Part shown: piece after piece, positions 1 through 64,000 of the stretch
How positions within the stretch are numbered: the first letter of the stretch is position 1
Layout of the letters: each line of letters starts with the position of its first letter
Translations under genes and position numbers: made by a program
The notes under the pieces: generated by a model
Database searches by the model: none
The model's input: only the letters and a program-made list of their open reading frames with translations
What the model was told of the DNA's origin: nothing
Assembly: GCF_020042345.1 (NCBI RefSeq)
Contig: NZ_CP083387.1
Location: forward strand, 1,364,001 to 1,428,000
DNA length: 64,000 nt
Direction: 5' to 3'
Source of the DNA: Arachidicoccus terrestris
Lineage (GTDB): Bacteria > Bacteroidota > Bacteroidia > Chitinophagales > Chitinophagaceae

Positions 1-327
1 ACGGCGGGTATCATCACCGTAGAGAATATTTTATCTGAACTATTCGGAGAGATGCAGCATGAATCTGATAAAGAAGCCTTTGTGGAACAAAAAGTAGCCG
101 AAAATGAATATGTCTTCTCCGGACGGCTGGAGCTTGAATATCTTAACGAAAAATACGACTTCGAATTTCCTGAAAATAATTCTGAAACATTATCGGGTTA
201 CATCATTAAGGAAAATAAAGACATTCCGAAACAAAAAGAAAGAATTATCGTGGATAATTATGAGTTCGACATTATCAGTGTGACAGATACCCGTATTGGC
301 ATGGTCAAGATGCGGATACTCAGATAA
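1..327 (+). CDS. CorC/HlyC-domain membrane protein (GldE-like), C-terminal end only
   Basis: The reading frame is open from base 1, so the gene starts before the window; 108 residues remain. The last ~80 residues have the form of the CorC_HlyC transporter-associated domain: a predicted beta-rich segment with GYIIKENKDIPKQKERI, then a block ending GMVKMRILR. This domain closes CBS-pair proteins such as CorC and, in Bacteroidota, the gliding-associated GldE. The N-terminal DUF21 membrane domain and CBS pair would lie upstream and cannot be checked. A strong hairpin follows the stop codon. The family is fairly certain; the choice between a CorC-type transporter and GldE is open. Confidence 0.75.
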   Translation, partial: TAGIITVENILSELFGEMQHESDKEAFVEQKVAENEYVFSGRLELEYLNEKYDFEFPENNSETLSGYIIKENKDIPKQKERIIVDNYEFDIISVTDTRIGMVKMRILR

Positions 328-370
328 GTATATGATCAGCTCTGTAGCTGATGGCATAAAACCCAGAAAA

Positions 371-415
371 GGGGGTAATTAAATGATCCGGTATCATTTA
401 ATTACCCCCTTTTTT
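371..415. terminator. Bidirectional rho-independent terminator
   Basis: A perfect 17-bp stem (371-387 with 393-409) and a 5-nt loop are followed by six T on the plus strand and flanked by AAAA on the left, which reads as a short T run on the minus strand. It lies between two convergent genes and can end both. Confidence 0.85.
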
Positions 416-463
416 ATTGGTATTTTCGCCTCTGGCTCTTTTGAACAACTGCTCTGAAACCTA

Positions 464-1603
464 TTAAAACAGGGTCTTTAATTTTCTGGTCAGCGCCTCC
501 ATGGTCAGGTTCTTGGCTACGATCTTACCAGAGCGGTCTACCAGCACGTTTTGCGGCAGTACAACTACCCCATACATTCTGCCGACCTTGGAATTCCAGA
601 ATCTCAGATCTGACACCTGCGGCCAGCTCAGCTTATCATCTCTGATTGCATCGGTCCATTCGGATTTCTCGCCAGGTTTATCCAGGGCTACACCTATGAT
701 TTCCAGACCCTGGTCTTTATACTGATTGTAGAGTTTAATCAATGTAGGGTTTTGCGCCCGGCAGGGGCCGCACCAACTCGCCCAGAAATTCACAAGCACA
801 TATTTACCTTTGAAATCAGAAAGGGCAATCGTCTTACCGTCCGGATCACTTTCGGTAAATTCAGGTGCCTGACTACCCACCGGCGTGAGCTTTGCAAACC
901 CGATCAGGGTTTCCATCCTTCTGCCATCAGGAGACTGACGCAAGGATTGCGGCAGCAGATTAAAGAGTTTTTGCGTCTCGTCCGGTTGATCGATCAGCGC
1001 ACCGGAAAACTGCTGCAATGCAAAAAAAGCGATGGGAGAACCGGGATCCTTTCTGATATAGTCTGCGTAGACCTCTTTTTTGAGCTGGGACTGCAGATCT
1101 TCTATTTGTTGTTGCGTATTGTCCAGAGCAGACTGATTACCTGCTTTCTCCTCTGCCGCTGCTTTCTTCAATAATGTGGCAGCCCTTGCTTCAAATGGTT
1201 TAGCTGCAGCTCTCAGTTTATCAAATTCTATATTAGATTTAGACCCACTAACACTCGCATTAGAAAAGGAGTCGACGCTTTTAACCTCCATATCAGCCGG
1301 ATCTGCAAACAAGGTAATCATATCACGTCCCATAGAAGGCTTCACTTTTTCTTTCAGATCATAGCCAGCTCTAAGTTCAATGCGGGTCGGCTGATTGATT
1401 ACCCCCTGAAATACGTATTTATTTCCACTCACATTTGTGCTGTCAATAACGTTATGACCACCGGAAGCGTAGGAGATATACACCTTTTCTACTTTGGGAG
1501 AGACTCCTCTTACCGTTCCCTGAATAGTAAAGTTGCTTTGGGCCAGTACACATAGTGGTGCTGCCACAAGCACTGCCAGGCCCATATTTTTTATCGCTTT
1601 CAT
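464..1603 (-). CDS. TlpA-like thiol-disulfide oxidoreductase with N-terminal DUF4369
   Basis: A 379-residue exported protein. It starts with a signal peptide (hydrophobic stretch ending VLAQS near residue 23), then a beta-rich DUF4369-type domain (about residues 25-130), a charged helical linker, and a C-terminal thioredoxin fold of the AhpC/TSA-TlpA type. The active site is WASWCGPC, and a conserved VLPQNVLVD segment holds the cis-Pro region. Such proteins reduce disulfides in the periplasm, for example on cytochromes c or outer-membrane proteins. It is a single gene divergent from the AraC regulator and ends at the shared terminator. The substrate cannot be told from sequence. Confidence 0.88.
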   Translation of the reverse strand: MKAIKNMGLAVLVAAPLCVLAQSNFTIQGTVRGVSPKVEKVYISYASGGHNVIDSTNVSGNKYVFQGVINQPTRIELRAGYDLKEKVKPSMGRDMITLFADPADMEVKSVDSFSNASVSGSKSNIEFDKLRAAAKPFEARAATLLKKAAAEEKAGNQSALDNTQQQIEDLQSQLKKEVYADYIRKDPGSPIAFFALQQFSGALIDQPDETQKLFNLLPQSLRQSPDGRRMETLIGFAKLTPVGSQAPEFTESDPDGKTIALSDFKGKYVLVNFWASWCGPCRAQNPTLIKLYNQYKDQGLEIIGVALDKPGEKSEWTDAIRDDKLSWPQVSDLRFWNSKVGRMYGVVVLPQNVLVDRSGKIVAKNLTMEALTRKLKTLF

Positions 1604-2012
1604 TTAATTGTATTTTTAATTTAAGGTTCCTATTCCTAACAAAAGTAGACACTTATGTGAAAAACGGAAAATATATCCTGTATGACACACCTGCGTTAGT
1701 TAAAGTTTATCCCTATAATCATAAAATTTCACTTTAAACCAGTCACAAACACTTCAAAAACAAAGAATTCAGGCCCCTGAAAATATGTAGATTATATTCA
1801 ATACCAAAGAATTCACTAAAAACCGCCGATTTTTAAGCAATATTGGCCGCTTCGTTGTAATTTGTAACCGGAATTAATAATATCAACAGACCGAACTTTG
1901 GATAGGATATCGCTTTGGGTTCGCTTTCGCTGCGATACTGCTTAAGCATATAAGCACTGTTCCGGAAGGTATTAATCTCCACCGAGTTTTAAAATTATCA
2001 GCTTTTTTTCGG
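1604..2012. promoter_or_regulatory. Divergent intergenic region with short inverted repeats
   Basis: This 409-bp AT-rich spacer lies between a minus-strand thioredoxin gene and a plus-strand AraC gene, so both promoters must be here. Close to the AraC start there is TATCGC/GCGATA (1908-1913 with 1932-1937) and GCTTA/TAAGC (1940-1944 with 1951-1955). They could be regulator sites, but the arms are short. No convincing coding frame or RNA gene was seen. Confidence 0.3.
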
Positions 2013-2900
2013 ATGAAACCCCAGTTACTTAAGATTTCCAGTAATCCTGCTTTCTCGTTCCAGGTCCGCCGCGACAGGGTACCCTATTTTTTTGACAAAT
2101 GGCACTATCATCCGGAAGTAGAGTTGGTCTATATTGTCAAAGGCAGCGGCACCCAGTTTATCGGCAATGACATTGACAGGTTTGCACCGGGTGATATGAT
2201 TATGGTCGGCGCCAACCTGCCCCATCTCTGGCGCTGTGACCAGCAGTATTATGAAGGAAAAGAAGCCCGGCTGGCGGAATCCTCTGTGCTTCACTTTGCG
2301 CCTCAGGCCCTGGGAGAGAAATTCTGGCAAATGCCCGAGAATAAAGCTTTCAACGAGCTATTAGAAAGGGCAAGACTGGGGATCATAATAGAAGGTGCTG
2401 CCCGGAAGGCCATCGCCCGGTATATGAAGCAACTGGAGGCAACCAGTGAGCATGGACGTACTGTTTTGCTGTTGCAAATATTGGAAGCAGCCAGTAATCT
2501 GGAAGATACCCGGACCATTTTGTCACCGACCTCGCATAAGGCAGATTTCCATGATAAATCTGAGTCGGAACGCATGAACCGGATCTATCAGTATATCTTT
2601 AATAATTTCCAGCAGAAAATCTCTCTGGAGGACATTGCAGGAGTGGCCCATATCAGCCCGCATTCATTCTGCAGGTTCTTTAAATCCAAGACCAAGAAAA
2701 GCTTTTCTACCTTTTTAACCGAGGTCAGGATCCATCATGCCTGTAAGCTGCTTGCGGAGACAGATCACCCCGTTTCAGATATATGTTACGAAAGCGGCTT
2801 TAATAATTTTTCCAATTTTAACCGACACTTTAAGCTGTTGAAAAACAAATCCCCTCTTCAGCATCGCCAGCAGTACCAGCAACCCAAAAAGGGGATCTAA
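2013..2900 (+). CDS. AraC-family transcriptional regulator with cupin sensor domain
   Basis: This 295-residue regulator has an N-terminal cupin-type ligand domain (about residues 15-95, with WHYHPEVELVYIVKG and FAPGDMIMVGANLPH). A linker leads to a C-terminal AraC/XylS double helix-turn-helix (about residues 190-290, with ISLEDIAGVAHISPHSFCRFFK and CYESGFNNFSNFNRHFK split across the two HTHs). The second HTH keeps the usual GF.N.S.F.R.FK pattern. Such regulators in Bacteroidota often respond to sugars or stress. Its target is unknown; the neighbours are a divergent thioredoxin gene and a convergent PfkB kinase gene, whose stop codons are only about 20 bp apart. Confidence 0.9.
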   Translation: MKPQLLKISSNPAFSFQVRRDRVPYFFDKWHYHPEVELVYIVKGSGTQFIGNDIDRFAPGDMIMVGANLPHLWRCDQQYYEGKEARLAESSVLHFAPQALGEKFWQMPENKAFNELLERARLGIIIEGAARKAIARYMKQLEATSEHGRTVLLLQILEAASNLEDTRTILSPTSHKADFHDKSESERMNRIYQYIFNNFQQKISLEDIAGVAHISPHSFCRFFKSKTKKSFSTFLTEVRIHHACKLLAETDHPVSDICYESGFNNFSNFNRHFKLLKNKSPLQHRQQYQQPKKGI

Positions 2901-2919
2901 CGGTTTCAATCTATTACTA

Positions 2920-3840
2920 TTAACAGCTCAGCTGAAAGTTCGTAAGCCGGACAAATTTCGCGGCGCGTTTTTGAATATCTTCTGGCGTGAGAGATTTCAG
3001 GCGCTCTGTACCCATTTTCTCGCAGCAGAAACTCGCTGTTACACTACCCATGATAACCGCTGTTTTCATATTCTCAAATGAGAGATCGCCTGTACTGGCC
3101 AGATAGCCGATAAAACCACCTGCAAAGGCGTCACCGGCGCCGGTTGGATCGAAAACTTCTTCTAGCGGCAACGCCGGTGCACAGAATATTTCTTCGCCAT
3201 TGAACAGTAAAGCACCATGTTCGCCTTTTTTAACGATCAAAAACTTAGGGCCCATGGCTAGGATCTTGCGGGCTGCCTTTACCAAGGCAAATTCTCCGGA
3301 GAGCTGTCTGGCTTCACTATCATTTACCACCAGCACATCGACCATTTTCAAGACGTCCTCCAGGTCTTCCATAGCCGTCTCCATCCAGAAATTCATAGTG
3401 TCCAGTACAATCAGCTTAGGTCTTTTAGACAACTGATTGATAACAGAACGTTGAATAGCTGGGACCAGATTACCCAGTAACAGATAATCCGTCTCCAGAT
3501 AGCTGTCCGGCAGCGTCGGATTAAAATCGGCCAGCACATTTAAGTCAGTGATCAAAGTCTCCCGGGTATTCATATCCAGGTGGTATTTACCACTCCAGAA
3601 AAAGGATTTTTTGTCTTTTACAATCTCTACGCCCTCGGTATTGACGCCTAGGCGGTTCAGATCCTGGAGTACCTCCTGCGGGAAGTCGCCACCCACAATT
3701 GACACCTGATTAATGGAATGCATGAAGTTTGTGGCGGCATAGGCGCAATAAGTTCCTGATCCCCCAATTGTTTTTTCTGTCTTGGCAAACGGCGTTTCGA
3801 TTGCATCGAAAGCCATTGTTCCAATAATGGTTAAGGCCAT
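2920..3840 (-). CDS. PfkB-family carbohydrate/nucleoside kinase
   Basis: A 306-residue ribokinase-fold kinase. The N-terminal part carries the substrate-binding motif GGSGTYCAYAATNF, and the C-terminal part carries the PfkB signature DPTGAGDAFAGGFIG, whose Asp is the catalytic base and whose GAGD forms the anion hole. Length is normal. Substrates in this family include ribose, adenosine, fructose 1-phosphate and 2-keto-3-deoxygluconate. The N-terminal TIIGTMAFDAIETPF pattern is like a group of Bacteroidota kinases usually annotated only as PfkB family. It is monocistronic, so context gives no substrate. Confidence 0.85.
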   Translation of the reverse strand: MALTIIGTMAFDAIETPFAKTEKTIGGSGTYCAYAATNFMHSINQVSIVGGDFPQEVLQDLNRLGVNTEGVEIVKDKKSFFWSGKYHLDMNTRETLITDLNVLADFNPTLPDSYLETDYLLLGNLVPAIQRSVINQLSKRPKLIVLDTMNFWMETAMEDLEDVLKMVDVLVVNDSEARQLSGEFALVKAARKILAMGPKFLIVKKGEHGALLFNGEEIFCAPALPLEEVFDPTGAGDAFAGGFIGYLASTGDLSFENMKTAVIMGSVTASFCCEKMGTERLKSLTPEDIQKRAAKFVRLTNFQLSC

Positions 3841-4080
3841 GTAAGCTGCTTTTTGTTTAAAGATATCTTATACAACCCCGCAAACCTATTACATTTACAT
3901 AATATTTCAAATGTTCGGTGATAATTTATGGTTTTCAAAGCGGGCGGAGGTTCATATAAACAGTGATTTCCTTTAAAATCCCTTTGATTTTCTTTGCATA
4001 TAGGTTAACGTATAGTAGTCGGTTTATTATTCTTTTTAATGTAACTTAGAGCCATTATTCAAATTAAAAATGATACGTTG

Positions 4081-4488
4081 ATGAAAAAGTATTGGGTAGC
4101 GTTATCGGCTGTCTGTCTGCTGGCTGTTGCCTGCGGTTCTAATAGTAATAGTGAAAAACCAGAAACCACCCCCCCGGCAGCTGAAAGTCATGAGTCTGCC
4201 GCAAATGATATCTCGAAAGATCCTAACTATCAGAAGGGCCTGAAATTAGTCGCACAAAACGATTGTCTTACCTGCCACAAGGTGAGCGGACAGTCCACCG
4301 GTCCTTCTTACGAAGAAGTCGCCAATAAGTACACCAATGACGAGACCACGATTAATATGCTGGCACAGAAAATCATCGACGGCGGCAGCGGCCATTGGGG
4401 AACTGTTCCCATGACAGCCCATCCAACCTTAAAACCCGAGGATGCCAAGCAAATGGTCAAATACGTTTTACTTCTGGGAAAAAAATAA
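4081..4488 (+). CDS. Lipoprotein c-type cytochrome
   Basis: 135 residues from the ATG at 4081; an in-frame TTG lies one codon upstream. A lipoprotein signal with lipobox LAVAC places the lipidated Cys near residue 18. A Ser/Glu/Pro-rich linker follows, then one cytochrome c domain with the haem motif CLTCH near residues 62-66 and a distal Met in VPMTAHPTL as probable sixth ligand. It should be a membrane-anchored periplasmic electron carrier, similar in size to c551/c552 proteins. The next gene starts within about 10 bp, so the two are probably cotranscribed, though their functions look unrelated. Confidence 0.88.
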   Translation: MKKYWVALSAVCLLAVACGSNSNSEKPETTPPAAESHESAANDISKDPNYQKGLKLVAQNDCLTCHKVSGQSTGPSYEEVANKYTNDETTINMLAQKIIDGGSGHWGTVPMTAHPTLKPEDAKQMVKYVLLLGKK

Positions 4489-4496
4489 CAGGATCC

Positions 4497-4937
4497 GTGC
4501 AGCAGACAGATGAGTTCTATATGCGTCAGGCCCTTAGAGAAGCAGAAAAAGCCTTTGAGATGGGTGAAGTCCCGATTGGCGCTGTTTTGGTGATTGGGGA
4601 CAGGATTGTTGCCCGTGCACACAATCAGGTAGAGCTCCTCAAAGACCCGACCGCCCATGCCGAAGTAATGGCCATCACAGCCGCCTGCGATTTTATGGGG
4701 GCCAAGTACCTTCCGGAAGCCACACTCTTTATCACCTTGGAGCCTTGCCTGATGTGCAGCGGGGCTCTGTATTGGAGCAAAATCGGGCGGGTCGTCTTTG
4801 GCGCAAGTGATCCTAAAAACGGTTATGGCCGTCAGGTGAACACTACGCCATTTCATCCGAAAACAAAAGTACAGAGTGGTCTGCTGGAAAAAGAAGCACT
4901 GGAACTGATGCAGTCATTTTTCAAGAACAGGCGCTGA
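4497..4937 (+). CDS. tadA: TadA-like tRNA/nucleoside deaminase
   Basis: Zinc-dependent deaminase of the cytidine-deaminase fold. The two catalytic motifs are present: HAEVMA (zinc His and proton-shuttling Glu) and PCLMC (two zinc Cys). The VPIGAVL, GRVVFGASDPKNG and C-terminal ALELMQSFFKNRR segments match TadA, which makes inosine at the tRNA-Arg(ACG) wobble position. I placed the start at GTG 4497, 8 bp after the cytochrome stop, because the resulting N-terminus aligns with the E. coli enzyme; ATG 4521 is an alternative that shortens the protein by 8 residues. Guanine deaminases share the fold, so the tRNA role is likely but not proven. Confidence 0.8.
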   Translation: MQQTDEFYMRQALREAEKAFEMGEVPIGAVLVIGDRIVARAHNQVELLKDPTAHAEVMAITAACDFMGAKYLPEATLFITLEPCLMCSGALYWSKIGRVVFGASDPKNGYGRQVNTTPFHPKTKVQSGLLEKEALELMQSFFKNRR

Positions 4938-4989
4938 TTTATTAATATTTCATTCTCATTGAGGCTGAACGATCAACCATAATTTTCAG

Positions 4990-4997
4990 TACCTTTG
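4990..4997 (+). promoter_or_regulatory. Probable -7 box of the superoxide dismutase promoter
   Basis: TACCTTTG fits the Bacteroidota consensus TAnnTTTG and lies about 80 bp before the sod start codon. No clear -33 TTG at the usual spacing was found. Confidence 0.45.
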
Positions 4998-5076
4998 TTA
5001 GGCTCCTGTAAGAAATCTGAAGTGATGCTTTCAGGACACATAACATTTCATTATTCAACATTTAAAATTAAATAGT

Positions 5077-5679
5077 ATGGCTTTTACACTCCCACAGCTT
5101 CCATATGCATTTGATGCACTGGAACCACATATCGACGCTAAAACAATGGAAATTCACCATGGCAAACACCATCAGGCCTACGTGAACAATCTCAATAAAG
5201 CAATTGAAGGAACTGACAACGCAGATAAGAGTCTGGAAGAGTTGGTTAAAAACGCTGGCAGTTTTTCCCCTGCTGTTCGTAATAACGGTGGCGGGCATTG
5301 GAACCACTCCTTCTTCTGGACCATATTGTCGCCTAATGGCGGCCAGCCTTCCGGTGATCTGGCGGCAGCCATTGACAGCACTTTCGGCTCTCTGGACGGC
5401 TTAAAAGAAAAGTTTAACGCAGCAGGCGGAGCACGCTTCGGCAGCGGCTGGGCATGGCTGATCGTTAAAGACGGTAAACTGGAAGTAACCTCTACACCAA
5501 ATCAGGATAATCCCCTGATGGATGTAGCAGAAACCAAAGGAACCCCAATCCTGGGCGTTGACGTCTGGGAACATGCTTATTACCTAAATTATCAGAACCG
5601 CCGGCCTGATTATCTGGCTGCCTTCTGGAATGTGGTAAATTGGGACAAAGTAGCAGAACTTTACAACGCAGCTAAATAA
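5077..5679 (+). CDS. sodB: Iron/manganese superoxide dismutase
   Basis: 200 residues, full length for an Fe/Mn SOD. All four metal ligands can be placed: His27 in [13 protein letters not shown], His in [11 protein letters not shown], and Asp and His in [11 protein letters not shown]. It dismutates superoxide to hydrogen peroxide and oxygen in the cytoplasm. The protein lacks a signal peptide. Whether it prefers iron, manganese or both cannot be settled by motif reading; the symbol is by family. It has its own promoter box and a strong terminator, so it is a single-gene unit. Confidence 0.95.
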
Positions 5680-5712
5680 GGCATGCCTTGTAAAATTCAA
5701 TAGCACAATACT

Positions 5713-5748
5713 AGGTGCAAAGCAGGAGTGTTTTGCACCTTTTTTTTC
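5713..5748 (+). terminator. Terminator of the sod gene
   Basis: A 9-bp stem (AGGTGCAAA at 5713-5721 with TTTGCACCT at 5732-5740) is followed by a run of eight T. Because it lies here, an apparent start of the next gene at 5715 can be ruled out. Confidence 0.85.
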
Positions 5749-5768
5749 ATCATAAAAAATCAATTTCT

Positions 5769-6380
5769 ATGAAAAAACTCTTATGGGCAATCTTACCGCT
5801 GGCCATGATGGCTTCCTGTGGTAAAAGTAGTGAACGCAAGATCCTGGTTGTCGCCAACGGTGATATTTCCGTTGCGGGTCAGGACCTGAAAATCACCAAC
5901 CCTTCTGATGGCGCCGTTGAAAAGCTGATTGATTTGAAAAACGCAGCGCAAACCAGCTACACGGTTAACAATGCCGGCAAGACCAGCACCGTGGATCTGC
6001 CTGCAGAAGACGGATTTTATATACTCAACCTGATGAAAGATACCGTGTTTGGCAGCCAGCTGATTGATGGACGGGATTATAACACCTCTGAAGACCTGGG
6101 TTTGGACAAACAAAAACAAATGATTGACAGCCTGAAACTGATATTACAGGGTCAGAATATCTCTGCGGCCAATAAGAATTACATGATTGTGCCCGGGCAA
6201 TTGACTAAAATTACCAACGATTTAGTTCATGCCCGTGTGTTCGGCCCTTTCCACGCAATGGATGCCAACGTAGATGCACCAACTGATGGTAAGCCACCCG
6301 TACTATATAAATTCTATTCCTCGGATGAATTACAGACCCGCCTGCAAACAGTGGAAGAGTCTTATAATTCTACCGATTAA
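5769..6380 (+). CDS. Small lipoprotein of unknown function
   Basis: 203 residues from the ATG at 5769; an upstream in-frame start would lie inside the sod terminator. The N-terminus is a lipoprotein signal with lipobox MMASCGK. The mature part is soluble, starts with a beta-rich segment (KILVVANGDISVAGQDLKI) and ends hydrophilic (VEESYNSTD). I do not recognise a domain. It is probably anchored in the inner or outer membrane facing the periplasm. It appears to be transcribed alone and ends at a hairpin shared with the convergent DUF3098 gene. Confidence 0.75.
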   Translation: MKKLLWAILPLAMMASCGKSSERKILVVANGDISVAGQDLKITNPSDGAVEKLIDLKNAAQTSYTVNNAGKTSTVDLPAEDGFYILNLMKDTVFGSQLIDGRDYNTSEDLGLDKQKQMIDSLKLILQGQNISAANKNYMIVPGQLTKITNDLVHARVFGPFHAMDANVDAPTDGKPPVLYKFYSSDELQTRLQTVEESYNSTD

Positions 6381-6406
6381 CGTCTTTGGTATAGAGCCAG
6401 AAACTA

Positions 6407-6450
6407 AAAATTGCCGCTCAGTGTAACGATTAAACACCAGCGGCAATTTT
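6407..6450. terminator. Bidirectional terminator
   Basis: A perfect 12-bp stem (AAAATTGCCGCT at 6407-6418 with its complement at 6439-6450) has A-rich left and T-rich right edges. It lies between the lipoprotein gene and the minus-strand DUF3098 gene. Confidence 0.75.
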
Positions 6451-6504
6451 CTATATAAAGAAGCCCATTATCAAGTGCTTCTCCGTATTTTCAATACATA
6501 ATAA

Positions 6505-6765
6505 TTATTTGCGATCTGCCTTGGGCTTTTTAAGGATAGCAAATACTTCAATCCCAAACCCCAGCAAAATAACGATAGGCGCAACCGTTATTCTTCTAAA
6601 GCTGTATACCTGTGTTTTATCAAACACACTGGCATCCGTACTACGACCACCGGACAGCAACATCATTCCCAGGGCAATCACTACTGCCCCGATGATCATC
6701 CACATGTAATTATCTTTGGTAAAATGCAATCCGCCGCTACTGCGCTGTGGTTCTTTATTATCCAT
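6505..6765 (-). CDS. DUF3098 small membrane protein
   Basis: 86 residues from the ATG at 6765; an in-frame TTG seven codons upstream is a possible alternative. It has two hydrophobic segments: YMWMIIGAVVIALGMML and a second near ITVAPIVILLGFGIEVFAIL, with the polar GGRSTDASVFDKTQVYSF loop characteristic of DUF3098 between them. The family is known mainly from Bacteroidota, typically just downstream of ftsX, as here. Function is not known; the position suggests a link to the FtsEX or cell-envelope machinery. It is probably cotranscribed with ftsX. Confidence 0.85.
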   Translation of the reverse strand: MDNKEPQRSSGGLHFTKDNYMWMIIGAVVIALGMMLLSGGRSTDASVFDKTQVYSFRRITVAPIVILLGFGIEVFAILKKPKADRK

Positions 6766-6870
6766 AGTAATTAATTTGCCTGACAAATATGCTATTAAAT
6801 TTTGAATTTAACGGTAATTTCCTGTTATTTCTCCCAAATCTTACGAAAAGACATCCAAACAATTCTCTTC

Positions 6871-7746
6871 CTAATACAGATCATCCAGCCTGGTCTTCAG
6901 GTATTTATTAACGCTCCGGTTTGTACTGAACCAGGATATCAGCACGGAAAACACAACCATACATCCGTAGAGCAGAAAATTCAATCCGGCATTCTCCAGA
7001 CTTCGGATCTCAGGAAATCTTTCTTTGGCCCATCCTGTCAGCAATAGCATGATGAGAATGGCCACGGCTGCACTGATTAACCCATTAACAATGGCTCTTA
7101 CATTCATAGGCCGGGCAATGAAGCTGCGGGTTGCCCCGACCATTTGCATAGTCTTGATCAAAAACCTGTTTGAATACATGGTCAGCTTAATGGTGTTATC
7201 GATACTCACAACAACAATGACCCCCAAAATAATGCTGATGGCCAGAAAAATGAGCCCCATCTTATTGACCTTGTCGTTCATGGAAGTGACAAGGGTTTCG
7301 GGATAGTTGAGTCCGGAGAGCTGCGTGCCAAATTTCTGCGTCAGTTCGCCGGCGATCTTTTTGAGGCTGTCTTCATTGACATAATCGGCCTTCGCATAGA
7401 AGTTAATGCTCTCCGGCAGCGGATTATAGTCCAGGATTTTATCCCAATCCTCATTATTATCTTTATTCCATATTTCCTTGGCTTTCTCTTTATCAATATA
7501 TTGCACATCTTTGGCGTAGGGCTGGGCAGCGATATAGTTTTTGATCTGGGCGATGGTGTCTTTGCCCTTCACATTAAGGTAAGCAGAGACCTCTACCTGC
7601 TCTTTCAGGTTATTGCCCATGGTTTTGAGGTTAAGAAAAAACCAGCCCATAATTCCCATGATTAATAATACCAGGGATATCCCGACAATACTAAAGACGG
7701 AATTAGATTTTTTTTTGTGCTTGGGGACGCTTTGAATTTCTGACAT
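6871..7746 (-). CDS. ftsX: Cell division ABC permease FtsX
   Basis: 291 residues with the FtsX layout: a cytoplasmic N-terminus, TM1 (about residues 20-42), a periplasmic domain (about 45-160, with VEVSAYLNVKGKD), then three TM segments in the second half (MGLIFLAISIILGVIVVV, the VRAIVNGLISAAVAILIML segment, and LNFLLYGCMVVFSVLISWF). FtsX works with the ATPase FtsE to control peptidoglycan hydrolases during division. FtsE is not in this window, which is common in Bacteroidota where the two genes are often apart. DUF3098 follows on the same strand. Confidence 0.92.
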   Translation of the reverse strand: MSEIQSVPKHKKKSNSVFSIVGISLVLLIMGIMGWFFLNLKTMGNNLKEQVEVSAYLNVKGKDTIAQIKNYIAAQPYAKDVQYIDKEKAKEIWNKDNNEDWDKILDYNPLPESINFYAKADYVNEDSLKKIAGELTQKFGTQLSGLNYPETLVTSMNDKVNKMGLIFLAISIILGVIVVVSIDNTIKLTMYSNRFLIKTMQMVGATRSFIARPMNVRAIVNGLISAAVAILIMLLLTGWAKERFPEIRSLENAGLNFLLYGCMVVFSVLISWFSTNRSVNKYLKTRLDDLY

Positions 7747-7798
7747 ATTGTCCTTAAAAGTATAACATTGAAGATAGAACCTATAAGGGCAAATTTAA

Positions 7799-7825
7799 TG
7801 TTTAGATACTAAACACGTACATTTG
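7799..7825 (+). promoter_or_regulatory. leuS promoter region: palindrome next to a TAnnTTTG box
   Basis: A 7-bp palindrome, TGTTTAG-ATA-CTAAACA (7799-7815), directly precedes TACATTTG (7818-7825), a match to the TAnnTTTG -7 consensus. It lies between the divergent ftsX and leuS genes. The palindrome covers the space between the -33 and -7 positions, where a repressor could act. No regulator is known for it. Confidence 0.45.
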
Positions 7826-7909
7826 CAAGCAATTATTTTAATTTGTTTAAAGGTTTGACCGTTGGAGCTATGTTCGCCGGCCATTCCGTCCGTTTAATTT
7901 ACGCATCAT

Positions 7910-10675
7910 ATGGATTATAATTTCAGGGATATTGAGAAGAAGTGGCAACAGCACTGGACTGAAACAGAGGCATATAAAGTGCCCAATGACACCACTAAGC
8001 CTAAGTTTTATGTACTGGATATGTTCCCCTACCCCAGTGGTGCCGGACTGCACGTGGGGCACCCCTTAGGGTATATCGCCAGCGATATCTTTGCCCGGTA
8101 TAAAAGACTTAAAGGCTATAACGTTCTGCATCCGATGGGTTATGACGCCTTCGGGCTCCCTGCAGAGCAATATGCCATTGAGCATGGCATCCACCCGGCA
8201 GACTCCACCCGGCAGAATATCGCCACATTTGAAAAACAGCTCAATAATATAGGATTTTGCTTTGACTGGTCCAGAAGGGTCAATACCAGCGATCCCGGCT
8301 ATTATAAATGGACGCAGTGGATCTTCCTGCAGCTTTTTGATAGCTTTTATGACCGTCATCAGAAAAAAGCCAGAAAAATCACGCAATTACAATCCCTGTT
8401 TGAAAAAGAAGGAAACCAGGCGCACCCCTGCCCTGGAGACGATACGATTGTCTTTTCAGCAGATCAGTGGAATGCTTATGACAATAAAAAGCAGCAGGAT
8501 ATTTTAATGCAGTACCGCCTGGCCTATTGTGGTTACGGAGAAGTAAACTGGTGTGAAGCATTGGGAACGGTGCTCGCCAATGATGAAGTGGTGAATGGTG
8601 TGAGTGAACGGGGCGGTCATCCGGTGCAAAAGAAAACACTGAGACAATGGTATCTGCGCATTACCGAATATGCGGACCGTCTGTTGGAAGGGCTGGATAC
8701 GGTCGAGTTCAGTGATGCCATGAAAGAGATGCAAACCAATTGGATTGGCAAAAGCACCGGGGCAGAAATCACTTTTAAAATTAGCAGTGAATCGGACGAA
8801 ATTCCGTCATTTACCGCCTATACAACACGGCCCGATACAATCATGGGCGTTGATTTCTGTGTCTTAGCGCCAGAACTGGATTGGATACTGAGTATCGCCT
8901 CAGTAGAACAGAGGCCGGAAGTCGAAAAATATATCGCCTATGTAAAGAGCAGAAGCGAAAGAGAGCGAATGGCAGAAAAACGGATTACCGGATGTTTTAC
9001 CGGAGCCTATGCCATTAATCCCTTTGATGAAAACAAAAAGATTCCGATCTATATTTCAGAGTACGTGCTGGCCGGATACGGAACCGGTGCCATTATGGCT
9101 GTCCCCTGTGGTGATGAAAGAGATTACAAGTTTGCAAAAAACTTTGAGATTCCCATCACCAATATCCTGGGGGATCATTTTGACGGCGAGTACGCCAACC
9201 CGACTAAAGATGCCATTTTACAAAACAGTGGCTTCCTGAACGGACTTCCTATGCGGGAAGCGATGGAAGTCGTTGTAACGAAGCTACAGGAAAAAGGAAT
9301 CGGTAAAAGAAAGACCAACTACCGGATGCGCGACGCCGCCTTCAGCCGTCAGCGATACTGGGGAGAGCCGTTCCCGATCATATGGAAAGACGGTATTGCG
9401 ATCCCTTTATCAGAACAAGAGTTACCTCTCTTATTGCCGCAGATAGATAAATACGGTCCCGGTCCCGGAGGTGCCGGTCCTCTGGCGACAATAGACAGTT
9501 GGACCAGCCGGGGGCTGGAGACCAATACCATGCCTGGTTACGCCGGCAGCTCCTGGTATTTTCTACGCTATATGGACCCCCACAATACAGAAGCCTTCTG
9601 CGACCCTGCAGTCAGCGCCTACTGGAACCAGGTAGATCTGTATATCGGCGGTACGGAACATGCCGTAGGGCACCTGCTCTATAGCCGCCTTTGGACAAAG
9701 ATCCTGTATGATTTAGGCTTTGTTACTTTCCAGGAACCGTTTAAAAAGCTCCTGAACCAGGGCATGATCCAGGGAAGCTCCCGTTTTGTTTACCGCCGGC
9801 ATGGCACCCAGGAATTTATTTCTGCGGGATTAATTGCGGGGCAGCAAGTAGACCGTATCCATGTAGATGTGAACATCGTAGACGGCGTGGAGCTGGATAT
9901 GGAGGCTTTTAAACAATGGAAGAACGGAGAATTTGCACAGGCCGCTTTTATTCTGGAAGAGGGTAAATATATATGCGGGGTTGAAGTAGAAAAAATGTCC
10001 AAATCCAAGTTCAACACCGTGAATCCGGATACCCTCGTCGAAAAATTCGGCGCGGACACCTTCCGAATGTACGAAATGTTCCTGGGCCCGGTAGAGCAGT
10101 CTAAGCCCTGGGATACCAAAGGTATCGAAGGCGTACACCGCTTTTTGAAAAAACTCTGGCGCCTATTCTTTGACGAAGAAAAGGGTGCTGTCTGGACAGA
10201 TCAGGAGCCAACCACAGCAGAGTTAAAAGTGCTGCACAAAACCATCCAGAAAGTACAGTCTGACACAGAACGTTACTCATTTAATACCGTAGTTTCTGCC
10301 TTCATGGTCTGCGTCAATGAGCTCACCGACCTTAAGTGCCATAAAAAGCAAATCCTGGCGCCCTTACTGATCATGCTGACACCTTATGCACCGCACATCG
10401 CAGCTGAACTCTGGCAGGCGATCGGTGGCACAGGCGAAATTTTGGATGCTTCCTTCCCGGCATTCAAACCGGAACTCATAAAAGAATCCTCCAAGAATTA
10501 TCCCGTCAGCATTAACGGTAAAATGCGCACCAATATGGAATTTGCCCTGGATGCCGATAAAGAAGCCATACAGACTGCCGTACTGGAAAATGAAGTAGTC
10601 AAAAAATGGGTCGAGGACAAACCTGTTAAAAAGTTCATCTTCGTCCCAGGCAAAATGATCAATGTGGTCATATAA
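7910..10675 (+). CDS. leuS: Leucyl-tRNA synthetase
   Basis: 921 residues, class I aminoacyl-tRNA synthetase that charges tRNA-Leu. The HIGH motif appears as HVGH near residues 48-51 within YPSGAGLHVGHPLGY. A CP1 editing domain lies in the middle (TTRPDTIMGVDFCVLAPE and GTGAIMAVPCGDERD, with the Thr-rich and GTG motifs). The KMSKS loop (KMSKSKFNTVNPD) is near residue 695. An anticodon-binding helical domain and a C-terminal domain follow. Length is normal for Bacteroidota. It has its own promoter box and no obvious partner gene. Confidence 0.97.
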   Translation: MDYNFRDIEKKWQQHWTETEAYKVPNDTTKPKFYVLDMFPYPSGAGLHVGHPLGYIASDIFARYKRLKGYNVLHPMGYDAFGLPAEQYAIEHGIHPADSTRQNIATFEKQLNNIGFCFDWSRRVNTSDPGYYKWTQWIFLQLFDSFYDRHQKKARKITQLQSLFEKEGNQAHPCPGDDTIVFSADQWNAYDNKKQQDILMQYRLAYCGYGEVNWCEALGTVLANDEVVNGVSERGGHPVQKKTLRQWYLRITEYADRLLEGLDTVEFSDAMKEMQTNWIGKSTGAEITFKISSESDEIPSFTAYTTRPDTIMGVDFCVLAPELDWILSIASVEQRPEVEKYIAYVKSRSERERMAEKRITGCFTGAYAINPFDENKKIPIYISEYVLAGYGTGAIMAVPCGDERDYKFAKNFEIPITNILGDHFDGEYANPTKDAILQNSGFLNGLPMREAMEVVVTKLQEKGIGKRKTNYRMRDAAFSRQRYWGEPFPIIWKDGIAIPLSEQELPLLLPQIDKYGPGPGGAGPLATIDSWTSRGLETNTMPGYAGSSWYFLRYMDPHNTEAFCDPAVSAYWNQVDLYIGGTEHAVGHLLYSRLWTKILYDLGFVTFQEPFKKLLNQGMIQGSSRFVYRRHGTQEFISAGLIAGQQVDRIHVDVNIVDGVELDMEAFKQWKNGEFAQAAFILEEGKYICGVEVEKMSKSKFNTVNPDTLVEKFGADTFRMYEMFLGPVEQSKPWDTKGIEGVHRFLKKLWRLFFDEEKGAVWTDQEPTTAELKVLHKTIQKVQSDTERYSFNTVVSAFMVCVNELTDLKCHKKQILAPLLIMLTPYAPHIAAELWQAIGGTGEILDASFPAFKPELIKESSKNYPVSINGKMRTNMEFALDADKEAIQTAVLENEVVKKWVEDKPVKKFIFVPGKMINVVI

Positions 10676-10702
10676 GAAAAAGCAATGCTCCTCAATATTG
10701 TG

Positions 10703-10739
10703 TAAGCCCGGTATGTTTTAACATTACATACCGGGCTTA
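10703..10739 (+). terminator. Hairpin after leuS, probable terminator
   Basis: A perfect 14-bp stem (10703-10716 with 10726-10739) lies 27 bp after the leuS stop. The T tract is weak (TATTGCTGCTTTTT), so termination efficiency is uncertain. Confidence 0.6.
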
Positions 10740-10889
10740 TTGCTGCTTTTTCGTGGCTGGCATATCAAGTACAACGTTTGCGTGATTTTTACTTCCGCTA
10801 GGCTGATGTCTTTGTTTTTATGCATCTTTGATGGTACAGATGAATACCCGCTGCTGATACACTGTTCATCGCCTAATAAGTAATCAACT

Positions 10890-12284
10890 ATGCACACAAA
10901 ACGACATTGGAAACCTTTCACCGCTACTTGTCTCGGATTAAGCCTCATGACGCTGGGCTTCAGTTTGAATCCCGGTCTGGCCGGGGCACAGTCTAAAACA
11001 TTCACGGTGCCGGCTAATAAGGGCTATGTCCTCCCTTTTACCGCGGGGCGCCATCAGGGTGTTTCAGTTCCTGTCGGTTATCCTGAAACCATCCGGCCTG
11101 TTTCTAAATGGACAGACAAGACTAAATCAGTGGTATGGTACCTGTATCAGGAACCGGGAGACTATAATTTTAGCTTTGACGGACAAGTAGACAAGGGTAT
11201 TGACCTCCCCTTTGAACTTAGCATTTCCGACGCGGATCCAGCCGGTCAATTTAACGAACAACATCAGCGAATCACCTTCAAAGGTAGCGGGAGCAGAGAT
11301 ACCTTTACTGTTGGAAGCATCGCTATAGCTGATACAGGCTACTACCGTTATGAGCTTAAACCGAAGGCCGATCCTAAAAATGCGATTACTTTACATTCCT
11401 TGTTCTTTACTGCCGAAAATGGAAAAGGCGAGGTACATCAGACCGATTACCAGTCCTCTCCTTCTGTGCACTTAAGTTTTAGTTCGACAGCGCCAACAAC
11501 CAAATCATACGACTGGATCTATGGCGAGATCCTTGTACCCAAAGGAGGTGATCCGCTGGCTACTTATTATGAAAGCCTGGGCTTCTACCGGGGCTACATG
11601 GGCATCCAGACCAATAGTGATCAGGAACGCAGGGTGTTGTTTTCCGTTTGGGACAGCAAGGATGCCGAAAAGGATAAGAGCATTCAGCAATCTGATCTGG
11701 TAACCCTTGTCGCCAAAGGCCCCGGAACAGTTACAAATAATTTCGGGGGCGAAGGAACCGGGGGGCAGTGTTATAACCCCAATGCCAACTGGGAAACCGG
11801 CAAACCCGTCCATTTTCTGATGAATGTATTACCGGATAGCAATGGCTCTGTCGTAATTTCCGCCTGGTATCAGATCGACACTAAGCCGTGGGTCTATGTC
11901 GCCAGCTGGCGGGCCCCGAAAGAAAAGCGTTATTTTGACGGGTATTATTCCTTTATTGAGAATTATGGTTATACCAATGGTTGGATGCGGCGAATGGCCT
12001 ATTATTATAATGCCTGGGGTAAACAAAGCGGTGGCGGAGACTGGGTATCTTTCAACAGAGTCCGGTTCTCACATACGGATGGCAAGCCAGGTCAACGTGT
12101 AGATTATGAACAAGGGGTATCTCCGGCATACCCAGACCGGTTCTATATGGCATCGGGCGGCTATACACCAACGAAGCTAACCGCCAATGAAATTCCACTG
12201 GGAAAGCAGATTCCCATCAAAGATCTGACATCCTTTAAAAAACAGGTGCAGGACGCGTTAAAGGAGGAAGTAAAACGACAATAG
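10890..12284 (+). CDS. Secreted DUF3472 protein with DUF5077-type N-domain
   Basis: 464 residues with a signal peptide (hydrophobic segment to LAGAQ near residue 34). The N-terminal half (about 35-160) resembles the DUF5077 beta-domain (FTVPANKGYVLPF, YLYQEPGDYNFSFDG). The C-terminal half matches DUF3472 (GFYRGYMGIQTNSDQERRVLFSVWDS, GGTG-like GEGTGGQCYNPNANW, then W-rich strands). This pair is found in secreted Bacteroidota proteins thought to bind or process glycans, but no catalytic activity is established. It is a single gene with no polysaccharide-utilisation neighbours. Confidence 0.82.
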   Translation: MHTKRHWKPFTATCLGLSLMTLGFSLNPGLAGAQSKTFTVPANKGYVLPFTAGRHQGVSVPVGYPETIRPVSKWTDKTKSVVWYLYQEPGDYNFSFDGQVDKGIDLPFELSISDADPAGQFNEQHQRITFKGSGSRDTFTVGSIAIADTGYYRYELKPKADPKNAITLHSLFFTAENGKGEVHQTDYQSSPSVHLSFSSTAPTTKSYDWIYGEILVPKGGDPLATYYESLGFYRGYMGIQTNSDQERRVLFSVWDSKDAEKDKSIQQSDLVTLVAKGPGTVTNNFGGEGTGGQCYNPNANWETGKPVHFLMNVLPDSNGSVVISAWYQIDTKPWVYVASWRAPKEKRYFDGYYSFIENYGYTNGWMRRMAYYYNAWGKQSGGGDWVSFNRVRFSHTDGKPGQRVDYEQGVSPAYPDRFYMASGGYTPTKLTANEIPLGKQIPIKDLTSFKKQVQDALKEEVKRQ

Positions 12285-12321
12285 CCTTAGAGAATAATAC
12301 CCTCAAGAATAGCACGGTATC

Positions 12322-12349
12322 CACCCCTTTTTTAGATACAATAGGGGTG
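12322..12349. terminator. Weak hairpin between convergent genes
   Basis: A 7-bp stem (CACCCCT with AGGGGTG) with a 14-nt AT-rich loop lies between the DUF3472 gene and the convergent permease gene. There is no good T tract on the plus side. Confidence 0.4.
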
Positions 12350-12422
12350 TCGCCATTTTGACATAAACAACGCCCCTGTTGTTATCTTGTCAGCTCTATT
12401 CAATCCAGGGAGCTGCATTCGT

Positions 12423-14795
12423 CTACTCGCTTTTCAAATGCCGCAACAAATTGGATTTAGCGGCCTTATATACCTTGAGACTGATCGTCATAAAGGTGAT
12501 CAGCATCAGTGTGCAAAATACCTCTATAAATACATCGGCACCGATCGTTGATTGGTAGGCAAAATTACGAAGCCATCTGCCAGCCAGCAAATAAGATACC
12601 GGTGTGGCTATTAAAATTGCCAGCAATACCAAGACGACAAACTCCTTACAGATTAAACGTACAAGACTACGGGCACTCGCCCCCAACACTTTTCTGATAC
12701 CCATTTCTTTAATCCTTGTCTCCGTACTATAGGTCGCCAGACCGAACAGGCCCAGACAGGAAATAAAAATAGCGATAGAAGCAAAGGTGGTAAATAAAGC
12801 GCCGACCCGCATATCCGATTTATACAAATTCTCAAACTGCTTGTCTAAAAAATGATAACTGAAAGGAGCATCGCTGGTCTTATAAGGTGTATAGGCATCA
12901 GCCACTGCCGCAATAGCTGATTTCATCTGCCGGGCAGATGTTCTGACATAAAGTGTATTCCACGATTTGGGTTGCACATAGAACACAAGTGGCGAAACAG
13001 CTGACCTTAAATCCTGAAAATTAAAATCCTTCACGACACCGATAACCTTATATTTCTTTCCGGAGAATCCCACCTCTTGGCCCAGATAAGGAGCTTTAAG
13101 GCCCATTTGGCGTACGGCTGTTTGATTCAAAATAACTGCTAAACTGTCTGCTGGTGAACCTGTAAAGTTCCGGCCATGTGCCAGCGCCATTTTCATGGCC
13201 GGAATAAAAGAAGCATCAATGGCTACTGGGTAACTCAAAAAACTGCTATTAGGATCCTGGCCTTGTTTTTTTAGACTCGTGGAAGAAACATTCAGATTTG
13301 TCAGTTCTTCGGCACTACTCAATCCTATATTTTCAATACTGGTGTAATGCAACAGATCTGCCTTTATCGCTTCCAGATGAGGAATGGCCGTTTTGGGAAA
13401 GGTCACTGTAAATACATAGGCTCTGTCATAGCCAATATTTATGTTTCGAATGTAATCCAGCTGACGGCCCATGATCAGGGTTACGAATAGTAATACAGCT
13501 GCCATGAAAAACTGAAAAACCACTAGGCCCTTCCGGAATGTATTTGCACCTATATTTCTGCTGATTTTTCCTTTTAACGACTCGATGGGCTTGAAAGAAG
13601 ACAGCAAAATGGCAGGATAAATACTGGCCACCAATAAGGTTGCTATTAAAACGACACCTAAAGTTTTCCATAGCTGCCAGTCGTTTAACGCACAGCTAAA
13701 TGCTTTACCGGAAATAAAATTATATAGTGGCATGAGCGCAAATATCAAGCCTATCGCGATCACCATCGAAATGCCAAAAACCATCACCGTCTCCCCCATA
13801 AATTGAAAGAACAGCTGCCTTCTTTTAGCTCCGACAATCTTTTTTATACCCACTTCCTTAGCGCGAACTAAAGATCTGGCAGTAGACATATTCACATAGT
13901 TGATACAGGCAATCAGAAATAACATGAGCATAATCACCATGAAGACTTGTACCAAGCGGTAAGCGCTGTTATTTCCGTTCGGTTGAATCAGGTGGATATC
14001 GGTTAAGTGTTGCAGGCGAAACTCGAAACGCTTGTCTCCGATGTCTGTCCAGTTTTTGACAACAGCGGCCGCAACTTTATTGGCGTCTGTCTTATTTCGT
14101 AGCAAAAGAAAGGTCGACATACTAAAGTTCTGCCGGTCTTCATCCAGATTTTTCCCACTATGCCTGGCTGCATATCCGGCTGCGTAATAACTGATAGGTA
14201 AAAGCACATCAGCGCGGATCGTCGAATTTTCCGGAAAGTCAGCCAGTATACCGGTAATCGTCATCGGATGCCCGTCATAGTTCAGCACCTGCCCCAGGGG
14301 CGCTGTGTTTCCATATATTTTTTTTGCGGCAGATGCCGTCAGTACAATACTATAGGGATTTTGCCAGAGGCCATTTCTGTTACCTGCCAACAGCTTAAAA
14401 CTGAAAACAGACAGAAAGCTATTATCAACAAATAGAGAAGATAGTTTAAAGTCTCGGGAAAGGCGTGCCCTGGTAAACCTGGCCTGACCATTATCGATAA
14501 TCCGGGAAGCAGCTGCTACAGCTGGTATGGACGAAGTCACATCAAACACTTTGGGCGGGGTCATAGGGTAAACAACCTCTTGACCGGCATTTTCCTGCCC
14601 CATAAAATGTGTATTGACCCTGTAGATACGATCTGCATTTTGGAAGAACGCATCAAAGCTCGATTCATTTTGGACCCAAATCAGTAACATAATACCTGTC
14701 GCCAGTCCTATGCTAAGACCGGCAATATTAATAATACTATATAGTTTCCCCTTTTTTAGATTTCTCCAGGCTGATCTTAGATAATACTTCCACAT
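12423..14795 (-). CDS. MacB/FtsX-family ABC transporter permease
   Basis: 790 residues with duplicated MacB_PCD-FtsX organisation. The N-terminus WRNLKKGKLYSIINIAGLSIGLA is a cytoplasmic amphipathic helix plus TM1. A periplasmic domain (about 45-280), three TM segments (about 285-400), another TM near residue 430, a second periplasmic domain, and three final TM segments follow, with ETRIKEMGIRKVLGAS before the last pair. In Bacteroidota these large permeases pair with a separate ATPase and export peptides, lipoproteins or drugs, or act in stress sensing. No ATPase gene lies next to it here, so the partner is encoded elsewhere. It is monocistronic. Confidence 0.9.
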   Translation of the reverse strand: MWKYYLRSAWRNLKKGKLYSIINIAGLSIGLATGIMLLIWVQNESSFDAFFQNADRIYRVNTHFMGQENAGQEVVYPMTPPKVFDVTSSIPAVAAASRIIDNGQARFTRARLSRDFKLSSLFVDNSFLSVFSFKLLAGNRNGLWQNPYSIVLTASAAKKIYGNTAPLGQVLNYDGHPMTITGILADFPENSTIRADVLLPISYYAAGYAARHSGKNLDEDRQNFSMSTFLLLRNKTDANKVAAAVVKNWTDIGDKRFEFRLQHLTDIHLIQPNGNNSAYRLVQVFMVIMLMLFLIACINYVNMSTARSLVRAKEVGIKKIVGAKRRQLFFQFMGETVMVFGISMVIAIGLIFALMPLYNFISGKAFSCALNDWQLWKTLGVVLIATLLVASIYPAILLSSFKPIESLKGKISRNIGANTFRKGLVVFQFFMAAVLLFVTLIMGRQLDYIRNINIGYDRAYVFTVTFPKTAIPHLEAIKADLLHYTSIENIGLSSAEELTNLNVSSTSLKKQGQDPNSSFLSYPVAIDASFIPAMKMALAHGRNFTGSPADSLAVILNQTAVRQMGLKAPYLGQEVGFSGKKYKVIGVVKDFNFQDLRSAVSPLVFYVQPKSWNTLYVRTSARQMKSAIAAVADAYTPYKTSDAPFSYHFLDKQFENLYKSDMRVGALFTTFASIAIFISCLGLFGLATYSTETRIKEMGIRKVLGASARSLVRLICKEFVVLVLLAILIATPVSYLLAGRWLRNFAYQSTIGADVFIEVFCTLMLITFMTISLKVYKAAKSNLLRHLKSE

Positions 14796-14989
14796 ATAAT
14801 TAATAGGCTGCTATATTCCCGTCATTAAAAATATAAACACCAAAGGGCCACTATTAATATGCCAATACATAAATATGTAATTAACTGAATAATTATATAT
14901 TATATTTTTATAACAACTGTTCGAGATCGAAACAACCTGTGTCCGCTTTTTGTACAGTTGTACCTCAGAGATTGCTTAGCCGCTACGGA

Positions 14990-15958
14990 CTATTTTTCAA
15001 TCAGGTAGCACCAGCGTTTTAATTTCCCTTCAAAGTCAAAGGGGGTAGTTCTTTTGGTAATATCCGTGATCTTCGTGGCCGGTATGTTTGCAGCGTCCAA
15101 TACGAACCGTGTATAATTGGTACTAAAATAGAGCTGTCCACCGGCAGTAAGTGCATGTAACACATCGCTGATCAGCGTGACATGGTCCCTTTGGATGTCC
15201 AGTATATCTTTCATCTTTTTGGAATTACTGAAAGTAGGAGGATCCATCACTGCCAGATCAAAAGAATTTGGCGTGAGTGTCTTCAGGTATGCTTTCACGT
15301 CTGCCGGTATAAAACTGTATTTCCTTTTCGTAGACGGTGTCAGCAACCGGTTATACCTGAAATTCTCCTCCGCCCAATTGAGATAGGTATTAGATAAGTC
15401 TACGCTACAAACGCTGGCAGCCCCACCGTCAGCAGCATAGACTGAAAACGAGCCCGTATAGCAAAAAAGGTTCAGCACGTTTTTATCCCGGGCCACTTCC
15501 CGTACCATTTGCCTGGTAACTCTGTGATCAAGGAAAAGGCCTGTATCCAGATAATCTGTCAGGTTAATCCTAAAGCTCAATCCACCCTCTTCCACTGTAA
15601 AGAAATGTCCTTCACCGTCTACTTTTTCATACTGTGCGCCGGCAGTTCTATGACTCATTTTACTACGCTGCTTAAGATAGATCTTCGCAACGGGTATGCC
15701 TGTCACCTGACTGATCTTCTCGAAACAGGCATGTACTTTCTGTTCCGGCCACTCATCCTCCTGATTGGTATCCGTGTTTTTTTTAGCATAAATGCTTACA
15801 TAGGCTTTTTCTCCATACAGATCAATACTGATAGGAAATTCAGTCAAATCCCGGTCATAAAGGCGATAACACTCGATCTGCTGCCTTCTGGCCAGCTTGC
15901 TGCGGTGTTTAAACACCTTGGTCAGCCGGTTACTAAACATTTGCATTGCTTCTTCCAT
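14990..15958 (-). CDS. RlmK-like 23S rRNA (m7G2069) methyltransferase, stand-alone
   Basis: 322 residues. The protein aligns with the C-terminal (RlmK) half of the E. coli fusion enzyme RlmKL: MFSNRLTKVFKHRSK, IECYRLYDRDL, a PUA/EEHEE-like segment, NLTDYLDTGLFLDHR, the SAM motif NLFCYTGSFSVYAADGG, and the catalytic-type motif DPPTFSNSKKM. It should transfer a methyl group from SAM to 23S rRNA guanine. The RlmL half is not present here, as in most bacteria outside gamma-proteobacteria. The start may be the first ATG (15958) or one of two in-frame ATGs within seven codons. Confidence 0.85.
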   Translation of the reverse strand: MEEAMQMFSNRLTKVFKHRSKLARRQQIECYRLYDRDLTEFPISIDLYGEKAYVSIYAKKNTDTNQEDEWPEQKVHACFEKISQVTGIPVAKIYLKQRSKMSHRTAGAQYEKVDGEGHFFTVEEGGLSFRINLTDYLDTGLFLDHRVTRQMVREVARDKNVLNLFCYTGSFSVYAADGGAASVCSVDLSNTYLNWAEENFRYNRLLTPSTKRKYSFIPADVKAYLKTLTPNSFDLAVMDPPTFSNSKKMKDILDIQRDHVTLISDVLHALTAGGQLYFSTNYTRFVLDAANIPATKITDITKRTTPFDFEGKLKRWCYLIEK

Positions 15959-16104
15959 ACCCTACGCTTGAACGATTGATTGGACCTGCAAAGTACGCCG
16001 AATTATTGTGACTGATAACTGAAATTAAGCAGCCATTGTACCAACCAGGATAAAGGCCGTAAAATGCAAACCGGCTCTACGGCAATAAAGCTATAGAGCC
16101 AGTC

Positions 16105-16131
16105 AAAAAATCAGCGTCGATCCGGGACGCT
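16105..16131 (-). terminator. Terminator of the T9SS cargo gene
   Basis: Read on the minus strand: AGCGTC, a 7-nt loop, GACGCT, GA, then six T. It lies just past the stop codon at 16141. A second stem GGCTCTA/TAGAGCC lies a little further downstream. Confidence 0.7.
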
Positions 16132-16140
16132 GTACCCGTA

Positions 16141-17253
16141 TTATTTCTTCACAAAAGACACGTTAAAGCCATTCACTATACCATAATAAATGCCAGCAGC
16201 AAGGCCGGTAACATCAATGTCGTTGTTGCCAGTTTCCAGCGCCTGGGTCAATACTTTTTTCCCGGATCCGTTATAAATGGTCAGAATACCTGATTTCAGT
16301 ATGTATACATGGATATACTGAGTGGCAGGATTAGGATAAACAAAGATCCCTTGTGGATCATTTTTGTGGTCAACCGTGATCACTTTGCTATAGTTTACCG
16401 CTCCGCCCATGTCCACTAGTCTAAGCCGGTAGTAGGCCCTGGCGGCGGTTTGTGCGATACTTGCCCGGTACTGCTGTTCACTCCCTTTCGCAGCGATCCG
16501 GCTCACAGAACTAAATGTATTATTATTTAAACTCCTTTCCAACTCATAGTGATCAAAATTCGTTTCTACACCGCTGGCCCAATTGAAGCTGGCGGTGTTG
16601 CCGGTCAGGCGGCCTGTAAACCACTTCAGGTCTACAGATGTGGCATCTAAGGCTTCCAGATTTACATTGTCAACAGCCATAAAGTCGTTTACTATACTGG
16701 TAGTAATAACTACCTTATCGACTCCTTTAAAACCGGCATTGCCGGTAAGATCAAAATTGACGGCAACCGCATAACCGCCCTGTCCTTTAATAACCGTACT
16801 AAGTGCAACTTTTGTTGTCACCGCCAAGTTGTTTTTAAACCCCTGAACATATATGTCAAAGGGAACATCATAATCCGGCACGGATGGATACGCAGACAAT
16901 GTGATCTTATTAAAGTCAAATAGACCGCCTCCGGTGCGGGTCAGATCTATCTCAGTCATAGGCGACCCGTCCAGCGTCCCCAGATACATGTAGACAGAAT
17001 TGTAGCCTATCGATTCCGGATACGTCGAAGGATTATCCTGATCAAAACCATAATATACACCACCAGTGCTACTGGTCGAATAAATGGTAAAATCAAAGCC
17101 CGAATAGCTTGCGGATGTCTGGCTTGTGTTTGCAGCTTCGAAGTACGTACCAGGTGCTTGTGATTCAAAATCAATTGCGGTCTGCGCAAAACTGAAAGCG
17201 GTCATTGCCAGGGCAAGCAGGCACAAAAAAAACTGTTTGTAGAAATGTTTCAT
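16141..17253 (-). CDS. Secreted protein with type IX secretion (Por) C-terminal signal
   Basis: 370 residues. A signal peptide (to FSFAQ near residue 24) precedes a beta-sandwich region (FDFNKITLSAYPSVPDYDVPF, then FKGVDKVVITT and FMAVDNVNLE), an immunoglobulin-like repeat (FNWASGVETNFDHYELERS), and a C-terminal sorting domain. The last ~75 residues carry YPNPATQYIHV, a central strand region and GLAAGIYY, the classic A-type T9SS signal that is cleaved while the cargo is attached to or released from the cell surface. The DUF4465-like N-part suggests carbohydrate or adhesion binding, but no enzyme motif is visible. Confidence 0.82.
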   Translation of the reverse strand: MKHFYKQFFLCLLALAMTAFSFAQTAIDFESQAPGTYFEAANTSQTSASYSGFDFTIYSTSSTGGVYYGFDQDNPSTYPESIGYNSVYMYLGTLDGSPMTEIDLTRTGGGLFDFNKITLSAYPSVPDYDVPFDIYVQGFKNNLAVTTKVALSTVIKGQGGYAVAVNFDLTGNAGFKGVDKVVITTSIVNDFMAVDNVNLEALDATSVDLKWFTGRLTGNTASFNWASGVETNFDHYELERSLNNNTFSSVSRIAAKGSEQQYRASIAQTAARAYYRLRLVDMGGAVNYSKVITVDHKNDPQGIFVYPNPATQYIHVYILKSGILTIYNGSGKKVLTQALETGNNDIDVTGLAAGIYYGIVNGFNVSFVKK

Positions 17254-17479
17254 AAATAGTGTTTTGGAAGTCCTGAAAGAAGCAGCATCAAAGTTATTAC
17301 TTTTGGGGAATCATCCGCACCGAAAATCCATAAACGGCATGACCTCTTCATTATTTTTTGGATGGATATCTATAATTCAGTGAAGTAGTCTTATTTTTGA
17401 ATTTACGGCACCTCTATAAAAGGTTGCCTGGATGTTCCCAAGCGGAATCGTGTGCCGTTTAAAAATTAAAACAGAAAAT

Positions 17480-18307
17480 ATGACCTCTTTTAAAGAAATT
17501 GAAATAAATGGATTGCAAAACGGACAACTCGATCTTCTTGTCGGGCTGCTGGCGGAAGCAGGCTATTCAGGCTTCGAGGAATTGGAAAACGGGCAGACAC
17601 TTAAAGCATTTATAGAATTGCCTGAGTTCGACGAGTCCTTGCTTAACAAGCTGCTTGCACCCTACAATATCAGCTATAAACAGCAGGATATTCAGCAACA
17701 GAATTGGAATGCGCTTTGGGAATCCAATTTTGAACCTGTTATCGTTGATGATTTTGTGGTTATCCGGGCGGACTTTCATGAGCAAAAATTCAATACGGAG
17801 CTGGAAATCCTCATTACGCCGAAAATGAGTTTCGGAACGGGGCACCATGCCACCACCTATATGATGGTATCTCAGATGCGGCTATTGGAATGGGCAGGGA
17901 AAAAAGTACTGGATTTCGGGACGGGAACAGGAATTCTTGCCATTCTGGCCAATAAACTAGGCGCCAGAGAAGTGGTTGCACTCGATAATGACGACTGGTC
18001 TATCGAAAATGCAACAGAAAACATCCTGCGGAATAACTGCCACCATATCACGGTCAAAAAAGCGCACACCGCAGCCACGGGAGATCAATATGAAATCATC
18101 CTCGCAAATATCAACAGAAATGTGATTATTGCCAATGGAGAAATCCTGGCAGACTCCTTGCGCCCAGATGCAGATTTGCTGGTCAGCGGGCTATTGAAGG
18201 AAGATGAGCAAGACATCAAAGCACTGTTTATCCAATTAGGTTTAACCTATCTCACTTCAGTATATAAGGCACAATGGACCACTATCCATTTTAGGAAAAC
18301 CACATAG
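17480..18307 (+). CDS. prmA: Ribosomal protein L11 methyltransferase
   Basis: 275 residues from the ATG at 17480; the frame is open upstream from an ATG at 17432, but the shorter form fits PrmA. The N-terminal substrate-recognition domain (about residues 1-100) ends in NWNALWESNFEPV. The methyltransferase domain has FGTGHHATTYMM, the SAM motif VLDFGTGTGILAILANKLGA, then VALDNDDW and a catalytic-loop ILANINRNVI in place of the usual NPPY-type motif. It trimethylates L11 in the cytoplasm and is not essential in E. coli. It is transcribed alone. Confidence 0.93.
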   Translation: MTSFKEIEINGLQNGQLDLLVGLLAEAGYSGFEELENGQTLKAFIELPEFDESLLNKLLAPYNISYKQQDIQQQNWNALWESNFEPVIVDDFVVIRADFHEQKFNTELEILITPKMSFGTGHHATTYMMVSQMRLLEWAGKKVLDFGTGTGILAILANKLGAREVVALDNDDWSIENATENILRNNCHHITVKKAHTAATGDQYEIILANINRNVIIANGEILADSLRPDADLLVSGLLKEDEQDIKALFIQLGLTYLTSVYKAQWTTIHFRKTT

Positions 18308-18464
18308 GTTCATTGGTTAGCAACCCCTTCGAAATTTATATCGCACAGATTTTAGCTTCCGGCCGGATTGCACACAGGTTGTTAAAATATCTTAAAAGGC
18401 TATTTTTTGTACTTTATAAATGTCAATTTTTCATCGACATTGTCTATAATTGGCAATAAGCTGT

Positions 18465-18472
18465 TATATTTG
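18465..18472 (+). promoter_or_regulatory. Probable -7 box upstream of plsY
   Basis: TATATTTG fits TAnnTTTG and lies 30 bp before the plsY ATG; a TTG at 18440-18442 is 22 bp upstream, close to the expected -33 spacing. Confidence 0.5.
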
Positions 18473-18502
18473 TGACTTATAATTTCTGACGAAAAGCTAT
18501 TA

Positions 18503-19186
18503 ATGCAAGAGATATTACTTTTACTGGTAGCCTATATGCTTGGCTCTATACCTACTTCTGTATGGGTGAGCAAACACTTTTTTGGTATTGATATCCGGGA
18601 ATATGGTAGTGGAAATGCGGGCGCGACCAATACATTCAGGGTACTCGGCCCTAAATGGGGTACTATTGTCATGCTGGTGGATGTGTCGAAGGGCGCAGCG
18701 GCAGCTTTATTGGTTTTTACCCTGCAGAAGTATGCTTTACATGACAGCATGCAGCGGACCAATCTGATGATCGGATTGGGGCTTGCGGCAGTTGTGGGAC
18801 ATATCTTCCCGCTTTGGGCCGGATTTAAAGGCGGCAAGGGAGTCGCTACTTTATTTGGAATGATTCTCGCCATCCAACCTGCGGTTGCCGGGCTCTGCGT
18901 CGGTGTATTCATTCTGGTCTTATACCTGACGCGCTTTGTTTCATTGAGTTCTATATTATCGGGCGTCGCATTTGCCATTCTGATCCTTTTTATTTTTAAC
19001 GACGATTCAACCTTTTACCGAATATTTTCCATTGCGGTAGCATTGATGCTGGTACTGACTCATCAGAAAAATATCAATCGCATTCTAAAAGGCACAGAAA
19101 GTAAGGTCCCGATCTTAAAATTCAGAGACCGTCGCAAAAATCGTCGCAGAGGCAATAAAAATCAGGAAGAAACCGAAAATTCCTAA
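18503..19186 (+). CDS. plsY: Glycerol-3-phosphate acyltransferase PlsY
   Basis: 227 residues. PlsY transfers the acyl group of acyl-phosphate to glycerol 3-phosphate, the first step of membrane phospholipid synthesis; acyl-phosphate comes from PlsX, whose gene is at 31516-32472. The family motifs are present: GSIPTSVW, GSGNAGATNTFRVLG and GFKGGKGVAT, and five or so hydrophobic segments. The C-terminal ~25 residues are a very basic cytoplasmic tail (RDRRKNRRRGNKNQ), longer than in typical 200-residue homologues. A Bacteroidota -7 box precedes it. Confidence 0.95.
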   Translation: MQEILLLLVAYMLGSIPTSVWVSKHFFGIDIREYGSGNAGATNTFRVLGPKWGTIVMLVDVSKGAAAALLVFTLQKYALHDSMQRTNLMIGLGLAAVVGHIFPLWAGFKGGKGVATLFGMILAIQPAVAGLCVGVFILVLYLTRFVSLSSILSGVAFAILILFIFNDDSTFYRIFSIAVALMLVLTHQKNINRILKGTESKVPILKFRDRRKNRRRGNKNQEETENS

Positions 19187-19341
19187 TACCCGGACCAGCC
19201 TGCTTCGTATTTCTGTGGTCCAACTACGGCATAGACTTTATATAAAAACATAACAATCAGTATTTCACCCTTCGATCCCCCTACCGATGGAATCAGCAGA
19301 TTTTGTGGAGGAAAAATAATGGTTGGCAACCAAACAAGCAT
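19183..19341 (-). pseudogene. Small frame resembling a truncated TatA, doubtful
   Basis: A 52-codon minus-strand frame from an ATG at 19341 overlaps the plsY stop by 4 bp. Its peptide has GGSKGEILIVMFL and VVGPQKYEAG, faintly like the TatA pattern G.GEI..I....LFGPKKLPE. The amphipathic helix that TatA needs is missing. It could be a decayed TatA gene or a chance frame; I list it at low confidence because the 260-bp plsY-M48 spacer is otherwise unexplained. Confidence 0.2.
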
Positions 19342-19447
19342 TCTTTTTGGTACGGATATTGATTTTAACAAATAAGTCGCAATACCCTTTAATAAGGTAT
19401 CCCGGCCAATTTAATTCACTTCTACTTTACTGTTAAATACTAGTACT

Positions 19448-20263
19448 ATGTTACTCAAGAAACTGTCTCTTAGCGCTTTAGGACTTATTACACTTTTTGG
19501 CTGCACCCGCAATGCCATTTCCGGCCGCAGTCAACTCATGCTGACTTCAGAGAGCTCCCTACAGACGCAAGCACTCACCGAATACAAGGATTTTCTTTCT
19601 AAGAATAAAGTGGTTACCGCAGCAGTGGACAAAAAAGACTATGATGTGGTGCAGAAGGTTGGCAAAAGGATTGCCGCTGCTATCACAAAATATTACGCGC
19701 AAAAAGGCCTTTCCAATGAATTGAGCGGTTATAAATGGGAATTCAATCTGGTACAGTCCAAGGATGTGAATGCCTGGTGTATGCCCGGCGGTAAGGTTGT
19801 CGTATACACAGGCCTGTTGCCTGTCGCTCAAAATGAAGCAGGCCTGGCCATTGTAATGGGCCATGAAATCGCTCACGCTGTCCTGCACCATGGTCAGGAG
19901 CGGGTCAGCCAACAGCAGGCAGCTGCTATCGGCGGAAATATTGTGGGTAGTGTGTTGTCCAAGGGTTCTAACAAAATAGCTTCCAACGTATTCAATACAG
20001 TGTACGCGCCAACAGCGCAAATGGGCGTAATTTTGCCCAATTCCAGGAAACAGGAGTCAGAAGCAGACCATTACGGGTTGATTTTTGCAGCGATGGCAGG
20101 TTATAATCCGCAGGAAGCGATCACTTTTTGGCAGCGAATGGAAAAAATGGGAGGTGCAGACAACACACCGACCCTACTACGCAGTCATCCCACAAATGCC
20201 ACCAGAATCGCCGATATTAAAAGATTAATGCCTGAGGCAGAACGCTATTATAAAGCGCGTTAA
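19448..20263 (+). CDS. M48-family zinc metalloprotease lipoprotein (LoiP/YggG-like)
   Basis: 271 residues with a lipobox LFGCTRN near residue 20, so the mature protein is a lipoprotein of the cell envelope. The zinc-protease motif is HEIAH in MGHEIAHAVLHHGQERVS, and the third ligand is the Glu in RKQESEADHYG. The N-terminal NAISGRSQLML is typical of the LoiP/BepA-like group, which trims or degrades misfolded outer-membrane proteins. It is a single gene. No partner chaperone is adjacent. Confidence 0.92.
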   Translation: MLLKKLSLSALGLITLFGCTRNAISGRSQLMLTSESSLQTQALTEYKDFLSKNKVVTAAVDKKDYDVVQKVGKRIAAAITKYYAQKGLSNELSGYKWEFNLVQSKDVNAWCMPGGKVVVYTGLLPVAQNEAGLAIVMGHEIAHAVLHHGQERVSQQQAAAIGGNIVGSVLSKGSNKIASNVFNTVYAPTAQMGVILPNSRKQESEADHYGLIFAAMAGYNPQEAITFWQRMEKMGGADNTPTLLRSHPTNATRIADIKRLMPEAERYYKAR

Positions 20264-20362
20264 TTTTTGATATTAACGCTAAATAACACGTTAAAAAAGT
20301 TAAAACATTGTTCAACTTTGCCTGGACGGCTGGTTCATATCGATTTTTTACCTTAAATAGTG

Positions 20363-20370
20363 TAATTTTG
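20363..20370 (+). promoter_or_regulatory. Probable -7 box of the YdeI-like gene
   Basis: TAATTTTG fits TAnnTTTG and lies 39 bp before the start codon. The -33 element is not clear. Confidence 0.4.
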
Positions 20371-20409
20371 CATGTATTTGTTTTTTTAACCTTAAACCAC
20401 AATTAAGGA

Positions 20410-21072
20410 ATGTCCCATCTAGATTTGTACGAGCAATTTCAATTAACTAACGAAAAGAACATACTTATACAAGGCTTACCTTCTTCTATAGAAAAACAAT
20501 TTGCAAAGGTTTCTTTCAGTAAAAATGTAACCCCTTTATTAAGGAATAAGAAAATTGATTTTGCGCTGGTTTTCGCAATTAACCATCAGCAGCTTTGTTG
20601 TATATTAAAAGATGTGTTTCCGGCCCTGCATGGGAACAGTAAAGTTTGGATCGCCTATCCAAAATCTTCCAGTAAGATTGTAAGTGATTTGAACCGGGTT
20701 GATTGCTGGGAGATTCTGAGCAATAACAGTTACGAAAAATCGACCGAAGAAATCGTATTAGATAATGTCTGGGGAGCAGTTAAATTTAATAAAGTACAGG
20801 CAGAGGAACCCGCTGAATCTGCACCTATCGCCACCAAAACACCCCGTGCCAAAGGCTTTGATAAAAAGTTATCCATTATCCCGGCAGAACTGGACGCACT
20901 TTTTGTGAAACACAATAAGGCTAAAGAGTTTTTTAGCTCTCTGCCTTCTGCTAATCAAAAAGAATTTGTCACCTGGATTGAAGGAGCAAAACGCAGCGAT
21001 ACCAAACAAAAGCGCCTGGCTTCTACCCTGGAAAAACTGCTGGCAGGTAAGAAAAACCCTATAGAGAAATAG
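20410..21072 (+). CDS. Two-domain protein with C-terminal YdeI/OmpD-associated domain
   Basis: 220 residues. The N-terminal ~130 residues (LYEQFQLTNEKNILIQGLP, then VWIAYPKSSSKIVSDLNR) look like the DUF3052 fold. A basic linker follows, then the C-terminal ~60 residues (IPAELDALFVKHNKAKEFF, FVTWIEGAKRSDTKQKR) match the YdeI/OmpD-associated family sometimes called bacteriocin-protection. Both domains are poorly characterised. It is soluble and probably cytoplasmic. It ends at a long terminator shared with uvrA. Confidence 0.7.
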   Translation: MSHLDLYEQFQLTNEKNILIQGLPSSIEKQFAKVSFSKNVTPLLRNKKIDFALVFAINHQQLCCILKDVFPALHGNSKVWIAYPKSSSKIVSDLNRVDCWEILSNNSYEKSTEEIVLDNVWGAVKFNKVQAEEPAESAPIATKTPRAKGFDKKLSIIPAELDALFVKHNKAKEFFSSLPSANQKEFVTWIEGAKRSDTKQKRLASTLEKLLAGKKNPIEK

Positions 21073-21106
21073 GTGCTGACCAGCCAGATCTGGTACATTG
21101 AATATT

Positions 21107-21152
21107 AAAGAAAAATCGCCGGGCAATAATACTTGTCCGGCGATTTTTCTTT
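21107..21152. terminator. Bidirectional terminator between the YdeI-like gene and uvrA
   Basis: A perfect 16-bp stem (AAAGAAAAATCGCCGG at 21107-21122 with its complement at 21137-21152) with a 14-nt loop ends in T-rich sequence on both strands, between two convergent genes. Confidence 0.88.
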
Positions 21153-21178
21153 CCATGCAGCCCTGCATGAGCCATCAC

Positions 21179-24100
21179 CTATTTCTTTTTTACGGCTTTT
21201 GCTTTAGTTTTTGAAGCAGTATTTTTACCGGACGGAGCCACAGCTTTCTTTTTGGCAGCAGGGACCCCAACAGTTTTTTTCCTGACAGGTGTCGCTTTTA
21301 ATTCTTCTTCCAGAAATTTAGCCGTAAAACTTTCCTTGCAGTGAATCATTTCTTCCGGGGTACCCTCAAATAAAATCTCGCCGCCCCCTTTTCCTCCTTC
21401 AGGGCCTAAATCGACGACATGATCGGCTACTTTGATTACATCCAGGTTATGCTCAATAATCAGCACAGTATTACCTCTGTCAGCCAGTTTATCCATCACA
21501 TGCATTAGCTGGCGAATATCACTAAAATGCAACCCGGTTGTTGGTTCATCCAGTATGTAAAAAGTCTTACCTGTATCTTTTTTGGCCAGCTCTGTGGCCA
21601 GCTTTACACGTTGCGCCTCTCCTCCGCTAAGCGTTACGGCAGACTGTCCAAGGCTGATATAACCTAACCCAACGTCTTGCAAGGTTTTTACCTTTCTATA
21701 TAAGGAAGGAACCGCCTGAAAAAATTCCACAGCTTCATCTACTGTCATATTCAGGACATCACTGATGGACTTGCCTTTGTAGCGAATCTCAAGGGTTTCC
21801 CGATTATAGCGTTTACCTCCACATTTTTCACAAGGCACATACACATCTGGTAGAAAATTCATTTCTATAACACGCATTCCCCCTCCTTCACAAACATCAC
21901 ATCTGCCCCCTCTGACATTAAAAGAGAACCGCCCCGGTGCATAGCCCCGGATCTTGGCTTCAGGTACCGCAGCAAATAACTGTCGGATATCTGTAAAAAA
22001 ACCGCAATAGGTAGCCGGGTTGCTTCTGGGCGTTCTGCCAATAGGCGACTGGTCAATTTCTATCACCTTATCAATATTTTCCAGCCCCTTGACTGATTTA
22101 TAAGGAAGAGGCGTCATTTTAGAGTGATAACAATGTTTAGACAAAATAGGATATAATGTCTCATTGATTAAGGTTGATTTACCACTACCGCTGACACCTG
22201 TCACAACGATGAGCTTGCCCAGGGGTAATTTCAAATGGACGTTTTTAAGGTTATTGCCACTGGCACCTTTGATCTCAATCCATTTGCCATTACCGGGTCT
22301 GCGCATTTCTGGTATTTCGATGGCTTTTTCTCCGTTTAAAAAGCGGGCTGTTTCCGTATGAGCTTTAAGCGCCTCGGAGGGCGTTCCGGAAAACACGATC
22401 TCGCCACCGTGGAGACCGGCTCTTGGGCCTATATCCACCAGATAATCAGATGCCAGCATAATATCTTTATCATGTTCTACAACCAGTACACTATTGCCTA
22501 TATCCCGCAAATGCTGCAATGCCGTAATCAAACGATGATTGTCCCTTTGATGAAGTCCGATAGAAGGCTCATCCAATACATAGGTAATCCCCTGCAATTG
22601 AGAGCCAATCTGAGTGGCCAGCCGGATGCGCTGGCTTTCCCCACCGCTTAAACTCCGGCTCGGCCTGTTAAGTGTTAGATAAGTAAGCCCTACATCGAGC
22701 AAAAACTGTAGTCTTTCTCTGATTTCCTTTAATATGTCTTTAGCAATAACATTTTGTTTCTTGGAGAGTCGGCTTTCCAGCCCTGTAAACCAGCCGGCAA
22801 GCTCCTCGAGATCCATATCACCTAATTGGGCAATATTGTGTTTATCGATCCAGAACCAGAGGCTTTCCTTCCTTAACCGCTGTCCTTCGCACATATTACA
22901 AGGACGCAGTTCCATAAAACCGGATACCCAATCCCGGAGATGATCAGAACTACCAGAGGCGGAGAACCATCTTTTTAGCATAGGAACCATTCCTTCGTAA
23001 CTTCCTGTATACACCTGAGGAATGCTGTCGTCCTGCCCGTCTATTTCAAAAGTTTTTTGTGCGTCACCATCCCCAAACAGCAGTAAATCCAGCTCCTTTT
23101 TCGAAAGGCTTTCCAAAGGCTTATCCAATGGGATCTTATGTTTTTTACTAAATTGCACAACCTGTTGATAAACGCTTGCACTCCGCTCCTCTCCCAATGG
23201 AGCAAGGCCACCTTTCTTTATACTTAACTTTTTATCCGGCAACATCAATTCTTCGCTAACGGCATAAATCTCTCCCAGCCCCCTGCATTGCGGGCAAGCG
23301 CCATAGGGGGAATTAAAAGAAAAAGAATTGGGCGAAGGCTCCTCATAACTGATCCCCGTGTCCGCACAAACCAATTGTCTGGAATACTGGGCAAGCGTTT
23401 CATTATCACCCACCAGGACGAAAACCAGGTCTTTTCCCAGTTTAAGAGCCTGCTGAATACTGGAAGACAGTCTGGGTTGCATATCTTCGGTTATCTTCAT
23501 CCGGTCAATGACGATCTCTACATCATGAATCTTATAACGGTCCAACTGCATTTGCGGCTTCAGATCCTGGATCTCACCATCTACCCGTACTTTGACAAAG
23601 CCTTTCTTGCGGATCTCTTCGAAGAGTTCCCGGTAATGTCCTTTTCTACCCCTGACAACAGGTGCCAGAATCACCGCTTTTTGGCCTTTTTGCCTGAGAT
23701 AGATATCCGATACGATCTCTTCTTCGCTGAACTTGACCATTTTCTTCCCCGTGTTATAACTATAGGCTTCCGCCACACGGGCAAAAAACAAACGTAAAAA
23801 ATCATAGACCTCTGTAACCGTACCGACGGTCGATCTCGGGTTCTTGTTAGTGGTCTTCTGTTCAATTGAAATGACTGGGCTGAGCCCCGTGATCTTATCC
23901 ACATCAGGCCTTTCCATATCTCCCATAAACTGCCTGGCATAGGCACTAAAGCTCTCCATGTACCTTCTTTGACCTTCATTATAGATGGTATCAAAGGCCA
24001 ATGACGACTTCCCGCTGCCAGACACACCCGTAAACACGACCATCCTGTTTTTAGGAATATGGATATCAATATCTTTCAGGTTATGTTCTCTGGCACCAAA

Positions 24101-24196
24101 TACATCCAGCGTTTCTATCGTTTGCTGAAGAGCCGAGGCGCCAATCGTATTATTTAGTTTTACCGGCGCAGAAGTCCGGGAGTTTCTCTTGGTCAT
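21179..24196 (-). CDS. uvrA: UvrA, nucleotide excision repair ATPase, with Lys/Ala-rich tail
   Basis: 1005 residues. UvrA finds bulky DNA lesions and loads UvrB. Two ABC cassettes are present, each with Walker A (GVSGSGKSSL near residue 60, GVSGSGKSTL in the second half) and signature (LSGGESQRIRL, LSGGEAQRVKL). The C-terminal zinc module is intact (CDVC and CEKCGG). In the first module only one Cys of the first pair is left (CADTG instead of CxxC), while CPQC remains. The last ~35 residues are a Lys/Ala-rich tail (VPAAKKKAV, KTKAKAVKKK) outside the conserved protein. It is transcribed alone. Confidence 0.96.
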   Translation of the reverse strand: MTKRNSRTSAPVKLNNTIGASALQQTIETLDVFGAREHNLKDIDIHIPKNRMVVFTGVSGSGKSSLAFDTIYNEGQRRYMESFSAYARQFMGDMERPDVDKITGLSPVISIEQKTTNKNPRSTVGTVTEVYDFLRLFFARVAEAYSYNTGKKMVKFSEEEIVSDIYLRQKGQKAVILAPVVRGRKGHYRELFEEIRKKGFVKVRVDGEIQDLKPQMQLDRYKIHDVEIVIDRMKITEDMQPRLSSSIQQALKLGKDLVFVLVGDNETLAQYSRQLVCADTGISYEEPSPNSFSFNSPYGACPQCRGLGEIYAVSEELMLPDKKLSIKKGGLAPLGEERSASVYQQVVQFSKKHKIPLDKPLESLSKKELDLLLFGDGDAQKTFEIDGQDDSIPQVYTGSYEGMVPMLKRWFSASGSSDHLRDWVSGFMELRPCNMCEGQRLRKESLWFWIDKHNIAQLGDMDLEELAGWFTGLESRLSKKQNVIAKDILKEIRERLQFLLDVGLTYLTLNRPSRSLSGGESQRIRLATQIGSQLQGITYVLDEPSIGLHQRDNHRLITALQHLRDIGNSVLVVEHDKDIMLASDYLVDIGPRAGLHGGEIVFSGTPSEALKAHTETARFLNGEKAIEIPEMRRPGNGKWIEIKGASGNNLKNVHLKLPLGKLIVVTGVSGSGKSTLINETLYPILSKHCYHSKMTPLPYKSVKGLENIDKVIEIDQSPIGRTPRSNPATYCGFFTDIRQLFAAVPEAKIRGYAPGRFSFNVRGGRCDVCEGGGMRVIEMNFLPDVYVPCEKCGGKRYNRETLEIRYKGKSISDVLNMTVDEAVEFFQAVPSLYRKVKTLQDVGLGYISLGQSAVTLSGGEAQRVKLATELAKKDTGKTFYILDEPTTGLHFSDIRQLMHVMDKLADRGNTVLIIEHNLDVIKVADHVVDLGPEGGKGGGEILFEGTPEEMIHCKESFTAKFLEEELKATPVRKKTVGVPAAKKKAVAPSGKNTASKTKAKAVKKK

Positions 24197-24282
24197 AGTA
24201 TCACCAAAATTAATGGAAATTTCTTCAATTGATACTAAAATATTTATAAGATTAAAAAAAGTTTATCGTTATCCCAAAAAAG

Positions 24283-24312
24283 AAGGCCTGATCTATAAAG
24301 ATCAAACCTTCC
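24283..24312 (-). terminator. Terminator of the glycine-zipper lipoprotein gene
   Basis: Read on the minus strand: a 12-bp stem with two G-U pairs (GAAGGTTTGATC with GATCAGGCCTTC), a TTTATA loop, and then six T. It follows the stop at 24350. Confidence 0.75.
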
Positions 24313-24349
24313 AGTCAACGGTATTATACATCAATATTGGGAACAGGTC

Positions 24350-25048
24350 TTATTGACCTTCCTGTTCTCTTTTATTGTCTTTATGTTTTCCTATGCCGTA
24401 TCCGGCGCCTCCACCGATCGCGGCGCCGATTACAGCGCCCAATCCACGGTTTTTCTTGGAAATAATAGCTCCGAGTACAGCACCGGATCCGGCGCCTATG
24501 ACAGCCCCCTTAGCAGCACTGCTGAATTTCTTCTTTTGGGTGGTTCTCGCTTCTGTATTCGATGTCTGTGTCGGGTCGGCAGCTACTTCCGTATTACCTG
24601 CAGTTGCCCCTGCACTGTTATCATCTATATAGTCGCCGCCCGTATTGTCGTCGTTCACAGATTTGATAGCACCGCCTTCATCCTCACTGCCAGTGTAGGC
24701 GTCATTGTCGCCACCTGAGGTGAAAGCCTGGTTTGCGCCATTGTCAGTTACCCCATTTCCGTCAGGCGCTTCCCCGTTTAGGGCAGCGACTGAATCTGCG
24801 GCTTTTTGTGCATTAAAAGCGGCCAGGCCAGCTGTATCTGAAGGAGCGATCTGTGAATCTGAAGCGCCACTGTTCTTACAAGATCCAAACAGGATAGCCG
24901 CACTAAGTAGCACTGCCATCCATAAAATCCAGCGAAACTTAGTGGCGGCAGCCCACTTTGATCTGTCAGTGGTAACCACGGAAAGCCTGTTCATTTGCCG
25001 GTTGTGTATAGGAGATTCTCGATCGATTGAATTTACATTTTGTTTCAT
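24350..25048 (-). CDS. Glycine-zipper lipoprotein
   Basis: 232 residues from the first ATG; an in-frame Met at 24997 gives a better signal peptide length. The export signal ends in the lipobox LFGSC. A long acidic, Asp/Gly/Asn-rich, low-complexity middle (about residues 60-165) follows, then a short basic stretch and a glycine-zipper pair (GAVIGAGSGAVLGAIIS and GLGAVIGAAIGGGAGYGIG), ending in a charged tail. Glycine-zipper segments insert in or span membranes, as in SlyB/YMGG-type proteins. The role is unknown; envelope stress is a reasonable guess. Confidence 0.72.
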   Translation of the reverse strand: MKQNVNSIDRESPIHNRQMNRLSVVTTDRSKWAAATKFRWILWMAVLLSAAILFGSCKNSGASDSQIAPSDTAGLAAFNAQKAADSVAALNGEAPDGNGVTDNGANQAFTSGGDNDAYTGSEDEGGAIKSVNDDNTGGDYIDDNSAGATAGNTEVAADPTQTSNTEARTTQKKKFSSAAKGAVIGAGSGAVLGAIISKKNRGLGAVIGAAIGGGAGYGIGKHKDNKREQEGQ

Positions 25049-25228
25049 AACGAATAAATTGTTTGCTTACCAGCGAAAATTCAAAAAGCATACCAAGCAG
25101 GATCATTAAACAGGGCAAAACACAGGCCCATCCAGTAGGGCATTATCCAATATACTACTAACCAATGAATTACATGATTTGCCAGCCCTATCTCCTTTGT
25201 TAAAATCAGCCGGTGAATTAATAAAACA

Positions 25229-26326
25229 TTAAGCCTCTGTGTAGGGTTTGACCTCCGTTTCAAACTTTTTATCGATGTATTTGGAATGCATAATACGCAG
25301 GATGCCCATATAATCCATTTTAAACTCTATCAGGTCGCCCGTTTTAATGCCTTTTTTGTTGCTGCCCAGATCGATTACTGTCATATCCGAACTGGAACCG
25401 ACAATATGCATGTCGGCCTCTACCGGCTTAAAATGTTCAGCCTCAATATCCAGCAGGCCAACATCAACAATCGCCCGGTGTGCACTTCCTGAAGCACTTT
25501 GTTGATCGAACTGTAATACATCACCAGTCAGATTATGCCCCAGTTCACCCATAGGAACCATGGGCTTCTCATTTACCTCAATAACTTCTGCGTACAATTT
25601 GAATACATCATTGTGCATCTGGTCGAAAGTGGTGTTATGATAAACGTCAGTTCCTAAATACAGCGTTTCCCCCACTCTGAAGTGATTAACACCAGCCGGC
25701 AACAGGCCATTTTCAATTAAAGGGATCGTGACTGAAGCGCCTCCCGATACATAAGGTATTTTCCTGTTGAACTTCGTTTCTATAAGCTGTTTATAAATAC
25801 AAAGCTGAATAAGTTTATCATGATTAGGCAATACGCCATACATACAAGTAAGATTTGTACCAATTCCAATGACCTCGATGCCCGGCAATTTAAATATATC
25901 ACTGTAAAAATCAACCAGGTGCTCCCGCATAACGCCTTCCCTGAGTTCTCCCAGTTCAATCATGATCACCACCTTATGTATCTTACCCATTTTAACCGCA
26001 GCATCTGAAAGCAGGCGGATAGTTTGCAGTTCTGTATTAAAGCTAATATCCGCAAATTCTACCACACCTTGAATAGACCTTTTGGCAGGCGGCTTGATGA
26101 ATACTGTTTCGATAGAAGGCTTAATCGCCTTGATTGCCTTTAGGTTGGTCACTCTGGAGTCACAGATCTGCGTCACTCCCAGGTCTATGACAGCTTCCAG
26201 ATATTTCTTGTTACCACAAAGCAGTTTACTGACAACAGCCCATTCTATATTTTTACTTCTAAACAATGCATCCAGCTTTCCGTAATTCTCCCGAAGTTTC
26301 TTCTTATTGAGTGTTATAAAAGCCAT
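25229..26326 (-). CDS. Alanine/ornithine racemase-family PLP enzyme
   Basis: 365 residues. The N-terminal half is the alanine-racemase TIM barrel; the PLP lysine is K34 in WAVVSKLLCGN. Residues further along (GVNHFRVGETLYLGTD) match the ornithine racemase group and not the cell-wall Alr group, and the usual C-terminal Alr domain is replaced by a shorter one (VGLLDIEAEHF). It should interconvert L- and D- forms of an amino acid; ornithine is the best-known substrate. The gene starts 3 bp after the stop of the GNAT gene, so they are translated from one mRNA. Confidence 0.85.
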   Translation of the reverse strand: MAFITLNKKKLRENYGKLDALFRSKNIEWAVVSKLLCGNKKYLEAVIDLGVTQICDSRVTNLKAIKAIKPSIETVFIKPPAKRSIQGVVEFADISFNTELQTIRLLSDAAVKMGKIHKVVIMIELGELREGVMREHLVDFYSDIFKLPGIEVIGIGTNLTCMYGVLPNHDKLIQLCIYKQLIETKFNRKIPYVSGGASVTIPLIENGLLPAGVNHFRVGETLYLGTDVYHNTTFDQMHNDVFKLYAEVIEVNEKPMVPMGELGHNLTGDVLQFDQQSASGSAHRAIVDVGLLDIEAEHFKPVEADMHIVGSSSDMTVIDLGSNKKGIKTGDLIEFKMDYMGILRIMHSKYIDKKFETEVKPYTEA

Positions 26327-26329
26327 GGA

Positions 26330-26770
26330 TTATTTTTTAATTAAACGCATTTCTAAATATTTATTGCCAAAGCCAAACTTCTCATATAGTTTCCTGGCAG
26401 GGTTTTGCGGCTCTACGTGCAAGGCGATATCACCTTCAACCACATCTACCATTTTTTGCATCAATTGCCCTCCCAGGCCTTGCCCCCTATGTTGTTTATG
26501 GGTGGCAAGATAAACCAGAATATTTTCGGGGATATATTCTCCCATTCCCGTTTTATTGATGACTGCAGCCGAAAGCAACCTGCCCTCCTCCAAAACTTCA
26601 ATCAGGTATCCACCAGGTGTATCACTGGAATTTGCATATAGAACGGCTTTTTCAATGGCAGATTTCTCATCGCCATATTCTTCCAGATGTTCAAATAAGA
26701 ATGATGTTAACTTAGTCAGCTCCTCCGATGACAATTGCTCATCGGGCGTAATTATACGTGTATCTTTCAT
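26330..26770 (-). CDS. GNAT-family N-acetyltransferase
   Basis: 146 residues from the ATG at 26770; the frame extends upstream to 26956, but that part (62 residues) is unlike any GNAT and contains a hydrophobic stretch, so I leave it out. The acetyl-CoA loop is HRGQGLGGQLMQKM, and the fold ends with NPARKLYEKFGF. Substrate unknown. It is directly coupled to the racemase gene (3-bp gap), which suggests that one enzyme acetylates an amino acid made or used by the other. Confidence 0.82.
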   Translation of the reverse strand: MKDTRIITPDEQLSSEELTKLTSFLFEHLEEYGDEKSAIEKAVLYANSSDTPGGYLIEVLEEGRLLSAAVINKTGMGEYIPENILVYLATHKQHRGQGLGGQLMQKMVDVVEGDIALHVEPQNPARKLYEKFGFGNKYLEMRLIKK

Positions 26771-27058
26771 GATAATGTCGGTAGCCAGACGCCACCACTT
26801 GTTAATCCACTCATCCAAAATAAAAGCAAGATGTGCAATGCTTTTTCTCTCTCGCGTAAGTGCTGGGTAAAAATAAAGAAGAGTGTTGCTAAAAAAAATG
26901 ATAAACCGAAGCCCAGCCTGATAGCTTATCTGTTGATGATTGACGCATATTCCCATCTTTATTTGGGAAAACTGCTCCGCAAAGTTACGAAAATAATATT
27001 TAATGGCATTTGATCCGCCAAAAGCTGCAGCAATTCAGCGTTTTAAACAAAATCGATA

Positions 27059-27694
27059 TTATAATAAATTTTGTCGCGTTGCTTCAATAATCAATTCGGC
27101 CGTATTTTTTACACCAAACTTCTGAAGCATATTTTTGCGATGTGTATCAACCGTTAAATTACTCAAAAACAATTCTTCAGCGATCTGAATGCTTGTCTTC
27201 CCCTCAGCGATCATCTTTAATATCTGTTTCTCCCTTTTGGTAATAGATGTAACGCCTAATAAGTCTCGTCTGGATGGCTGTGCAATAATCTCCTGCACCT
27301 CTTTCGAATAAATGAGCCGGCCATCCATCGCAGCGCGGACGGCCTCTATAATTTCCTGCACGGAAGCATTCTTTAATAAATACCCCTTCGCACCATTTTG
27401 AATAGACTGCATGATCATACTTCTTTCCGTATGATTACTAAGAATAAGAATAGCAACATCGGGCCATTTCAATTTAATATTCTTACAGAGTTCCAGGCCG
27501 TTGGTCTCCGGAAGGCTTATATCCAACAAAATGACATCTACAGCTTTGTCCGCAATATGCTGCATCAGTCCGTTCGATGAATCAAAAGTACCTGTCACGA
27601 CAAAACCAGGCTCTTTATCCAGCATATTTTTGAGCCCTTCCACTACGATAGGATGATCTTCGACAATTGCAATATAAATATCAGTTTGTTTCAT
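27059..27694 (-). CDS. NarL/FixJ-type response regulator
   Basis: 211 residues. The receiver domain (1-125) has acidic EDH near residue 12, phosphorylation site Asp58 in VILLDISLPE, and Lys in GYLLKNAS. The LuxR-type HTH (about 150-211) has SITKREKQILKMIAEGKTSIQIAEEL split across its helices. It is expected to bind DNA as a phosphorylated dimer. Its first 14 bp overlap the end of the sensor kinase gene, so the two are a coupled pair. Targets are not visible in the window. Confidence 0.93.
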   Translation of the reverse strand: MKQTDIYIAIVEDHPIVVEGLKNMLDKEPGFVVTGTFDSSNGLMQHIADKAVDVILLDISLPETNGLELCKNIKLKWPDVAILILSNHTERSMIMQSIQNGAKGYLLKNASVQEIIEAVRAAMDGRLIYSKEVQEIIAQPSRRDLLGVTSITKREKQILKMIAEGKTSIQIAEELFLSNLTVDTHRKNMLQKFGVKNTAELIIEATRQNLL

Positions 27695-29684
27695 ATATTT
27701 CTATTTCTATATTGACAGTCGTACCTTCTCCCGGGCTGGAAATTATTTCCATTCTACCTTTAAGAAAGTCGACCCTGCTTTTAAGGTTATGTAATCCAAT
27801 TCCTTTGACTTTTTGTAACTGGCCGGTGTCAAAACCGCGGCCATTATCTTCAACCGTAATCAGAAAGTTCTTCTCATTCTGACTGCATTGCAAAACTATT
27901 TGTGTGGCCTCTCCATGCTTGATTGCATTGGACAATAATTCCTGAATGATGCGGTAGATATTCAGTTGCATTGACACACTTAAATGATTTTTAATACCAA
28001 AATATTGGAAATTTATCTGCGTTTGTGGGCCATCATAAAACGCCACAAGGTCTTTGAGTGCCTGGTTGAGACCAAATTTTAACAGCGTCTCCGGAATCAT
28101 ATTGCGGGCGATACGCCTTAGCTCAGAAACAGCGTTATCCAACTGGTGCATGGTCTTTATAAGTTCCGGATCTTTTGACCTTTCCCGGGTATCATCGACC
28201 CAACCCGATAGATTTAATTTGACACCGGCCAGTATCCCGCCCAACCCATCATGCAGATCTCTTGCCATACGCACTCTCTCTTTTTCTTCTCCCTCCAGCA
28301 TCGCCTCGGTAACCTGTATTTGTCGCTGCTGTTCCAGCACGCGTAACTGGCCTTTATGATCTTTTTCCTTTAGCTTATTTTGATGCCTGTAATAAAAGAT
28401 TGCCAGTAAAATCAGCAATCCCAGGAAACCACATATAACCAGCAACAGCCTGCTGGTATATTTGGCTTTCTGCTGATCCAACTCCCTTTGACTATTCTCC
28501 CCCTGTAAGGCCAGGATTTTCTTTTCTTTTTCTGAAGTCCTGAACTTTATTTCCAATGCGTTGATCTTTCCCTGGATGTCCTCCTGGTGTAAACTGTCCT
28601 GCAGGGAAGAATAACGCTGCATCCAACCGTAGGCCGCCCTATAATCACCAAGCCTTTCATAGGTCTTGGCCATTTCATAGTAGCAAAGAACGCGATTACC
28701 CGCGCGCGACACAACCGGACTATGCATAATGGCATCCAGTACATTTCTGGCATGACGATAGTTACCTTGATCGGTATAAGTCTTGTACTGCTGAAATCGG
28801 ATGGAATATGTATTATATACCGCATTTAACTCTTTACTAAGCGCAAGGCCTTTATTGAGTGCTTCAATAGAAGCATCGTGCTCTTTTTCCATCCTGTAAT
28901 ACATCCCTAAATACTCATAATAATCTAAAAAATTATCAGACTTCGGATAAGGAGCGATAATGCTGTAAACGGTATCCAGCATTGACTTGGCTATTTTGGT
29001 CTGTCCCATAAACAGCTTATTTCTGCTGCTGCGCAGATAACAATAGGCAGATATCGAATTAAGATAATAAGGCCCTTTGCGGATAGACTGTAATCCAAGG
29101 GAAAAATATGTATCCGCTTTGACGTAATTATTGGTGTTAGAGAATGCGAGCGCAACATTGACGTATAAAAGTCCCAATTCATCATTTCTGCCTGAAGCCT
29201 CCGCCATCGGGATGGCCTTATTCAACATCAGATCCAGATACCTTTCTTTATGATCCTTCATCTGTTCCAAAACACAGAAATTGTTCCATGCCTGAGCCCG
29301 GAAATAATAACTATCCGGTGATTTTATCTCGGATAGAAGACTGACAGCGCGCATATACAGTTTTTGTGTTGAATCCACATTGCGTTCAAAGAGTATTCCT
29401 CCCTGAAAATAAGGATAGACCGCATTGAGGAAACTGTTATTATGCATCAATCTTTTAGCGGACTGCAGGTAATGGATGGCCTTCATCGTATCCTTAGCTG
29501 ACCAGTAGTCAGATAACCTTAGATTGGCCATCGCCTTTATACTGTCTGTCGTTTCTTTTTGCGGCTGCTTTATAATCGCCTCTATACTGTCTAAATAACG
29601 GCTTTCATTCAGATCTACAAATTGCGCAGTTCCCCAACAGGTCAGGGATAGAAAAATCAATAAGAGATTTACTTTGAGGCGCAT
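27681..29684 (-). CDS. Sensor histidine kinase with periplasmic TPR repeats
   Basis: 667 residues. A signal peptide or TM (first ~20 residues, to CWGTAQ) is followed by about 350 residues of helical TPR repeats, a TM segment (LLLVICGFLGLLILLAIFYY, near 410-430), a coiled coil, the HisKA_3 box ERVRMARDLHDGLGG with phospho-His near residue 478, and a HATPase_c domain (NAIKHG, VEDNGRGFD, GIGLHNL). This layout, with the TPRs facing the periplasm, is common in Bacteroidota. The signal sensed is unknown. It overlaps its response regulator by 14 bp. Confidence 0.92.
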   Translation of the reverse strand: MRLKVNLLLIFLSLTCWGTAQFVDLNESRYLDSIEAIIKQPQKETTDSIKAMANLRLSDYWSAKDTMKAIHYLQSAKRLMHNNSFLNAVYPYFQGGILFERNVDSTQKLYMRAVSLLSEIKSPDSYYFRAQAWNNFCVLEQMKDHKERYLDLMLNKAIPMAEASGRNDELGLLYVNVALAFSNTNNYVKADTYFSLGLQSIRKGPYYLNSISAYCYLRSSRNKLFMGQTKIAKSMLDTVYSIIAPYPKSDNFLDYYEYLGMYYRMEKEHDASIEALNKGLALSKELNAVYNTYSIRFQQYKTYTDQGNYRHARNVLDAIMHSPVVSRAGNRVLCYYEMAKTYERLGDYRAAYGWMQRYSSLQDSLHQEDIQGKINALEIKFRTSEKEKKILALQGENSQRELDQQKAKYTSRLLLVICGFLGLLILLAIFYYRHQNKLKEKDHKGQLRVLEQQRQIQVTEAMLEGEEKERVRMARDLHDGLGGILAGVKLNLSGWVDDTRERSKDPELIKTMHQLDNAVSELRRIARNMIPETLLKFGLNQALKDLVAFYDGPQTQINFQYFGIKNHLSVSMQLNIYRIIQELLSNAIKHGEATQIVLQCSQNEKNFLITVEDNGRGFDTGQLQKVKGIGLHNLKSRVDFLKGRMEIISSPGEGTTVNIEIEIYETN

Positions 29685-30055
29685 GGAGAAATGAATATAA
29701 CAGCAATTTAAACATATATCCGCAATCTACCTATCCTTGGCGTATCATCCCTGGAAACTACCAGATTTTCGGTAGCGGCATTTACTTGTCAATTGGTATT
29801 GCCGGTTATTCGTATGGCAGCTACCTTCATACCTGTTTTTAGAAATGTTTAGGTGATGCTTCAGCAAGTGCAGGGTACAATGTGTAAATAGGGCGGTTTT
29901 TTCTGTTATTGGTTTCTATTGATTACCCGGAGCTTCCTGATACATCCATAGAAATAAAGCGTCGCAACCAGTTCAGCTTCCTGCTGATTGCAGAGATAGA
30001 GAAGCCGCCCAAACTTTAATATAAACATGGATGCAGGACATCGCTAGCGCGGCCC
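29685..30055 (-). other. Intergenic region, GH27 3' side to kinase promoter
   Basis: 371 bp. The right edge (29685-29800) must hold the promoter of the minus-strand kinase operon. I see no tRNA, riboswitch or clear terminator. A plus-strand frame without a normal start codon (29902-30020, ending in SIEIKRRNQF and later KPPKL) could be a chance frame. Confidence 0.3.
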
Positions 30056-31225
30056 CTATAATGTTTTTAATATAACAATGCCGTGCGCCGGAATCTGAAA
30101 GGCCGCCAAATCCGCTAGTCGTCCCAGATCTTTATGCTGCCATAAATCCCGCACTTTTTGGTTACCGGTAAGATCTATTTTTTCAGCTACCAATCTGTAG
30201 GTGGTGGATGTATCCGACCGGTTCATAATCGCTATAGCTTTATGTTTCCCGGATTTGCCAAGCGCTTTTACCCAGATGTCAATATTGCCGTTTTCTTTGT
30301 TGACAACCCTTCTGCCCTGTCGATAGCCGGGATCCTGATCAATAGCGATCAATTCTTTGTTGGTCAGAATTTCCTTTGACTGATCACTTAAATGTGTCAG
30401 GTCACAACTGATCAGCAGCGGCGATGTCAGCATACACCACATTGAAAAATGCGTTTTATCCTCTTCATAGCTCATGCCACGGCCCACCTGCAGCATATCC
30501 ATATCATTATAATGACCGGGGCTTACATATTTATATAAATCGGCGTTTTGGTCAATTATCTCTAGGATCTTCGGAAAATTATTGCGGATATCTGTTGACA
30601 TCCGCCAACTGTCCGCGGCCTTAATGGCCCATGTACCCGGGAATTCCCAGCGACAAAGGTTAAATACAACGTCCGGCTTGATCTGACGGATCGTATCAAT
30701 AATATGCAGATAAGTGGCACTGTCATCGAGCTTCAATACTTTCCCCCCGCACCAGTCTACCTTGATAAAATCGAAACCCCAATCTTTAAAAAACTGCCAG
30801 CCGTCCTGTTTTACATGACCATATAATCCGACACCGATTCCTTTCTTATCATTATTCCAGATGGAGCCGCAGGTATTGCAACCTCCATCAGAATATATAC
30901 CAGCCTTCATACCCAGGCCATGAATATAATCCGCCATCCCCTTCATGCCTGAAGGGAATTTAATACTGTCATATAATAATCTGCCATCTGCTGCGCGGCC
31001 TTCAAAATAGCCATCGTCGATATTCACGTAATTGTAACCCGCGTCATAGAGACCGGATGCTTTCAAGGCGTCCGCCTGTGCCCGGATTCCGGTCTCGCTG
31101 ATCCGGACATCATATTGATACCAGCTGCTCCACCCCATTACAGGTGGTTTTGCCTGTTGGCCCCTGGCCTTTACAAAAAATAATAATCCAAAAAGTATAC
31201 AAAGTGACAGCCCTGTTCTTCTCAT
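30056..31225 (-). CDS. Glycoside hydrolase family 27 alpha-galactosidase
   Basis: 389 residues with a signal peptide (to VKARGQ near residue 23), so it is exported. The (beta/alpha)8 barrel starts with MGWSSWYQYDVRISE, and YVNIDDGYFEG, the nucleophile Asp in FIKVDWCGG, and the acid/base Asp in RMSTDIRNNF match GH27. It should release terminal alpha-galactose from oligosaccharides or glycolipids; some relatives act on beta-L-arabinose or alpha-N-acetylgalactosamine. It is not part of a visible polysaccharide-utilisation locus; plsX lies upstream on the same strand across a 290-bp spacer. Confidence 0.9.
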   Translation of the reverse strand: MRRTGLSLCILFGLLFFVKARGQQAKPPVMGWSSWYQYDVRISETGIRAQADALKASGLYDAGYNYVNIDDGYFEGRAADGRLLYDSIKFPSGMKGMADYIHGLGMKAGIYSDGGCNTCGSIWNNDKKGIGVGLYGHVKQDGWQFFKDWGFDFIKVDWCGGKVLKLDDSATYLHIIDTIRQIKPDVVFNLCRWEFPGTWAIKAADSWRMSTDIRNNFPKILEIIDQNADLYKYVSPGHYNDMDMLQVGRGMSYEEDKTHFSMWCMLTSPLLISCDLTHLSDQSKEILTNKELIAIDQDPGYRQGRRVVNKENGNIDIWVKALGKSGKHKAIAIMNRSDTSTTYRLVAEKIDLTGNQKVRDLWQHKDLGRLADLAAFQIPAHGIVILKTL

Positions 31226-31515
31226 ATTAATGCGCTTTAATTTTACAATAGATCAAGAAATTTCCGGTTGTATCCTGCCTGGCAACCGGAACCTATTATA
31301 ACGAAAATAAGGGTTTTCTGCTATTTATCTTCGTGTATAATCGCTCTATATAAACAAAAAAGAAGGGATTGACGGCCAAATCAGATAAACGAAAGGAGCT
31401 TTATCGCAGCAGTAAGCGCGGACAAGTTAAAAATTACCTGTCCAGTGTATGGTATACAAGCAGCCCCTTCCAGGAAGGCAATAAAAAACAGCTACAGGCA
31501 GTAAAGCAAAAGGAG

Positions 31516-32472
31516 TTAAGCCTTAAACAATGATTTTATCTTATCGCAGAAACCAGAGGCAATCATTTGTTCTGCCTGGATAATCATGTTACTAAAAGCT
31601 CTGTCATTGCTGATGCCATGACCAATGATTACAGGCTTGTCAATACCCAAGATGGGGGTACCACCATAATTCTCATAATGGAAGCGACTGAGAAACGCAT
31701 CGTTTTCCAGTTGTCTTTCCGCAGCGATCTCATAAATGGATTCTGCCATTTTAAGCACAATATTACCGGTAAAACCGTCACAGACAATTACATCTGCCTG
31801 TTCCTTAAACAAGTCACGGCTCTCAATATTGCCGACAAAGTTAATCTGTTCGTTCTCCTTAAGTAAGGGATAAGTCGCCTGGCAAAGCAGGTTACCTTTT
31901 TCCGCTTCTTCACCCACATTTAGCAAAGCGACGCGGGGTTTTGCCATTTGCAGGACACCTTTGGCGTATTCACTGCCTAAAATGGCAAATTGATTCAATT
32001 GTTCCGGTTTACAATCTGCATTCAATCCTACATCCAGTAATAGTCCGTTCTCTCCATTTAATTTAGGTACCAGCGTAGGAATAGTGGGTCTTAATACACC
32101 TTCAATGGTTTTAATGGTATACATTGCTCCGACAAGCATTGCACCTGTATTACCTGCACTGATAAAGGCATGGATCTTGCCCGTTGAGAGTAAATGAAAA
32201 CCGATGCCGATGGAGGAATCTGGCTTTTCTTTCAGGGCTTTTGTAGGATGTTCATTATAACCAATGGTCTGCGGCGCATGAACGACCTTGATACGCGGAT
32301 CGGCGGCAATACCACAACTATCCAATAGCGGCTGGATTTCTGCTTCGTTACCGATACAATAGATCAGACATGTTTTTGAATCATCGTTAAGATACAGCGC
32401 AATGCCTTTTACAGCTTCAGAGGGGGCATAATCACCACCCATCATATCTATTCCAATGTTGATGTCAGACAC
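31516..32472 (-). CDS. plsX: Phosphate acyltransferase PlsX
   Basis: 318 residues. PlsX makes acyl-phosphate from acyl-ACP and phosphate, feeding PlsY (encoded at 18503). The N-terminal INIGIDMMGGDYAPSEAVKG and SAGNTGAMLVGAMYTI are the family motifs. The start is GTG at 32472, since the conserved IGIDMMGGD begins only a few residues later. It is downstream of yceD-rpmF in the usual order, but the rpmF-plsX gap here is almost 400 bp; plsX may have its own promoter. Confidence 0.94.
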   Translation of the reverse strand: MSDINIGIDMMGGDYAPSEAVKGIALYLNDDSKTCLIYCIGNEAEIQPLLDSCGIAADPRIKVVHAPQTIGYNEHPTKALKEKPDSSIGIGFHLLSTGKIHAFISAGNTGAMLVGAMYTIKTIEGVLRPTIPTLVPKLNGENGLLLDVGLNADCKPEQLNQFAILGSEYAKGVLQMAKPRVALLNVGEEAEKGNLLCQATYPLLKENEQINFVGNIESRDLFKEQADVIVCDGFTGNIVLKMAESIYEIAAERQLENDAFLSRFHYENYGGTPILGIDKPVIIGHGISNDRAFSNMIIQAEQMIASGFCDKIKSLFKA

Positions 32473-32868
32473 GTTTAAGGTTTTTGTTGAATTGGAAATA
32501 ACTTAGATGTCGAAAACATGCATAGTTATTAAGCGACGACGCAGGCTTCAATAGTCCCAGTAATTCCCTGTGCGTCTACTGAGTATGAGACCGGTGCGCC
32601 TGCTTCTTGCGAAATTACAAAATTGCCTATATTGACCAAATATTTCCCCTTACAACCCACTTGTTAATAAAAACAACAAGGGAATGTAAGGGGTTATAAT
32701 ATCATTGCTCGTAGCCGGACAATTTCCAATAAGATCAAAAACCACATTTGGGCAATCCATTGACCAAATATGACCTGTAAGCCTGTGTCGGAAATCTCGG
32801 TTCACCCGAAAAGTGCCGGCTGTAGAACCCGGTAAGTGTAATACGTTGCTTTCGCAGGCTGTATGACT
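32473..32868 (-). other. rpmF-plsX intergenic region with hairpin and small frames
   Basis: 396 bp, unusually long for this gene pair. It holds a nested stem: CCCCTTACA at 32646-32654 with TGTAAGGGG at 32685-32693, enclosing CTTGTT at 32660-32665 with AACAAG at 32675-32680. There is no T tract after it on the minus strand, so it is not a simple terminator. A 43-codon minus-strand frame with a GTG start (32529-32660) ends 56 bp before plsX; its peptide is well balanced (PVSYSVDAQGITGTIEA). It could be a leader peptide or chance. Confidence 0.35.
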
Positions 32869-33063
32869 CTAGGCTTTCAAAGGTGCTTTTTCAGCAACGA
32901 GTTTGCCTTTGTAATACAGTTTCCCTTCGCTGACGTGTGCGCGATGACGTACATGCGTTTCGCCGGTAGTGGCGTCTTTGCTTAAAGTCACTTCTTCTGC
33001 AACATAATGTGTTCTTCTTTTCGCACTGCGTTGTTGAGAGTGTCTGCGTTTAGGATTTGGCAT
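32869..33063 (-). CDS. rpmF: 50S ribosomal protein L32, zinc-free form
   Basis: 64 residues. The N-terminus MPNPKRRHSQQRSAKRRTH is the L32 signature and the later HVRHRAHV is conserved. The zinc-binding Cys residues of the C+ form are absent (no cysteine in the protein), so this is the C- form that does not need zinc. It lies 56 bp downstream of the yceD-like gene, as in most bacteria. Confidence 0.95.
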   Translation of the reverse strand: MPNPKRRHSQQRSAKRRTHYVAEEVTLSKDATTGETHVRHRAHVSEGKLYYKGKLVAEKAPLKA

Positions 33064-33119
33064 GACTATTCTGTTTTTTTAAATTGTGATCGTTTTATTA
33101 TTGTTAAGGAAACTGAAGT

Positions 33120-33680
33120 TTAATTCAATTCATTCTCCTCAAATCCCTTCAGTTTATCCAGATCTTTCCAAACGTTGGAAGCCCCGTTATTCATGGTTCT
33201 TGCTTTCATTTGATCAAGTTTTTGCAATACTTCCGGATTACATTTGGAGGTGTCCTCGGCATTTTCGCCGCAGAACCGCTGGGTCGGAATGCTCAGGTTC
33301 ACAAATTCGTAAATCCAATCGGCCAGATGTAAGTGGCTCTCCTGATATCCTATATAAAAAATATCGGGATCTTCTTCCTGCTCGTTCATCTGTTCGGGCT
33401 CCTCTACCATTTTCACCACCACGTCAAACTCATCCCACAACTCTTTGGTAATGGTATTGGCGCATCTGTCACACTGAACATCTACGGTCCCGGAAATATC
33501 AAACTTTAATAAGATCAGCGATGTTGTTTTTTCAAGCTTTACTTTCACCTCCGCATGACAATTTTCAAAGTCTTGCGGCCCGTAATGCTCAAAAAAAGTG
33601 TCATCCACCTTGTATTCGAATTCATGAACTCCCGGCTTCAGGCCCACAAAGGCAATTTCGTATGCTCGTCGGTAATTCAT
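33120..33680 (-). CDS. DUF177 (YceD) family protein
   Basis: 186 residues. The central VDVQCDRCANTI motif and the acidic C-terminal region (NEQEEDPDIFYIGY, then CNPEVLQKLDQMK) are typical of DUF177. The family gene almost always sits before rpmF, as here; in plants and bacteria it is linked to 23S rRNA accumulation. The protein is cytoplasmic. It is the first gene of the yceD-rpmF pair. Confidence 0.9.
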   Translation of the reverse strand: MNYRRAYEIAFVGLKPGVHEFEYKVDDTFFEHYGPQDFENCHAEVKVKLEKTTSLILLKFDISGTVDVQCDRCANTITKELWDEFDVVVKMVEEPEQMNEQEEDPDIFYIGYQESHLHLADWIYEFVNLSIPTQRFCGENAEDTSKCNPEVLQKLDQMKARTMNNGASNVWKDLDKLKGFEENELN

Positions 33681-33918
33681 TCTCTCAAATTTAGGCGCAC
33701 AAAGGTAAAAATTTATATCTGAATAGACAAATTAGTTTTTGGCGGAACAGCTGTTACATTTCGCCTGCGCAGAAGATATCTGGGCCATCATTCACCCGTA
33801 AGCACGCTTAGCAACGGCCAACAACGCCCCCTCACCACCCCGGCAAGGAGCGTTCGTAAGACAAATAATTGATTATTAACTATTTATCATCTAACAAACC
33901 AAAAGAACACGGATGTTA

Positions 33919-34302
33919 CTACAATACATCGCGCTTTTCAACCACTTTGCCGGGTGTATGCGCTGCGGCCAGTAAGATGGCTCCGCCAAACAGACCAATG
34001 TCCTTTACCAGCATCATTGGATCACCGGTTTTGTTGAGGGCGCCCGGTATCTGAATGCTCAGCAAGATCACTAGTAAATAAAGTGCCAATAGCCATGCGG
34101 CCAGCCGGACCTGAATATTAAGCACGAAAGAGATAGCAGCCAGAAGCTGCGCAACACCGGTAAAATATACCCAAAAAGTCGCGGGCGGAAAGGGCACCAT
34201 CGGCGCCATGGTACTGCCTGCCATCAAATGATTGATGCCAAAATAGGCGAAAGGTACCGCTATAAGAATCTGGGCGATTCTAAGTAATACTGCTTTGGAC
34301 AT
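33919..34302 (-). CDS. DoxX-family membrane protein
   Basis: 127 residues with four hydrophobic segments: IAQILIAVPFAYFGINHLM, PATFWVYFTGVAQLLAAI, LAAWLLALYLLVILLSI and IGLFGGAILLAAA. The pattern matches the DoxX family, quinol oxidase-associated or oxidoreductase-type membrane proteins of unclear biochemistry. It is a single gene and ends on a short basic tail (VVEKRDVL). Confidence 0.82.
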   Translation of the reverse strand: MSKAVLLRIAQILIAVPFAYFGINHLMAGSTMAPMVPFPPATFWVYFTGVAQLLAAISFVLNIQVRLAAWLLALYLLVILLSIQIPGALNKTGDPMMLVKDIGLFGGAILLAAAHTPGKVVEKRDVL

Positions 34303-34430
34303 ACCTGAAACGTTTTATATGAATATATCTTGCTCACAGGAACCACCCTGCCGGGACCGGATCCCATGGGGCATTGTCTTTAACAACAGTAAGGTACGAA
34401 GATTTCTGCGTTTCAGGGAATTATATTTTT

Positions 34431-36413
34431 TTAAGACTCTCCTTCAGGGTAGACCCGTCTCAGGTGTAAGCTGCGCGTTGTGGAAACAATTAGCGGAAAT
34501 TTCTCTACCTGAACATAGCTCGAATCCAACCCAAAACCCTTTTCCTCCCCAAGAGAGATCTTCTTCAAGAAGAAATAATATTTCATGATCAGCTTCTCAA
34601 AGAAAGGCAGTTCATTATCATTGGACAGGAACTTTTCAAGCACAACAAACTGAAAATCACCACTGATATTATTACGCTCCAGGCTCTCATACCGGCTGGT
34701 AATATTCACCTCTTTATTGGCATACAACTCTTCCACTACTCTTTTCATCATCAGCTGGATCTTCTGTTCTACCCTGAAACCGAGCCGGAATTCCACACGA
34801 ATGATATCATTGGGAATGATATGTTCTACAACAAATTCAGTTGTATAAGGATCATCAACAATATCTACATGCACGAACCAATAAATATCTGCCCGCTTGG
34901 GTTTGCGGTTCAAAATGGAATAAATAATCTTATGCTCGATTTCCTTGGGGTTGTTAGCACTGGTCATATAGACCAGATGCGTAGAATACATCGGAATTGA
35001 TTTATCATTGCTGAGCTCCTGGATCATAGGGACATAATGCTCCAGCCGGACAAATTCCACGTACCTGTTTTTGATTTTACGGCTGCGAAACCAGACGTAC
35101 ATGACCCCAAAGAGAATTCCTCCCACAATAATAGCCACATAGCCTCCATGAGGAAATTTGTTCAGATTGGCTCCCAGGAAAGAAAGTTCAATGACCAGGT
35201 AAACTAATAAATACACCACCACCCAAATTCTTTTCACCCGCTTGCCGATCAGATAATTAGCGAATAAAATTGAAGTACTGATCATGCACAGTGTAATGGC
35301 CAGACCATAAGCCGCTTCCATCTTGGAGGATTCCTGAAAATGCAGGACAATCGCCAGACAGCCAATCCAGAGTAAAGTATTGATTCCAGGTATATATACC
35401 TGACCTTTTTCCTCAGAAGGGTATTTGATCTTCATTTTAGGCCAGAGGTTAAGACGGAGGGCCTCAGAGATCAATGTAAAAGATCCGGAAATAAGCGCCT
35501 GGGAAGCAATCACAGCTGCCGCCGTGGCAATCAGAATCCCTATCAGTCTAAAGTTGTCGGGCATAACGGCAAAAAACGGATTTCGGCCCAGATCCAGCGT
35601 GCCATTCTTATATTGTGCAAGCAACCAGGCTCCCTGTCCTAAATAATTCAGTATCAAACAAATCTTTACAAAAACCCAGGTAACATAAATATTCTTTCTG
35701 CCACAATGCCCCAGATCCGAATAAAGCGCCTCCGCCCCTGTCGTACAAAGGAAAACCGCTCCCAGCAACCAGAAACCACCTGGATAATCAATCAGTAGCC
35801 GGATGGCATAATAGGGATTGAAGGCTTTCAATACACCTAAGTTATCCATCAGGTGGCTGCCACCCAGGATCGCCATCATTATAAACCAGATCAGCATGAT
35901 CGGGCCAAATAATTTTCCAATATTATAAGTACCGAATTGCTGCATAAAAAAGAGCACACAGATAATAGACATGACGATCAACACGATGGCCTCTCTGGTG
36001 ATTCCGGCAAATGCAGGTATCAGCTCCAGCCCTTCAATAGCAGATGTCACCGTTACAGGGGGTGTAATAATACCGTCAGCCAATAAGGCAGCGCCGCCAA
36101 TCATCGCCGGTACTACTAACCATTTTTTTTGTCTTCTGACCAGGGCGTATAAACTAAAAATGCCGCCTTCACCTCTGTTATCAGCTCGTAAAGTCAGCAC
36201 TACGTATTTGATGGTTGTCTGCAGGGTCAGTGTCCAGATGATACACGATATACCTCCTATAATGAGTTCAGGAAATCTACCAGAAGGTATTAAATCATGG
36301 TTCAGAATGGCCTTCAATACATACAATGGAGAAGTTCCGATATCTCCATAGATGATGCCCAATGCTATCACAAGGCCCGCCAGGGAAACCTTGTTGATAT
36401 TGTTTTTACTCAT
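34431..36413 (-). CDS. kup: KUP-family potassium transporter
   Basis: 660 residues, full length for KUP. The N-terminus SLAGLVIALGIIYGDIGTSPLY is a conserved family start. About 12 TM segments occupy residues 10-450, with GGIFSLYALVRR after TM2 and ADGIITPPVTVTSAIEGL. The C-terminal ~200 residues are a soluble cytoplasmic domain. It imports potassium together with protons. It is a single gene; the neighbours give no added information. Confidence 0.95.
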   Translation of the reverse strand: MSKNNINKVSLAGLVIALGIIYGDIGTSPLYVLKAILNHDLIPSGRFPELIIGGISCIIWTLTLQTTIKYVVLTLRADNRGEGGIFSLYALVRRQKKWLVVPAMIGGAALLADGIITPPVTVTSAIEGLELIPAFAGITREAIVLIVMSIICVLFFMQQFGTYNIGKLFGPIMLIWFIMMAILGGSHLMDNLGVLKAFNPYYAIRLLIDYPGGFWLLGAVFLCTTGAEALYSDLGHCGRKNIYVTWVFVKICLILNYLGQGAWLLAQYKNGTLDLGRNPFFAVMPDNFRLIGILIATAAAVIASQALISGSFTLISEALRLNLWPKMKIKYPSEEKGQVYIPGINTLLWIGCLAIVLHFQESSKMEAAYGLAITLCMISTSILFANYLIGKRVKRIWVVVYLLVYLVIELSFLGANLNKFPHGGYVAIIVGGILFGVMYVWFRSRKIKNRYVEFVRLEHYVPMIQELSNDKSIPMYSTHLVYMTSANNPKEIEHKIIYSILNRKPKRADIYWFVHVDIVDDPYTTEFVVEHIIPNDIIRVEFRLGFRVEQKIQLMMKRVVEELYANKEVNITSRYESLERNNISGDFQFVVLEKFLSNDNELPFFEKLIMKYYFFLKKISLGEEKGFGLDSSYVQVEKFPLIVSTTRSLHLRRVYPEGES

Positions 36414-36611
36414 GTGGATGTACCTTGATGAATAATTTTATGTTGCAGGCAGGTTATGCCACCCGTTAAACGGCAAAAATACAAAACCGTTTTCAATTAT
36501 CTGGTTTTATCCTGCTTACGAGTGTTTGTTTAATGACAGATAATTTCCTGCCTTTCAACGGGAGAGTTGGATGTCATAAGCTATATTTGCCCTGAAATTA
36601 TTATTGTAACT

Positions 36612-37604
36612 GTGGTTAGCCTCTTTAAAGAAAAAACCACAATCGGGGTGTTTCGCCTGATTCTCCTGAGTGTGGTGGTTCATATTCGATTTTTTATTCA
36701 TTCTCCGGTAGTGACACCGCTGCCGGATAACCTGCTGTTGGGGCCACTGCTGAAAGAAATGATGGACCTTCCGACACTGTTGCTGGCGACGATCTATCAC
36801 GCTTTAGTTGTTATTCAGGGACTCCGCCTTAATTATATCCTCGGCAATCACAAGCTTTTTGCACATACCAACTTCACGGTGGCCATGTGTTATATTCTTT
36901 TTACCGGCTTGCTGCCGGAATGGTGTATGATCACAGGTGCACTGATTATCAATATTCTGATTATATGGCTGGTTCATTTACTATGCCAGTTGTATCATAG
37001 CGTAAAGCCAGGGGCAGTTATATTCAATATCGGGCTGATCGCGGGAATAGCAGTGCTATTATATCCACCTGCCTATTTGACCCTTTTGATCATGTTGATC
37101 GGTATTCTGATCATCCGGCCTTTCCGGTTTACCCAGGTCTTTACCTATCTGATCGGAGCTATGCTGCCGCTCTATTTTCTGGGTTCCTATTTATATCTGC
37201 ATGGAGCAATAACTCAACTTCATTTATACCTGCCTAAACTCAGCTGGCATCAGCCTCCATTGCGGGAGAAAGGCACACTGATCGGTAGTTTTGCACTCAT
37301 TGTCATTTGCCTGGTGGGCGGTTTTTCCTACATGCAAGCCGGAATGCACAAACTACTTATCCTGGCCCGTAAATGCTGGATCATTTTATTCTTAATGTTA
37401 CTTTGTTTTATACCTGCCATTTTTACGGTACAAAATACCAGTTGGGCAGTCGCTCTTCTGTTGATGCCCGCTTCCGCGGCTATTGCAGGTAATCTATTTT
37501 ATTATAACCAACAAAAGGTACTCCTTTCGGTTTTATTCTGGCTGTTTATATTTTCCGCCTGGTTCTATAGTTTTAACGGCTGGCAACTTTTACAGGCTAA
37601 ATAA
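36612..37604 (+). CDS. Polytopic membrane protein, DUF6427-like
   Basis: About 330 residues; the start I prefer is GTG 36612, because DUF6427-type proteins begin with a short basic segment like MVSLFKEKTTIG; TTG 36567 is the alternative. Roughly ten hydrophobic segments alternate with short loops, and the first periplasmic-type loop has FIHSPVVTPLPDNLL. The family is widespread in Bacteroidota but uncharacterised. It ends with SFNGWQLLQAK. purQ follows on the same strand with its own promoter box. Confidence 0.65.
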   Translation: MVSLFKEKTTIGVFRLILLSVVVHIRFFIHSPVVTPLPDNLLLGPLLKEMMDLPTLLLATIYHALVVIQGLRLNYILGNHKLFAHTNFTVAMCYILFTGLLPEWCMITGALIINILIIWLVHLLCQLYHSVKPGAVIFNIGLIAGIAVLLYPPAYLTLLIMLIGILIIRPFRFTQVFTYLIGAMLPLYFLGSYLYLHGAITQLHLYLPKLSWHQPPLREKGTLIGSFALIVICLVGGFSYMQAGMHKLLILARKCWIILFLMLLCFIPAIFTVQNTSWAVALLLMPASAAIAGNLFYYNQQKVLLSVLFWLFIFSAWFYSFNGWQLLQAK

Positions 37605-37655
37605 TTTTTTACTTCCAGACACCTTCCTGTACTCGGTAAATCCCCTTAAAACGTT

Positions 37656-37663
37656 TAACTTTG
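37656..37663 (+). promoter_or_regulatory. Probable -7 box of the purQ promoter
   Basis: TAACTTTG fits TAnnTTTG; it lies 75 bp before the purQ ATG, leaving a leader of about 70 nt. Confidence 0.45.
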
Positions 37664-37738
37664 CACCCGAGTTGAGCGCAGCAGGTCAATAATTGTAAAA
37701 AAAGCGCTCTATTTACTTTTAAACATAAATATTCTACG

Positions 37739-38398
37739 ATGAAATTTGGAGTAGTAGTATTCCCCGGATCCAACTGTGATCATGATATGCAACATGCTTT
37801 GCAGAATGACTTAAATAAGGAAGTCAGAATGCTTTGGCATAAGGATAAATCTCTGGACGGGTTTACTACGGAAGACTGCATTGTTCTACCCGGCGGTTTT
37901 TCATTTGGCGACTACCTGCGTTGCGGTGCTATCGCCCGCTTCAGTCCAATGATGCAAAGCGTCATTGATTTTGCAGGTAAGGGCGGAAAAGTACTGGGGG
38001 TATGTAATGGATTTCAGATCCTGTGCGAAAGTCACTTGCTACCCGGCGTCCTGACCATGAACGCCCATCGTCAGTTTGTTTGTAAAAATAACTATCTTAA
38101 GGCACCGGGCGGTGAGCCTTTATTGATTCCGGTAGCGCATGGGGATGGACGTTTCCAGGCCGATGAGAAAACCCTGGATGACCTCGAAGCTAACAACCAG
38201 GTTCTTTTCTATTATTGTGATGACAAAGGCAATGTTGTAGACGACGCCAATCCAAACGGCGCCATCAGAAATATTGCCGGCATCCGGAATAAAGAAGGGA
38301 ATGTGTTTGGCATGATGCCCCACCCTGAGAGAGCCGTATCGGCCACACTGGGAAATGTGGATGGCAAGAAGGTTTTTGAGATGCTGGGATTATTATAG
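37739..38398 (+). CDS. purQ: Phosphoribosylformylglycinamidine synthase subunit PurQ
   Basis: 219 residues. PurQ is the glutaminase subunit of FGAM synthase in purine synthesis. The N-terminus MKFGVVVFPGSNCDHDM and the nucleophile Cys in LGVCNGFQIL are typical, and the catalytic His/Glu occur in MMPHPERAV. Because a separate PurQ exists, PurL (small form) and PurS should be encoded elsewhere. It has its own -7 box and a strong terminator, so it is a single-gene unit. Confidence 0.94.
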   Translation: MKFGVVVFPGSNCDHDMQHALQNDLNKEVRMLWHKDKSLDGFTTEDCIVLPGGFSFGDYLRCGAIARFSPMMQSVIDFAGKGGKVLGVCNGFQILCESHLLPGVLTMNAHRQFVCKNNYLKAPGGEPLLIPVAHGDGRFQADEKTLDDLEANNQVLFYYCDDKGNVVDDANPNGAIRNIAGIRNKEGNVFGMMPHPERAVSATLGNVDGKKVFEMLGLL

Positions 38399-38781
38399 CC
38401 CGGCACCCGCAGGCAAAGAGGCGCAAAAAAAAGTTAAAACATAGACCCGCCTTCCACTCGGCCGGGTCTATGTTTTTTCGTCAGGGCAATGCGTTAAAAC
38501 GCTCCTCAGCTTCGACAAGATCCGGTTTAAGTTTCGCAGGTTTATGGAAGGAAAACTATTCATAGTCAAGGCTGCCCGCTACATGATAAGATAATCAGTG
38601 GCGGGCAGTGTTTCTGAAGGGTTATGCAGAAATCGCCTGAAATTTGAAAAAGCTCCCTCCGCATTTAAAAAATATGGGGATCTCTTAACCCATCCGTTAA
38701 ACAACTATGAGTGAAATTGGTCTATATTTGGTCTGCTTAAGCATACTAAATGAGCAAGACAATGTAATTTAAAACGAAACA
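38399..38781 (+). promoter_or_regulatory. Intergenic region with terminator, GC-rich hairpin and promoter box
   Basis: The 383-bp region holds the purQ terminator (listed separately), a hairpin CTGCCCGC/GCGGGCAG (38572-38579 with 38601-38608; 21-nt loop) of unknown use, and TATATTTG at 38723-38730, a TAnnTTTG box 52 bp before the DsbD-like gene. A small RNA cannot be excluded. Confidence 0.4.
38436..38476 (+). terminator. Terminator of purQ
   Basis: A perfect 14-bp stem (AAAACATAGACCCG at 38436-38449 with its complement at 38463-38476), then TT and CG, about 40 bp after the purQ stop. Confidence 0.8.
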
Positions 38782-39234
38782 ATGATGAAAAAATTAACAG
38801 CAACACTGGTATTGGCTTTTATCGCAGTTCTTTCTTTTGCCCAACAATCTCCTGTTAAATGGAGCTCTTCTGCAGAAAAAGTGGATGGTGGCCAATATAA
38901 AGTGACGATTACTGCCACGTTTGCGGAACCTTGGCATATCTATTCTCAGAATACACCGGATGGCGGTCCCGTACCGACTAGTTTTACCTTTGCCAAGAAT
39001 CCACTGGTGTCACTGGTTGGTAAGACAAAGGAAGTCGGTAAGATGCAAACCGTCCATGATAAGAACTTTGGCGTCGACGTAAAATACTACTCTAATAAAG
39101 TGAGTTTTACGCAGCTTGTCAAAGTAAAAGGAAACGTTAAAACAAACTTGTCCGGTGAAGTGGAATTTATGGTTTGTAACGATCATGAATGTCTGCCACC
39201 CAGCAGTTCTAAGTTCTCAGTAGCACTGAAATAG
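38782..39234 (+). CDS. Stand-alone DsbD N-terminal-type domain protein
   Basis: 150 residues, exported (signal peptide ending FAQ near residue 20). The mature part has the immunoglobulin-like fold of nDsbD: WSSSAEKVDGGQYKVTITA, EPWHIYSQNTPDGG, YYSNKVSFTQ. The redox pair is present as Cys132 and Cys137 in MVCNDHECLPP. In E. coli this domain carries electrons from the DsbD membrane part to periplasmic partners. The gene lies just upstream of dsbD, whose own N-domain lacks this pair (see findings), so this protein may be its working partner. Confidence 0.88.
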   Translation: MMKKLTATLVLAFIAVLSFAQQSPVKWSSSAEKVDGGQYKVTITATFAEPWHIYSQNTPDGGPVPTSFTFAKNPLVSLVGKTKEVGKMQTVHDKNFGVDVKYYSNKVSFTQLVKVKGNVKTNLSGEVEFMVCNDHECLPPSSSKFSVALK

Positions 39235-39284
39235 CCAGGTTTAGTGTAGTATACCATTTTAGTATACTGGTATAATCTAATTTT

Positions 39285-39317
39285 AAGGTTTGTCCGACAG
39301 GTTTACGGACAAACCTT
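39285..39317 (+). terminator. Terminator after the nDsbD-like gene
   Basis: A perfect 12-bp stem (AAGGTTTGTCCG at 39285-39296 with its complement at 39306-39317) is followed by TTTAC. Read-through into dsbD is possible, but a TAnnTTTG box starts right after it. Confidence 0.7.
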
Positions 39318-39319
39318 TT

Positions 39320-39327
39320 TACTTTTG
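39320..39327 (+). promoter_or_regulatory. Probable -7 box of the dsbD promoter
   Basis: TACTTTTG fits TAnnTTTG, directly behind the upstream terminator and 43 bp before the dsbD ATG at 39370. A TTTG at 39289-39292 lies upstream, at 27-bp spacing, longer than usual. Confidence 0.45.
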
Positions 39328-39369
39328 TATCCTGTCAGAAGACAGCTATCTTCAATACATTATAGACTT

Positions 39370-41412
39370 ATGCGTAAATTCATTTTGCTTCTTTCCTTTT
39401 TCATCGCCGCAATCATAGGCTGTAAGGCGCAGCCAACAGACAGTCGGGATGATACCGCTGTTCATTTTACAGCCGATATCCAGCGGATCAGTGATACAAT
39501 TGCCGTATTAAGCATAAAGGCAACAATTGCTTCGGGCAATATGCTGATGAGTACCCGGAAATTTTCTGAGGAAGATGCCTTTATTTCGACGCTGGAATTA
39601 GACAGCTCGCTGAAAGCCTACCAATTGCCTGCAGATACGGTTACTGAAAAGGGGAAAATACAATCTTTGGACGCGCCGGATCTGGGCGGCACCTTACATT
39701 ACTATACGGATAGTGTCAGTTTTGAGTTACCGCTTCATATTAAATCTTCTGAAGAGGCAACGGTGCGGGGAGCGTTTACCTGGCTGGCTAAGAACGGGGA
39801 TAACTTTCCCAGTGGCGAGTATAAGTTTGTCGTGCCTCTCAAAAAAGGCAGTGCGGCTCAAGCTGTCAGTAAGGGAAATGCCAGCAGTATCGCCGGGCCC
39901 GCAAACGATATTGATACAAACAATTCTCTGCTTAAAATCTTCTGGCTGGGCCTCATTGCCGGTTTGATTGCGGTATTTACGCCATGCGTATTCCCGCTGA
40001 TCCCAGTGACTGTAAGCTTCTTTCTTAAACGTAGTCAAAGTAAGCGTGAAGGTATCCGCAACGCCGTTATCTATTCCATTTCCATTATTTTGATCTATAC
40101 CGTTCCGACCTTTGTGCTGACCAAAATATTCGGAGATGATATCATGTATACGATAGCCACCAGCGCTATTGCGAATCTGCTGTTCTTTGTCATCTTTATC
40201 ATATTTGCCATCTCTTTCTTCGGTGGCTTTGAACTGACGCTACCCAGTAGCTGGGCAACCAAGGCAGATCAGAAAGCCAGCGGCGGCGGATTGATCGGTA
40301 TCTTCTTTATGGCCCTTACCTTAGTGATCGTGTCATTTTCCTGTACGGGTCCTTTTGTAGGCAGTCTTCTGGCCCAGGTCAGTTCAGCGAACTCGGCGCA
40401 TGCGGGATCAGCAGCCGTATTTGGTATGTTAGGGTTGAGTGCAGGGCTCGCCATACCTTTCTCCCTGTTTGCTTTCTTCCCGTCTCTGCTCCATGTATTG
40501 CCGAAGAGTGGCGGCTGGCTCAATAGCGTAAAAGTCGTATTTGGCTTTATAGAACTGGCACTGGCCATGAAATTCCTTTCCATGGTAGATCAGATATACG
40601 GCTGGCACTTATTGGACAGAGAAATCTTTCTGGCGATCTGGATTGTACTGACCTTACTTGCGGGCTTTTACCTGTTAGGGAAGCTTAAATTCTCCCATGA
40701 CAGTGACCTGAAATTTATCAGTATTCCGCGCTTGTTTTTTGCAATTATTTTTTTGACGTTCGGTGTGTATCTGATTCCCGGTATGTGGGGCGCACCGCTT
40801 AAGTCTATGAGCGGGCTTTTACCGCCTGTTACGACGCAGGATTTTGACCTGAATGCGCTACAATATAAACTGGATGGAATTGCCAGCTCTTCTGGTGGTG
40901 GTAGCAATACCGCCGATTTTGCCGCAAAGGCAGATCCTCCCAAGCTCTATATAGACAAATTACATGTCCCTTATGGATTAACAGCGTATTACGATCTGGA
41001 CGAAGGTTTAAAAGCCGCCAAAGCCTTAAATAAACCTGTTATGCTGGACTTTACGGGCCATTCCTGTACTAATTGCCGGAAAATGGAACAGGAGGTATGG
41101 GGTGATCCGGAGGTGCTTAAAAGAATTAAAAATGACTTTGTATTGGTGAGTTTATATGTAGATGAGAATTCTACACTTCCTGTGGAGCAGCAGTATACCG
41201 CTAAAAACGGTAAATATATATCCACTGTCGGCGACAAGAACAAAGATTATGAGATCTCAACCTTTGGCGTATTGGTTCAACCGCTCTATATGTTCCTGGA
41301 TGTAAATGGCCAGCCACTAAGCATGGAACATTATGGCTATGATTCCGATATTGACAAGTTTGTTAAACATCTCGACGATATGAAAGCTGCCTTTGAAGCG
41401 AGAAAGCAATAA
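39370..41412 (+). CDS. dsbD: Thiol-disulfide interchange protein DsbD, cysteine-less N-domain
   Basis: 680 residues from the ATG at 39370. The order is signal segment (FFIAAIIGCKA), a beta domain (about 25-160), an eight-TM DsbD domain with conserved Cys in FTPCVFPLIPVTVSFF and SFSCTGPFVG, and a C-terminal thioredoxin-like domain with CTNC in GHSCTNCRKME. It moves electrons from cytoplasmic thioredoxin to the periplasm. The N-domain keeps the fold but its usual Cys pair is replaced (WLAKNGDNFPSGE). The stand-alone nDsbD gene upstream carries that pair. Confidence 0.92.
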   Translation: MRKFILLLSFFIAAIIGCKAQPTDSRDDTAVHFTADIQRISDTIAVLSIKATIASGNMLMSTRKFSEEDAFISTLELDSSLKAYQLPADTVTEKGKIQSLDAPDLGGTLHYYTDSVSFELPLHIKSSEEATVRGAFTWLAKNGDNFPSGEYKFVVPLKKGSAAQAVSKGNASSIAGPANDIDTNNSLLKIFWLGLIAGLIAVFTPCVFPLIPVTVSFFLKRSQSKREGIRNAVIYSISIILIYTVPTFVLTKIFGDDIMYTIATSAIANLLFFVIFIIFAISFFGGFELTLPSSWATKADQKASGGGLIGIFFMALTLVIVSFSCTGPFVGSLLAQVSSANSAHAGSAAVFGMLGLSAGLAIPFSLFAFFPSLLHVLPKSGGWLNSVKVVFGFIELALAMKFLSMVDQIYGWHLLDREIFLAIWIVLTLLAGFYLLGKLKFSHDSDLKFISIPRLFFAIIFLTFGVYLIPGMWGAPLKSMSGLLPPVTTQDFDLNALQYKLDGIASSSGGGSNTADFAAKADPPKLYIDKLHVPYGLTAYYDLDEGLKAAKALNKPVMLDFTGHSCTNCRKMEQEVWGDPEVLKRIKNDFVLVSLYVDENSTLPVEQQYTAKNGKYISTVGDKNKDYEISTFGVLVQPLYMFLDVNGQPLSMEHYGYDSDIDKFVKHLDDMKAAFEARKQ

Positions 41413-41454
41413 TCCAACGTCACGGCAGATATAGTCTTCTTAAAAAGAAACTAG

Positions 41455-41499
41455 AAAGCCAAAGGCCGGATGTATTCGATACATCCGGCCTTTGGCTTT
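41455..41499. terminator. Long bidirectional terminator between dsbD and carB
   Basis: A perfect 21-bp stem (41455-41475 with 41479-41499) and a three-base loop, A-rich on the left and TTTT on the right, lie between two convergent genes. Confidence 0.9.
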
Positions 41500-41520
41500 T
41501 CGTTCAGTATTGGTACCAGA

Positions 41521-43167
41521 CTAATTTTCAAAAGAGCTATAGTAGTATGGCGTCTTTGCTTCGAATTCGGCACTGCAGGTATCTACCATTTTGTAAACAC
41601 GGGTAATACCCGCCGCCTTACGCTTTTCATACACTTGATCTTCCGTACAATCACCATGAACAATCTTGGCGATCTGTGCGTCTCCAAAACCATGTTTCTT
41701 GGCATCTTTCAACAGATCCAGCGGTAAGTTATCAATGGAATATTTAGCAACCTCTTTTTCAATGTTACACAGTAATTGAATCTGATAAATGAACCAACGG
41801 TCGATCTGTGTAGCCTGTACAATGGTTTTTACTGTAACGCCCAGCATTAAGGCATCTTTAATTCTGAAAATGCGGTCCCATTTTGGCACCTTAATATATT
41901 CTACCAGTTCTTCAGCCTTCATCTGGTTTTTACCATAGTAGCCCAAACCGAGTGCATCATTTTCGAGGCTCTGGCAGGCCTTTTGAATCGCCTCAGTAAA
42001 GCTCCGGCCGATGGCCATTACCTCACCTACGCTTTTCATCTGCAGCCCCAACGTATCGTCAGCACCTTTGAACTTATCAAAGTTCCAGCGGGGAATTTTT
42101 ACGATCACGTAGTCCAGTGCCGGTTCAAAATAAGCGGAAGTAGTCTTGGTGATCTGATTTTTCAATTCATCCAGAGTATAACCCAGTGCCAGTTTAGCTG
42201 CAATTTTAGCGATTGGATAGCCGGTTGCTTTTGATGCCAGTGCAGAAGAGCGGCTTACACGCGGATTAATCTCAATGGCAATGATCTCTTCTGTTTCCGG
42301 GTTAAGGGAGAACTGGATATTACATCCGCCTGCGAAGTTGCCTAAATCGCGCATGATTCTGATAGCGGTGTTTCGCATCAGTTGGAAGGCCGTATCACTC
42401 AGTGTCATGGCCGGAGCTACAGTCACACTATCTCCGGTATGGATACCCATCGGGTCGAAGTTTTCTACGGTACAGATAATAGCTACATTATCTGCGCTGT
42501 CACGCAGCAGTTCCAGTTCAAACTCTTTCCACCCTAACACGGCTTTCTCCACCAATACTTCATGGATCGGAGAGGCTTCCAGCCCACGGTTCAGGGCTTC
42601 ATCCAGGTCATCTTTTGTATGGACAAATCCGCCACCGGTGCCTCCCAGTGTAAAAGAAGGACGAATCACCAATGGAAAGCCGATTTCCTGTGCAAACTCT
42701 TTTCCTTCCAGGAAGCTGTTGGCCGTTTTCGCCGGTGCCACCTGAATGCCCATTTCAATCATCCATTTACGGAAAAGCTCTCTGTCTTCCGCCTTATCAA
42801 TGGCATTGATATCAACACCGATAAGTCTGACCCCATATTTTTCCCAGATACCCAGGTCGGCAACTTCCTTACAGAGATTGAGTGCTGTCTGCCCACCCAT
42901 GGTCGGTAATACCGCATCAATGTCATTTTCCTGGAGGATCTTTTCGACACTTTCTACTTCCAGCGGCAACAGATATACCTTATCAGCCATCATGGGGTCA
43001 GTCATAATGGTCGCCGGATTACTGTTGATCAGCGTCACTTTAATTCCTTCTTCACTGATACTGCGCGCAGCCTGGCTGCCGGAATAATCGAACTCACAGG
43101 CCTGACCGATAACAATAGGTCCAGAACCAATAATGAGCACCGATTTGATTGAATTGTCTTTTGGCAT
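41521..43167 (-). CDS. carB: N-terminal half of carbamoyl-phosphate synthase large subunit
   Basis: 548 residues, about half of a normal CarB (~1070). The frame covers the carboxyphosphate domain ([22 protein letters not shown], the ATP-grasp motifs [12 protein letters not shown] and [18 protein letters not shown]) and the oligomerisation domain ([33 protein letters not shown]). It stops at SSFEN, the point where the linker to the second ATP-grasp half would begin. No fragment of the second half follows: the terminator and dsbD are there. It therefore looks like a split carB, known in some archaea and Aquifex. It makes carbamoyl phosphate for arginine and pyrimidines only with a second half encoded elsewhere. 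Confidence 0.9.
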
Positions 43168-43298
43168 CTTTTTAAAAATATAAATTGCGCAAAACTACAA
43201 GATTATGGCCAAACTAAAAAGACAATTTACAGATTATGCACCTACCCGACCTATAAAAAGTTGGTGCTTAGCTGAATGTCATCGAAAATTAAAACGAA

Positions 43299-44048
43299 TT
43301 AGAGCATCAAGCTGGTAATCAGATAATCCAGCGTAAGAATAATCACACAGTTAAGTGTCACGGAACGTGTAGAAGTACGGCTCAGCTCGACCGTGCCGCC
43401 TCTAAAATAATATCCCAAATAAAAGGCAACACTTGAGATAACAAAAGCATAAGTGAAAGTCTTAACCCCTGCCACTGCGACTTCATAGGGATTAAATTCA
43501 GTGGTTAATCCTGTCAGGTAATAAGCAGTTGGAATATTAGCAGAAAAGAGTGCGACCAGATATCCCCCAAACATGCTTAGAGTCAATGAGAAGATAATCA
43601 GACAGGGGATCGTTAGCATAGCCGCCAGTATTCTGGGGAAAAGCATATAATTAAGCGTTTGCACCCCCATAATTTCCATGGCATCCAGTTGTTCATATAG
43701 CCGCATGTACCCGACCTCAGAAGTGATCTTAAACCCCACCACACCGGCCAGTATACAACAGATCCCGGTCGGCGCAATCTCCAGCATCATCGAATCACGT
43801 ACAACCGTAGCAATTACCGAACGCGGAACAATGGGATTAGTCAACATATACGCTACCTGAAGGGTCATTACCATCCCCAAAAAGATAGAAATAATACAAA
43901 TCACTGGTAAAGCCTCTAGTCCGATAAACTTGCATTGATCAAAAAATTGTTTCCTGAACATCCGGAAATTGTCGGGAACAGTGAACATGTTTTTCAACAT
44001 AACCATGTACCGGCCCAATTCGGTTAGTATTTCGGCAATTTTTTTCAG
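43299..44048 (-). CDS. MlaE-like ABC transporter permease with unusual start
   Basis: About 249 residues. The MlaE motifs are present: PVICIISIFLGMVMTLQVAY, LAGVVGFKITSEVGYMRLYEQLDAMEIMGV and the final polytopic region. It should move phospholipids between membranes with an MlaF ATPase. The conserved N-terminus (KKIAEILTELGRYMVMLK) begins before the first in-frame ATG or TTG; the codon at that place is CTG (44048). I use it as the start; the alternatives are TTG 44018 or ATT 44039. The ferredoxin gene upstream is separated by about 40 bp. Confidence 0.8.
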   Translation of the reverse strand: MKKIAEILTELGRYMVMLKNMFTVPDNFRMFRKQFFDQCKFIGLEALPVICIISIFLGMVMTLQVAYMLTNPIVPRSVIATVVRDSMMLEIAPTGICCILAGVVGFKITSEVGYMRLYEQLDAMEIMGVQTLNYMLFPRILAAMLTIPCLIIFSLTLSMFGGYLVALFSANIPTAYYLTGLTTEFNPYEVAVAGVKTFTYAFVISSVAFYLGYYFRGGTVELSRTSTRSVTLNCVIILTLDYLITSLML

Positions 44049-44090
44049 GATGCTTGCTTTTTAAGTAGCTAAACTATTGTATTTCAATGA

Positions 44091-44417
44091 TTATTCCAAA
44101 TCCCCGCAGATTTTAAATTCCGTTCCCTCCAGGTGATCATCCAGGCGGAGCTGGCAGGCCAGTCGGCTGGTATCATCTGCATCCGGCAGGGTGTCCAGCA
44201 TGTCCATTTCCGCATCGTTTTTCTCCGGCAGTTGGTCCTGACCTTTGCTAAACTTAACATGGCAGGTGGCGCAAAGCGCCATACCGCCACAGGTAGCCAT
44301 AATATTATATTCAAAGGCCTTCAACGTCTCCATAAGACTGAGCCCCATATCATCGGGCGCTTCCAGCTCCTGTTTTGAACCATCGCGGTCTTCTACTGTA
44401 AATTTTACCATACTCAT
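44091..44417 (-). CDS. [2Fe-2S] ferredoxin
   Basis: 108 residues. The iron-sulfur ligands are the three Cys of CGGMALCATC and the later Cys in ACQLRL. It resembles adrenodoxin-type/ISC ferredoxins in size and in the acidic loop (DAEMDMLDTLPDADD). It carries single electrons in the cytoplasm. Its likely reductase is the next gene upstream (44591-45598), so the two probably form a redox pair even though a hairpin lies between them. Confidence 0.9.
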   Translation of the reverse strand: MSMVKFTVEDRDGSKQELEAPDDMGLSLMETLKAFEYNIMATCGGMALCATCHVKFSKGQDQLPEKNDAEMDMLDTLPDADDTSRLACQLRLDDHLEGTEFKICGDLE

Positions 44418-44520
44418 AGTGCTGCAAAGATAATTGCTTCACTGAATATCTGAACAAGGCCCACCGGTTTAACGCAATAAATCTTCTATTGTATTATGGA
44501 CCCAAAGAGAGGCGGGTTAT

Positions 44521-44565
44521 TAACAGTGAAAGCTCTTCCCTGATCTGGAAGAGCTTTCACTGTTA
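44521..44565. terminator. Hairpin between the ferredoxin reductase and ferredoxin genes
   Basis: A perfect 19-bp stem (44521-44539 with 44547-44565), 7-nt loop. On the minus strand no strong T tract follows, so it may act as an attenuator or RNA-stability element more than a full terminator. Confidence 0.6.
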
Positions 44566-44590
44566 ATATTATTATTTGTTTATCAGTTTT

Positions 44591-45598
44591 TTAAAATTCA
44601 TGTACGCCATTGACTGTGGTATACTTAAAACTCAGGTGTTTATCGGGGAACACATGCTTGAAAGCACTCTGCATCATAATCGCGCCTTCGTGGAAGCCAC
44701 ACAGGATTAGCTTTAATTTGCCAGGATAGGTATTGATATCTCCGATGGCATAGATACCTAATACATTTGTGGAATAATCTGTCGTGTCAACTTTAATCTG
44801 CGCCTTCTCAATTTCCAGTTCCCAATCCGCAATGGGTCCCAGTTTAGGGCTCAGACCAAATAAAGGAATCAGGTAATCAGCCTTAATGGTTTGTTCATTT
44901 TTATCAGCATCTTCATAGAAGACTGCCTTTAATGATCCGTTACCATCAATTTTCTTGAGATTAGCCTTTAAAATCAAATCGATCTTACCTTCCTTAGCCA
45001 AGTTAAACACCTTCTCTGCTGAATCGGGCGCGCCACGGAAAGTCTCCCCGCGATGCACCAGGGTCACTCTTTTAGAGATATTCGATAAGTAGATCGTCCA
45101 GTCAAGTGCGGAGTCTCCGCCACCTGCCAGGACAATTTCTTTATCCCTGAATAACTCAGGATTTTTCACCATATAGGCAACGCCTTTGCCGTGCTCAAAT
45201 TCTTCCAGACGCTCAATCGCCGGTTTGCGTGGTTCAAAGCAGCCCAAACCACCAGCAATAACAATCACCTTACAAGCTATAGTCGTCCCTTCATTGGTTC
45301 CTACAATAAAGGACTGATCTTCTTGTCGTTCAATAGTTTCAACACGTTCCCCCAAGGTCATGGTCGGATGAAAAGGGGCAATCTGTTCCATCAGATTATC
45401 CACCAATTCCTGTGCGTTGACTGAAGGAAATCCTGGAATATCATATATAGGTTTATGGGGATAGATTTCTGATAATTGGCCTCCAACCTGCGGAAGCGCA
45501 TCAACTAAATGACAGCGCATTTTCAGAAGTCCGGCTTCAAAAACGGAGAAAAGTCCGACCGGGCCAGCGCCAACTATACATATATCAGTGGTTATCAT
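44591..45598 (-). CDS. Ferredoxin-NADP+ reductase, thioredoxin-reductase-like type
   Basis: 335 residues. The FAD-binding GAGPVGLFSVFEAGL and NADPH-binding GGGDSALDW motifs and the late FAD motif IYAIGDI fit the TrxR-like family. The redox CxxC of thioredoxin reductase is absent, which marks the YumC-type ferredoxin-NADP reductases. It moves electrons between NADPH and ferredoxin. The ferredoxin gene is the next one downstream. Confidence 0.88.
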   Translation of the reverse strand: MITTDICIVGAGPVGLFSVFEAGLLKMRCHLVDALPQVGGQLSEIYPHKPIYDIPGFPSVNAQELVDNLMEQIAPFHPTMTLGERVETIERQEDQSFIVGTNEGTTIACKVIVIAGGLGCFEPRKPAIERLEEFEHGKGVAYMVKNPELFRDKEIVLAGGGDSALDWTIYLSNISKRVTLVHRGETFRGAPDSAEKVFNLAKEGKIDLILKANLKKIDGNGSLKAVFYEDADKNEQTIKADYLIPLFGLSPKLGPIADWELEIEKAQIKVDTTDYSTNVLGIYAIGDINTYPGKLKLILCGFHEGAIMMQSAFKHVFPDKHLSFKYTTVNGVHEF

Positions 45599-45688
45599 AT
45601 CTTAAAATTAAGAACTCTATTGAAATTTGGTGCAAAATTAATCCATCTGCCTAAGTAATAAAAGGTTTTGAGGAAACATTTTGATTAT

Positions 45689-45747
45689 TGACACTATAAT
45701 GACAAAAAACGCTCCACATTGTCATATATGTTATGCCGGTTCTGTCA
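45689..45747 (+). promoter_or_regulatory. Four TGACA/TGTCA repeats upstream of grpE
   Basis: TGACA occurs at 45689-45693 and 45700-45704, and its complement TGTCA at 45720-45724 and 45743-45747. The outer-most inverted pair is extended to ATAATGACA/TGTCATTAT. They lie 70-130 bp before grpE in the only spacer that can hold its promoter. They could bind a stress regulator; none is known. Confidence 0.35.
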
Positions 45748-45819
45748 TTATTGCGGTTTTAGCACTTCGGCAAATAATTTGAACTGGCTTAGGCTAATCG
45801 TCAAGAAAATAGTGAAATC

Positions 45820-46413
45820 ATGAGTATAAATGGTAAAAAGCATCATGAAAATGATGATCAATTTCAGAATGATCAGGAACATACCACTGATAATCAATCA
45901 ACTGAAGAAAATAATGCCAACACTGAAGCCGTTACAGACGGGACAGCACAACAAACACAGGCTGCAGGTGAGGCGGAGCAATTAGCCGACGCTTTGGCAG
46001 AACAAAAAGACAAATATATCCGCCTGATGGCGGAGTTTGAAAATTATAAAAGAAGAACAGCCAAGGAACGTATTGAATTGATACAGACTGCCGGTAAAGA
46101 CATTATTGTCAGCCTGTTAGATGTGCTGGATGATTGCGACCGCGCCGAAAAACAAATGGGCCAGGATACAGATATCAACCATGTAAAAGAAGGCAGTCTG
46201 CTTGTTTTTAACAAATTCAGAAAAACGCTGGAAGCCAAGGGCGTTAAATCCATGGACAGCCAGGGAAAAGAATTTGATGTGGAGACCCAGGAAGCCATTG
46301 CCGAAGTGCCAGGGACACCTGAGCAAAGCGGCAAAGTCATCGATGTTATTCAAAAAGGCTATTTATTAAATGATAAACTGATTCGTTTCGCGAAAGTGGT
46401 GGTTGGGAAATAA
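45820..46413 (+). CDS. grpE: Nucleotide exchange factor GrpE
   Basis: 197 residues. An acidic, disordered N-terminus (about 1-45) precedes a long coiled coil (about 50-100) and the C-terminal beta domain (FDVETQEAIAEVPGTPEQSG, then KGYLLNDKLIRFAKVVVGK). GrpE releases ADP from DnaK. dnaJ follows after about 60 bp on the same strand, giving a grpE-dnaJ unit; dnaK is not in the window. Confidence 0.95.
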   Translation: MSINGKKHHENDDQFQNDQEHTTDNQSTEENNANTEAVTDGTAQQTQAAGEAEQLADALAEQKDKYIRLMAEFENYKRRTAKERIELIQTAGKDIIVSLLDVLDDCDRAEKQMGQDTDINHVKEGSLLVFNKFRKTLEAKGVKSMDSQGKEFDVETQEAIAEVPGTPEQSGKVIDVIQKGYLLNDKLIRFAKVVVGK

Positions 46414-46475
46414 CCCCGCTGATACAGAGCTGAACCGGTAATTTTTATTGCCCAAACACACTGAACAGGTAAAAG

Positions 46476-47633
46476 ATGAAAAGAGATTATTATGAGATTC
46501 TGAGTGTCACCAAGACGGCCAGCGGTGATGAAATCAAAAAGGCCTATCGCAAGGTAGCCATGCAGTTTCATCCCGACCGTAACCCTGGTGACAAAGAAGC
46601 GGAGGAGAAGTTTAAAGAAGCAGCCGAAGCTTATGAAGTGCTGAGCGATGCCGATAAAAGAGCCAAGTATGACCGTTACGGGCATCAAGCCTTTGGCCCC
46701 GGCATGAATGGCGGTAATCCGTTTGGCGGCGGCGGCATGGATATGAATGATATCTTCAGCCAATTCGGGGATATCTTCGGAGGCGGTGGTTTTTCTGATT
46801 TCTTTGGCGGTGGCGGCTCAAGAAGCAGTCAGGGGCGCGGTTCCAAGGGTAGCAACCTCCGAGTAAAGATTCGCCTCAATTATGAGGAGATGGCTGCCGG
46901 TGTCACCAAAAATATTAAAATCAAAAAATATGTTACCTGTTCCCATTGCCATGGCAATGGTGCAAAGGACAGTAGCAGTATTGAAACCTGTAAGACCTGT
47001 CACGGCAGTGGCCAGGTAAGAAAAGTTCAGTCTACTTTCCTGGGCCAGATGCAGACGGTGGTAGTTTGTCCGACTTGTCAGGGCCAGGGTTCTACGATCA
47101 CTGCGAAGTGCGGCCATTGTAAAGGTGATGGCAGGGTATACGATGAAGAAACAGTCGCTATCAATATTCCGGCTGGTGTTTACGAAGGCCTTCAGCTCAG
47201 CATGAGTGGCAAAGGCAATGCCGGCCTTAGAGGTGGCCCGGCAGGAGACCTGTTGATTGCGATTGAAGAAGAAGCCCATAAAGAGCTCCACCGGGACGGG
47301 ATCAATGTTGGCTATGATTTATTTATTTCCTTCCCCGAAGCCGTATTTGGCGCGCAGGTGGAAGTACCGACAATTGGCGGCCGCGCGAAAATCAAGATTC
47401 CTGCCGGCACACAAAGCGGCAAAATATTCCGCCTCAAAGGCAAGGGGTTCCCGGATATCAATGGATATAACAAGGGGGATCAATTGATTAATGTCAATGT
47501 ATGGACACCACAGACTTTATCCGGTGAAGAAAAGGCAGCACTTGAAGCGATAAAAGACTCAGAGAACTTTAAGCCCCAGCCCAATAAAAATGAGAAAAGT
47601 TTCTTTGATAAGATCAAAGAAGTCTTCTCTTGA
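46476..47633 (+). CDS. dnaJ: Chaperone DnaJ
   Basis: 385 residues. The J domain (1-70) has the HPD motif in [12 protein letters not shown] Gly/Phe-rich region (about 75-130) and the zinc region follow with four CxxCxGxG repeats: [24 protein letters not shown] and CGHCKGDG. Then come the two substrate-binding beta domains. DnaJ hands unfolded proteins to DnaK. The gene is the second in the grpE-dnaJ unit and ends at a long palindrome. Confidence 0.96.
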
Positions 47634-47680
47634 TTTTAAACTGACCAACATACCTCCTCTGTGGAAAGGCTTGTTTACGT

Positions 47681-47734
47681 ATATTACATCAAAAGGGTTA
47701 TAGCACCGGTGCTATAACCCTTTTGATGTAATAT
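47681..47734. terminator. Perfect 27-bp palindrome, bidirectional terminator
   Basis: The arms 47681-47707 and 47708-47734 are perfectly complementary with no unpaired loop at the centre (CACC/GGTG). They lie between the stops of dnaJ and parE. The plus side continues TAACTTTTTTT. Confidence 0.85.
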
Positions 47735-47756
47735 AACTTTTTTTTATTCTTATTGC

Positions 47757-49655
47757 CTATGCCACTTGTGAAGCCTTGATATCTTCTTCACTGGCCAGAT
47801 CCAGTTCAATTTTAAGATTGTCAATAATGAATTCCTGTCGCTGGGGGGTATTCTTACCCATGAAATAATCCAGCAGGCTGAATATATGCGCCCCCTGATC
47901 CAATAGCACAGGCTGTACACGCATATCCTCACCAATGAAACGGCCGAATTCCTCAGGAGATATCTCACCAAGGCCTTTGAACCTGGTAATTTCCGGCTTA
48001 TTCCCTAATTTCTTGATGGCAGCCTGCTTTTCCGTTTCGTCATAACAATAAATGGTCTCCTTTTTATTACGGACCCTGAACAGCGGTGTCTCCAGGATGT
48101 AGACGTGCTTTTGTTTGACCAGATCAGGAAAGAACTGCAGAAAAAACGTCATCAGGAGCAACCGGATATGCATCCCATCCACATCTGCATCTGTCGCGAT
48201 AACGATATTCTTATAACGAAGACCATCCAGCCCGTCTTCAATATTAAGCGCGTGCTGTAATAAGTTGAACTCCTCATTTTCATAAACGACTTTCTTGGAT
48301 AGTCCGAAGCAATTCAATGGTTTACCGCGCAGGCTGAAGACCGCCTGTGTATCCACATTCCGGCTTTTGGTTATGCTTCCGCTCGCACTGTCTCCCTCGG
48401 TAATAAAAATGGTGGTTTGCTGTTGTTTTTCCAGCACATCCTCTTTATTCTTTCCACTGGGCTCTTCATTATAATGGATCTTGCAATCCCTAAGCTTTTT
48501 GTTGTGCAGATTGGCCTTTTTAGCCCGCTCATTGGCCAGCTTTTTGATACCGGAAAGCTCCTTGCGTTCCCTTTCGCTTTGTTCAATCCTTTTTTTCAGG
48601 ATATCGGCCACCGTTGGATTCTTATGCAGGTAGTTATCCAGTTCTCTGGACATGAACTCCAGCACGAAACTCTTCATACTCTGGCCTCCTTCGACGACAT
48701 ACTGAGATCCCAGCTTCGTCTTGGTCTGGCTTTCAAACACGGGTTCCTGTACCCGCACGGCCAGCGCGGCAACGATACTCTGCCGGATATCGGAAGCATC
48801 ATAATCTTTTTTATAGAAATCGCGAACGGTCTTGACAAATGCTTCTCTGAATGCCTGCTGATGCGTACCGCCCTGAGTGGTATACTGGCCATTGACGAAG
48901 GAGTAGAGATCTTCTCCGTAGTCATTCCCATGAGAAAAAGCGACTTCAATGTCGTAACCTTTCAGAGAGACGATCGGATAGCGAAGTTCATCCTCATTCG
49001 CTTTTCTTTTGAGCAAGTCTACCAAGCCGTTTTTGCTGACATATTTCTTCCCGTTAAAATAAATGGTCAGTCCGGCATTCAGGTAGCAATAATTCCAGAG
49101 CAGATCATCCAGATAATCCGGCTTAAAATGAAAGTTCTTAAAAACAGTCTCATCCGGAACAAAATGGACAAAAGTACCGTTTGGCTCACTGGTCTTGGTT
49201 TCCTTGGACTCATTCAGCAGTACCCCTTTTTCGAAGTCCGCACTGCGCATTTTGCCTTCCCGGTAACTTTCAATCTTAAAATAATTGCTTAATGCATTAA
49301 CCGCCTTGATACCCACCCCATTCAGACCGACACTTTTCTGGAAAGCCTTACTGTCATATTTCGCCCCGGTGTTAATCTTGCTGGCCACGTCGACCAGTTT
49401 GCCCAACGGCACACCTCTGCCATAATCTCTGGCAGATACGCTTCTATCTTCAATAGTGATTTCAATCTTGGTACCGAAGCCCATCATATGCTCATCGATA
49501 CAGTTATCCAGTACTTCTTTTACCAGTACATAGATACCGTCATCAGGAGCGTTGCCGTCTCCCAATTTGCCGATATACATACCTGGCCTCAAACGGATAT
49601 GCTCCCGCCAGTCGAGACTCCGGATACTTCCTTCGTCATAATTTGATGCTGTCAT
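47757..49655 (-). CDS. parE: DNA topoisomerase IV subunit B
   Basis: 632 residues. The GHKL ATPase has [20 protein letters not shown] and [13 protein letters not shown]; the transducer follows; the TOPRIM domain has [10 protein letters not shown] and [13 protein letters not shown]. The length and the SKNGLVDLL region fit ParE better than GyrB, and Bacteroidota keep both. With ParC it decatenates sister chromosomes; parC is not in the window (dnaJ lies downstream on the other strand). A TATATTTG box on the minus strand precedes it. Confidence 0.9.
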
Positions 49656-49684
49656 ATTCCTAACTTATTTAGTCCAAATTTCGT

Positions 49685-49692
49685 CAAATATA
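49685..49692 (-). promoter_or_regulatory. Probable -7 box of the parE promoter
   Basis: TATATTTG on the minus strand fits TAnnTTTG and lies about 30 bp before the parE ATG at 49655. Confidence 0.5.
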
Positions 49693-49815
49693 ATCAATTT
49701 CTGCGCAAATACTATAAATATCTGCCTGTATACACATTGCCGGTCAAATGTAAGGGATTCAGGTAAACAAATAATCGCAGGTGAACAAATTGAAGATAAT
49801 CTACTGCAATCGGTC

Positions 49816-49899
49816 AAAAATTTCCTTGGAAAAAACTAATCTCTTGTTGTATTTTTGCGCTCGAATTTAAACAAGCCTCCTTAGCTCAGTTGGCAGAGC
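49816..49899 (+). repeat. Left copy of an 84-bp direct repeat (tRNA-Thr promoter and 5' end)
   Basis: 81 of 84 bases are the same as 51364-51447, 1,548 bp downstream. The repeat holds the promoter (TTG, spacer 21, TATTTTTG) and the first 25 nt of a tRNA-Thr gene. Mismatches are at 49824, 49833 and 49894. The flanking DNA before both copies is unrelated. Confidence 0.9.
49826..49857 (+). promoter_or_regulatory. Promoter of the disrupted tRNA-Thr copy
   Basis: TTG at 49826-49828, 21-bp spacer, TATTTTTG at 49850-49857; start of transcription expected near 49864, just before the tRNA 5' end at 49875. It is kept unchanged although the tRNA behind it is cut. Confidence 0.6.
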
Positions 49900-49908
49900 A
49901 ACTGTTTC
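49875..49908 (+). pseudogene. tRNA-Thr 5' half, cut in the anticodon loop
   Basis: 34 nt match a tRNA from the acceptor stem (GCCTCCT) through the D arm and the 5' side of the anticodon stem-loop (ACTGTTTC), then stop at the first anticodon base, where the TnpB element begins. The acceptor sequence is the same as in the intact tRNA-Thr at 51423. The 3' half is not found on the other side of the element, so the gene cannot make a tRNA. Confidence 0.8.
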
Positions 49909-49998
49909 GTGAACTACCTGACAACTATTGAGTTATCCGGCTTCGGGTTTCATCGGCTCATCTGCCTTGTGGCAGTTTTGTATGAGCCTCCGCCCGTG
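49909..49998 (-). ncRNA. Probable 3' part of the TnpB guide RNA (omega RNA)
   Basis: In IS200/IS605 elements the RNA made from the 3' end of tnpB and the right end forms the scaffold, and the first ~16-20 nt beyond the element are the guide. Here this segment contains three hairpins, and transcription would continue into the antisense of the tRNA-Thr 5' half (guide starting GAAACAGTTGCTCTGCC). It is inferred from position and folding only. Confidence 0.5.
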
Positions 49999-51108
49999 TT
50001 ATTCGGAGAGTCCCGCCCCGATTATTCTATTCCCTTCCATAAGGATATTGATAGCCGCGTTGATATCCCTGTCCAGTTTATGTCCATTCTTACAAGTCCA
50101 TTGTCTTTCAGATAGCTTCATCCCTTGGTTAATATCTCCGCAGACATGACAGGTTTTACTGGAGGGAAAGAAGCGTCCGACCCTGACAATCTGCTTATTA
50201 TTCCATTCGGCCTTCTGCTCAAGAAGCCTGAGGAGCATCCCCCAAGCAGCATCTGCAATACGCCTCGCCAGAGCATGATTTCTCAACAATCCGGCTACAA
50301 TAAGATCTTCCACACAAATCACATCATACGATTTGATTATCAACGTTGAAAGTTTGTGTGAAAAGTCCCGTCTTGAGTTCGCGATTTTTTTATGTATTGC
50401 CACTACCTTCAACCTTTGCCTTTCCCAACTCATAGAGCCGCATTGCTTTCGAGAAAGATGTCTTTGGGCATGGGCAAGTTCCCTCGCATATTTTTCTGTC
50501 GGGCTATTATTTTCAAATTTTTCACCTGTCGAAGCGATAACAAGGTTTTTTATTCCCATGTCCAGGCCAACTTTTTTACCGGTAGATTTTAAAGGTTCAT
50601 GCCCCTTTTCACAAACAATAGATACAAAAAAATCTCCCGTTGTTGTTCTTGTAACAATACAACGCTTTATTTCACCTTTAATATCGCGGTGTTTTATCAG
50701 CCTGATCCCTTCTTTGAATTTAGGGATAAACAATAGATTTCCATCTACATAAACGCGTTGGGGAACGATAAAGCTATTTTTCTTCTTTCTGGATTTATGC
50801 CGCGGTGCGCCGGCACGCCCTTCTTCATGATTCTCATCAGCGATCCTTAAAACGCGTAAGGCCGCATGGAGTGATTGACTATTGACCTCATTGAAAAAAT
50901 AAAAAGCATCTTCTTTTTTTAATAGCGTCAATTCCCGGCATTGAGCATAAAAACCGTCACAAATGTCCGTTTGAAGCCGTTGCTCTTTCATCCGGTCTAA
51001 AAACATATTATAAACAAGACGCACACAGCCCAAGTGCCTGTTCAGCAGGGCAATGTCCTGTTTTGAAGGATTCAATTTAAACTTGTATGTAATAATAATT
51101 TTTTTCAT
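49999..51108 (-). CDS. tnpB: TnpB, RNA-guided nuclease of IS200/IS605 family
   Basis: 369 residues, full length. The N-terminal HTH-type region (YKFKLNPSKQDIALLNRHLG) is typical. The RuvC catalytic acids are intact: Asp in VGLDMGIKNL, Glu in VICVEDLIV and Asp in DRDINAAINI. The zinc region has CHVCG and WTCKNGH; the second pair has His/Gly in place of the last Cys, a form I believe is common in this group. Such proteins cut DNA next to a short TAM using the guide RNA from their own 3' end. No frameshift or stop is seen, so it may be active. Confidence 0.92.
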   Translation of the reverse strand: MKKIIITYKFKLNPSKQDIALLNRHLGCVRLVYNMFLDRMKEQRLQTDICDGFYAQCRELTLLKKEDAFYFFNEVNSQSLHAALRVLRIADENHEEGRAGAPRHKSRKKKNSFIVPQRVYVDGNLLFIPKFKEGIRLIKHRDIKGEIKRCIVTRTTTGDFFVSIVCEKGHEPLKSTGKKVGLDMGIKNLVIASTGEKFENNSPTEKYARELAHAQRHLSRKQCGSMSWERQRLKVVAIHKKIANSRRDFSHKLSTLIIKSYDVICVEDLIVAGLLRNHALARRIADAAWGMLLRLLEQKAEWNNKQIVRVGRFFPSSKTCHVCGDINQGMKLSERQWTCKNGHKLDRDINAAINILMEGNRIIGAGLSE

Positions 51109-51186
51109 CTGTCCAAAAGCGTTGGCTTATAGCATTTTTTAGCCTATCATAATAAAATAGCAATACAAAACAAATATAAGTATATA

Positions 51187-51207
51187 ATTTAGTATTCAAT
51201 ACTAAAT
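51187..51207. repeat. AT-rich palindrome, candidate left-end hairpin of the element
   Basis: ATTTAGTAT-TCA-ATACTAAAT, a perfect 9-bp stem about 80 bp upstream of the tnpB start. IS200/IS605 ends carry subterminal hairpins of this kind. The exact end and the flanking TAM are not recognisable here. Confidence 0.4.
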
Positions 51208-51210
51208 AAA

Positions 51211-51363
51211 TAATCCAATCATCTATTTAACTTTTCAATAACCATCTTGGACTTGTATATGACGAAAGAAAAACTCAATAATGAAAGCCAAATTGCACAC
51301 GCGCATTGATCCTGAAAATAGCACTACCTTAGGAAGGATCTGGAGATCTATTATAGCACCATG
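51211..51363 (+). other. Spacer between TnpB element and intact tRNA-Thr copy
   Basis: No tRNA 3' half and no known domain were found. Two overlapping short plus-strand frames with ATG starts lie here (51259-51309, 16 codons; 51281-51364, 27 codons, starting MKAKLHTRIDPENS). They may be remains of an older gene or chance frames. Confidence 0.25.
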
Positions 51364-51447
51364 AAAAATTTACTTGGAAATAACTAATCTCTTGTTGTAT
51401 TTTTGCGCTCGAATTTAAACAAGCCTCCTTAGCTCAGTTGGTAGAGC
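51364..51447 (+). repeat. Right copy of the 84-bp direct repeat
   Basis: Same promoter and tRNA 5' part as 49816-49899 with three mismatches; here the tRNA continues to its natural 3' end. Confidence 0.9.
51374..51405 (+). promoter_or_regulatory. Promoter of the intact tRNA-Thr
   Basis: TTG at 51374-51376, 21-bp spacer, TATTTTTG at 51398-51405, then the tRNA 5' end 18 bp further on. Confidence 0.65.
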
Positions 51448-51495
51448 GCTTCATTCGTAATGAATAGGTCGTAGGTTCAAGTCCTATAGGAGGCT
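51423..51495 (+). tRNA. tRNA-Thr (anticodon CGT)
   Basis: 73 nt without CCA. Acceptor stem GCCTCCT/AGGAGGC, D arm GCTC-AGTTGGTA-GAGC, anticodon loop TTCGTAA (anticodon CGT, reading ACG), T arm GTAGG-TTCAAGT-CCTAT. The outermost anticodon-stem pair is C-T, a mismatch, while the inner four pairs are good. It shares promoter and 5' end with the disrupted copy 1,548 bp upstream, but its anticodon stem is different. Confidence 0.93.
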
Positions 51496-51508
51496 CTGGC
51501 TATATAAA

Positions 51509-51545
51509 AAAACTCCCGGTAAGACTTATGCTTATCGGGAGTTTT
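51509..51545 (+). terminator. Terminator after tRNA-Thr
   Basis: A 15-bp stem with one G-T pair (51509-51523 with 51531-51545) ending in TTTT, 13 bp after the tRNA. Confidence 0.8.
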
Positions 51546-51626
51546 AATGTAAGAAAATCTATCTCAGTGTGCGTTTTTTCAAGCTTTGCCGGATTGCACG
51601 CAACACTATTTATGCCTCGCATTTCT

Positions 51627-52181
51627 TTATAATCCAAAACGCCAGCCAGCCTTAAAGGCCACCCAGCCGTTCCCCCCGCTGGGGTCCCCGCTTTTCTTGC
51701 CGATCAGTTCATAATCGATCTGCGCTTCAATAGGGCCCAGCTTTCCGCCCACACCAAAAGAACCTGTGAATCTGGATCCGCTGGTCAGGTCATTTTTCAC
51801 CTTGGCGCTTCCGACATCTGCATGTAAAAACAACAGATTCAGGGGCAAAAAGTTCTGGCGAAGCCCAAACCGGACCGGTACATAAGACATTCTGCCGGGC
51901 CTTGGGCTGGCAGATTTATCCTGGCCAAAAGAACTGTAACCTATCGTTCCGGTCGCGTAAGTCTTATTAAATAATTTGATACCCCCGCCAAGTTCACCAC
52001 CGATACCATACTTATAGCTTTGCATAATACCGTTGTTACCCGGATTCTCATAGGCCAGATGCCCAAAGAGAAAAAAGAGTTTCTGTGCCCTGGCTGTCTG
52101 CACGCTTAAGCCAACTGACATTACGAGTGCCAATACAGCGCCAAACAAGGCTTTCTTGGAAAAGGAAAAGGATTGTCGCAT
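51627..52181 (-). CDS. Outer-membrane beta-barrel protein of unknown function
   Basis: 184 residues. A signal peptide (to QTARAQ near residue 33) precedes alternating, glycine- and aromatic-rich strands (YKYGIGGELGGGIKLF, ATGTIGYSSFGQ, FTGSFGVGGKLGPIEAQIDYELIG) and a C-terminal aromatic-ended strand WVAFKAGWRFGL. This is typical of small eight-strand barrels of the OmpA/porin-like type. No function can be assigned. It is a single gene. Confidence 0.75.
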   Translation of the reverse strand: MRQSFSFSKKALFGAVLALVMSVGLSVQTARAQKLFFLFGHLAYENPGNNGIMQSYKYGIGGELGGGIKLFNKTYATGTIGYSSFGQDKSASPRPGRMSYVPVRFGLRQNFLPLNLLFLHADVGSAKVKNDLTSGSRFTGSFGVGGKLGPIEAQIDYELIGKKSGDPSGGNGWVAFKAGWRFGL

Positions 52182-52349
52182 AATTTTTATTTTTAGAAGC
52201 GTGTTTAAATTTGATAAGGGATTGTAACATTAGTTGTTACATATCCAAAGTTACATGATATTTTGTAGTGAAACGCCTATTTTTTAAGTTATTCTATTCA
52301 AATGCAAATATCCTGCCCTTATAGTAGCATCGATACTGCCCTGAAAAGA

Positions 52350-52390
52350 AAAACAGGAAAAGAAGACAGACCGTCAACTTTTCCTGTTTT
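52350..52390 (-). terminator. Terminator of the prs-rplY unit
   Basis: A perfect 13-bp stem (52350-52362 with 52378-52390); on the minus strand TTCTTTTC follows. It is 45 bp past the rplY stop. Confidence 0.75.
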
Positions 52391-52434
52391 AAAGCTTCTA
52401 TAAATGATTTCTGTTACCTTTCGGATAGCAGCAA

Positions 52435-53025
52435 CTATTTTTTCTTAGCTTCTTTATCCGCTGCTGCTTCTTCCTGACGCAACTGACGTGTCATAACGAT
52501 TGAAGCGATAGGAATACGTTTGGAGTTCATGATTTCCAGATCAGGTTCATTTACGTCTTCCACACGGATGTTCTCGTTTAAGGCCAGGTTAGTAATATCC
52601 AGACTGATAAACTCTTTCAGATCTTTTGGATAACACTTAACCTTCAGAGATTTCAGTTTAGTCACCAGTTTACCACCGGCTTTAACACCTTCTGCGTTAC
52701 CTTCCATTTTAACGGGGATGGTAGCGATCAGTTTCTTACCTTCCACCAGTTCCAGCAAGTCAATGTGGATTAGCTTGTCAGTAACTCTGTCAAATTGCAG
52801 GTCTTTGATGATGGTCGTATATTTTTTACCATCGATTTCTACTTCAGCTTTCTGAAACTCACTAGTGTAGACCAGGGCTTTGAAATCTTTAGCAGAAGCA
52901 TGGAAATTAATTTCCTTTTCACCGCCATAAATTACACCTGGCACGTTCTCCTGAGAGCGAATTTGGCGGGTGGCACTTTTTCCGCTTTCGGTCCTCAGTT
53001 GTCCTTTGATTGTAATTGTTTTCAT
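52435..53025 (-). CDS. rplY: 50S ribosomal protein L25/CTC
   Basis: 196 residues, the long two-domain CTC form. The N-terminal 5S rRNA-binding L25 domain (about 1-95, with VPGVIYGGEKEINFHA) is followed by a beta domain (about 96-180) and an acidic/basic tail (QLRQEEAAADKEAKKK). It stabilises 5S rRNA in the large subunit. prs lies 42 bp upstream on the same strand, a pairing seen in many bacteria. Confidence 0.95.
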   Translation of the reverse strand: MKTITIKGQLRTESGKSATRQIRSQENVPGVIYGGEKEINFHASAKDFKALVYTSEFQKAEVEIDGKKYTTIIKDLQFDRVTDKLIHIDLLELVEGKKLIATIPVKMEGNAEGVKAGGKLVTKLKSLKVKCYPKDLKEFISLDITNLALNENIRVEDVNEPDLEIMNSKRIPIASIVMTRQLRQEEAAADKEAKKK

Positions 53026-53067
53026 GTTTTATATTTAATGAATAAAAAACTATTTTTTGATAAGCTC

Positions 53068-54042
53068 CTAGGATCTCTGACCATGTGTCCGCTCTCTTTC
53101 TCTTAGCTGAGAGTGAAAGAACAGGCTCGAGATACTTTTATTCTCGTGTGCGTTTTTGATCGCAATAGCGAATAAATCTGCGACAGAGAGTACTTTGATC
53201 TTATCAGACTGCGCCTTTAATGGTATGGTATCGCAAACCACCAATTCATCCAAAACACTGTTTTCAATGGTTTGGTAGGCGTTGCCGCTCAATATCGGAT
53301 GTGTACATAAAGCGCGAACACTTCTGGCGCCTTTTTCCATAAGCAGCCCTGCTGCTTTGGTCAAAGTTCCGGCTGTATCACAGATATCATCCACCAGGAC
53401 AATATCTTTATCTACTACATCCCCTATTACCACCATACTGGCTATTTCATTGGCCCTTTTTCTGTGCTTGTCACAGATCACCATTTCTGCATTGAAATAG
53501 TTGGCCACTTCCCTGACTCTATTGGTACTACCCACATCAGGGGCCGCAAAGGTAAGGTTTTTTAGTTTCAATTGCTCAATATAAGGAATAAATATGGCGG
53601 AACTGTCCAAATGGTCCACCGGAATATCGAAAAACCCTTGAATCTGAGCAGCATGGAGATCCATGGTGATCACCCTGTCCGCACCGGCAGCCTCCAAAAG
53701 CGTCGCCACCAGCTTGGCACCGATCGCCACACGAGGACGATCCTTACGATCCTGGCGGGCAAAGCCATAATAAGGTATTACGGCCACAATTCTGCTGGCG
53801 CTGGCCCTTTTAGCCGCATCAATCATGAGTAACAGCTCCATCAGGTTATCAGTGGGAGCAAAAGTACTTTGCACCAGAAAAACATAGTCTCCACGGATGC
53901 TTTCCAGGAAAACCGGTTGAATTTCACCGTCGCTGAACTTTTGAACATTGATTTTACCAAGGGGAGCCCCGAAGCGTTGGGCGATTTTCTCTGCCAGCGC
54001 CTGAGAGCCGGTTCCAGAAAAAATCTTGACAGATGGATTCAT
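53068..54042 (-). CDS. prs: Ribose-phosphate pyrophosphokinase
   Basis: 324 residues. It makes PRPP from ribose 5-phosphate and ATP for purine, pyrimidine, His, Trp and NAD synthesis. The N-terminal part (FSGTGSQALAEKIAQRFGAPLG), the flexible-loop region ARQDRKDRPRVAIGAKL and the PRPP-binding VLVDDICDTAGTL are intact. The C-terminus extends slightly beyond the usual length (RERERTHGQRS). It is the first gene of the prs-rplY unit. Confidence 0.96.
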   Translation of the reverse strand: MNPSVKIFSGTGSQALAEKIAQRFGAPLGKINVQKFSDGEIQPVFLESIRGDYVFLVQSTFAPTDNLMELLLMIDAAKRASASRIVAVIPYYGFARQDRKDRPRVAIGAKLVATLLEAAGADRVITMDLHAAQIQGFFDIPVDHLDSSAIFIPYIEQLKLKNLTFAAPDVGSTNRVREVANYFNAEMVICDKHRKRANEIASMVVIGDVVDKDIVLVDDICDTAGTLTKAAGLLMEKGARSVRALCTHPILSGNAYQTIENSVLDELVVCDTIPLKAQSDKIKVLSVADLFAIAIKNAHENKSISSLFFHSQLRERERTHGQRS

Positions 54043-54602
54043 AACTAAATAGTAATATTAGGTGCGAAAATATAAAACTTCACCAAAACGGCAATTTATT
54101 TTACCGGCTTCCCCGCCAGGATTAGCTGGTTTTTCCACATTTTAAGGTGCAAAACTTCATATCATTTTGCTTCGCCTCTACACCTTTTTCAGTTTTTACA
54201 CCCAAGTCCCTTCATTCCATCATCAAACTTTATATTTGCCTGCCTGCGCCCGGATTAACTTTTTTAAACAGAAGCATCTCGATGAAACTTTCGCGCTACA
54301 TAATACCGATGTCACCAACTGTATATAATACCTGTTGGGCAATTTCCTGTGATCGTCCTCATGCAATTTTCGCTATTCACTGCTGACAGGCCTGACTGAG
54401 CATTACTAAATACCGTCCTTTCTCAGTGCTGGCTGTGCTTTCCCTATTCATTTTCAGCCAACTGAACGGTAGATTATAGACGGCACACAACATATCATAT
54501 CATTTCATCTTAATTATCAATCAGGTAATTAGCTCAATCAAAATTGTCAAAGCAAACCCCGACACTTCCTTGAAGCGCTAAAGTCCTGCAATAAAGTAAA
54601 TT
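54043..54602. other. 560-bp region between prs and radC, no gene seen
   Basis: The longest spacer outside the element. The left ~100 bp should hold the prs promoter (minus strand; TATATTTTCG is close to the -7 consensus). The rest is AT-rich with a 79-codon plus-strand frame that I reject as chance. No tRNA, riboswitch or repeat was recognised. Confidence 0.35.
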
Positions 54603-55295
54603 ATGAACAACGTACCTATAAAAAACTGGGCAGAAGATGACCGGCCAAGGGAAAAGCTCATTGCCAAGGGAGCCGCGTCCCTCAGCAATGCAGAACTGCT
54701 GGCTATTTTGATCATTACCGGCAGTACCAAAGGTTCCGCCCTGGATATTGCCCAGGAATTGCTGGCCATTTGTGACAACAAGCTGAATTTGCTATCCCGG
54801 CTCTCCGTGCACGAAATACTGGAATACAAAATACCGGGCCTGGGCCAGGCCAAAGCCGTTGCTATCCTGGCGGCCTTATCGCTATCTGCGCGTAAAGAGC
54901 AGGAAGATAAATCCAGGCAGCAGATAACCTGCTCCAAGGATATGGCAGATTTCCTTATGCCTCATATGGCTCATTTACAACACGAAATCTTTATGGTCAT
55001 CTATATGAATAGCGCTAATCATATCATCAAACATAAAATCATCAGTTCCGGCGGATTAACAGGTACTACCGTAGATGTACGGGTCATTCTGAAAATGGCT
55101 TTACAATATAATGCGGTTGCCTTTATCATCTCCCACAATCACCCCAGCGGTTCGCTCAATCCCAGTGAACAGGACCTGGCAATCACCAGGGCGATACACA
55201 GCGCCGCCAAGACAATGGATATTACCATGCTCGATCATATTATAATCTCTGATCATGGATTTTTCAGTTTTCTGGATAATGAATTCATGAAATAG
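54603..55295 (+). CDS. radC: RadC/YeeS-type JAB-domain protein
   Basis: 230 residues. The N-terminal helix-hairpin-helix region (about 1-100, with KIPGLGQAKAVAILAALSL) precedes a JAB/MPN domain with the JAMM signature: HNHPSGSLNPSEQD, where two His and one Asp bind metal. Length is typical for chromosomal RadC. The name comes from a misassigned repair mutation in E. coli; function remains unclear. It is a single gene. Confidence 0.92.
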   Translation: MNNVPIKNWAEDDRPREKLIAKGAASLSNAELLAILIITGSTKGSALDIAQELLAICDNKLNLLSRLSVHEILEYKIPGLGQAKAVAILAALSLSARKEQEDKSRQQITCSKDMADFLMPHMAHLQHEIFMVIYMNSANHIIKHKIISSGGLTGTTVDVRVILKMALQYNAVAFIISHNHPSGSLNPSEQDLAITRAIHSAAKTMDITMLDHIIISDHGFFSFLDNEFMK

Positions 55296-55573
55296 ATGTC
55301 CCAAAAAGACATTTTTTCAGTCTATACAATTCTTAATCAATACTAAATGTATAAATGCATTATATTTTTACTGATTATCAACCAATTATATTGTGAAAAA
55401 TTTAATAGATCCCGATGACGGGAAAGTTCCCGGACGACAAAACCGACCGGATAAGTTTAGAATTTATCTTTAAAATTCGCTTTGTACGTTCAACTTTTGT
55501 TTATTATTGCAAAATTGTACCGTCATATTAGAGAAGATTTCGTATTAAAATAGTATATAATCTAAATAGAATA

Positions 55574-58186
55574 ATGGCAAAAAACTTATTAATAGTAGAG
55601 TCGCCGGCCAAGGCCAAAACCATAGAAAAATTCCTGGGCAAGGACTTTGAAGTGGTGAGCAGCTATGGCCATATACGTGACCTTGCAAAAGGTGACAATG
55701 GTATTGATATTGAAGAAGGATTTAAACCAACTTATATAGTTCCCGATGAAAAATTAAAGGTTGTTAGTGCCCTCAAGCAGAAGGCGCAGAAGGCAGACGA
55801 AGTCTGGCTGGCATCGGATGAGGACCGGGAAGGAGAAAGTATCAGCTGGCATCTGGCTGAAGTACTGAAGCTGAATCCACATACCACTAAAAGGATCATC
55901 TTTCACGAAATCACCAAACCTGCTATTCAGCGGGCGATTCAAACACCCCGCACCATTGACCTGAATCTGGTCAATGCGCAGCAGGCCAGACGTGTACTGG
56001 ACCGGTTAGTGGGTTTTGAACTCAGTCCGGTTCTATGGCGCAAGATCGGCATGACAGGCGGGCTCAGTGCGGGCAGGGTACAGAGTGTCGCGGTTCGCCT
56101 GATTGTGGAAAGAGAAAGAGAGATCAATGGATTTACGCCGGTCAGCAGCTTTAAGATAGATGGTTTTTTCCAGGCGGATGATCATAGTGGCAAAACCGTT
56201 AGCTTTAAAGCCGAAGGGCCTAATAAACTACCGGACAGCAATACAGCTGAGCAATTCTTAAATAGCTGCAAAGGGGCTACTTATAAGGTAGCAGATATAC
56301 AGGTAAAACCTGCTAAGAGAACCCCTTCTGCCCCCTTTACGACCTCAACCCTGCAACAGGAAGCCAGTCGTAAGCTGGGCTTTGGCGTTAGTAAAACCAT
56401 GCAGATCGCGCAACGACTGTATGAAAATGGACATATTACCTATATGCGTACTGACAGTATCAATTTAAGTGATACTGCCATGGGTGAGATCAGTCAGGAA
56501 ATTAAAAATGCCTACGGCAATGAGTATTATCAACCCCGTAAGTTCAAAAATAAAAATGACAGTGCTCAGGAAGCTCATGAGGCGATTCGTCCGACCTATA
56601 TCAGTCACCATACAGTAGAAGGCTACGATGAGAGAAGGTTATACGACCTCATCTGGAAACGCACCATCGCATCCCAGATGAGTGATGCTGCCTTTGAGAA
56701 AACTATCGCCAAGATTGATATATCGACAAATAAGGAGCAGTTAACAGCTTCCGGTGAAGTATTACAATTCGATGGTTTTTTAAAGGTTTACCTGGAAGGC
56801 AAAGATGAAGAGGAGGAAGAAGAACAGGAAGGCATGTTGCCGCCACTGGCTGTGGGTCAGCAGCTGACTTTCAAAGAAATGATCGCAACTGAGAAATTCA
56901 CCCGTCCGGCCCCACGCTATACTGAAGCCTCTTTGGTGAAGAAACTGGAAGAGCTGGGCATTGGCAGACCGTCTACCTATGCGCCAACGATCACAACAAT
57001 CATGAAGCGCAATTATGTAGAGAAAAGAGAAAAGGAAGGGACGGAAAGGATCATTCATATGATACGTCTGGATGACAAGCAACAGATCGCCAAAAAAGAG
57101 AAAAAAGAAATCACCGGTGCGGATAAAGGCAAGCTCGTACCTACAGATCTGGGTATGGTGGTAACCGACTTCTTGACCATGCATTTTAAAAATGTAATGG
57201 ACTACAACTTTACTGCCCGCGTGGAAGCCGAGTTTGATGAAATAGCCGACGGTAAATTGGTCTGGAACAAAATGATCCATGCATTCTATGGCCCCTTCCA
57301 CCTGAGCATTGAAGAGACCATGGAAAATGCTGGACGTGCCACCGGAGAAAGAGAACTGGGCATTGATCCTGCTTCAGGCAAGAAAGTCTATGCCCGCATG
57401 GGTAAATTTGGACCTATGGTACAGATCGGCGAACAGGAAGACGCTGAGGAGCGCCGCTTTGCCTCCCTTCGGAAAGATCAGAGTATTGAAACCATTACTT
57501 TCGAAGAAGCCATGGATCTGTTTAAGCTTCCAATCACGCTAGGTGAATATAAAGATGCTGAAGTATCCGCATCCGTGGGAAGATTTGGTCCTTATGTAAA
57601 ATGGGGAGAGACCTATGTCTCTTTACCCAAAGGCAGTGACCCTTTGGAAACGACCATGGAGCAGGCCATTGAACTGATTGAAGAAAAGATCAAAGCAGAT
57701 GCACCTATCGCCTTTTATCAGGACAAGCCAGTGACCAAGGGCAAAGGCCGTTTTGGTCCCTTTATTAAATGGGAAGATTATTTTATCAACGTGCCCAAAG
57801 CCTATGATTTTGACAACCTGAGCCAGTCCGACATTGACGAGCTGGTGGCCAAAAAAATAGAGAAGGAAGCCAATCGGTATATTCATAACTGGCCGGCAGA
57901 GAAAATCGCCATTGAGAATGGACGCTGGGGGCCTTTTATCCGCTTTGGCAAGGCTTCTATCAAACTGGGGAAGCGGCCCGACGGCGAAAGGTTTACGGCA
58001 GAAGACTTAAAGGATGTCACCCTGGAAGACGTCAAAAAAATGATCGAGAAAGAAGTACCGGGCGCGTTTACCAAGAAAGCCAAGAAGGCAGCACCTAAAA
58101 AGGCCGCCAAAAAAGCAGCTCCTAAAAAAACAGCTAAGAAGGCGGCTCCTAAGAAAGCGGCGGCCAAAAAGGCAGCCAGGAAATAA
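55574..58186 (+). CDS. topA: DNA topoisomerase I with Lys/Ala-rich tail
   Basis: 870 residues. It relaxes negative supercoils. The TOPRIM domain starts MAKNLLIVESPAKAKTIEKF, has the acidic triad in ASDEDREGESI, and the active-site Tyr is in ITYMRTDSINLS. Three topo C-terminal repeat units (RMGKFGPMVQIG, GRFGPYVKWG, KGRFGPFIKWED) follow, then RWGPFIRFGKASIKL. The last ~36 residues are an almost pure Lys/Ala/Pro tail (KKAAPKKAAKKAAPKK), like eukaryotic histone H1 tails. It has its own terminator. Confidence 0.96.
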   Translation: MAKNLLIVESPAKAKTIEKFLGKDFEVVSSYGHIRDLAKGDNGIDIEEGFKPTYIVPDEKLKVVSALKQKAQKADEVWLASDEDREGESISWHLAEVLKLNPHTTKRIIFHEITKPAIQRAIQTPRTIDLNLVNAQQARRVLDRLVGFELSPVLWRKIGMTGGLSAGRVQSVAVRLIVEREREINGFTPVSSFKIDGFFQADDHSGKTVSFKAEGPNKLPDSNTAEQFLNSCKGATYKVADIQVKPAKRTPSAPFTTSTLQQEASRKLGFGVSKTMQIAQRLYENGHITYMRTDSINLSDTAMGEISQEIKNAYGNEYYQPRKFKNKNDSAQEAHEAIRPTYISHHTVEGYDERRLYDLIWKRTIASQMSDAAFEKTIAKIDISTNKEQLTASGEVLQFDGFLKVYLEGKDEEEEEEQEGMLPPLAVGQQLTFKEMIATEKFTRPAPRYTEASLVKKLEELGIGRPSTYAPTITTIMKRNYVEKREKEGTERIIHMIRLDDKQQIAKKEKKEITGADKGKLVPTDLGMVVTDFLTMHFKNVMDYNFTARVEAEFDEIADGKLVWNKMIHAFYGPFHLSIEETMENAGRATGERELGIDPASGKKVYARMGKFGPMVQIGEQEDAEERRFASLRKDQSIETITFEEAMDLFKLPITLGEYKDAEVSASVGRFGPYVKWGETYVSLPKGSDPLETTMEQAIELIEEKIKADAPIAFYQDKPVTKGKGRFGPFIKWEDYFINVPKAYDFDNLSQSDIDELVAKKIEKEANRYIHNWPAEKIAIENGRWGPFIRFGKASIKLGKRPDGERFTAEDLKDVTLEDVKKMIEKEVPGAFTKKAKKAAPKKAAKKAAPKKTAKKAAPKKAAAKKAARK

Positions 58187-58216
58187 ACAGCCTGGTCAAA
58201 GGGGCAAATGTACAAT

Positions 58217-58257
58217 AACCATGGTCGGCTTTTTAAGGAGTCGACCATGGTTTTTAT
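58217..58257 (+). terminator. Terminator of topA
   Basis: A perfect 11-bp stem (AACCATGGTCG at 58217-58227 with its complement at 58242-58252) followed by TTTA, 30 bp after the stop. Confidence 0.8.
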
Positions 58258-58271
58258 TAAGGTGGCAATAC

Positions 58272-58664
58272 CTACCGTACTGTACAACTAAAGTATTTCT
58301 GGTCCCTGAAAAAAGTAAAATACATAATGGAAAGGATCATCAGCCCACCGGCACCTCCTACGACATATTTAATCAGCCATCCGGTATCCTCAAACTGAAA
58401 AAATAAAAAGCAGCACAGAAGACAGAGCAAATAATACCAGTCTGGAATAAACGGCCGTATGATCAGCTTAGTAGATTGTGCATTAATATGGATTGTATTG
58501 GTAGCATACCAACCTTCCAGGCGCATTTTCACTTCGCTCGTCCCTTCCGGAAGGGTTATTTGCTGTGCTTTGAGGCCGGCGAGCATATAGACATGTCCCC
58601 CGATTTCGATCTTCATTTTCGCTATGGGTAATATCCCCTTGCGTATCAGCTGTATTTGAGCCAT
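58272..58664 (-). CDS. Small membrane protein of unknown function
   Basis: 130 residues. The soluble N-terminal half is beta-rich (IEIGGHVYMLAGLKAQQITL, EVKMRLEGWYA), followed by two TM segments, one near WYYLLCLLCCFLFFQF and one near YVVGGAGGLMILSIMYFTFF, and a short tail. I do not recognise a family. It is divergent from the fluoride riboswitch/CLC-F unit and convergent with topA. It may be envelope-associated; no function is proposed. Confidence 0.6.
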   Translation of the reverse strand: MAQIQLIRKGILPIAKMKIEIGGHVYMLAGLKAQQITLPEGTSEVKMRLEGWYATNTIHINAQSTKLIIRPFIPDWYYLLCLLCCFLFFQFEDTGWLIKYVVGGAGGLMILSIMYFTFFRDQKYFSCTVR

Positions 58665-58741
58665 CGCTTGATTTACATTTTTGTATCGCTAAAATTAAAG
58701 GATTTGCAACCAAAACCAACACAAATTAGTATTTGGTGTAT

Positions 58742-58749
58742 TATCTTTG
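58742..58749 (+). promoter_or_regulatory. Probable -7 box of the fluoride-riboswitch transcript
   Basis: TATCTTTG fits TAnnTTTG and lies 12 bp before the riboswitch, so transcription would start just in front of the aptamer. Confidence 0.5.
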
Positions 58750-58760
58750 CATTTACTAAA

Positions 58761-58819
58761 AGGAAATGGTGTCTTCCTACTCAACCGCCTGTCTTTGCAC
58801 ACAGGCTGATGGCGCCTAC
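58761..58819 (+). promoter_or_regulatory. Fluoride riboswitch (crcB motif)
   Basis: The RNA has the order expected of the crcB-motif aptamer: P1 GGAA/TTCC around ATGGTGTC, the invariant AACCGCC, P2 GCCTGT/ACAGGC, then TGATGGCGCCTAC. The loop GGTGTC (58768-58773) can pair with GGCGCC (58811-58816) as the pseudoknot, with two G-U pairs. Fluoride binding stabilises this form. The gene behind is a CLC transporter of the fluoride-exporting type. In the unbound form CCTAC (58815-58819) could pair with GTAGG (58874-58878), just before the start codon, and hide the ribosome binding region. Confidence 0.9.
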
Positions 58820-58883
58820 AAATAAAAACGCATAAAGCGTACATTGGCCTGACAGGCCTCATATTTATTATTTGTAGGAAAGC

Positions 58884-60248
58884 ATGAAAAAAATCATTAC
58901 ATCTTTCGAACATATTTCGATTCTCAGGCATCTTTTAAAATGGACGTTGATCACGATCCCAGTGTCCTTATTTGCCGGTTCAACTGTCGCCCTGTTTTTA
59001 TGGATGCTTGAGCAGGTGACTGTTATAAGATGGCAACATCCCTGGCTATTATTTTTATTACCCTTGTCAGGTATCCTTATCTATTTGTCGTATTACTACT
59101 CCGGAAAAAACGCAGAAGCGGGCAATAATCTTATTGTGGATGAGATCCATAAGCCTGGTGGCGGTGTACCGTTCAGAATGGCACCTCTCGTATTACTCAC
59201 CACCGTCGCCACCCACCTGTTTGGGGGGTCGGCAGGCCGGGAAGGAACGGCTGTGCAGATTGGCGGAAGTATTTCCAGCCTGATCGGTAAAAAACTACAA
59301 CTAGACAAGGCGGATACCAAGATCCTGCTCATGACAGGTGTAGCGGCCGGCTTTGGCGCCGTGTTTGGCACACCGCTGACAGGTGCCATTTTTGCCTTAG
59401 AAGTAATTACAGTCGGGAAGATCAATCATAAGGCCCTGCTCCCCTGTTTCATGGCCAGTATACTGGCTGACATCGTCTGTAAGGAATGGGGAATACATCA
59501 TACACAGTATGCCATCGCTTTTAAAAATATGCTTACCGGTGCAGACGGCATGTTCCATATGAATTGGCGATTACTGGCCAGTGTTATATTAGGGGGTGTA
59601 TTGTTCGGACTTGCCAGCTATTTGTTTTCCGAGCTGTCCCATACCATTAAAAATTACAGTCAGCGATGGATTTCCAAAAAATGGCTGATCCCATTTATTG
59701 GGGGCGTTGTTATCATCGGGCTGACATACCTGTTGGGGACTGACAGCTATTTAGGCCTGGGTGTGGATAATCCCGACCCCAGGGCCGTCAGTATCTTATC
59801 CTGCTTTAAAGAAGGAGGTGCCTCTTATCTAAGCTGGTTCTGGAAACTGCTTTTTACAGCCATTACGCTTAGCATGGGTTTCAAAGGCGGTGAGGTAACA
59901 CCCTTATTTTTCATCGGCGCAGCATTGGGCAATGCCATTGGTATGCTGACAGGAGCACCGGTAGACCTGATGGCAGGCCTGGGCTTTATTGCCGTGTTTG
60001 CGGGGGCCACCAACACGCCTATTGCCTGTACTTTAATGGGAGTAGAACTATTCGGCAGTGAGAACCTGATCTATTTTGCTATTGCCTGCTTCACCGCCTA
60101 TTATTTCAGTGGCCATACTGGCATTTATTCTGCACAAAGACTGGGCTATTCAAAGCTCAATGCAGAACCTGCAACAGACAATGAATTAACTTTACAGAAG
60201 ATCAGAAAGGCAAAACTGGAGAGAAAAAACAAAAGCGCTAACAGATAA
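58884..60248 (+). CDS. CLC-type fluoride/proton antiporter (EriC-F type)
   Basis: 454 residues with about 10-12 membrane helices. The CLC motif is [15 protein letters not shown], where the Thr replaces the Pro of chloride CLCs. The GSGIP-type motif of chloride transporters is missing ([16 protein letters not shown] in its place). Both traits point to the CLC-F branch that exports fluoride, and the fluoride riboswitch 65 bp upstream supports it. Membrane export of fluoride protects enzymes such as enolase. It ends at a convergent TonB-receptor gene with a short hairpin between. Confidence 0.88.
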
Positions 60249-60272
60249 GCCCGGATTTCCCTGAAATAAAGG

Positions 60273-60312
60273 AAAGTGCATTCAAGCCATACAGTTGCTC
60301 TTCATGCACTTT
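60273..60312. terminator. Hairpin between CLC-F and TonB receptor genes
   Basis: A 9-bp stem (AAAGTGCAT at 60273-60281 with its complement at 60304-60312), 22-nt loop, between two convergent genes. Confidence 0.6.
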
Positions 60313-60339
60313 TCATGATCAGATCGGTCCGTTGATGTC

Positions 60340-62754
60340 CTATAATTTAAAGGCAACCGTCATGCTGTAATTAACCGGTCTTTGCGGATTGACAGACCAG
60401 TATCCTATGTAATATTGTTTATCCAGCAGATTGTTCCCGTTCAGCGACACTCTTACATGCCTGCCATTATAATACAAAGTCGCATTCACAAGTGTATAGG
60501 ATGGCAATTCAAAAACACCGGTAGCACTGTTGTCCACTACTTTATAGACACCTGCATAATTGCCGCCGATTCCGAAGCCGAAGTTCCTGAGCGCACCCTG
60601 CTGAAAAGTATAGGTTCCCCAGAAGTTCGCCAGATCCTGCGGTCCCTGACCACCCGGCGCCCGCCCTTTTTCTGTGTAAAAATCTGTCTTATTGGCTGAC
60701 GTATTCTCAATTTTATTATGAGAATAACCAGCGATCAGGCTCAGACCAGCAGCAGGCTCCGCCTCGAGATCCAGATCAAAACCGCGGCTATGAACTTTCC
60801 CACGCTGATCCGCATCGTTTATATTGCCGGCAAGCGGCGTAACCCTGTCTTCTACTTTGATATCATAATAAGAGGCGGTAAAAGCCAGTTTATTTTGAAT
60901 GATATTGGTTTTAATACCAGCTTCCCACTGGTTGGCGTGCTCCGGTTTAAAGGTCTTCAAACGTGGATTACTGCCATCGACGTCATATACAGTCCGAGGC
61001 GCCACATTCATAAATGAATTTTGATAATTCGCAAACAGGGATACCTGATCCAGCACAGGTTGATAGACCAGACCAAATTTCGGGCTCAATGCAAACTGAT
61101 CAAAATCATCTTCTTTATTTCCTTTTTCTCCCTTATTGTCAAAATAGTCTGCCCTGAGACTCAACATAGCAGATAAGTTGGGTGTAAAATTAATTACGTC
61201 AGATACGTAAGCGGCATATGTCTGTTTACTGGTATTGCTGAGTGAATTGCCTTTGCCCGCCAACAGACTATCTATAGAAGCCTTTGTTAAGTAGACAGGA
61301 TGACTGTCATCTACCTGGAACACTTCCCCCTGAGGCGTCACAAACCGGACGATGCCATATCCGGATCCGTTATTGACAATCTGCTGCGAAAAATAATCCA
61401 GTCCGATCAACAGCCGGTTGCGGACCGATCCGATCTTAAAGTCGGCATTAAAATTCTGCTGAATATCAAATACGCGGTTACTTTGATTCTCTTTGGTAAT
61501 ATCCTGTTCAAAATGATCACTGCCCTGTTCATTGCCAAAGATATATCCATAATAACCGTCTGCCCATGATACACTTCTGGAGATCGCCGTCTGAGAAGAC
61601 CAGACGCCGGATATCTTATAATTCATTTGTGCCTGAATATTGAACCTTGGATTTTTAATGGTCAGGTCATTGGAGGTAAAGGATAGTTCGGGATTCAGGT
61701 TCAGGGAGGCGATGTCTTTAAAAGTCAGTGGATCAACCCGGTTGGTATGGAAAAACACCGGCGCGGCGGCACGTTCTTCGTGATAAATCTCCGCCATAAA
61801 ATCAAAAGTCAAACGGTCACTGGCCCTGTAAGTAAAGGAAGGGGCCAGGAAGAAGGACTTTTTAAACCCGGCATCCTGAAAGCTGTTCTCCGTATGATAA
61901 TCAGCCACCATCCGGAAAGCCATACTATCATTCAGCGGTGTATTATAATCTGCCGTAATCTGGCTCAGTCCGAAACTGCCGCCTGTATAACTGAGTGTAC
62001 CTCCTTTTTCAAAATAAGGCTTCTTGGTTATCACATTGATTACGCCGCCGTAGCCGACAAAGTTCGCACCGTAAAGGGTGCCGGAAGGCCCTTTCAATAC
62101 CTGAATCTCTTCAATATTAGCCGGATCCAGATCTCCTGCCGTGAACCCCGGAAGGCCGTTGTATAAAGAAGGCTGCGCTTCAAATCCCCTTAAGGCAAAA
62201 TATGTGGCCCCGTCTCCTGCCCGGCCGGTAGACGCCCAGGTTCTGGAAATGCCGGGCACATTACGCATCGCGTCATCAAAATTGGTAATTCCCTGCTGGA
62301 TCATCAAATCAGCGCCTACACTGCTGTATACCTGAGGATTCTCCAGATTTTTAAGCGGCATCTTGGCAACACCGTAGGTTACCTTATTGCCCAATAGGAT
62401 TTGCCTGGCCTGTACGGTCACATCTGCCAATTGAGCATACGTCAGGTTAATGACAAAATCTTCTTTAATATGGGCGCCTGCGCTGAGATAAACTTCTTTG
62501 GTCTGCTCCCGGGTGCCTAATGCGGTTAAGCGTAATAAATAAGTTCCGGCGGTGGGCACATCAATATGGTAGTTGCCGTTTATATCACTGATATCGGCCC
62601 AGTTTTTTCCATCTATCCGGATATTCACCTGACTGGCGGGCTTACCGTCTGTCGTAGTAATGTGACCACTGATAACGGCCTTTTGAGCCAGCACAATACC
62701 ACTGCCGCAGCTCATGACAGTCAGCAGGCAAATAATTGATTGGAAGAGTTTCAT
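60340..62754 (-). CDS. TonB-dependent receptor, siderophore type
   Basis: 804 residues from the ATG at 62754; the frame is open upstream but that part is not exported-protein-like. After the signal peptide (to VLAQ) comes a carboxypeptidase regulatory-like domain (about 25-110, with ISGHITTTDGKPASQVNI), a plug (about 120-260, with RAGDGATYFALRGF and IEEIQVLKGPSGTLYG), and a 22-strand barrel. The final residues VNYSMTVAFKL and the NLLDKQYYIGYWSVNPQRP motif match siderophore receptors. It imports iron chelates through TonB. No other iron gene is adjacent. Confidence 0.92.
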   Translation of the reverse strand: MKLFQSIICLLTVMSCGSGIVLAQKAVISGHITTTDGKPASQVNIRIDGKNWADISDINGNYHIDVPTAGTYLLRLTALGTREQTKEVYLSAGAHIKEDFVINLTYAQLADVTVQARQILLGNKVTYGVAKMPLKNLENPQVYSSVGADLMIQQGITNFDDAMRNVPGISRTWASTGRAGDGATYFALRGFEAQPSLYNGLPGFTAGDLDPANIEEIQVLKGPSGTLYGANFVGYGGVINVITKKPYFEKGGTLSYTGGSFGLSQITADYNTPLNDSMAFRMVADYHTENSFQDAGFKKSFFLAPSFTYRASDRLTFDFMAEIYHEERAAAPVFFHTNRVDPLTFKDIASLNLNPELSFTSNDLTIKNPRFNIQAQMNYKISGVWSSQTAISRSVSWADGYYGYIFGNEQGSDHFEQDITKENQSNRVFDIQQNFNADFKIGSVRNRLLIGLDYFSQQIVNNGSGYGIVRFVTPQGEVFQVDDSHPVYLTKASIDSLLAGKGNSLSNTSKQTYAAYVSDVINFTPNLSAMLSLRADYFDNKGEKGNKEDDFDQFALSPKFGLVYQPVLDQVSLFANYQNSFMNVAPRTVYDVDGSNPRLKTFKPEHANQWEAGIKTNIIQNKLAFTASYYDIKVEDRVTPLAGNINDADQRGKVHSRGFDLDLEAEPAAGLSLIAGYSHNKIENTSANKTDFYTEKGRAPGGQGPQDLANFWGTYTFQQGALRNFGFGIGGNYAGVYKVVDNSATGVFELPSYTLVNATLYYNGRHVRVSLNGNNLLDKQYYIGYWSVNPQRPVNYSMTVAFKL

Positions 62755-63053
62755 AATTTTATTGAAATAGAAAATGATTGATTCTGATAATGGCGAAAAG
62801 CCTAAGTCCGTGGACCGAAAATAAGCGGTATCGCCAGATGTCCTGCAATTACACACACAATCGCGTTGCCGACCGGCGCATGCATAAATGCATTCCAAAT
62901 TCCGGCGCAAAAATAATTCACATAGTCTCAACCCTTTTACGAGATGCGGAAAAAGATCAGATCTCCACGAATCATGCGGATCAGTTGGGGCAACCCTCTG
63001 ATGAATTTTTTGTATCTTGTGTTGACAGTATTTTTAAAAGTAAGCAGCTGATA
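62755..63053. promoter_or_regulatory. Divergent spacer of the TonB receptor and RNAP-alpha-CTD-like gene
   Basis: 299 bp. A direct and inverted repeat ATGCAT-AA-ATGCAT near 62880-62893 could be a regulator site (for example Fur-like iron control), but the match is too short to claim. Promoters of both genes must lie here. No other gene seen. Confidence 0.3.
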
Positions 63054-63347
63054 ATGACACAGCAGAAGACAAAAAGAATCTGTCCAAATGGGCATAGCTA
63101 TTACAAAACCAGTCATTGCCCCGTTTGTCCGGTCTGTGCGGCTGAGCGCAAACCGCCCGAAGATTTTTATGCCGCACTTGCAGCCCCCGCCAGGCGTGCA
63201 CTATTATCCCATCAGATAAACGATCCGGAGACACTTTCCCAACTAAGCAGGAAAGAAGTGCAGGGCTGGCATGGGATAGGCGATAAGGCAATAGCCCTGC
63301 TCGACCAGGCTCTGACAGAAGCAGGCCTTTGCTTTCGATCTCAGTAG
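63054..63347 (+). CDS. RNA polymerase alpha C-terminal-domain-like protein with zinc motif
   Basis: 97 residues from the ATG at 63054; the frame is open for another 92 codons upstream but that part is not conserved-looking. The N-terminal CPNGHSYYKTSHCPVCPVC holds up to five Cys able to bind zinc. The C-terminal ~60 residues (FYAALAAPARRALLSHQI, LSQLSRKEVQGWHGIGDKAI) form the helix-hairpin-helix of the RNAP alpha CTD. Such small proteins occur in many Bacteroidota; a DNA-binding role is likely, none is proven. Confidence 0.8.
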   Translation: MTQQKTKRICPNGHSYYKTSHCPVCPVCAAERKPPEDFYAALAAPARRALLSHQINDPETLSQLSRKEVQGWHGIGDKAIALLDQALTEAGLCFRSQ

Positions 63348-63355
63348 CAGAATGA

Positions 63356-64000
63356 TTATTTAGCCTTCAAATCCAATTCCATATGGATATTGGCCCGTTT
63401 ATAGGGAGAATGGATGCCTGTTACTTTGACAAAGCCCAGTTTATAGTATAGATTGATTGCAGGTGTCAAGCGTGTATTACTCTCCAGATAAAGCTTAGAA
63501 GCACCGGCCTCCTTCGCGGCTTTCACAATCGCCTTTCCGAGTAACCAACCGATATGCTTTCCCTGCGCCTCGGGGGAAACAGCCATTTTCGCCATTTCAA
63601 AATCATAATCGGTGTCCGTCATTTTAATGAGCGCACAGACCCCAACCGGCTTGCCGTTATACAAGGCTACCAATATTTTCCCACCTTTTTTCAATATCAG
63701 TTCCGGATTATCAAGGGCCTTATAATCAGCTTCCTCCATCTCAAAATATTGGTTAATCCATGCTTCGTTCAATGCCCGGAATACAGCCTTATATTTAGGA
63801 GTATAGGATATAATCTTCACATCCCGGCTCTCTCGTCTCTTTTTTTGCTCCTTCACACGCAAAAACAGAGACTTTTGCCCCAATAAGAACTCCCATTCGG
63901 CTATGGCTTCCCAAAGAGGATAGCTCGCCTCCTTTTCAATATTTTCAATAGCAGCGTCTACATCCTGATACTGCAGATGTATCTTTTGGGATAACTCCTT
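63356..64000 (-). CDS. MarR-type regulator/GNAT acetyltransferase fusion, 5' end missing
   Basis: The frame is open to the window edge (215 codons, 63356-64000), so the start lies beyond base 64000. The part nearest the edge is helical (DAAIENIEKEASYPLWEAIA) and matches the end of the MarR domain in bifunctional HTH/GNAT proteins. The GNAT domain (last ~155 residues) has KIISYTPKYKAVF, YDFEMAKMAVSPEAQGKHIG, the acetyl-CoA loop, and LESNTRLTPAINLYYKLGF. These proteins combine gene regulation and acetylation; the substrate is not known. Confidence 0.88.
   Translation of the reverse strand, partial: KELSQKIHLQYQDVDAAIENIEKEASYPLWEAIAEWEFLLGQKSLFLRVKEQKKRRESRDVKIISYTPKYKAVFRALNEAWINQYFEMEEADYKALDNPELILKKGGKILVALYNGKPVGVCALIKMTDTDYDFEMAKMAVSPEAQGKHIGWLLGKAIVKAAKEAGASKLYLESNTRLTPAINLYYKLGFVKVTGIHSPYKRANIHMELDLKAK

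What the first reader, a model, noticed from the sequence alone, without database searches (positions are those of the whole stretch)
49816..51495. TnpB element sits in the anticodon loop of a tRNA-Thr, with an intact tRNA-Thr behind it
Seen: the 5' half of a tRNA-Thr gene (49875-49908) stops at the first anticodon base, where a tnpB element begins; 1,548 bp downstream the same promoter and 5' half (81 of 84 bases identical) lead into an intact tRNA-Thr(CGT). Known: TnpB of IS200/IS605 elements uses a guide taken from the DNA next to the element's right end. Here that guide reads GAAACAGTTGCTCTGCC, the antisense of the tRNA. The right end finishes TTCAC; the uncut tRNA would have TTTAC at the same place, which suits a TAM like TTTAC (IS608 targets TTAC). 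Inference: the element targets tRNA-Thr anticodon loops, and the intact copy, which differs at guide positions 4, 5, 7, 8, 9 and 15, is a resistant replacement.
Basis: partly seen in the sequence, partly recalled or inferred. Interest (0 to 1): 0.82.

Follow-up and report, generated by a model that had tools for sequence, protein, structure and literature searches.

The report
TnpB element lodged in tRNA-Thr gene
A small mobile element whose RNA-guided DNA cutter takes its address from neighbouring DNA sits inside a threonine tRNA gene, next to a second, altered copy of that tRNA which the cutter's guide no longer matches; the arrangement is real and recurs in a related bacterium, but whether the cutter drove the change in the tRNA is not shown.

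Summary
A minus-strand tnpB (49999-51108) ends, after right-end motif GGTAGTTCAC, exactly in the anticodon loop of a tRNA-Thr(CGT) 5' half. Two congeners without the element (G001, G002) carry one intact tRNA-Thr(CGT) there, with TTTAC in place of TTCAC: the empty site. The guide is thus antisense to the ancestral tRNA (16 of 17 against G002). New: congener G004 carries a decayed relic at the same base, 16 of 17 guide bases as here, again followed by an intact tRNA-Thr(CGT) with another anticodon arm. Both intact copies mismatch the guide at 4-6 positions, mostly 4-9, and share a C27-U43 mispair found in 2 of 81 family genomes.

One shared insertion is likely, but the species tree is unresolved and leans weakly the other way. 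The general claim fails: relatives have unrelated flanks (0 of 20 tRNA-like), and 2 of 394 family genomes show the junction. Resistance is plausible, not proven: arm switches of this size occur in 4 of 16 other genera without the junction. No tnpA or left end was recognised; TnpB keeps the RuvC residues but has lost one zinc-finger cysteine.

The parts
49816..49874 (+). tRNA promoter region of the broken copy; repeated at 51364-51422
   Evidence: the repeat finder; BLAST
49875..49908 (+). 5' half of tRNA-Thr(CGT), cut after the first anticodon base; the complement of 49908-49892 is the 17-nt guide GAAACAGTTGCTCTGCC
   Evidence: read directly; alignment with G002; guide comparison
49909..49998 (-). 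right end / omegaRNA 3' part of the element, ending GGTAGTTCAC as in relatives
   Evidence: fold of 49909-50060 z = -3.1
49999..51108 (-). tnpB, 369 aa; D183, E267 and D348 invariant in the alignment; fourth zinc-finger Cys replaced by Gly342
51109..51363 (.). spacer where the left end and the tRNA 3' half would be expected; neither was recognised, and no ORF of 60 aa or more is listed from 51109 to 51626
51364..51422 (+). second copy of the tRNA promoter region
51423..51496 (+). intact tRNA-Thr(CGT) with altered anticodon arm (CTTCA / TGAAT, C27-U43 mispair)

Best explanation
One IS200/IS605-type tnpB element inserted, 3' of a TTTAC motif, into the antisense strand of the anticodon loop of a tRNA-Thr(CGT) gene in an ancestor of G000 and G004. 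The flank of its right end then made the guide antisense to that tRNA. The tRNA's function is supplied by a linked second copy with its own promoter, whose anticodon arm has diverged so that the guide no longer matches well. In G000 the tnpB frame and omegaRNA fold are still whole but stranded (no tnpA, no left end recognised); in G004 they have decayed. Shown: the anatomy, the empty site, the relic, the mismatches. Inferred: one shared event; that TnpB, when active, would cut the uninterrupted ancestral allele (as in G002) and spare both its own flank (behind TTCAC) and the altered copy.
For: Empty sites G002 and G001. Relic in G004 at the same base: local score 71 against a maximum of 34 in 500 shuffles of the G004 bases, with a tnpB C-terminal remnant. 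Guide 16 of 17 identical between G000 and G004 against 115 of 187 for the rest of the right end, Fisher p = 0.004. Both intact copies share C27-U43, 2 of 81 genomes. With up to 3 mismatches in 29 genomes, the four element-free congeners keep a tRNA-Thr(CGT) site with 0 (G002) or 1 mismatch (G001, G003, G005), while G000 and G004 keep only the element's own flank and tRNA-Thr(TGT) with 2. omegaRNA fold z = -3.1 in G000, +0.65 in G004. In a Sulfolobus TnpB, a target behind TTCAC was not cut (PMC11043419, passages).
Against: The tree of G000, G002 and G004 is unresolved, and its best form joins G000 with G002, not G004 (support 62), though shared sites run 120 for G000+G004, 110 for G000+G002, 107 for G002+G004. 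If G000+G002 is right, G002 must have lost the element cleanly or there were two insertions. The two G000 promoter copies are more alike (96%) than either is to G004's (76-77%), which needs recent duplication or gene conversion. The tRNA 3' half is missing from the left side. Gly342 in place of the fourth zinc ligand may have weakened TnpB. No expression or cutting data.
Confidence: 0.55

Rival explanations
1. A chance insertion into one of two tandem tRNA-Thr(CGT) copies, then plain decay. The second copy was already different or switched its arm as such tRNAs do elsewhere; TnpB never acted on it.
For: Differences at 3 or more of positions 27-31 inside a genus occur in 5 of 17 genera with at least two matching genomes, that is 4 of the 16 others. 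tRNA-Gly(CCC) of G002 has a switched arm too, 10 edits from G000. Only 81 of 394 family genomes matched the strict tRNA-Thr(CGT) pattern, so the tRNA may be dispensable. No tnpA or left end recognised; one zinc ligand lost.
Against: The two element-free congeners with this tRNA at this locus, G001 and G002, have a single copy there; in G003 and G005 it lies elsewhere (48-base-free locus L048). G004 repeats the arrangement. The guide is better kept than the rest of the right end, and a 369-codon frame stays open in G000 while G004's decayed.
Confidence: 0.3
2. Two separate insertions of related elements into the same tRNA-Thr loop in G000 and G004, that is, a hot spot in this genus.
For: Right ends only 115 of 187 identical; the best tree joins G000 with G002, support 62.
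Against: Shared C27-U43 mispair of the replacement copies; 0 of 20 relatives have a tRNA-like flank; 2 of 394 family genomes carry the junction.
Confidence: 0.15
3. A domesticated TnpB that silences or guards the tRNA locus by binding (TldR-like) or acts on incoming DNA.
For: Stand-alone tnpB with an open frame; guide kept.
Against: RuvC residues present, so not visibly nuclease-dead; within 3 mismatches G000 has no match to motif plus guide other than its own flank and tRNA-Thr(TGT).
Confidence: 0.06

Closest known systems
IS200/IS605 TnpB elements (ISDra2-type; PDB 8h1j, 8bf8)
   Same: TnpB over nearly its whole length (E 9.3e-54 to 8h1j); right end with a hairpin ending TTCAC; guide from the flank; a T-rich target motif (TTTAC here; TTTTAT, read from where the L041/L042 alignment begins, in two Prevotella-type copies).
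   Different: No tnpA or left end recognised; sits in a tRNA gene; a target-divergent copy of the interrupted gene is linked.
TnpB gene drive of insertion sequences on plasmids (PMC11870625; abstract and outline seen)
   Same: A TnpB whose guide records the insertion site would cut the element-free allele.
   Different: Chromosomal host gene, with a linked mismatched copy of the target gene; no activity shown here.
Cleave-and-rescue / toxin-antidote drives (engineered; search listing only)
   Same: Nuclease aimed at a host gene plus a linked recoded copy.
   Different: Natural, decayed in one species, tRNA possibly not essential, no drive shown.
Integrative elements that insert in tRNA genes and restore them (recalled)
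   Same: A whole tRNA remains after insertion.
   Different: They use an integrase and usually the 3' end (recalled); here the loop is split and the whole gene with promoter is repeated.

Membership tests
IS200/IS605 tnpB element | OrfB_IS605 and TNB domains with RuvC D, E, D | tested here: met
   (that these three residues are the catalytic ones is recalled)
IS200/IS605 tnpB element | conserved right end / omegaRNA next to the flank used as guide | tested here: met
IS200/IS605 tnpB element | insertion 3' of a short motif seen in the empty site | tested here: met
   G002 and G001 TTTAC
IS200/IS605 tnpB element | recognisable left end and a TnpA | tested here: not met
   no ORF of 60 aa or more from 51109 to 51626; spacer has no convincing match among loci held; a TnpA acting from elsewhere in the genome was not looked for
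TldR (nuclease-dead TnpB repressor) | loss of RuvC catalytic residues | tested here: not met
   D183, E267, D348 present
Group I intron or IStron in a tRNA anticodon loop | intron RNA on the tRNA strand with the 3' exon behind it | tested here: not met
   no intron family among Rfam matches; spacer matched no tRNA 3' half in the loci held
Cleave-and-rescue drive | nuclease guide matching the wild-type gene, linked copy mismatched | tested here: met
   by sequence only
Cleave-and-rescue drive | the nuclease cuts the wild-type allele and the copy rescues | not testable with these tools
   needs biochemistry and genetics
Cleave-and-rescue drive | target gene essential | tested here: inconclusive
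   81 of 394 genomes matched a strict tRNA-Thr(CGT) pattern; the pattern can miss real genes

The most novel reading that the evidence does not exclude
A natural cleave-and-rescue element: TnpB, guided by the tRNA-Thr(CGT) gene it interrupted, cuts the uninterrupted allele, while a linked tRNA-Thr copy with a recoded anticodon arm, still paired at positions 28-31 and mismatched within the guide's first nine bases, supplies the tRNA. After fixation the nuclease decays (G004) and the recoded tRNA stays, so a mobile element's nuclease has reshaped a conserved tRNA.
Probability: 0.15. Interest if true: 0.85.

Novelty: new variant of a known kind. Interest (0 to 1): 0.48.

Why it matters
If the guide is used, this is a natural case of an RNA-guided transposon nuclease fixed on a host tRNA gene, with the host's escape recorded in compensated base-pair changes of the anticodon stem. 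It gives a simple test of what TnpB does to its host after insertion: the matching allele, two mismatched alleles and a decayed stage all exist in congeneric species. If the guide is not used, it remains an example of an insertion that split a tRNA and was outlived by a second copy.

Tried and rejected
Tried and rejected. (1) Element family specific for tRNA genes: 0 of 20 relatives with a readable right end have a tRNA-like flank (45 bases, two motifs; the same test flags G000 and G004): L008, L041, L042, L044 and 16 viral-contig homologues. In one search I examined 28 of the 80 loci returned; 12 of the 28 had no GTTCAC within 300 bases and were left out; L167 and L168 share one flank. L165, a pattern hit, has no TnpB match and was not counted. 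(2) Broken tRNA-Thr in other genera: one search matched 5 of 394 genomes; three are not tRNAs; the reversed control also matched in three genomes. The pattern fixes the right end as GTGRAC, so other ends would be missed. (3) Junction pattern in viral contigs: 13 hits, none with a TnpB match in the stretch. (4) Close homologues of this TnpB: only G000 at E <= 1e-100 in 147 relatives and at E <= 1e-90 in 395 phylum genomes; nearest named ones are Prevotellaceae, 51-52%, viral contigs reach 53%, and all 599 plasmid records are under 60%. (5) Group I intron: no Rfam match. (6) Left end: not found; a palindrome near 51187-51207 is a weak candidate. (7) Altered arms as a mark of element carriers: in the genus 2 of 2 carriers against 0 of 4 others, but arm switching elsewhere and in tRNA-Gly(CCC) of G002 makes this weak. 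(8) dN/dS of tnpB, a structure model and a TnpA search of the genome were not done. Errors of mine: one search read the wrong side for loci on the minus strand (redone); the stem-pair list and the pos39 count used wrong columns (redone; the genus, guide-mismatch and Fisher figures do not depend on them). Papers: (TnpB + anticodon loop) found 0; (TnpB + tRNA-Thr) 1, on Haloquadratum, where the passages seen put the tRNA-Thr in a prophage-like region; one search found 24 and listed 15, one search found 45 and listed 12, one search listed 15 and one search listed 5, judged by titles and abstract starts only.

Full report
What is there. The window lies in G000, a single 4.9-Mb contig. On the minus strand, 49999-51108 encodes a 369-aa TnpB with OrfB_IS605, Cas12f1-like_TNB and HTH_OrfB_IS605 domains, matching solved TnpB over residues 10-368 (8h1j, E 9.3e-54). 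D183, E267 and D348 are invariant among the four TnpBs aligned; the fourth cysteine of the zinc finger is Gly342 with one residue missing nearby, unlike the other three. That these are the catalytic positions and zinc ligands is recalled.

The junction. Downstream of tnpB the right end finishes GGTAGTTCAC, as in the G000 remnant L008, the Prevotella-type copies L041 and L042 and, with small changes, L044. The next base on that strand pairs with tRNA position 34, and the guide GAAACAGTTGCTCTGCC is the complement of 49908-49892. The stretch 49909-50060 folds better than shuffles (z = -3.1, 2 of 200 shuffles as good).

The empty site. parE was sought in 39 genomes and found in 33; 30 loci were fetched, G000's and 29 others. 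In two, G001 and G002, an intact tRNA-Thr(CGT) lies within 1.5 kb on the parE start side (three of the 30 loci are cut short there by contig ends or nearly so, and the intact copies of G000 and G004 lie further out). It is the only tRNA in the longer stretches taken, and sits between parE and the homologue of the 51627-52181 gene. Its antisense reads TTTAC followed by GAAACAGTTGCTCTACC in G002. The parE-side flank and promoter of the broken G000 copy align with G002. So the broken copy is the ancestral gene, split between positions 34 and 35. In G003 and G005 the tRNA lies elsewhere.

A second carrier. G004 (parE 97% identical in protein) has GGTAGAGCAACTGTTTCGTG at the same place, followed by right-end and tnpB C-terminal remnant, 115 of 187 aligned bases identical to G000. 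The remnant has a one-base gap and the aspartate of RDxN reads valine (from the alignments); its fold is no better than shuffles (z = +0.65). The promoter and the rest of the half tRNA are gone, yet the guide-sized stretch is kept: 16 of 17 the same as G000 (Fisher p = 0.004 against the rest). About 2.1 kb on stands an intact tRNA-Thr(CGT) with its own promoter-like region.

The intact copies. Against the ancestral guide kept in G004, mismatches are at 4, 5, 7, 8, 9 (G000 copy) and 4, 6, 7, 8 (G004 copy); the G000 guide adds 15. The two copies differ from each other at 16, 26, 29, 30, 31, 39, 40 and 41 only. tRNA-Thr(CGT) is the most divergent of 21 comparisons between G000 and G004 (7 edits, next 3); these come from 28 and 22 tRNAs in the stretches I took, not from all tRNAs of either genome. 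Pairs 28-31 are kept, and both copies have a C27-U43 mispair found in 2 of 81 family genomes with a matching tRNA. This points to a common origin of the altered copy.

Against escape by selection, and against one event. Of 17 genera with at least two matching genomes, 5 show three or more changes in positions 27-31, this genus included; the other four have no tRNA junction. tRNA-Gly(CCC) of G002 has a switched arm too. The tRNA may be dispensable (81 of 394 genomes matched a strict pattern). The tree of the three species is unresolved; its best form joins G000 with G002 (support 62), while shared sites favour G000+G004 by 120 to 110 and 107.

Targets. Searching TTAC plus guide with up to 3 mismatches in 29 genomes (the pattern allows either base at guide position 15): G002 has a perfect site, G001, G003 and G005 one mismatch, all at their tRNA-Thr(CGT). 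G000 has only its own flank (TCAC) and tRNA-Thr(TGT), mismatched at 1 and 4, and at 15 for the true G000 guide; G004 has only its relic and tRNA-Thr(TGT). In a Sulfolobus TnpB, TTCAC abolished cutting, the -5 base of the motif was free and robust editing was seen with single mismatches behind a strong motif (PMC11043419, passages). By that yardstick the altered copies would be spared through the guide mismatches, not the motif, and tRNA-Thr(TGT) is the nearest gene at risk. This is inference across distant TnpBs.

Generality. The element family is not tied to tRNAs (0 of 20 flanks), and the junction occurs as a tRNA in 2 of 394 family genomes.

Verdict. A real insertion of a known kind with an uncommon aftermath seen in two species.

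Noticed in passing
58753-58825: Fluoride riboswitch (RF01734) on the plus strand, 54.7 bits.
   Followed up: no
L002, L003, L004, L005, L006: Five further tnpB copies in G000, 40-41% identical to this one, alike in their ends by eye and with different outer flanks (L006 with one stop), so another TnpB element seems to have multiplied in this genome.
   Followed up: partly
L161 (G002) against L129 (G000) and L143 (G004): tRNA-Gly(CCC) of G002 has a replaced anticodon arm, 8-10 edits, though most other tRNAs compared are identical between these species.
   Followed up: no
L045:560-2470: Between the G004 relic and its intact tRNA lies about 1.9 kb that, its last promoter-like part apart, matched none of the loci held; it has two minus-strand ORFs of 80 aa or more, one helix-turn-helix-like by eye.
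   Followed up: no
49816-49910: The tRNA promoter region left in front of the broken half points into the element and, if active, would give RNA antisense to the omegaRNA and tnpB.
   Followed up: no
L033, L046 (G002): parE and prs of G002 appear split by frameshifts, perhaps assembly errors.
   Followed up: no
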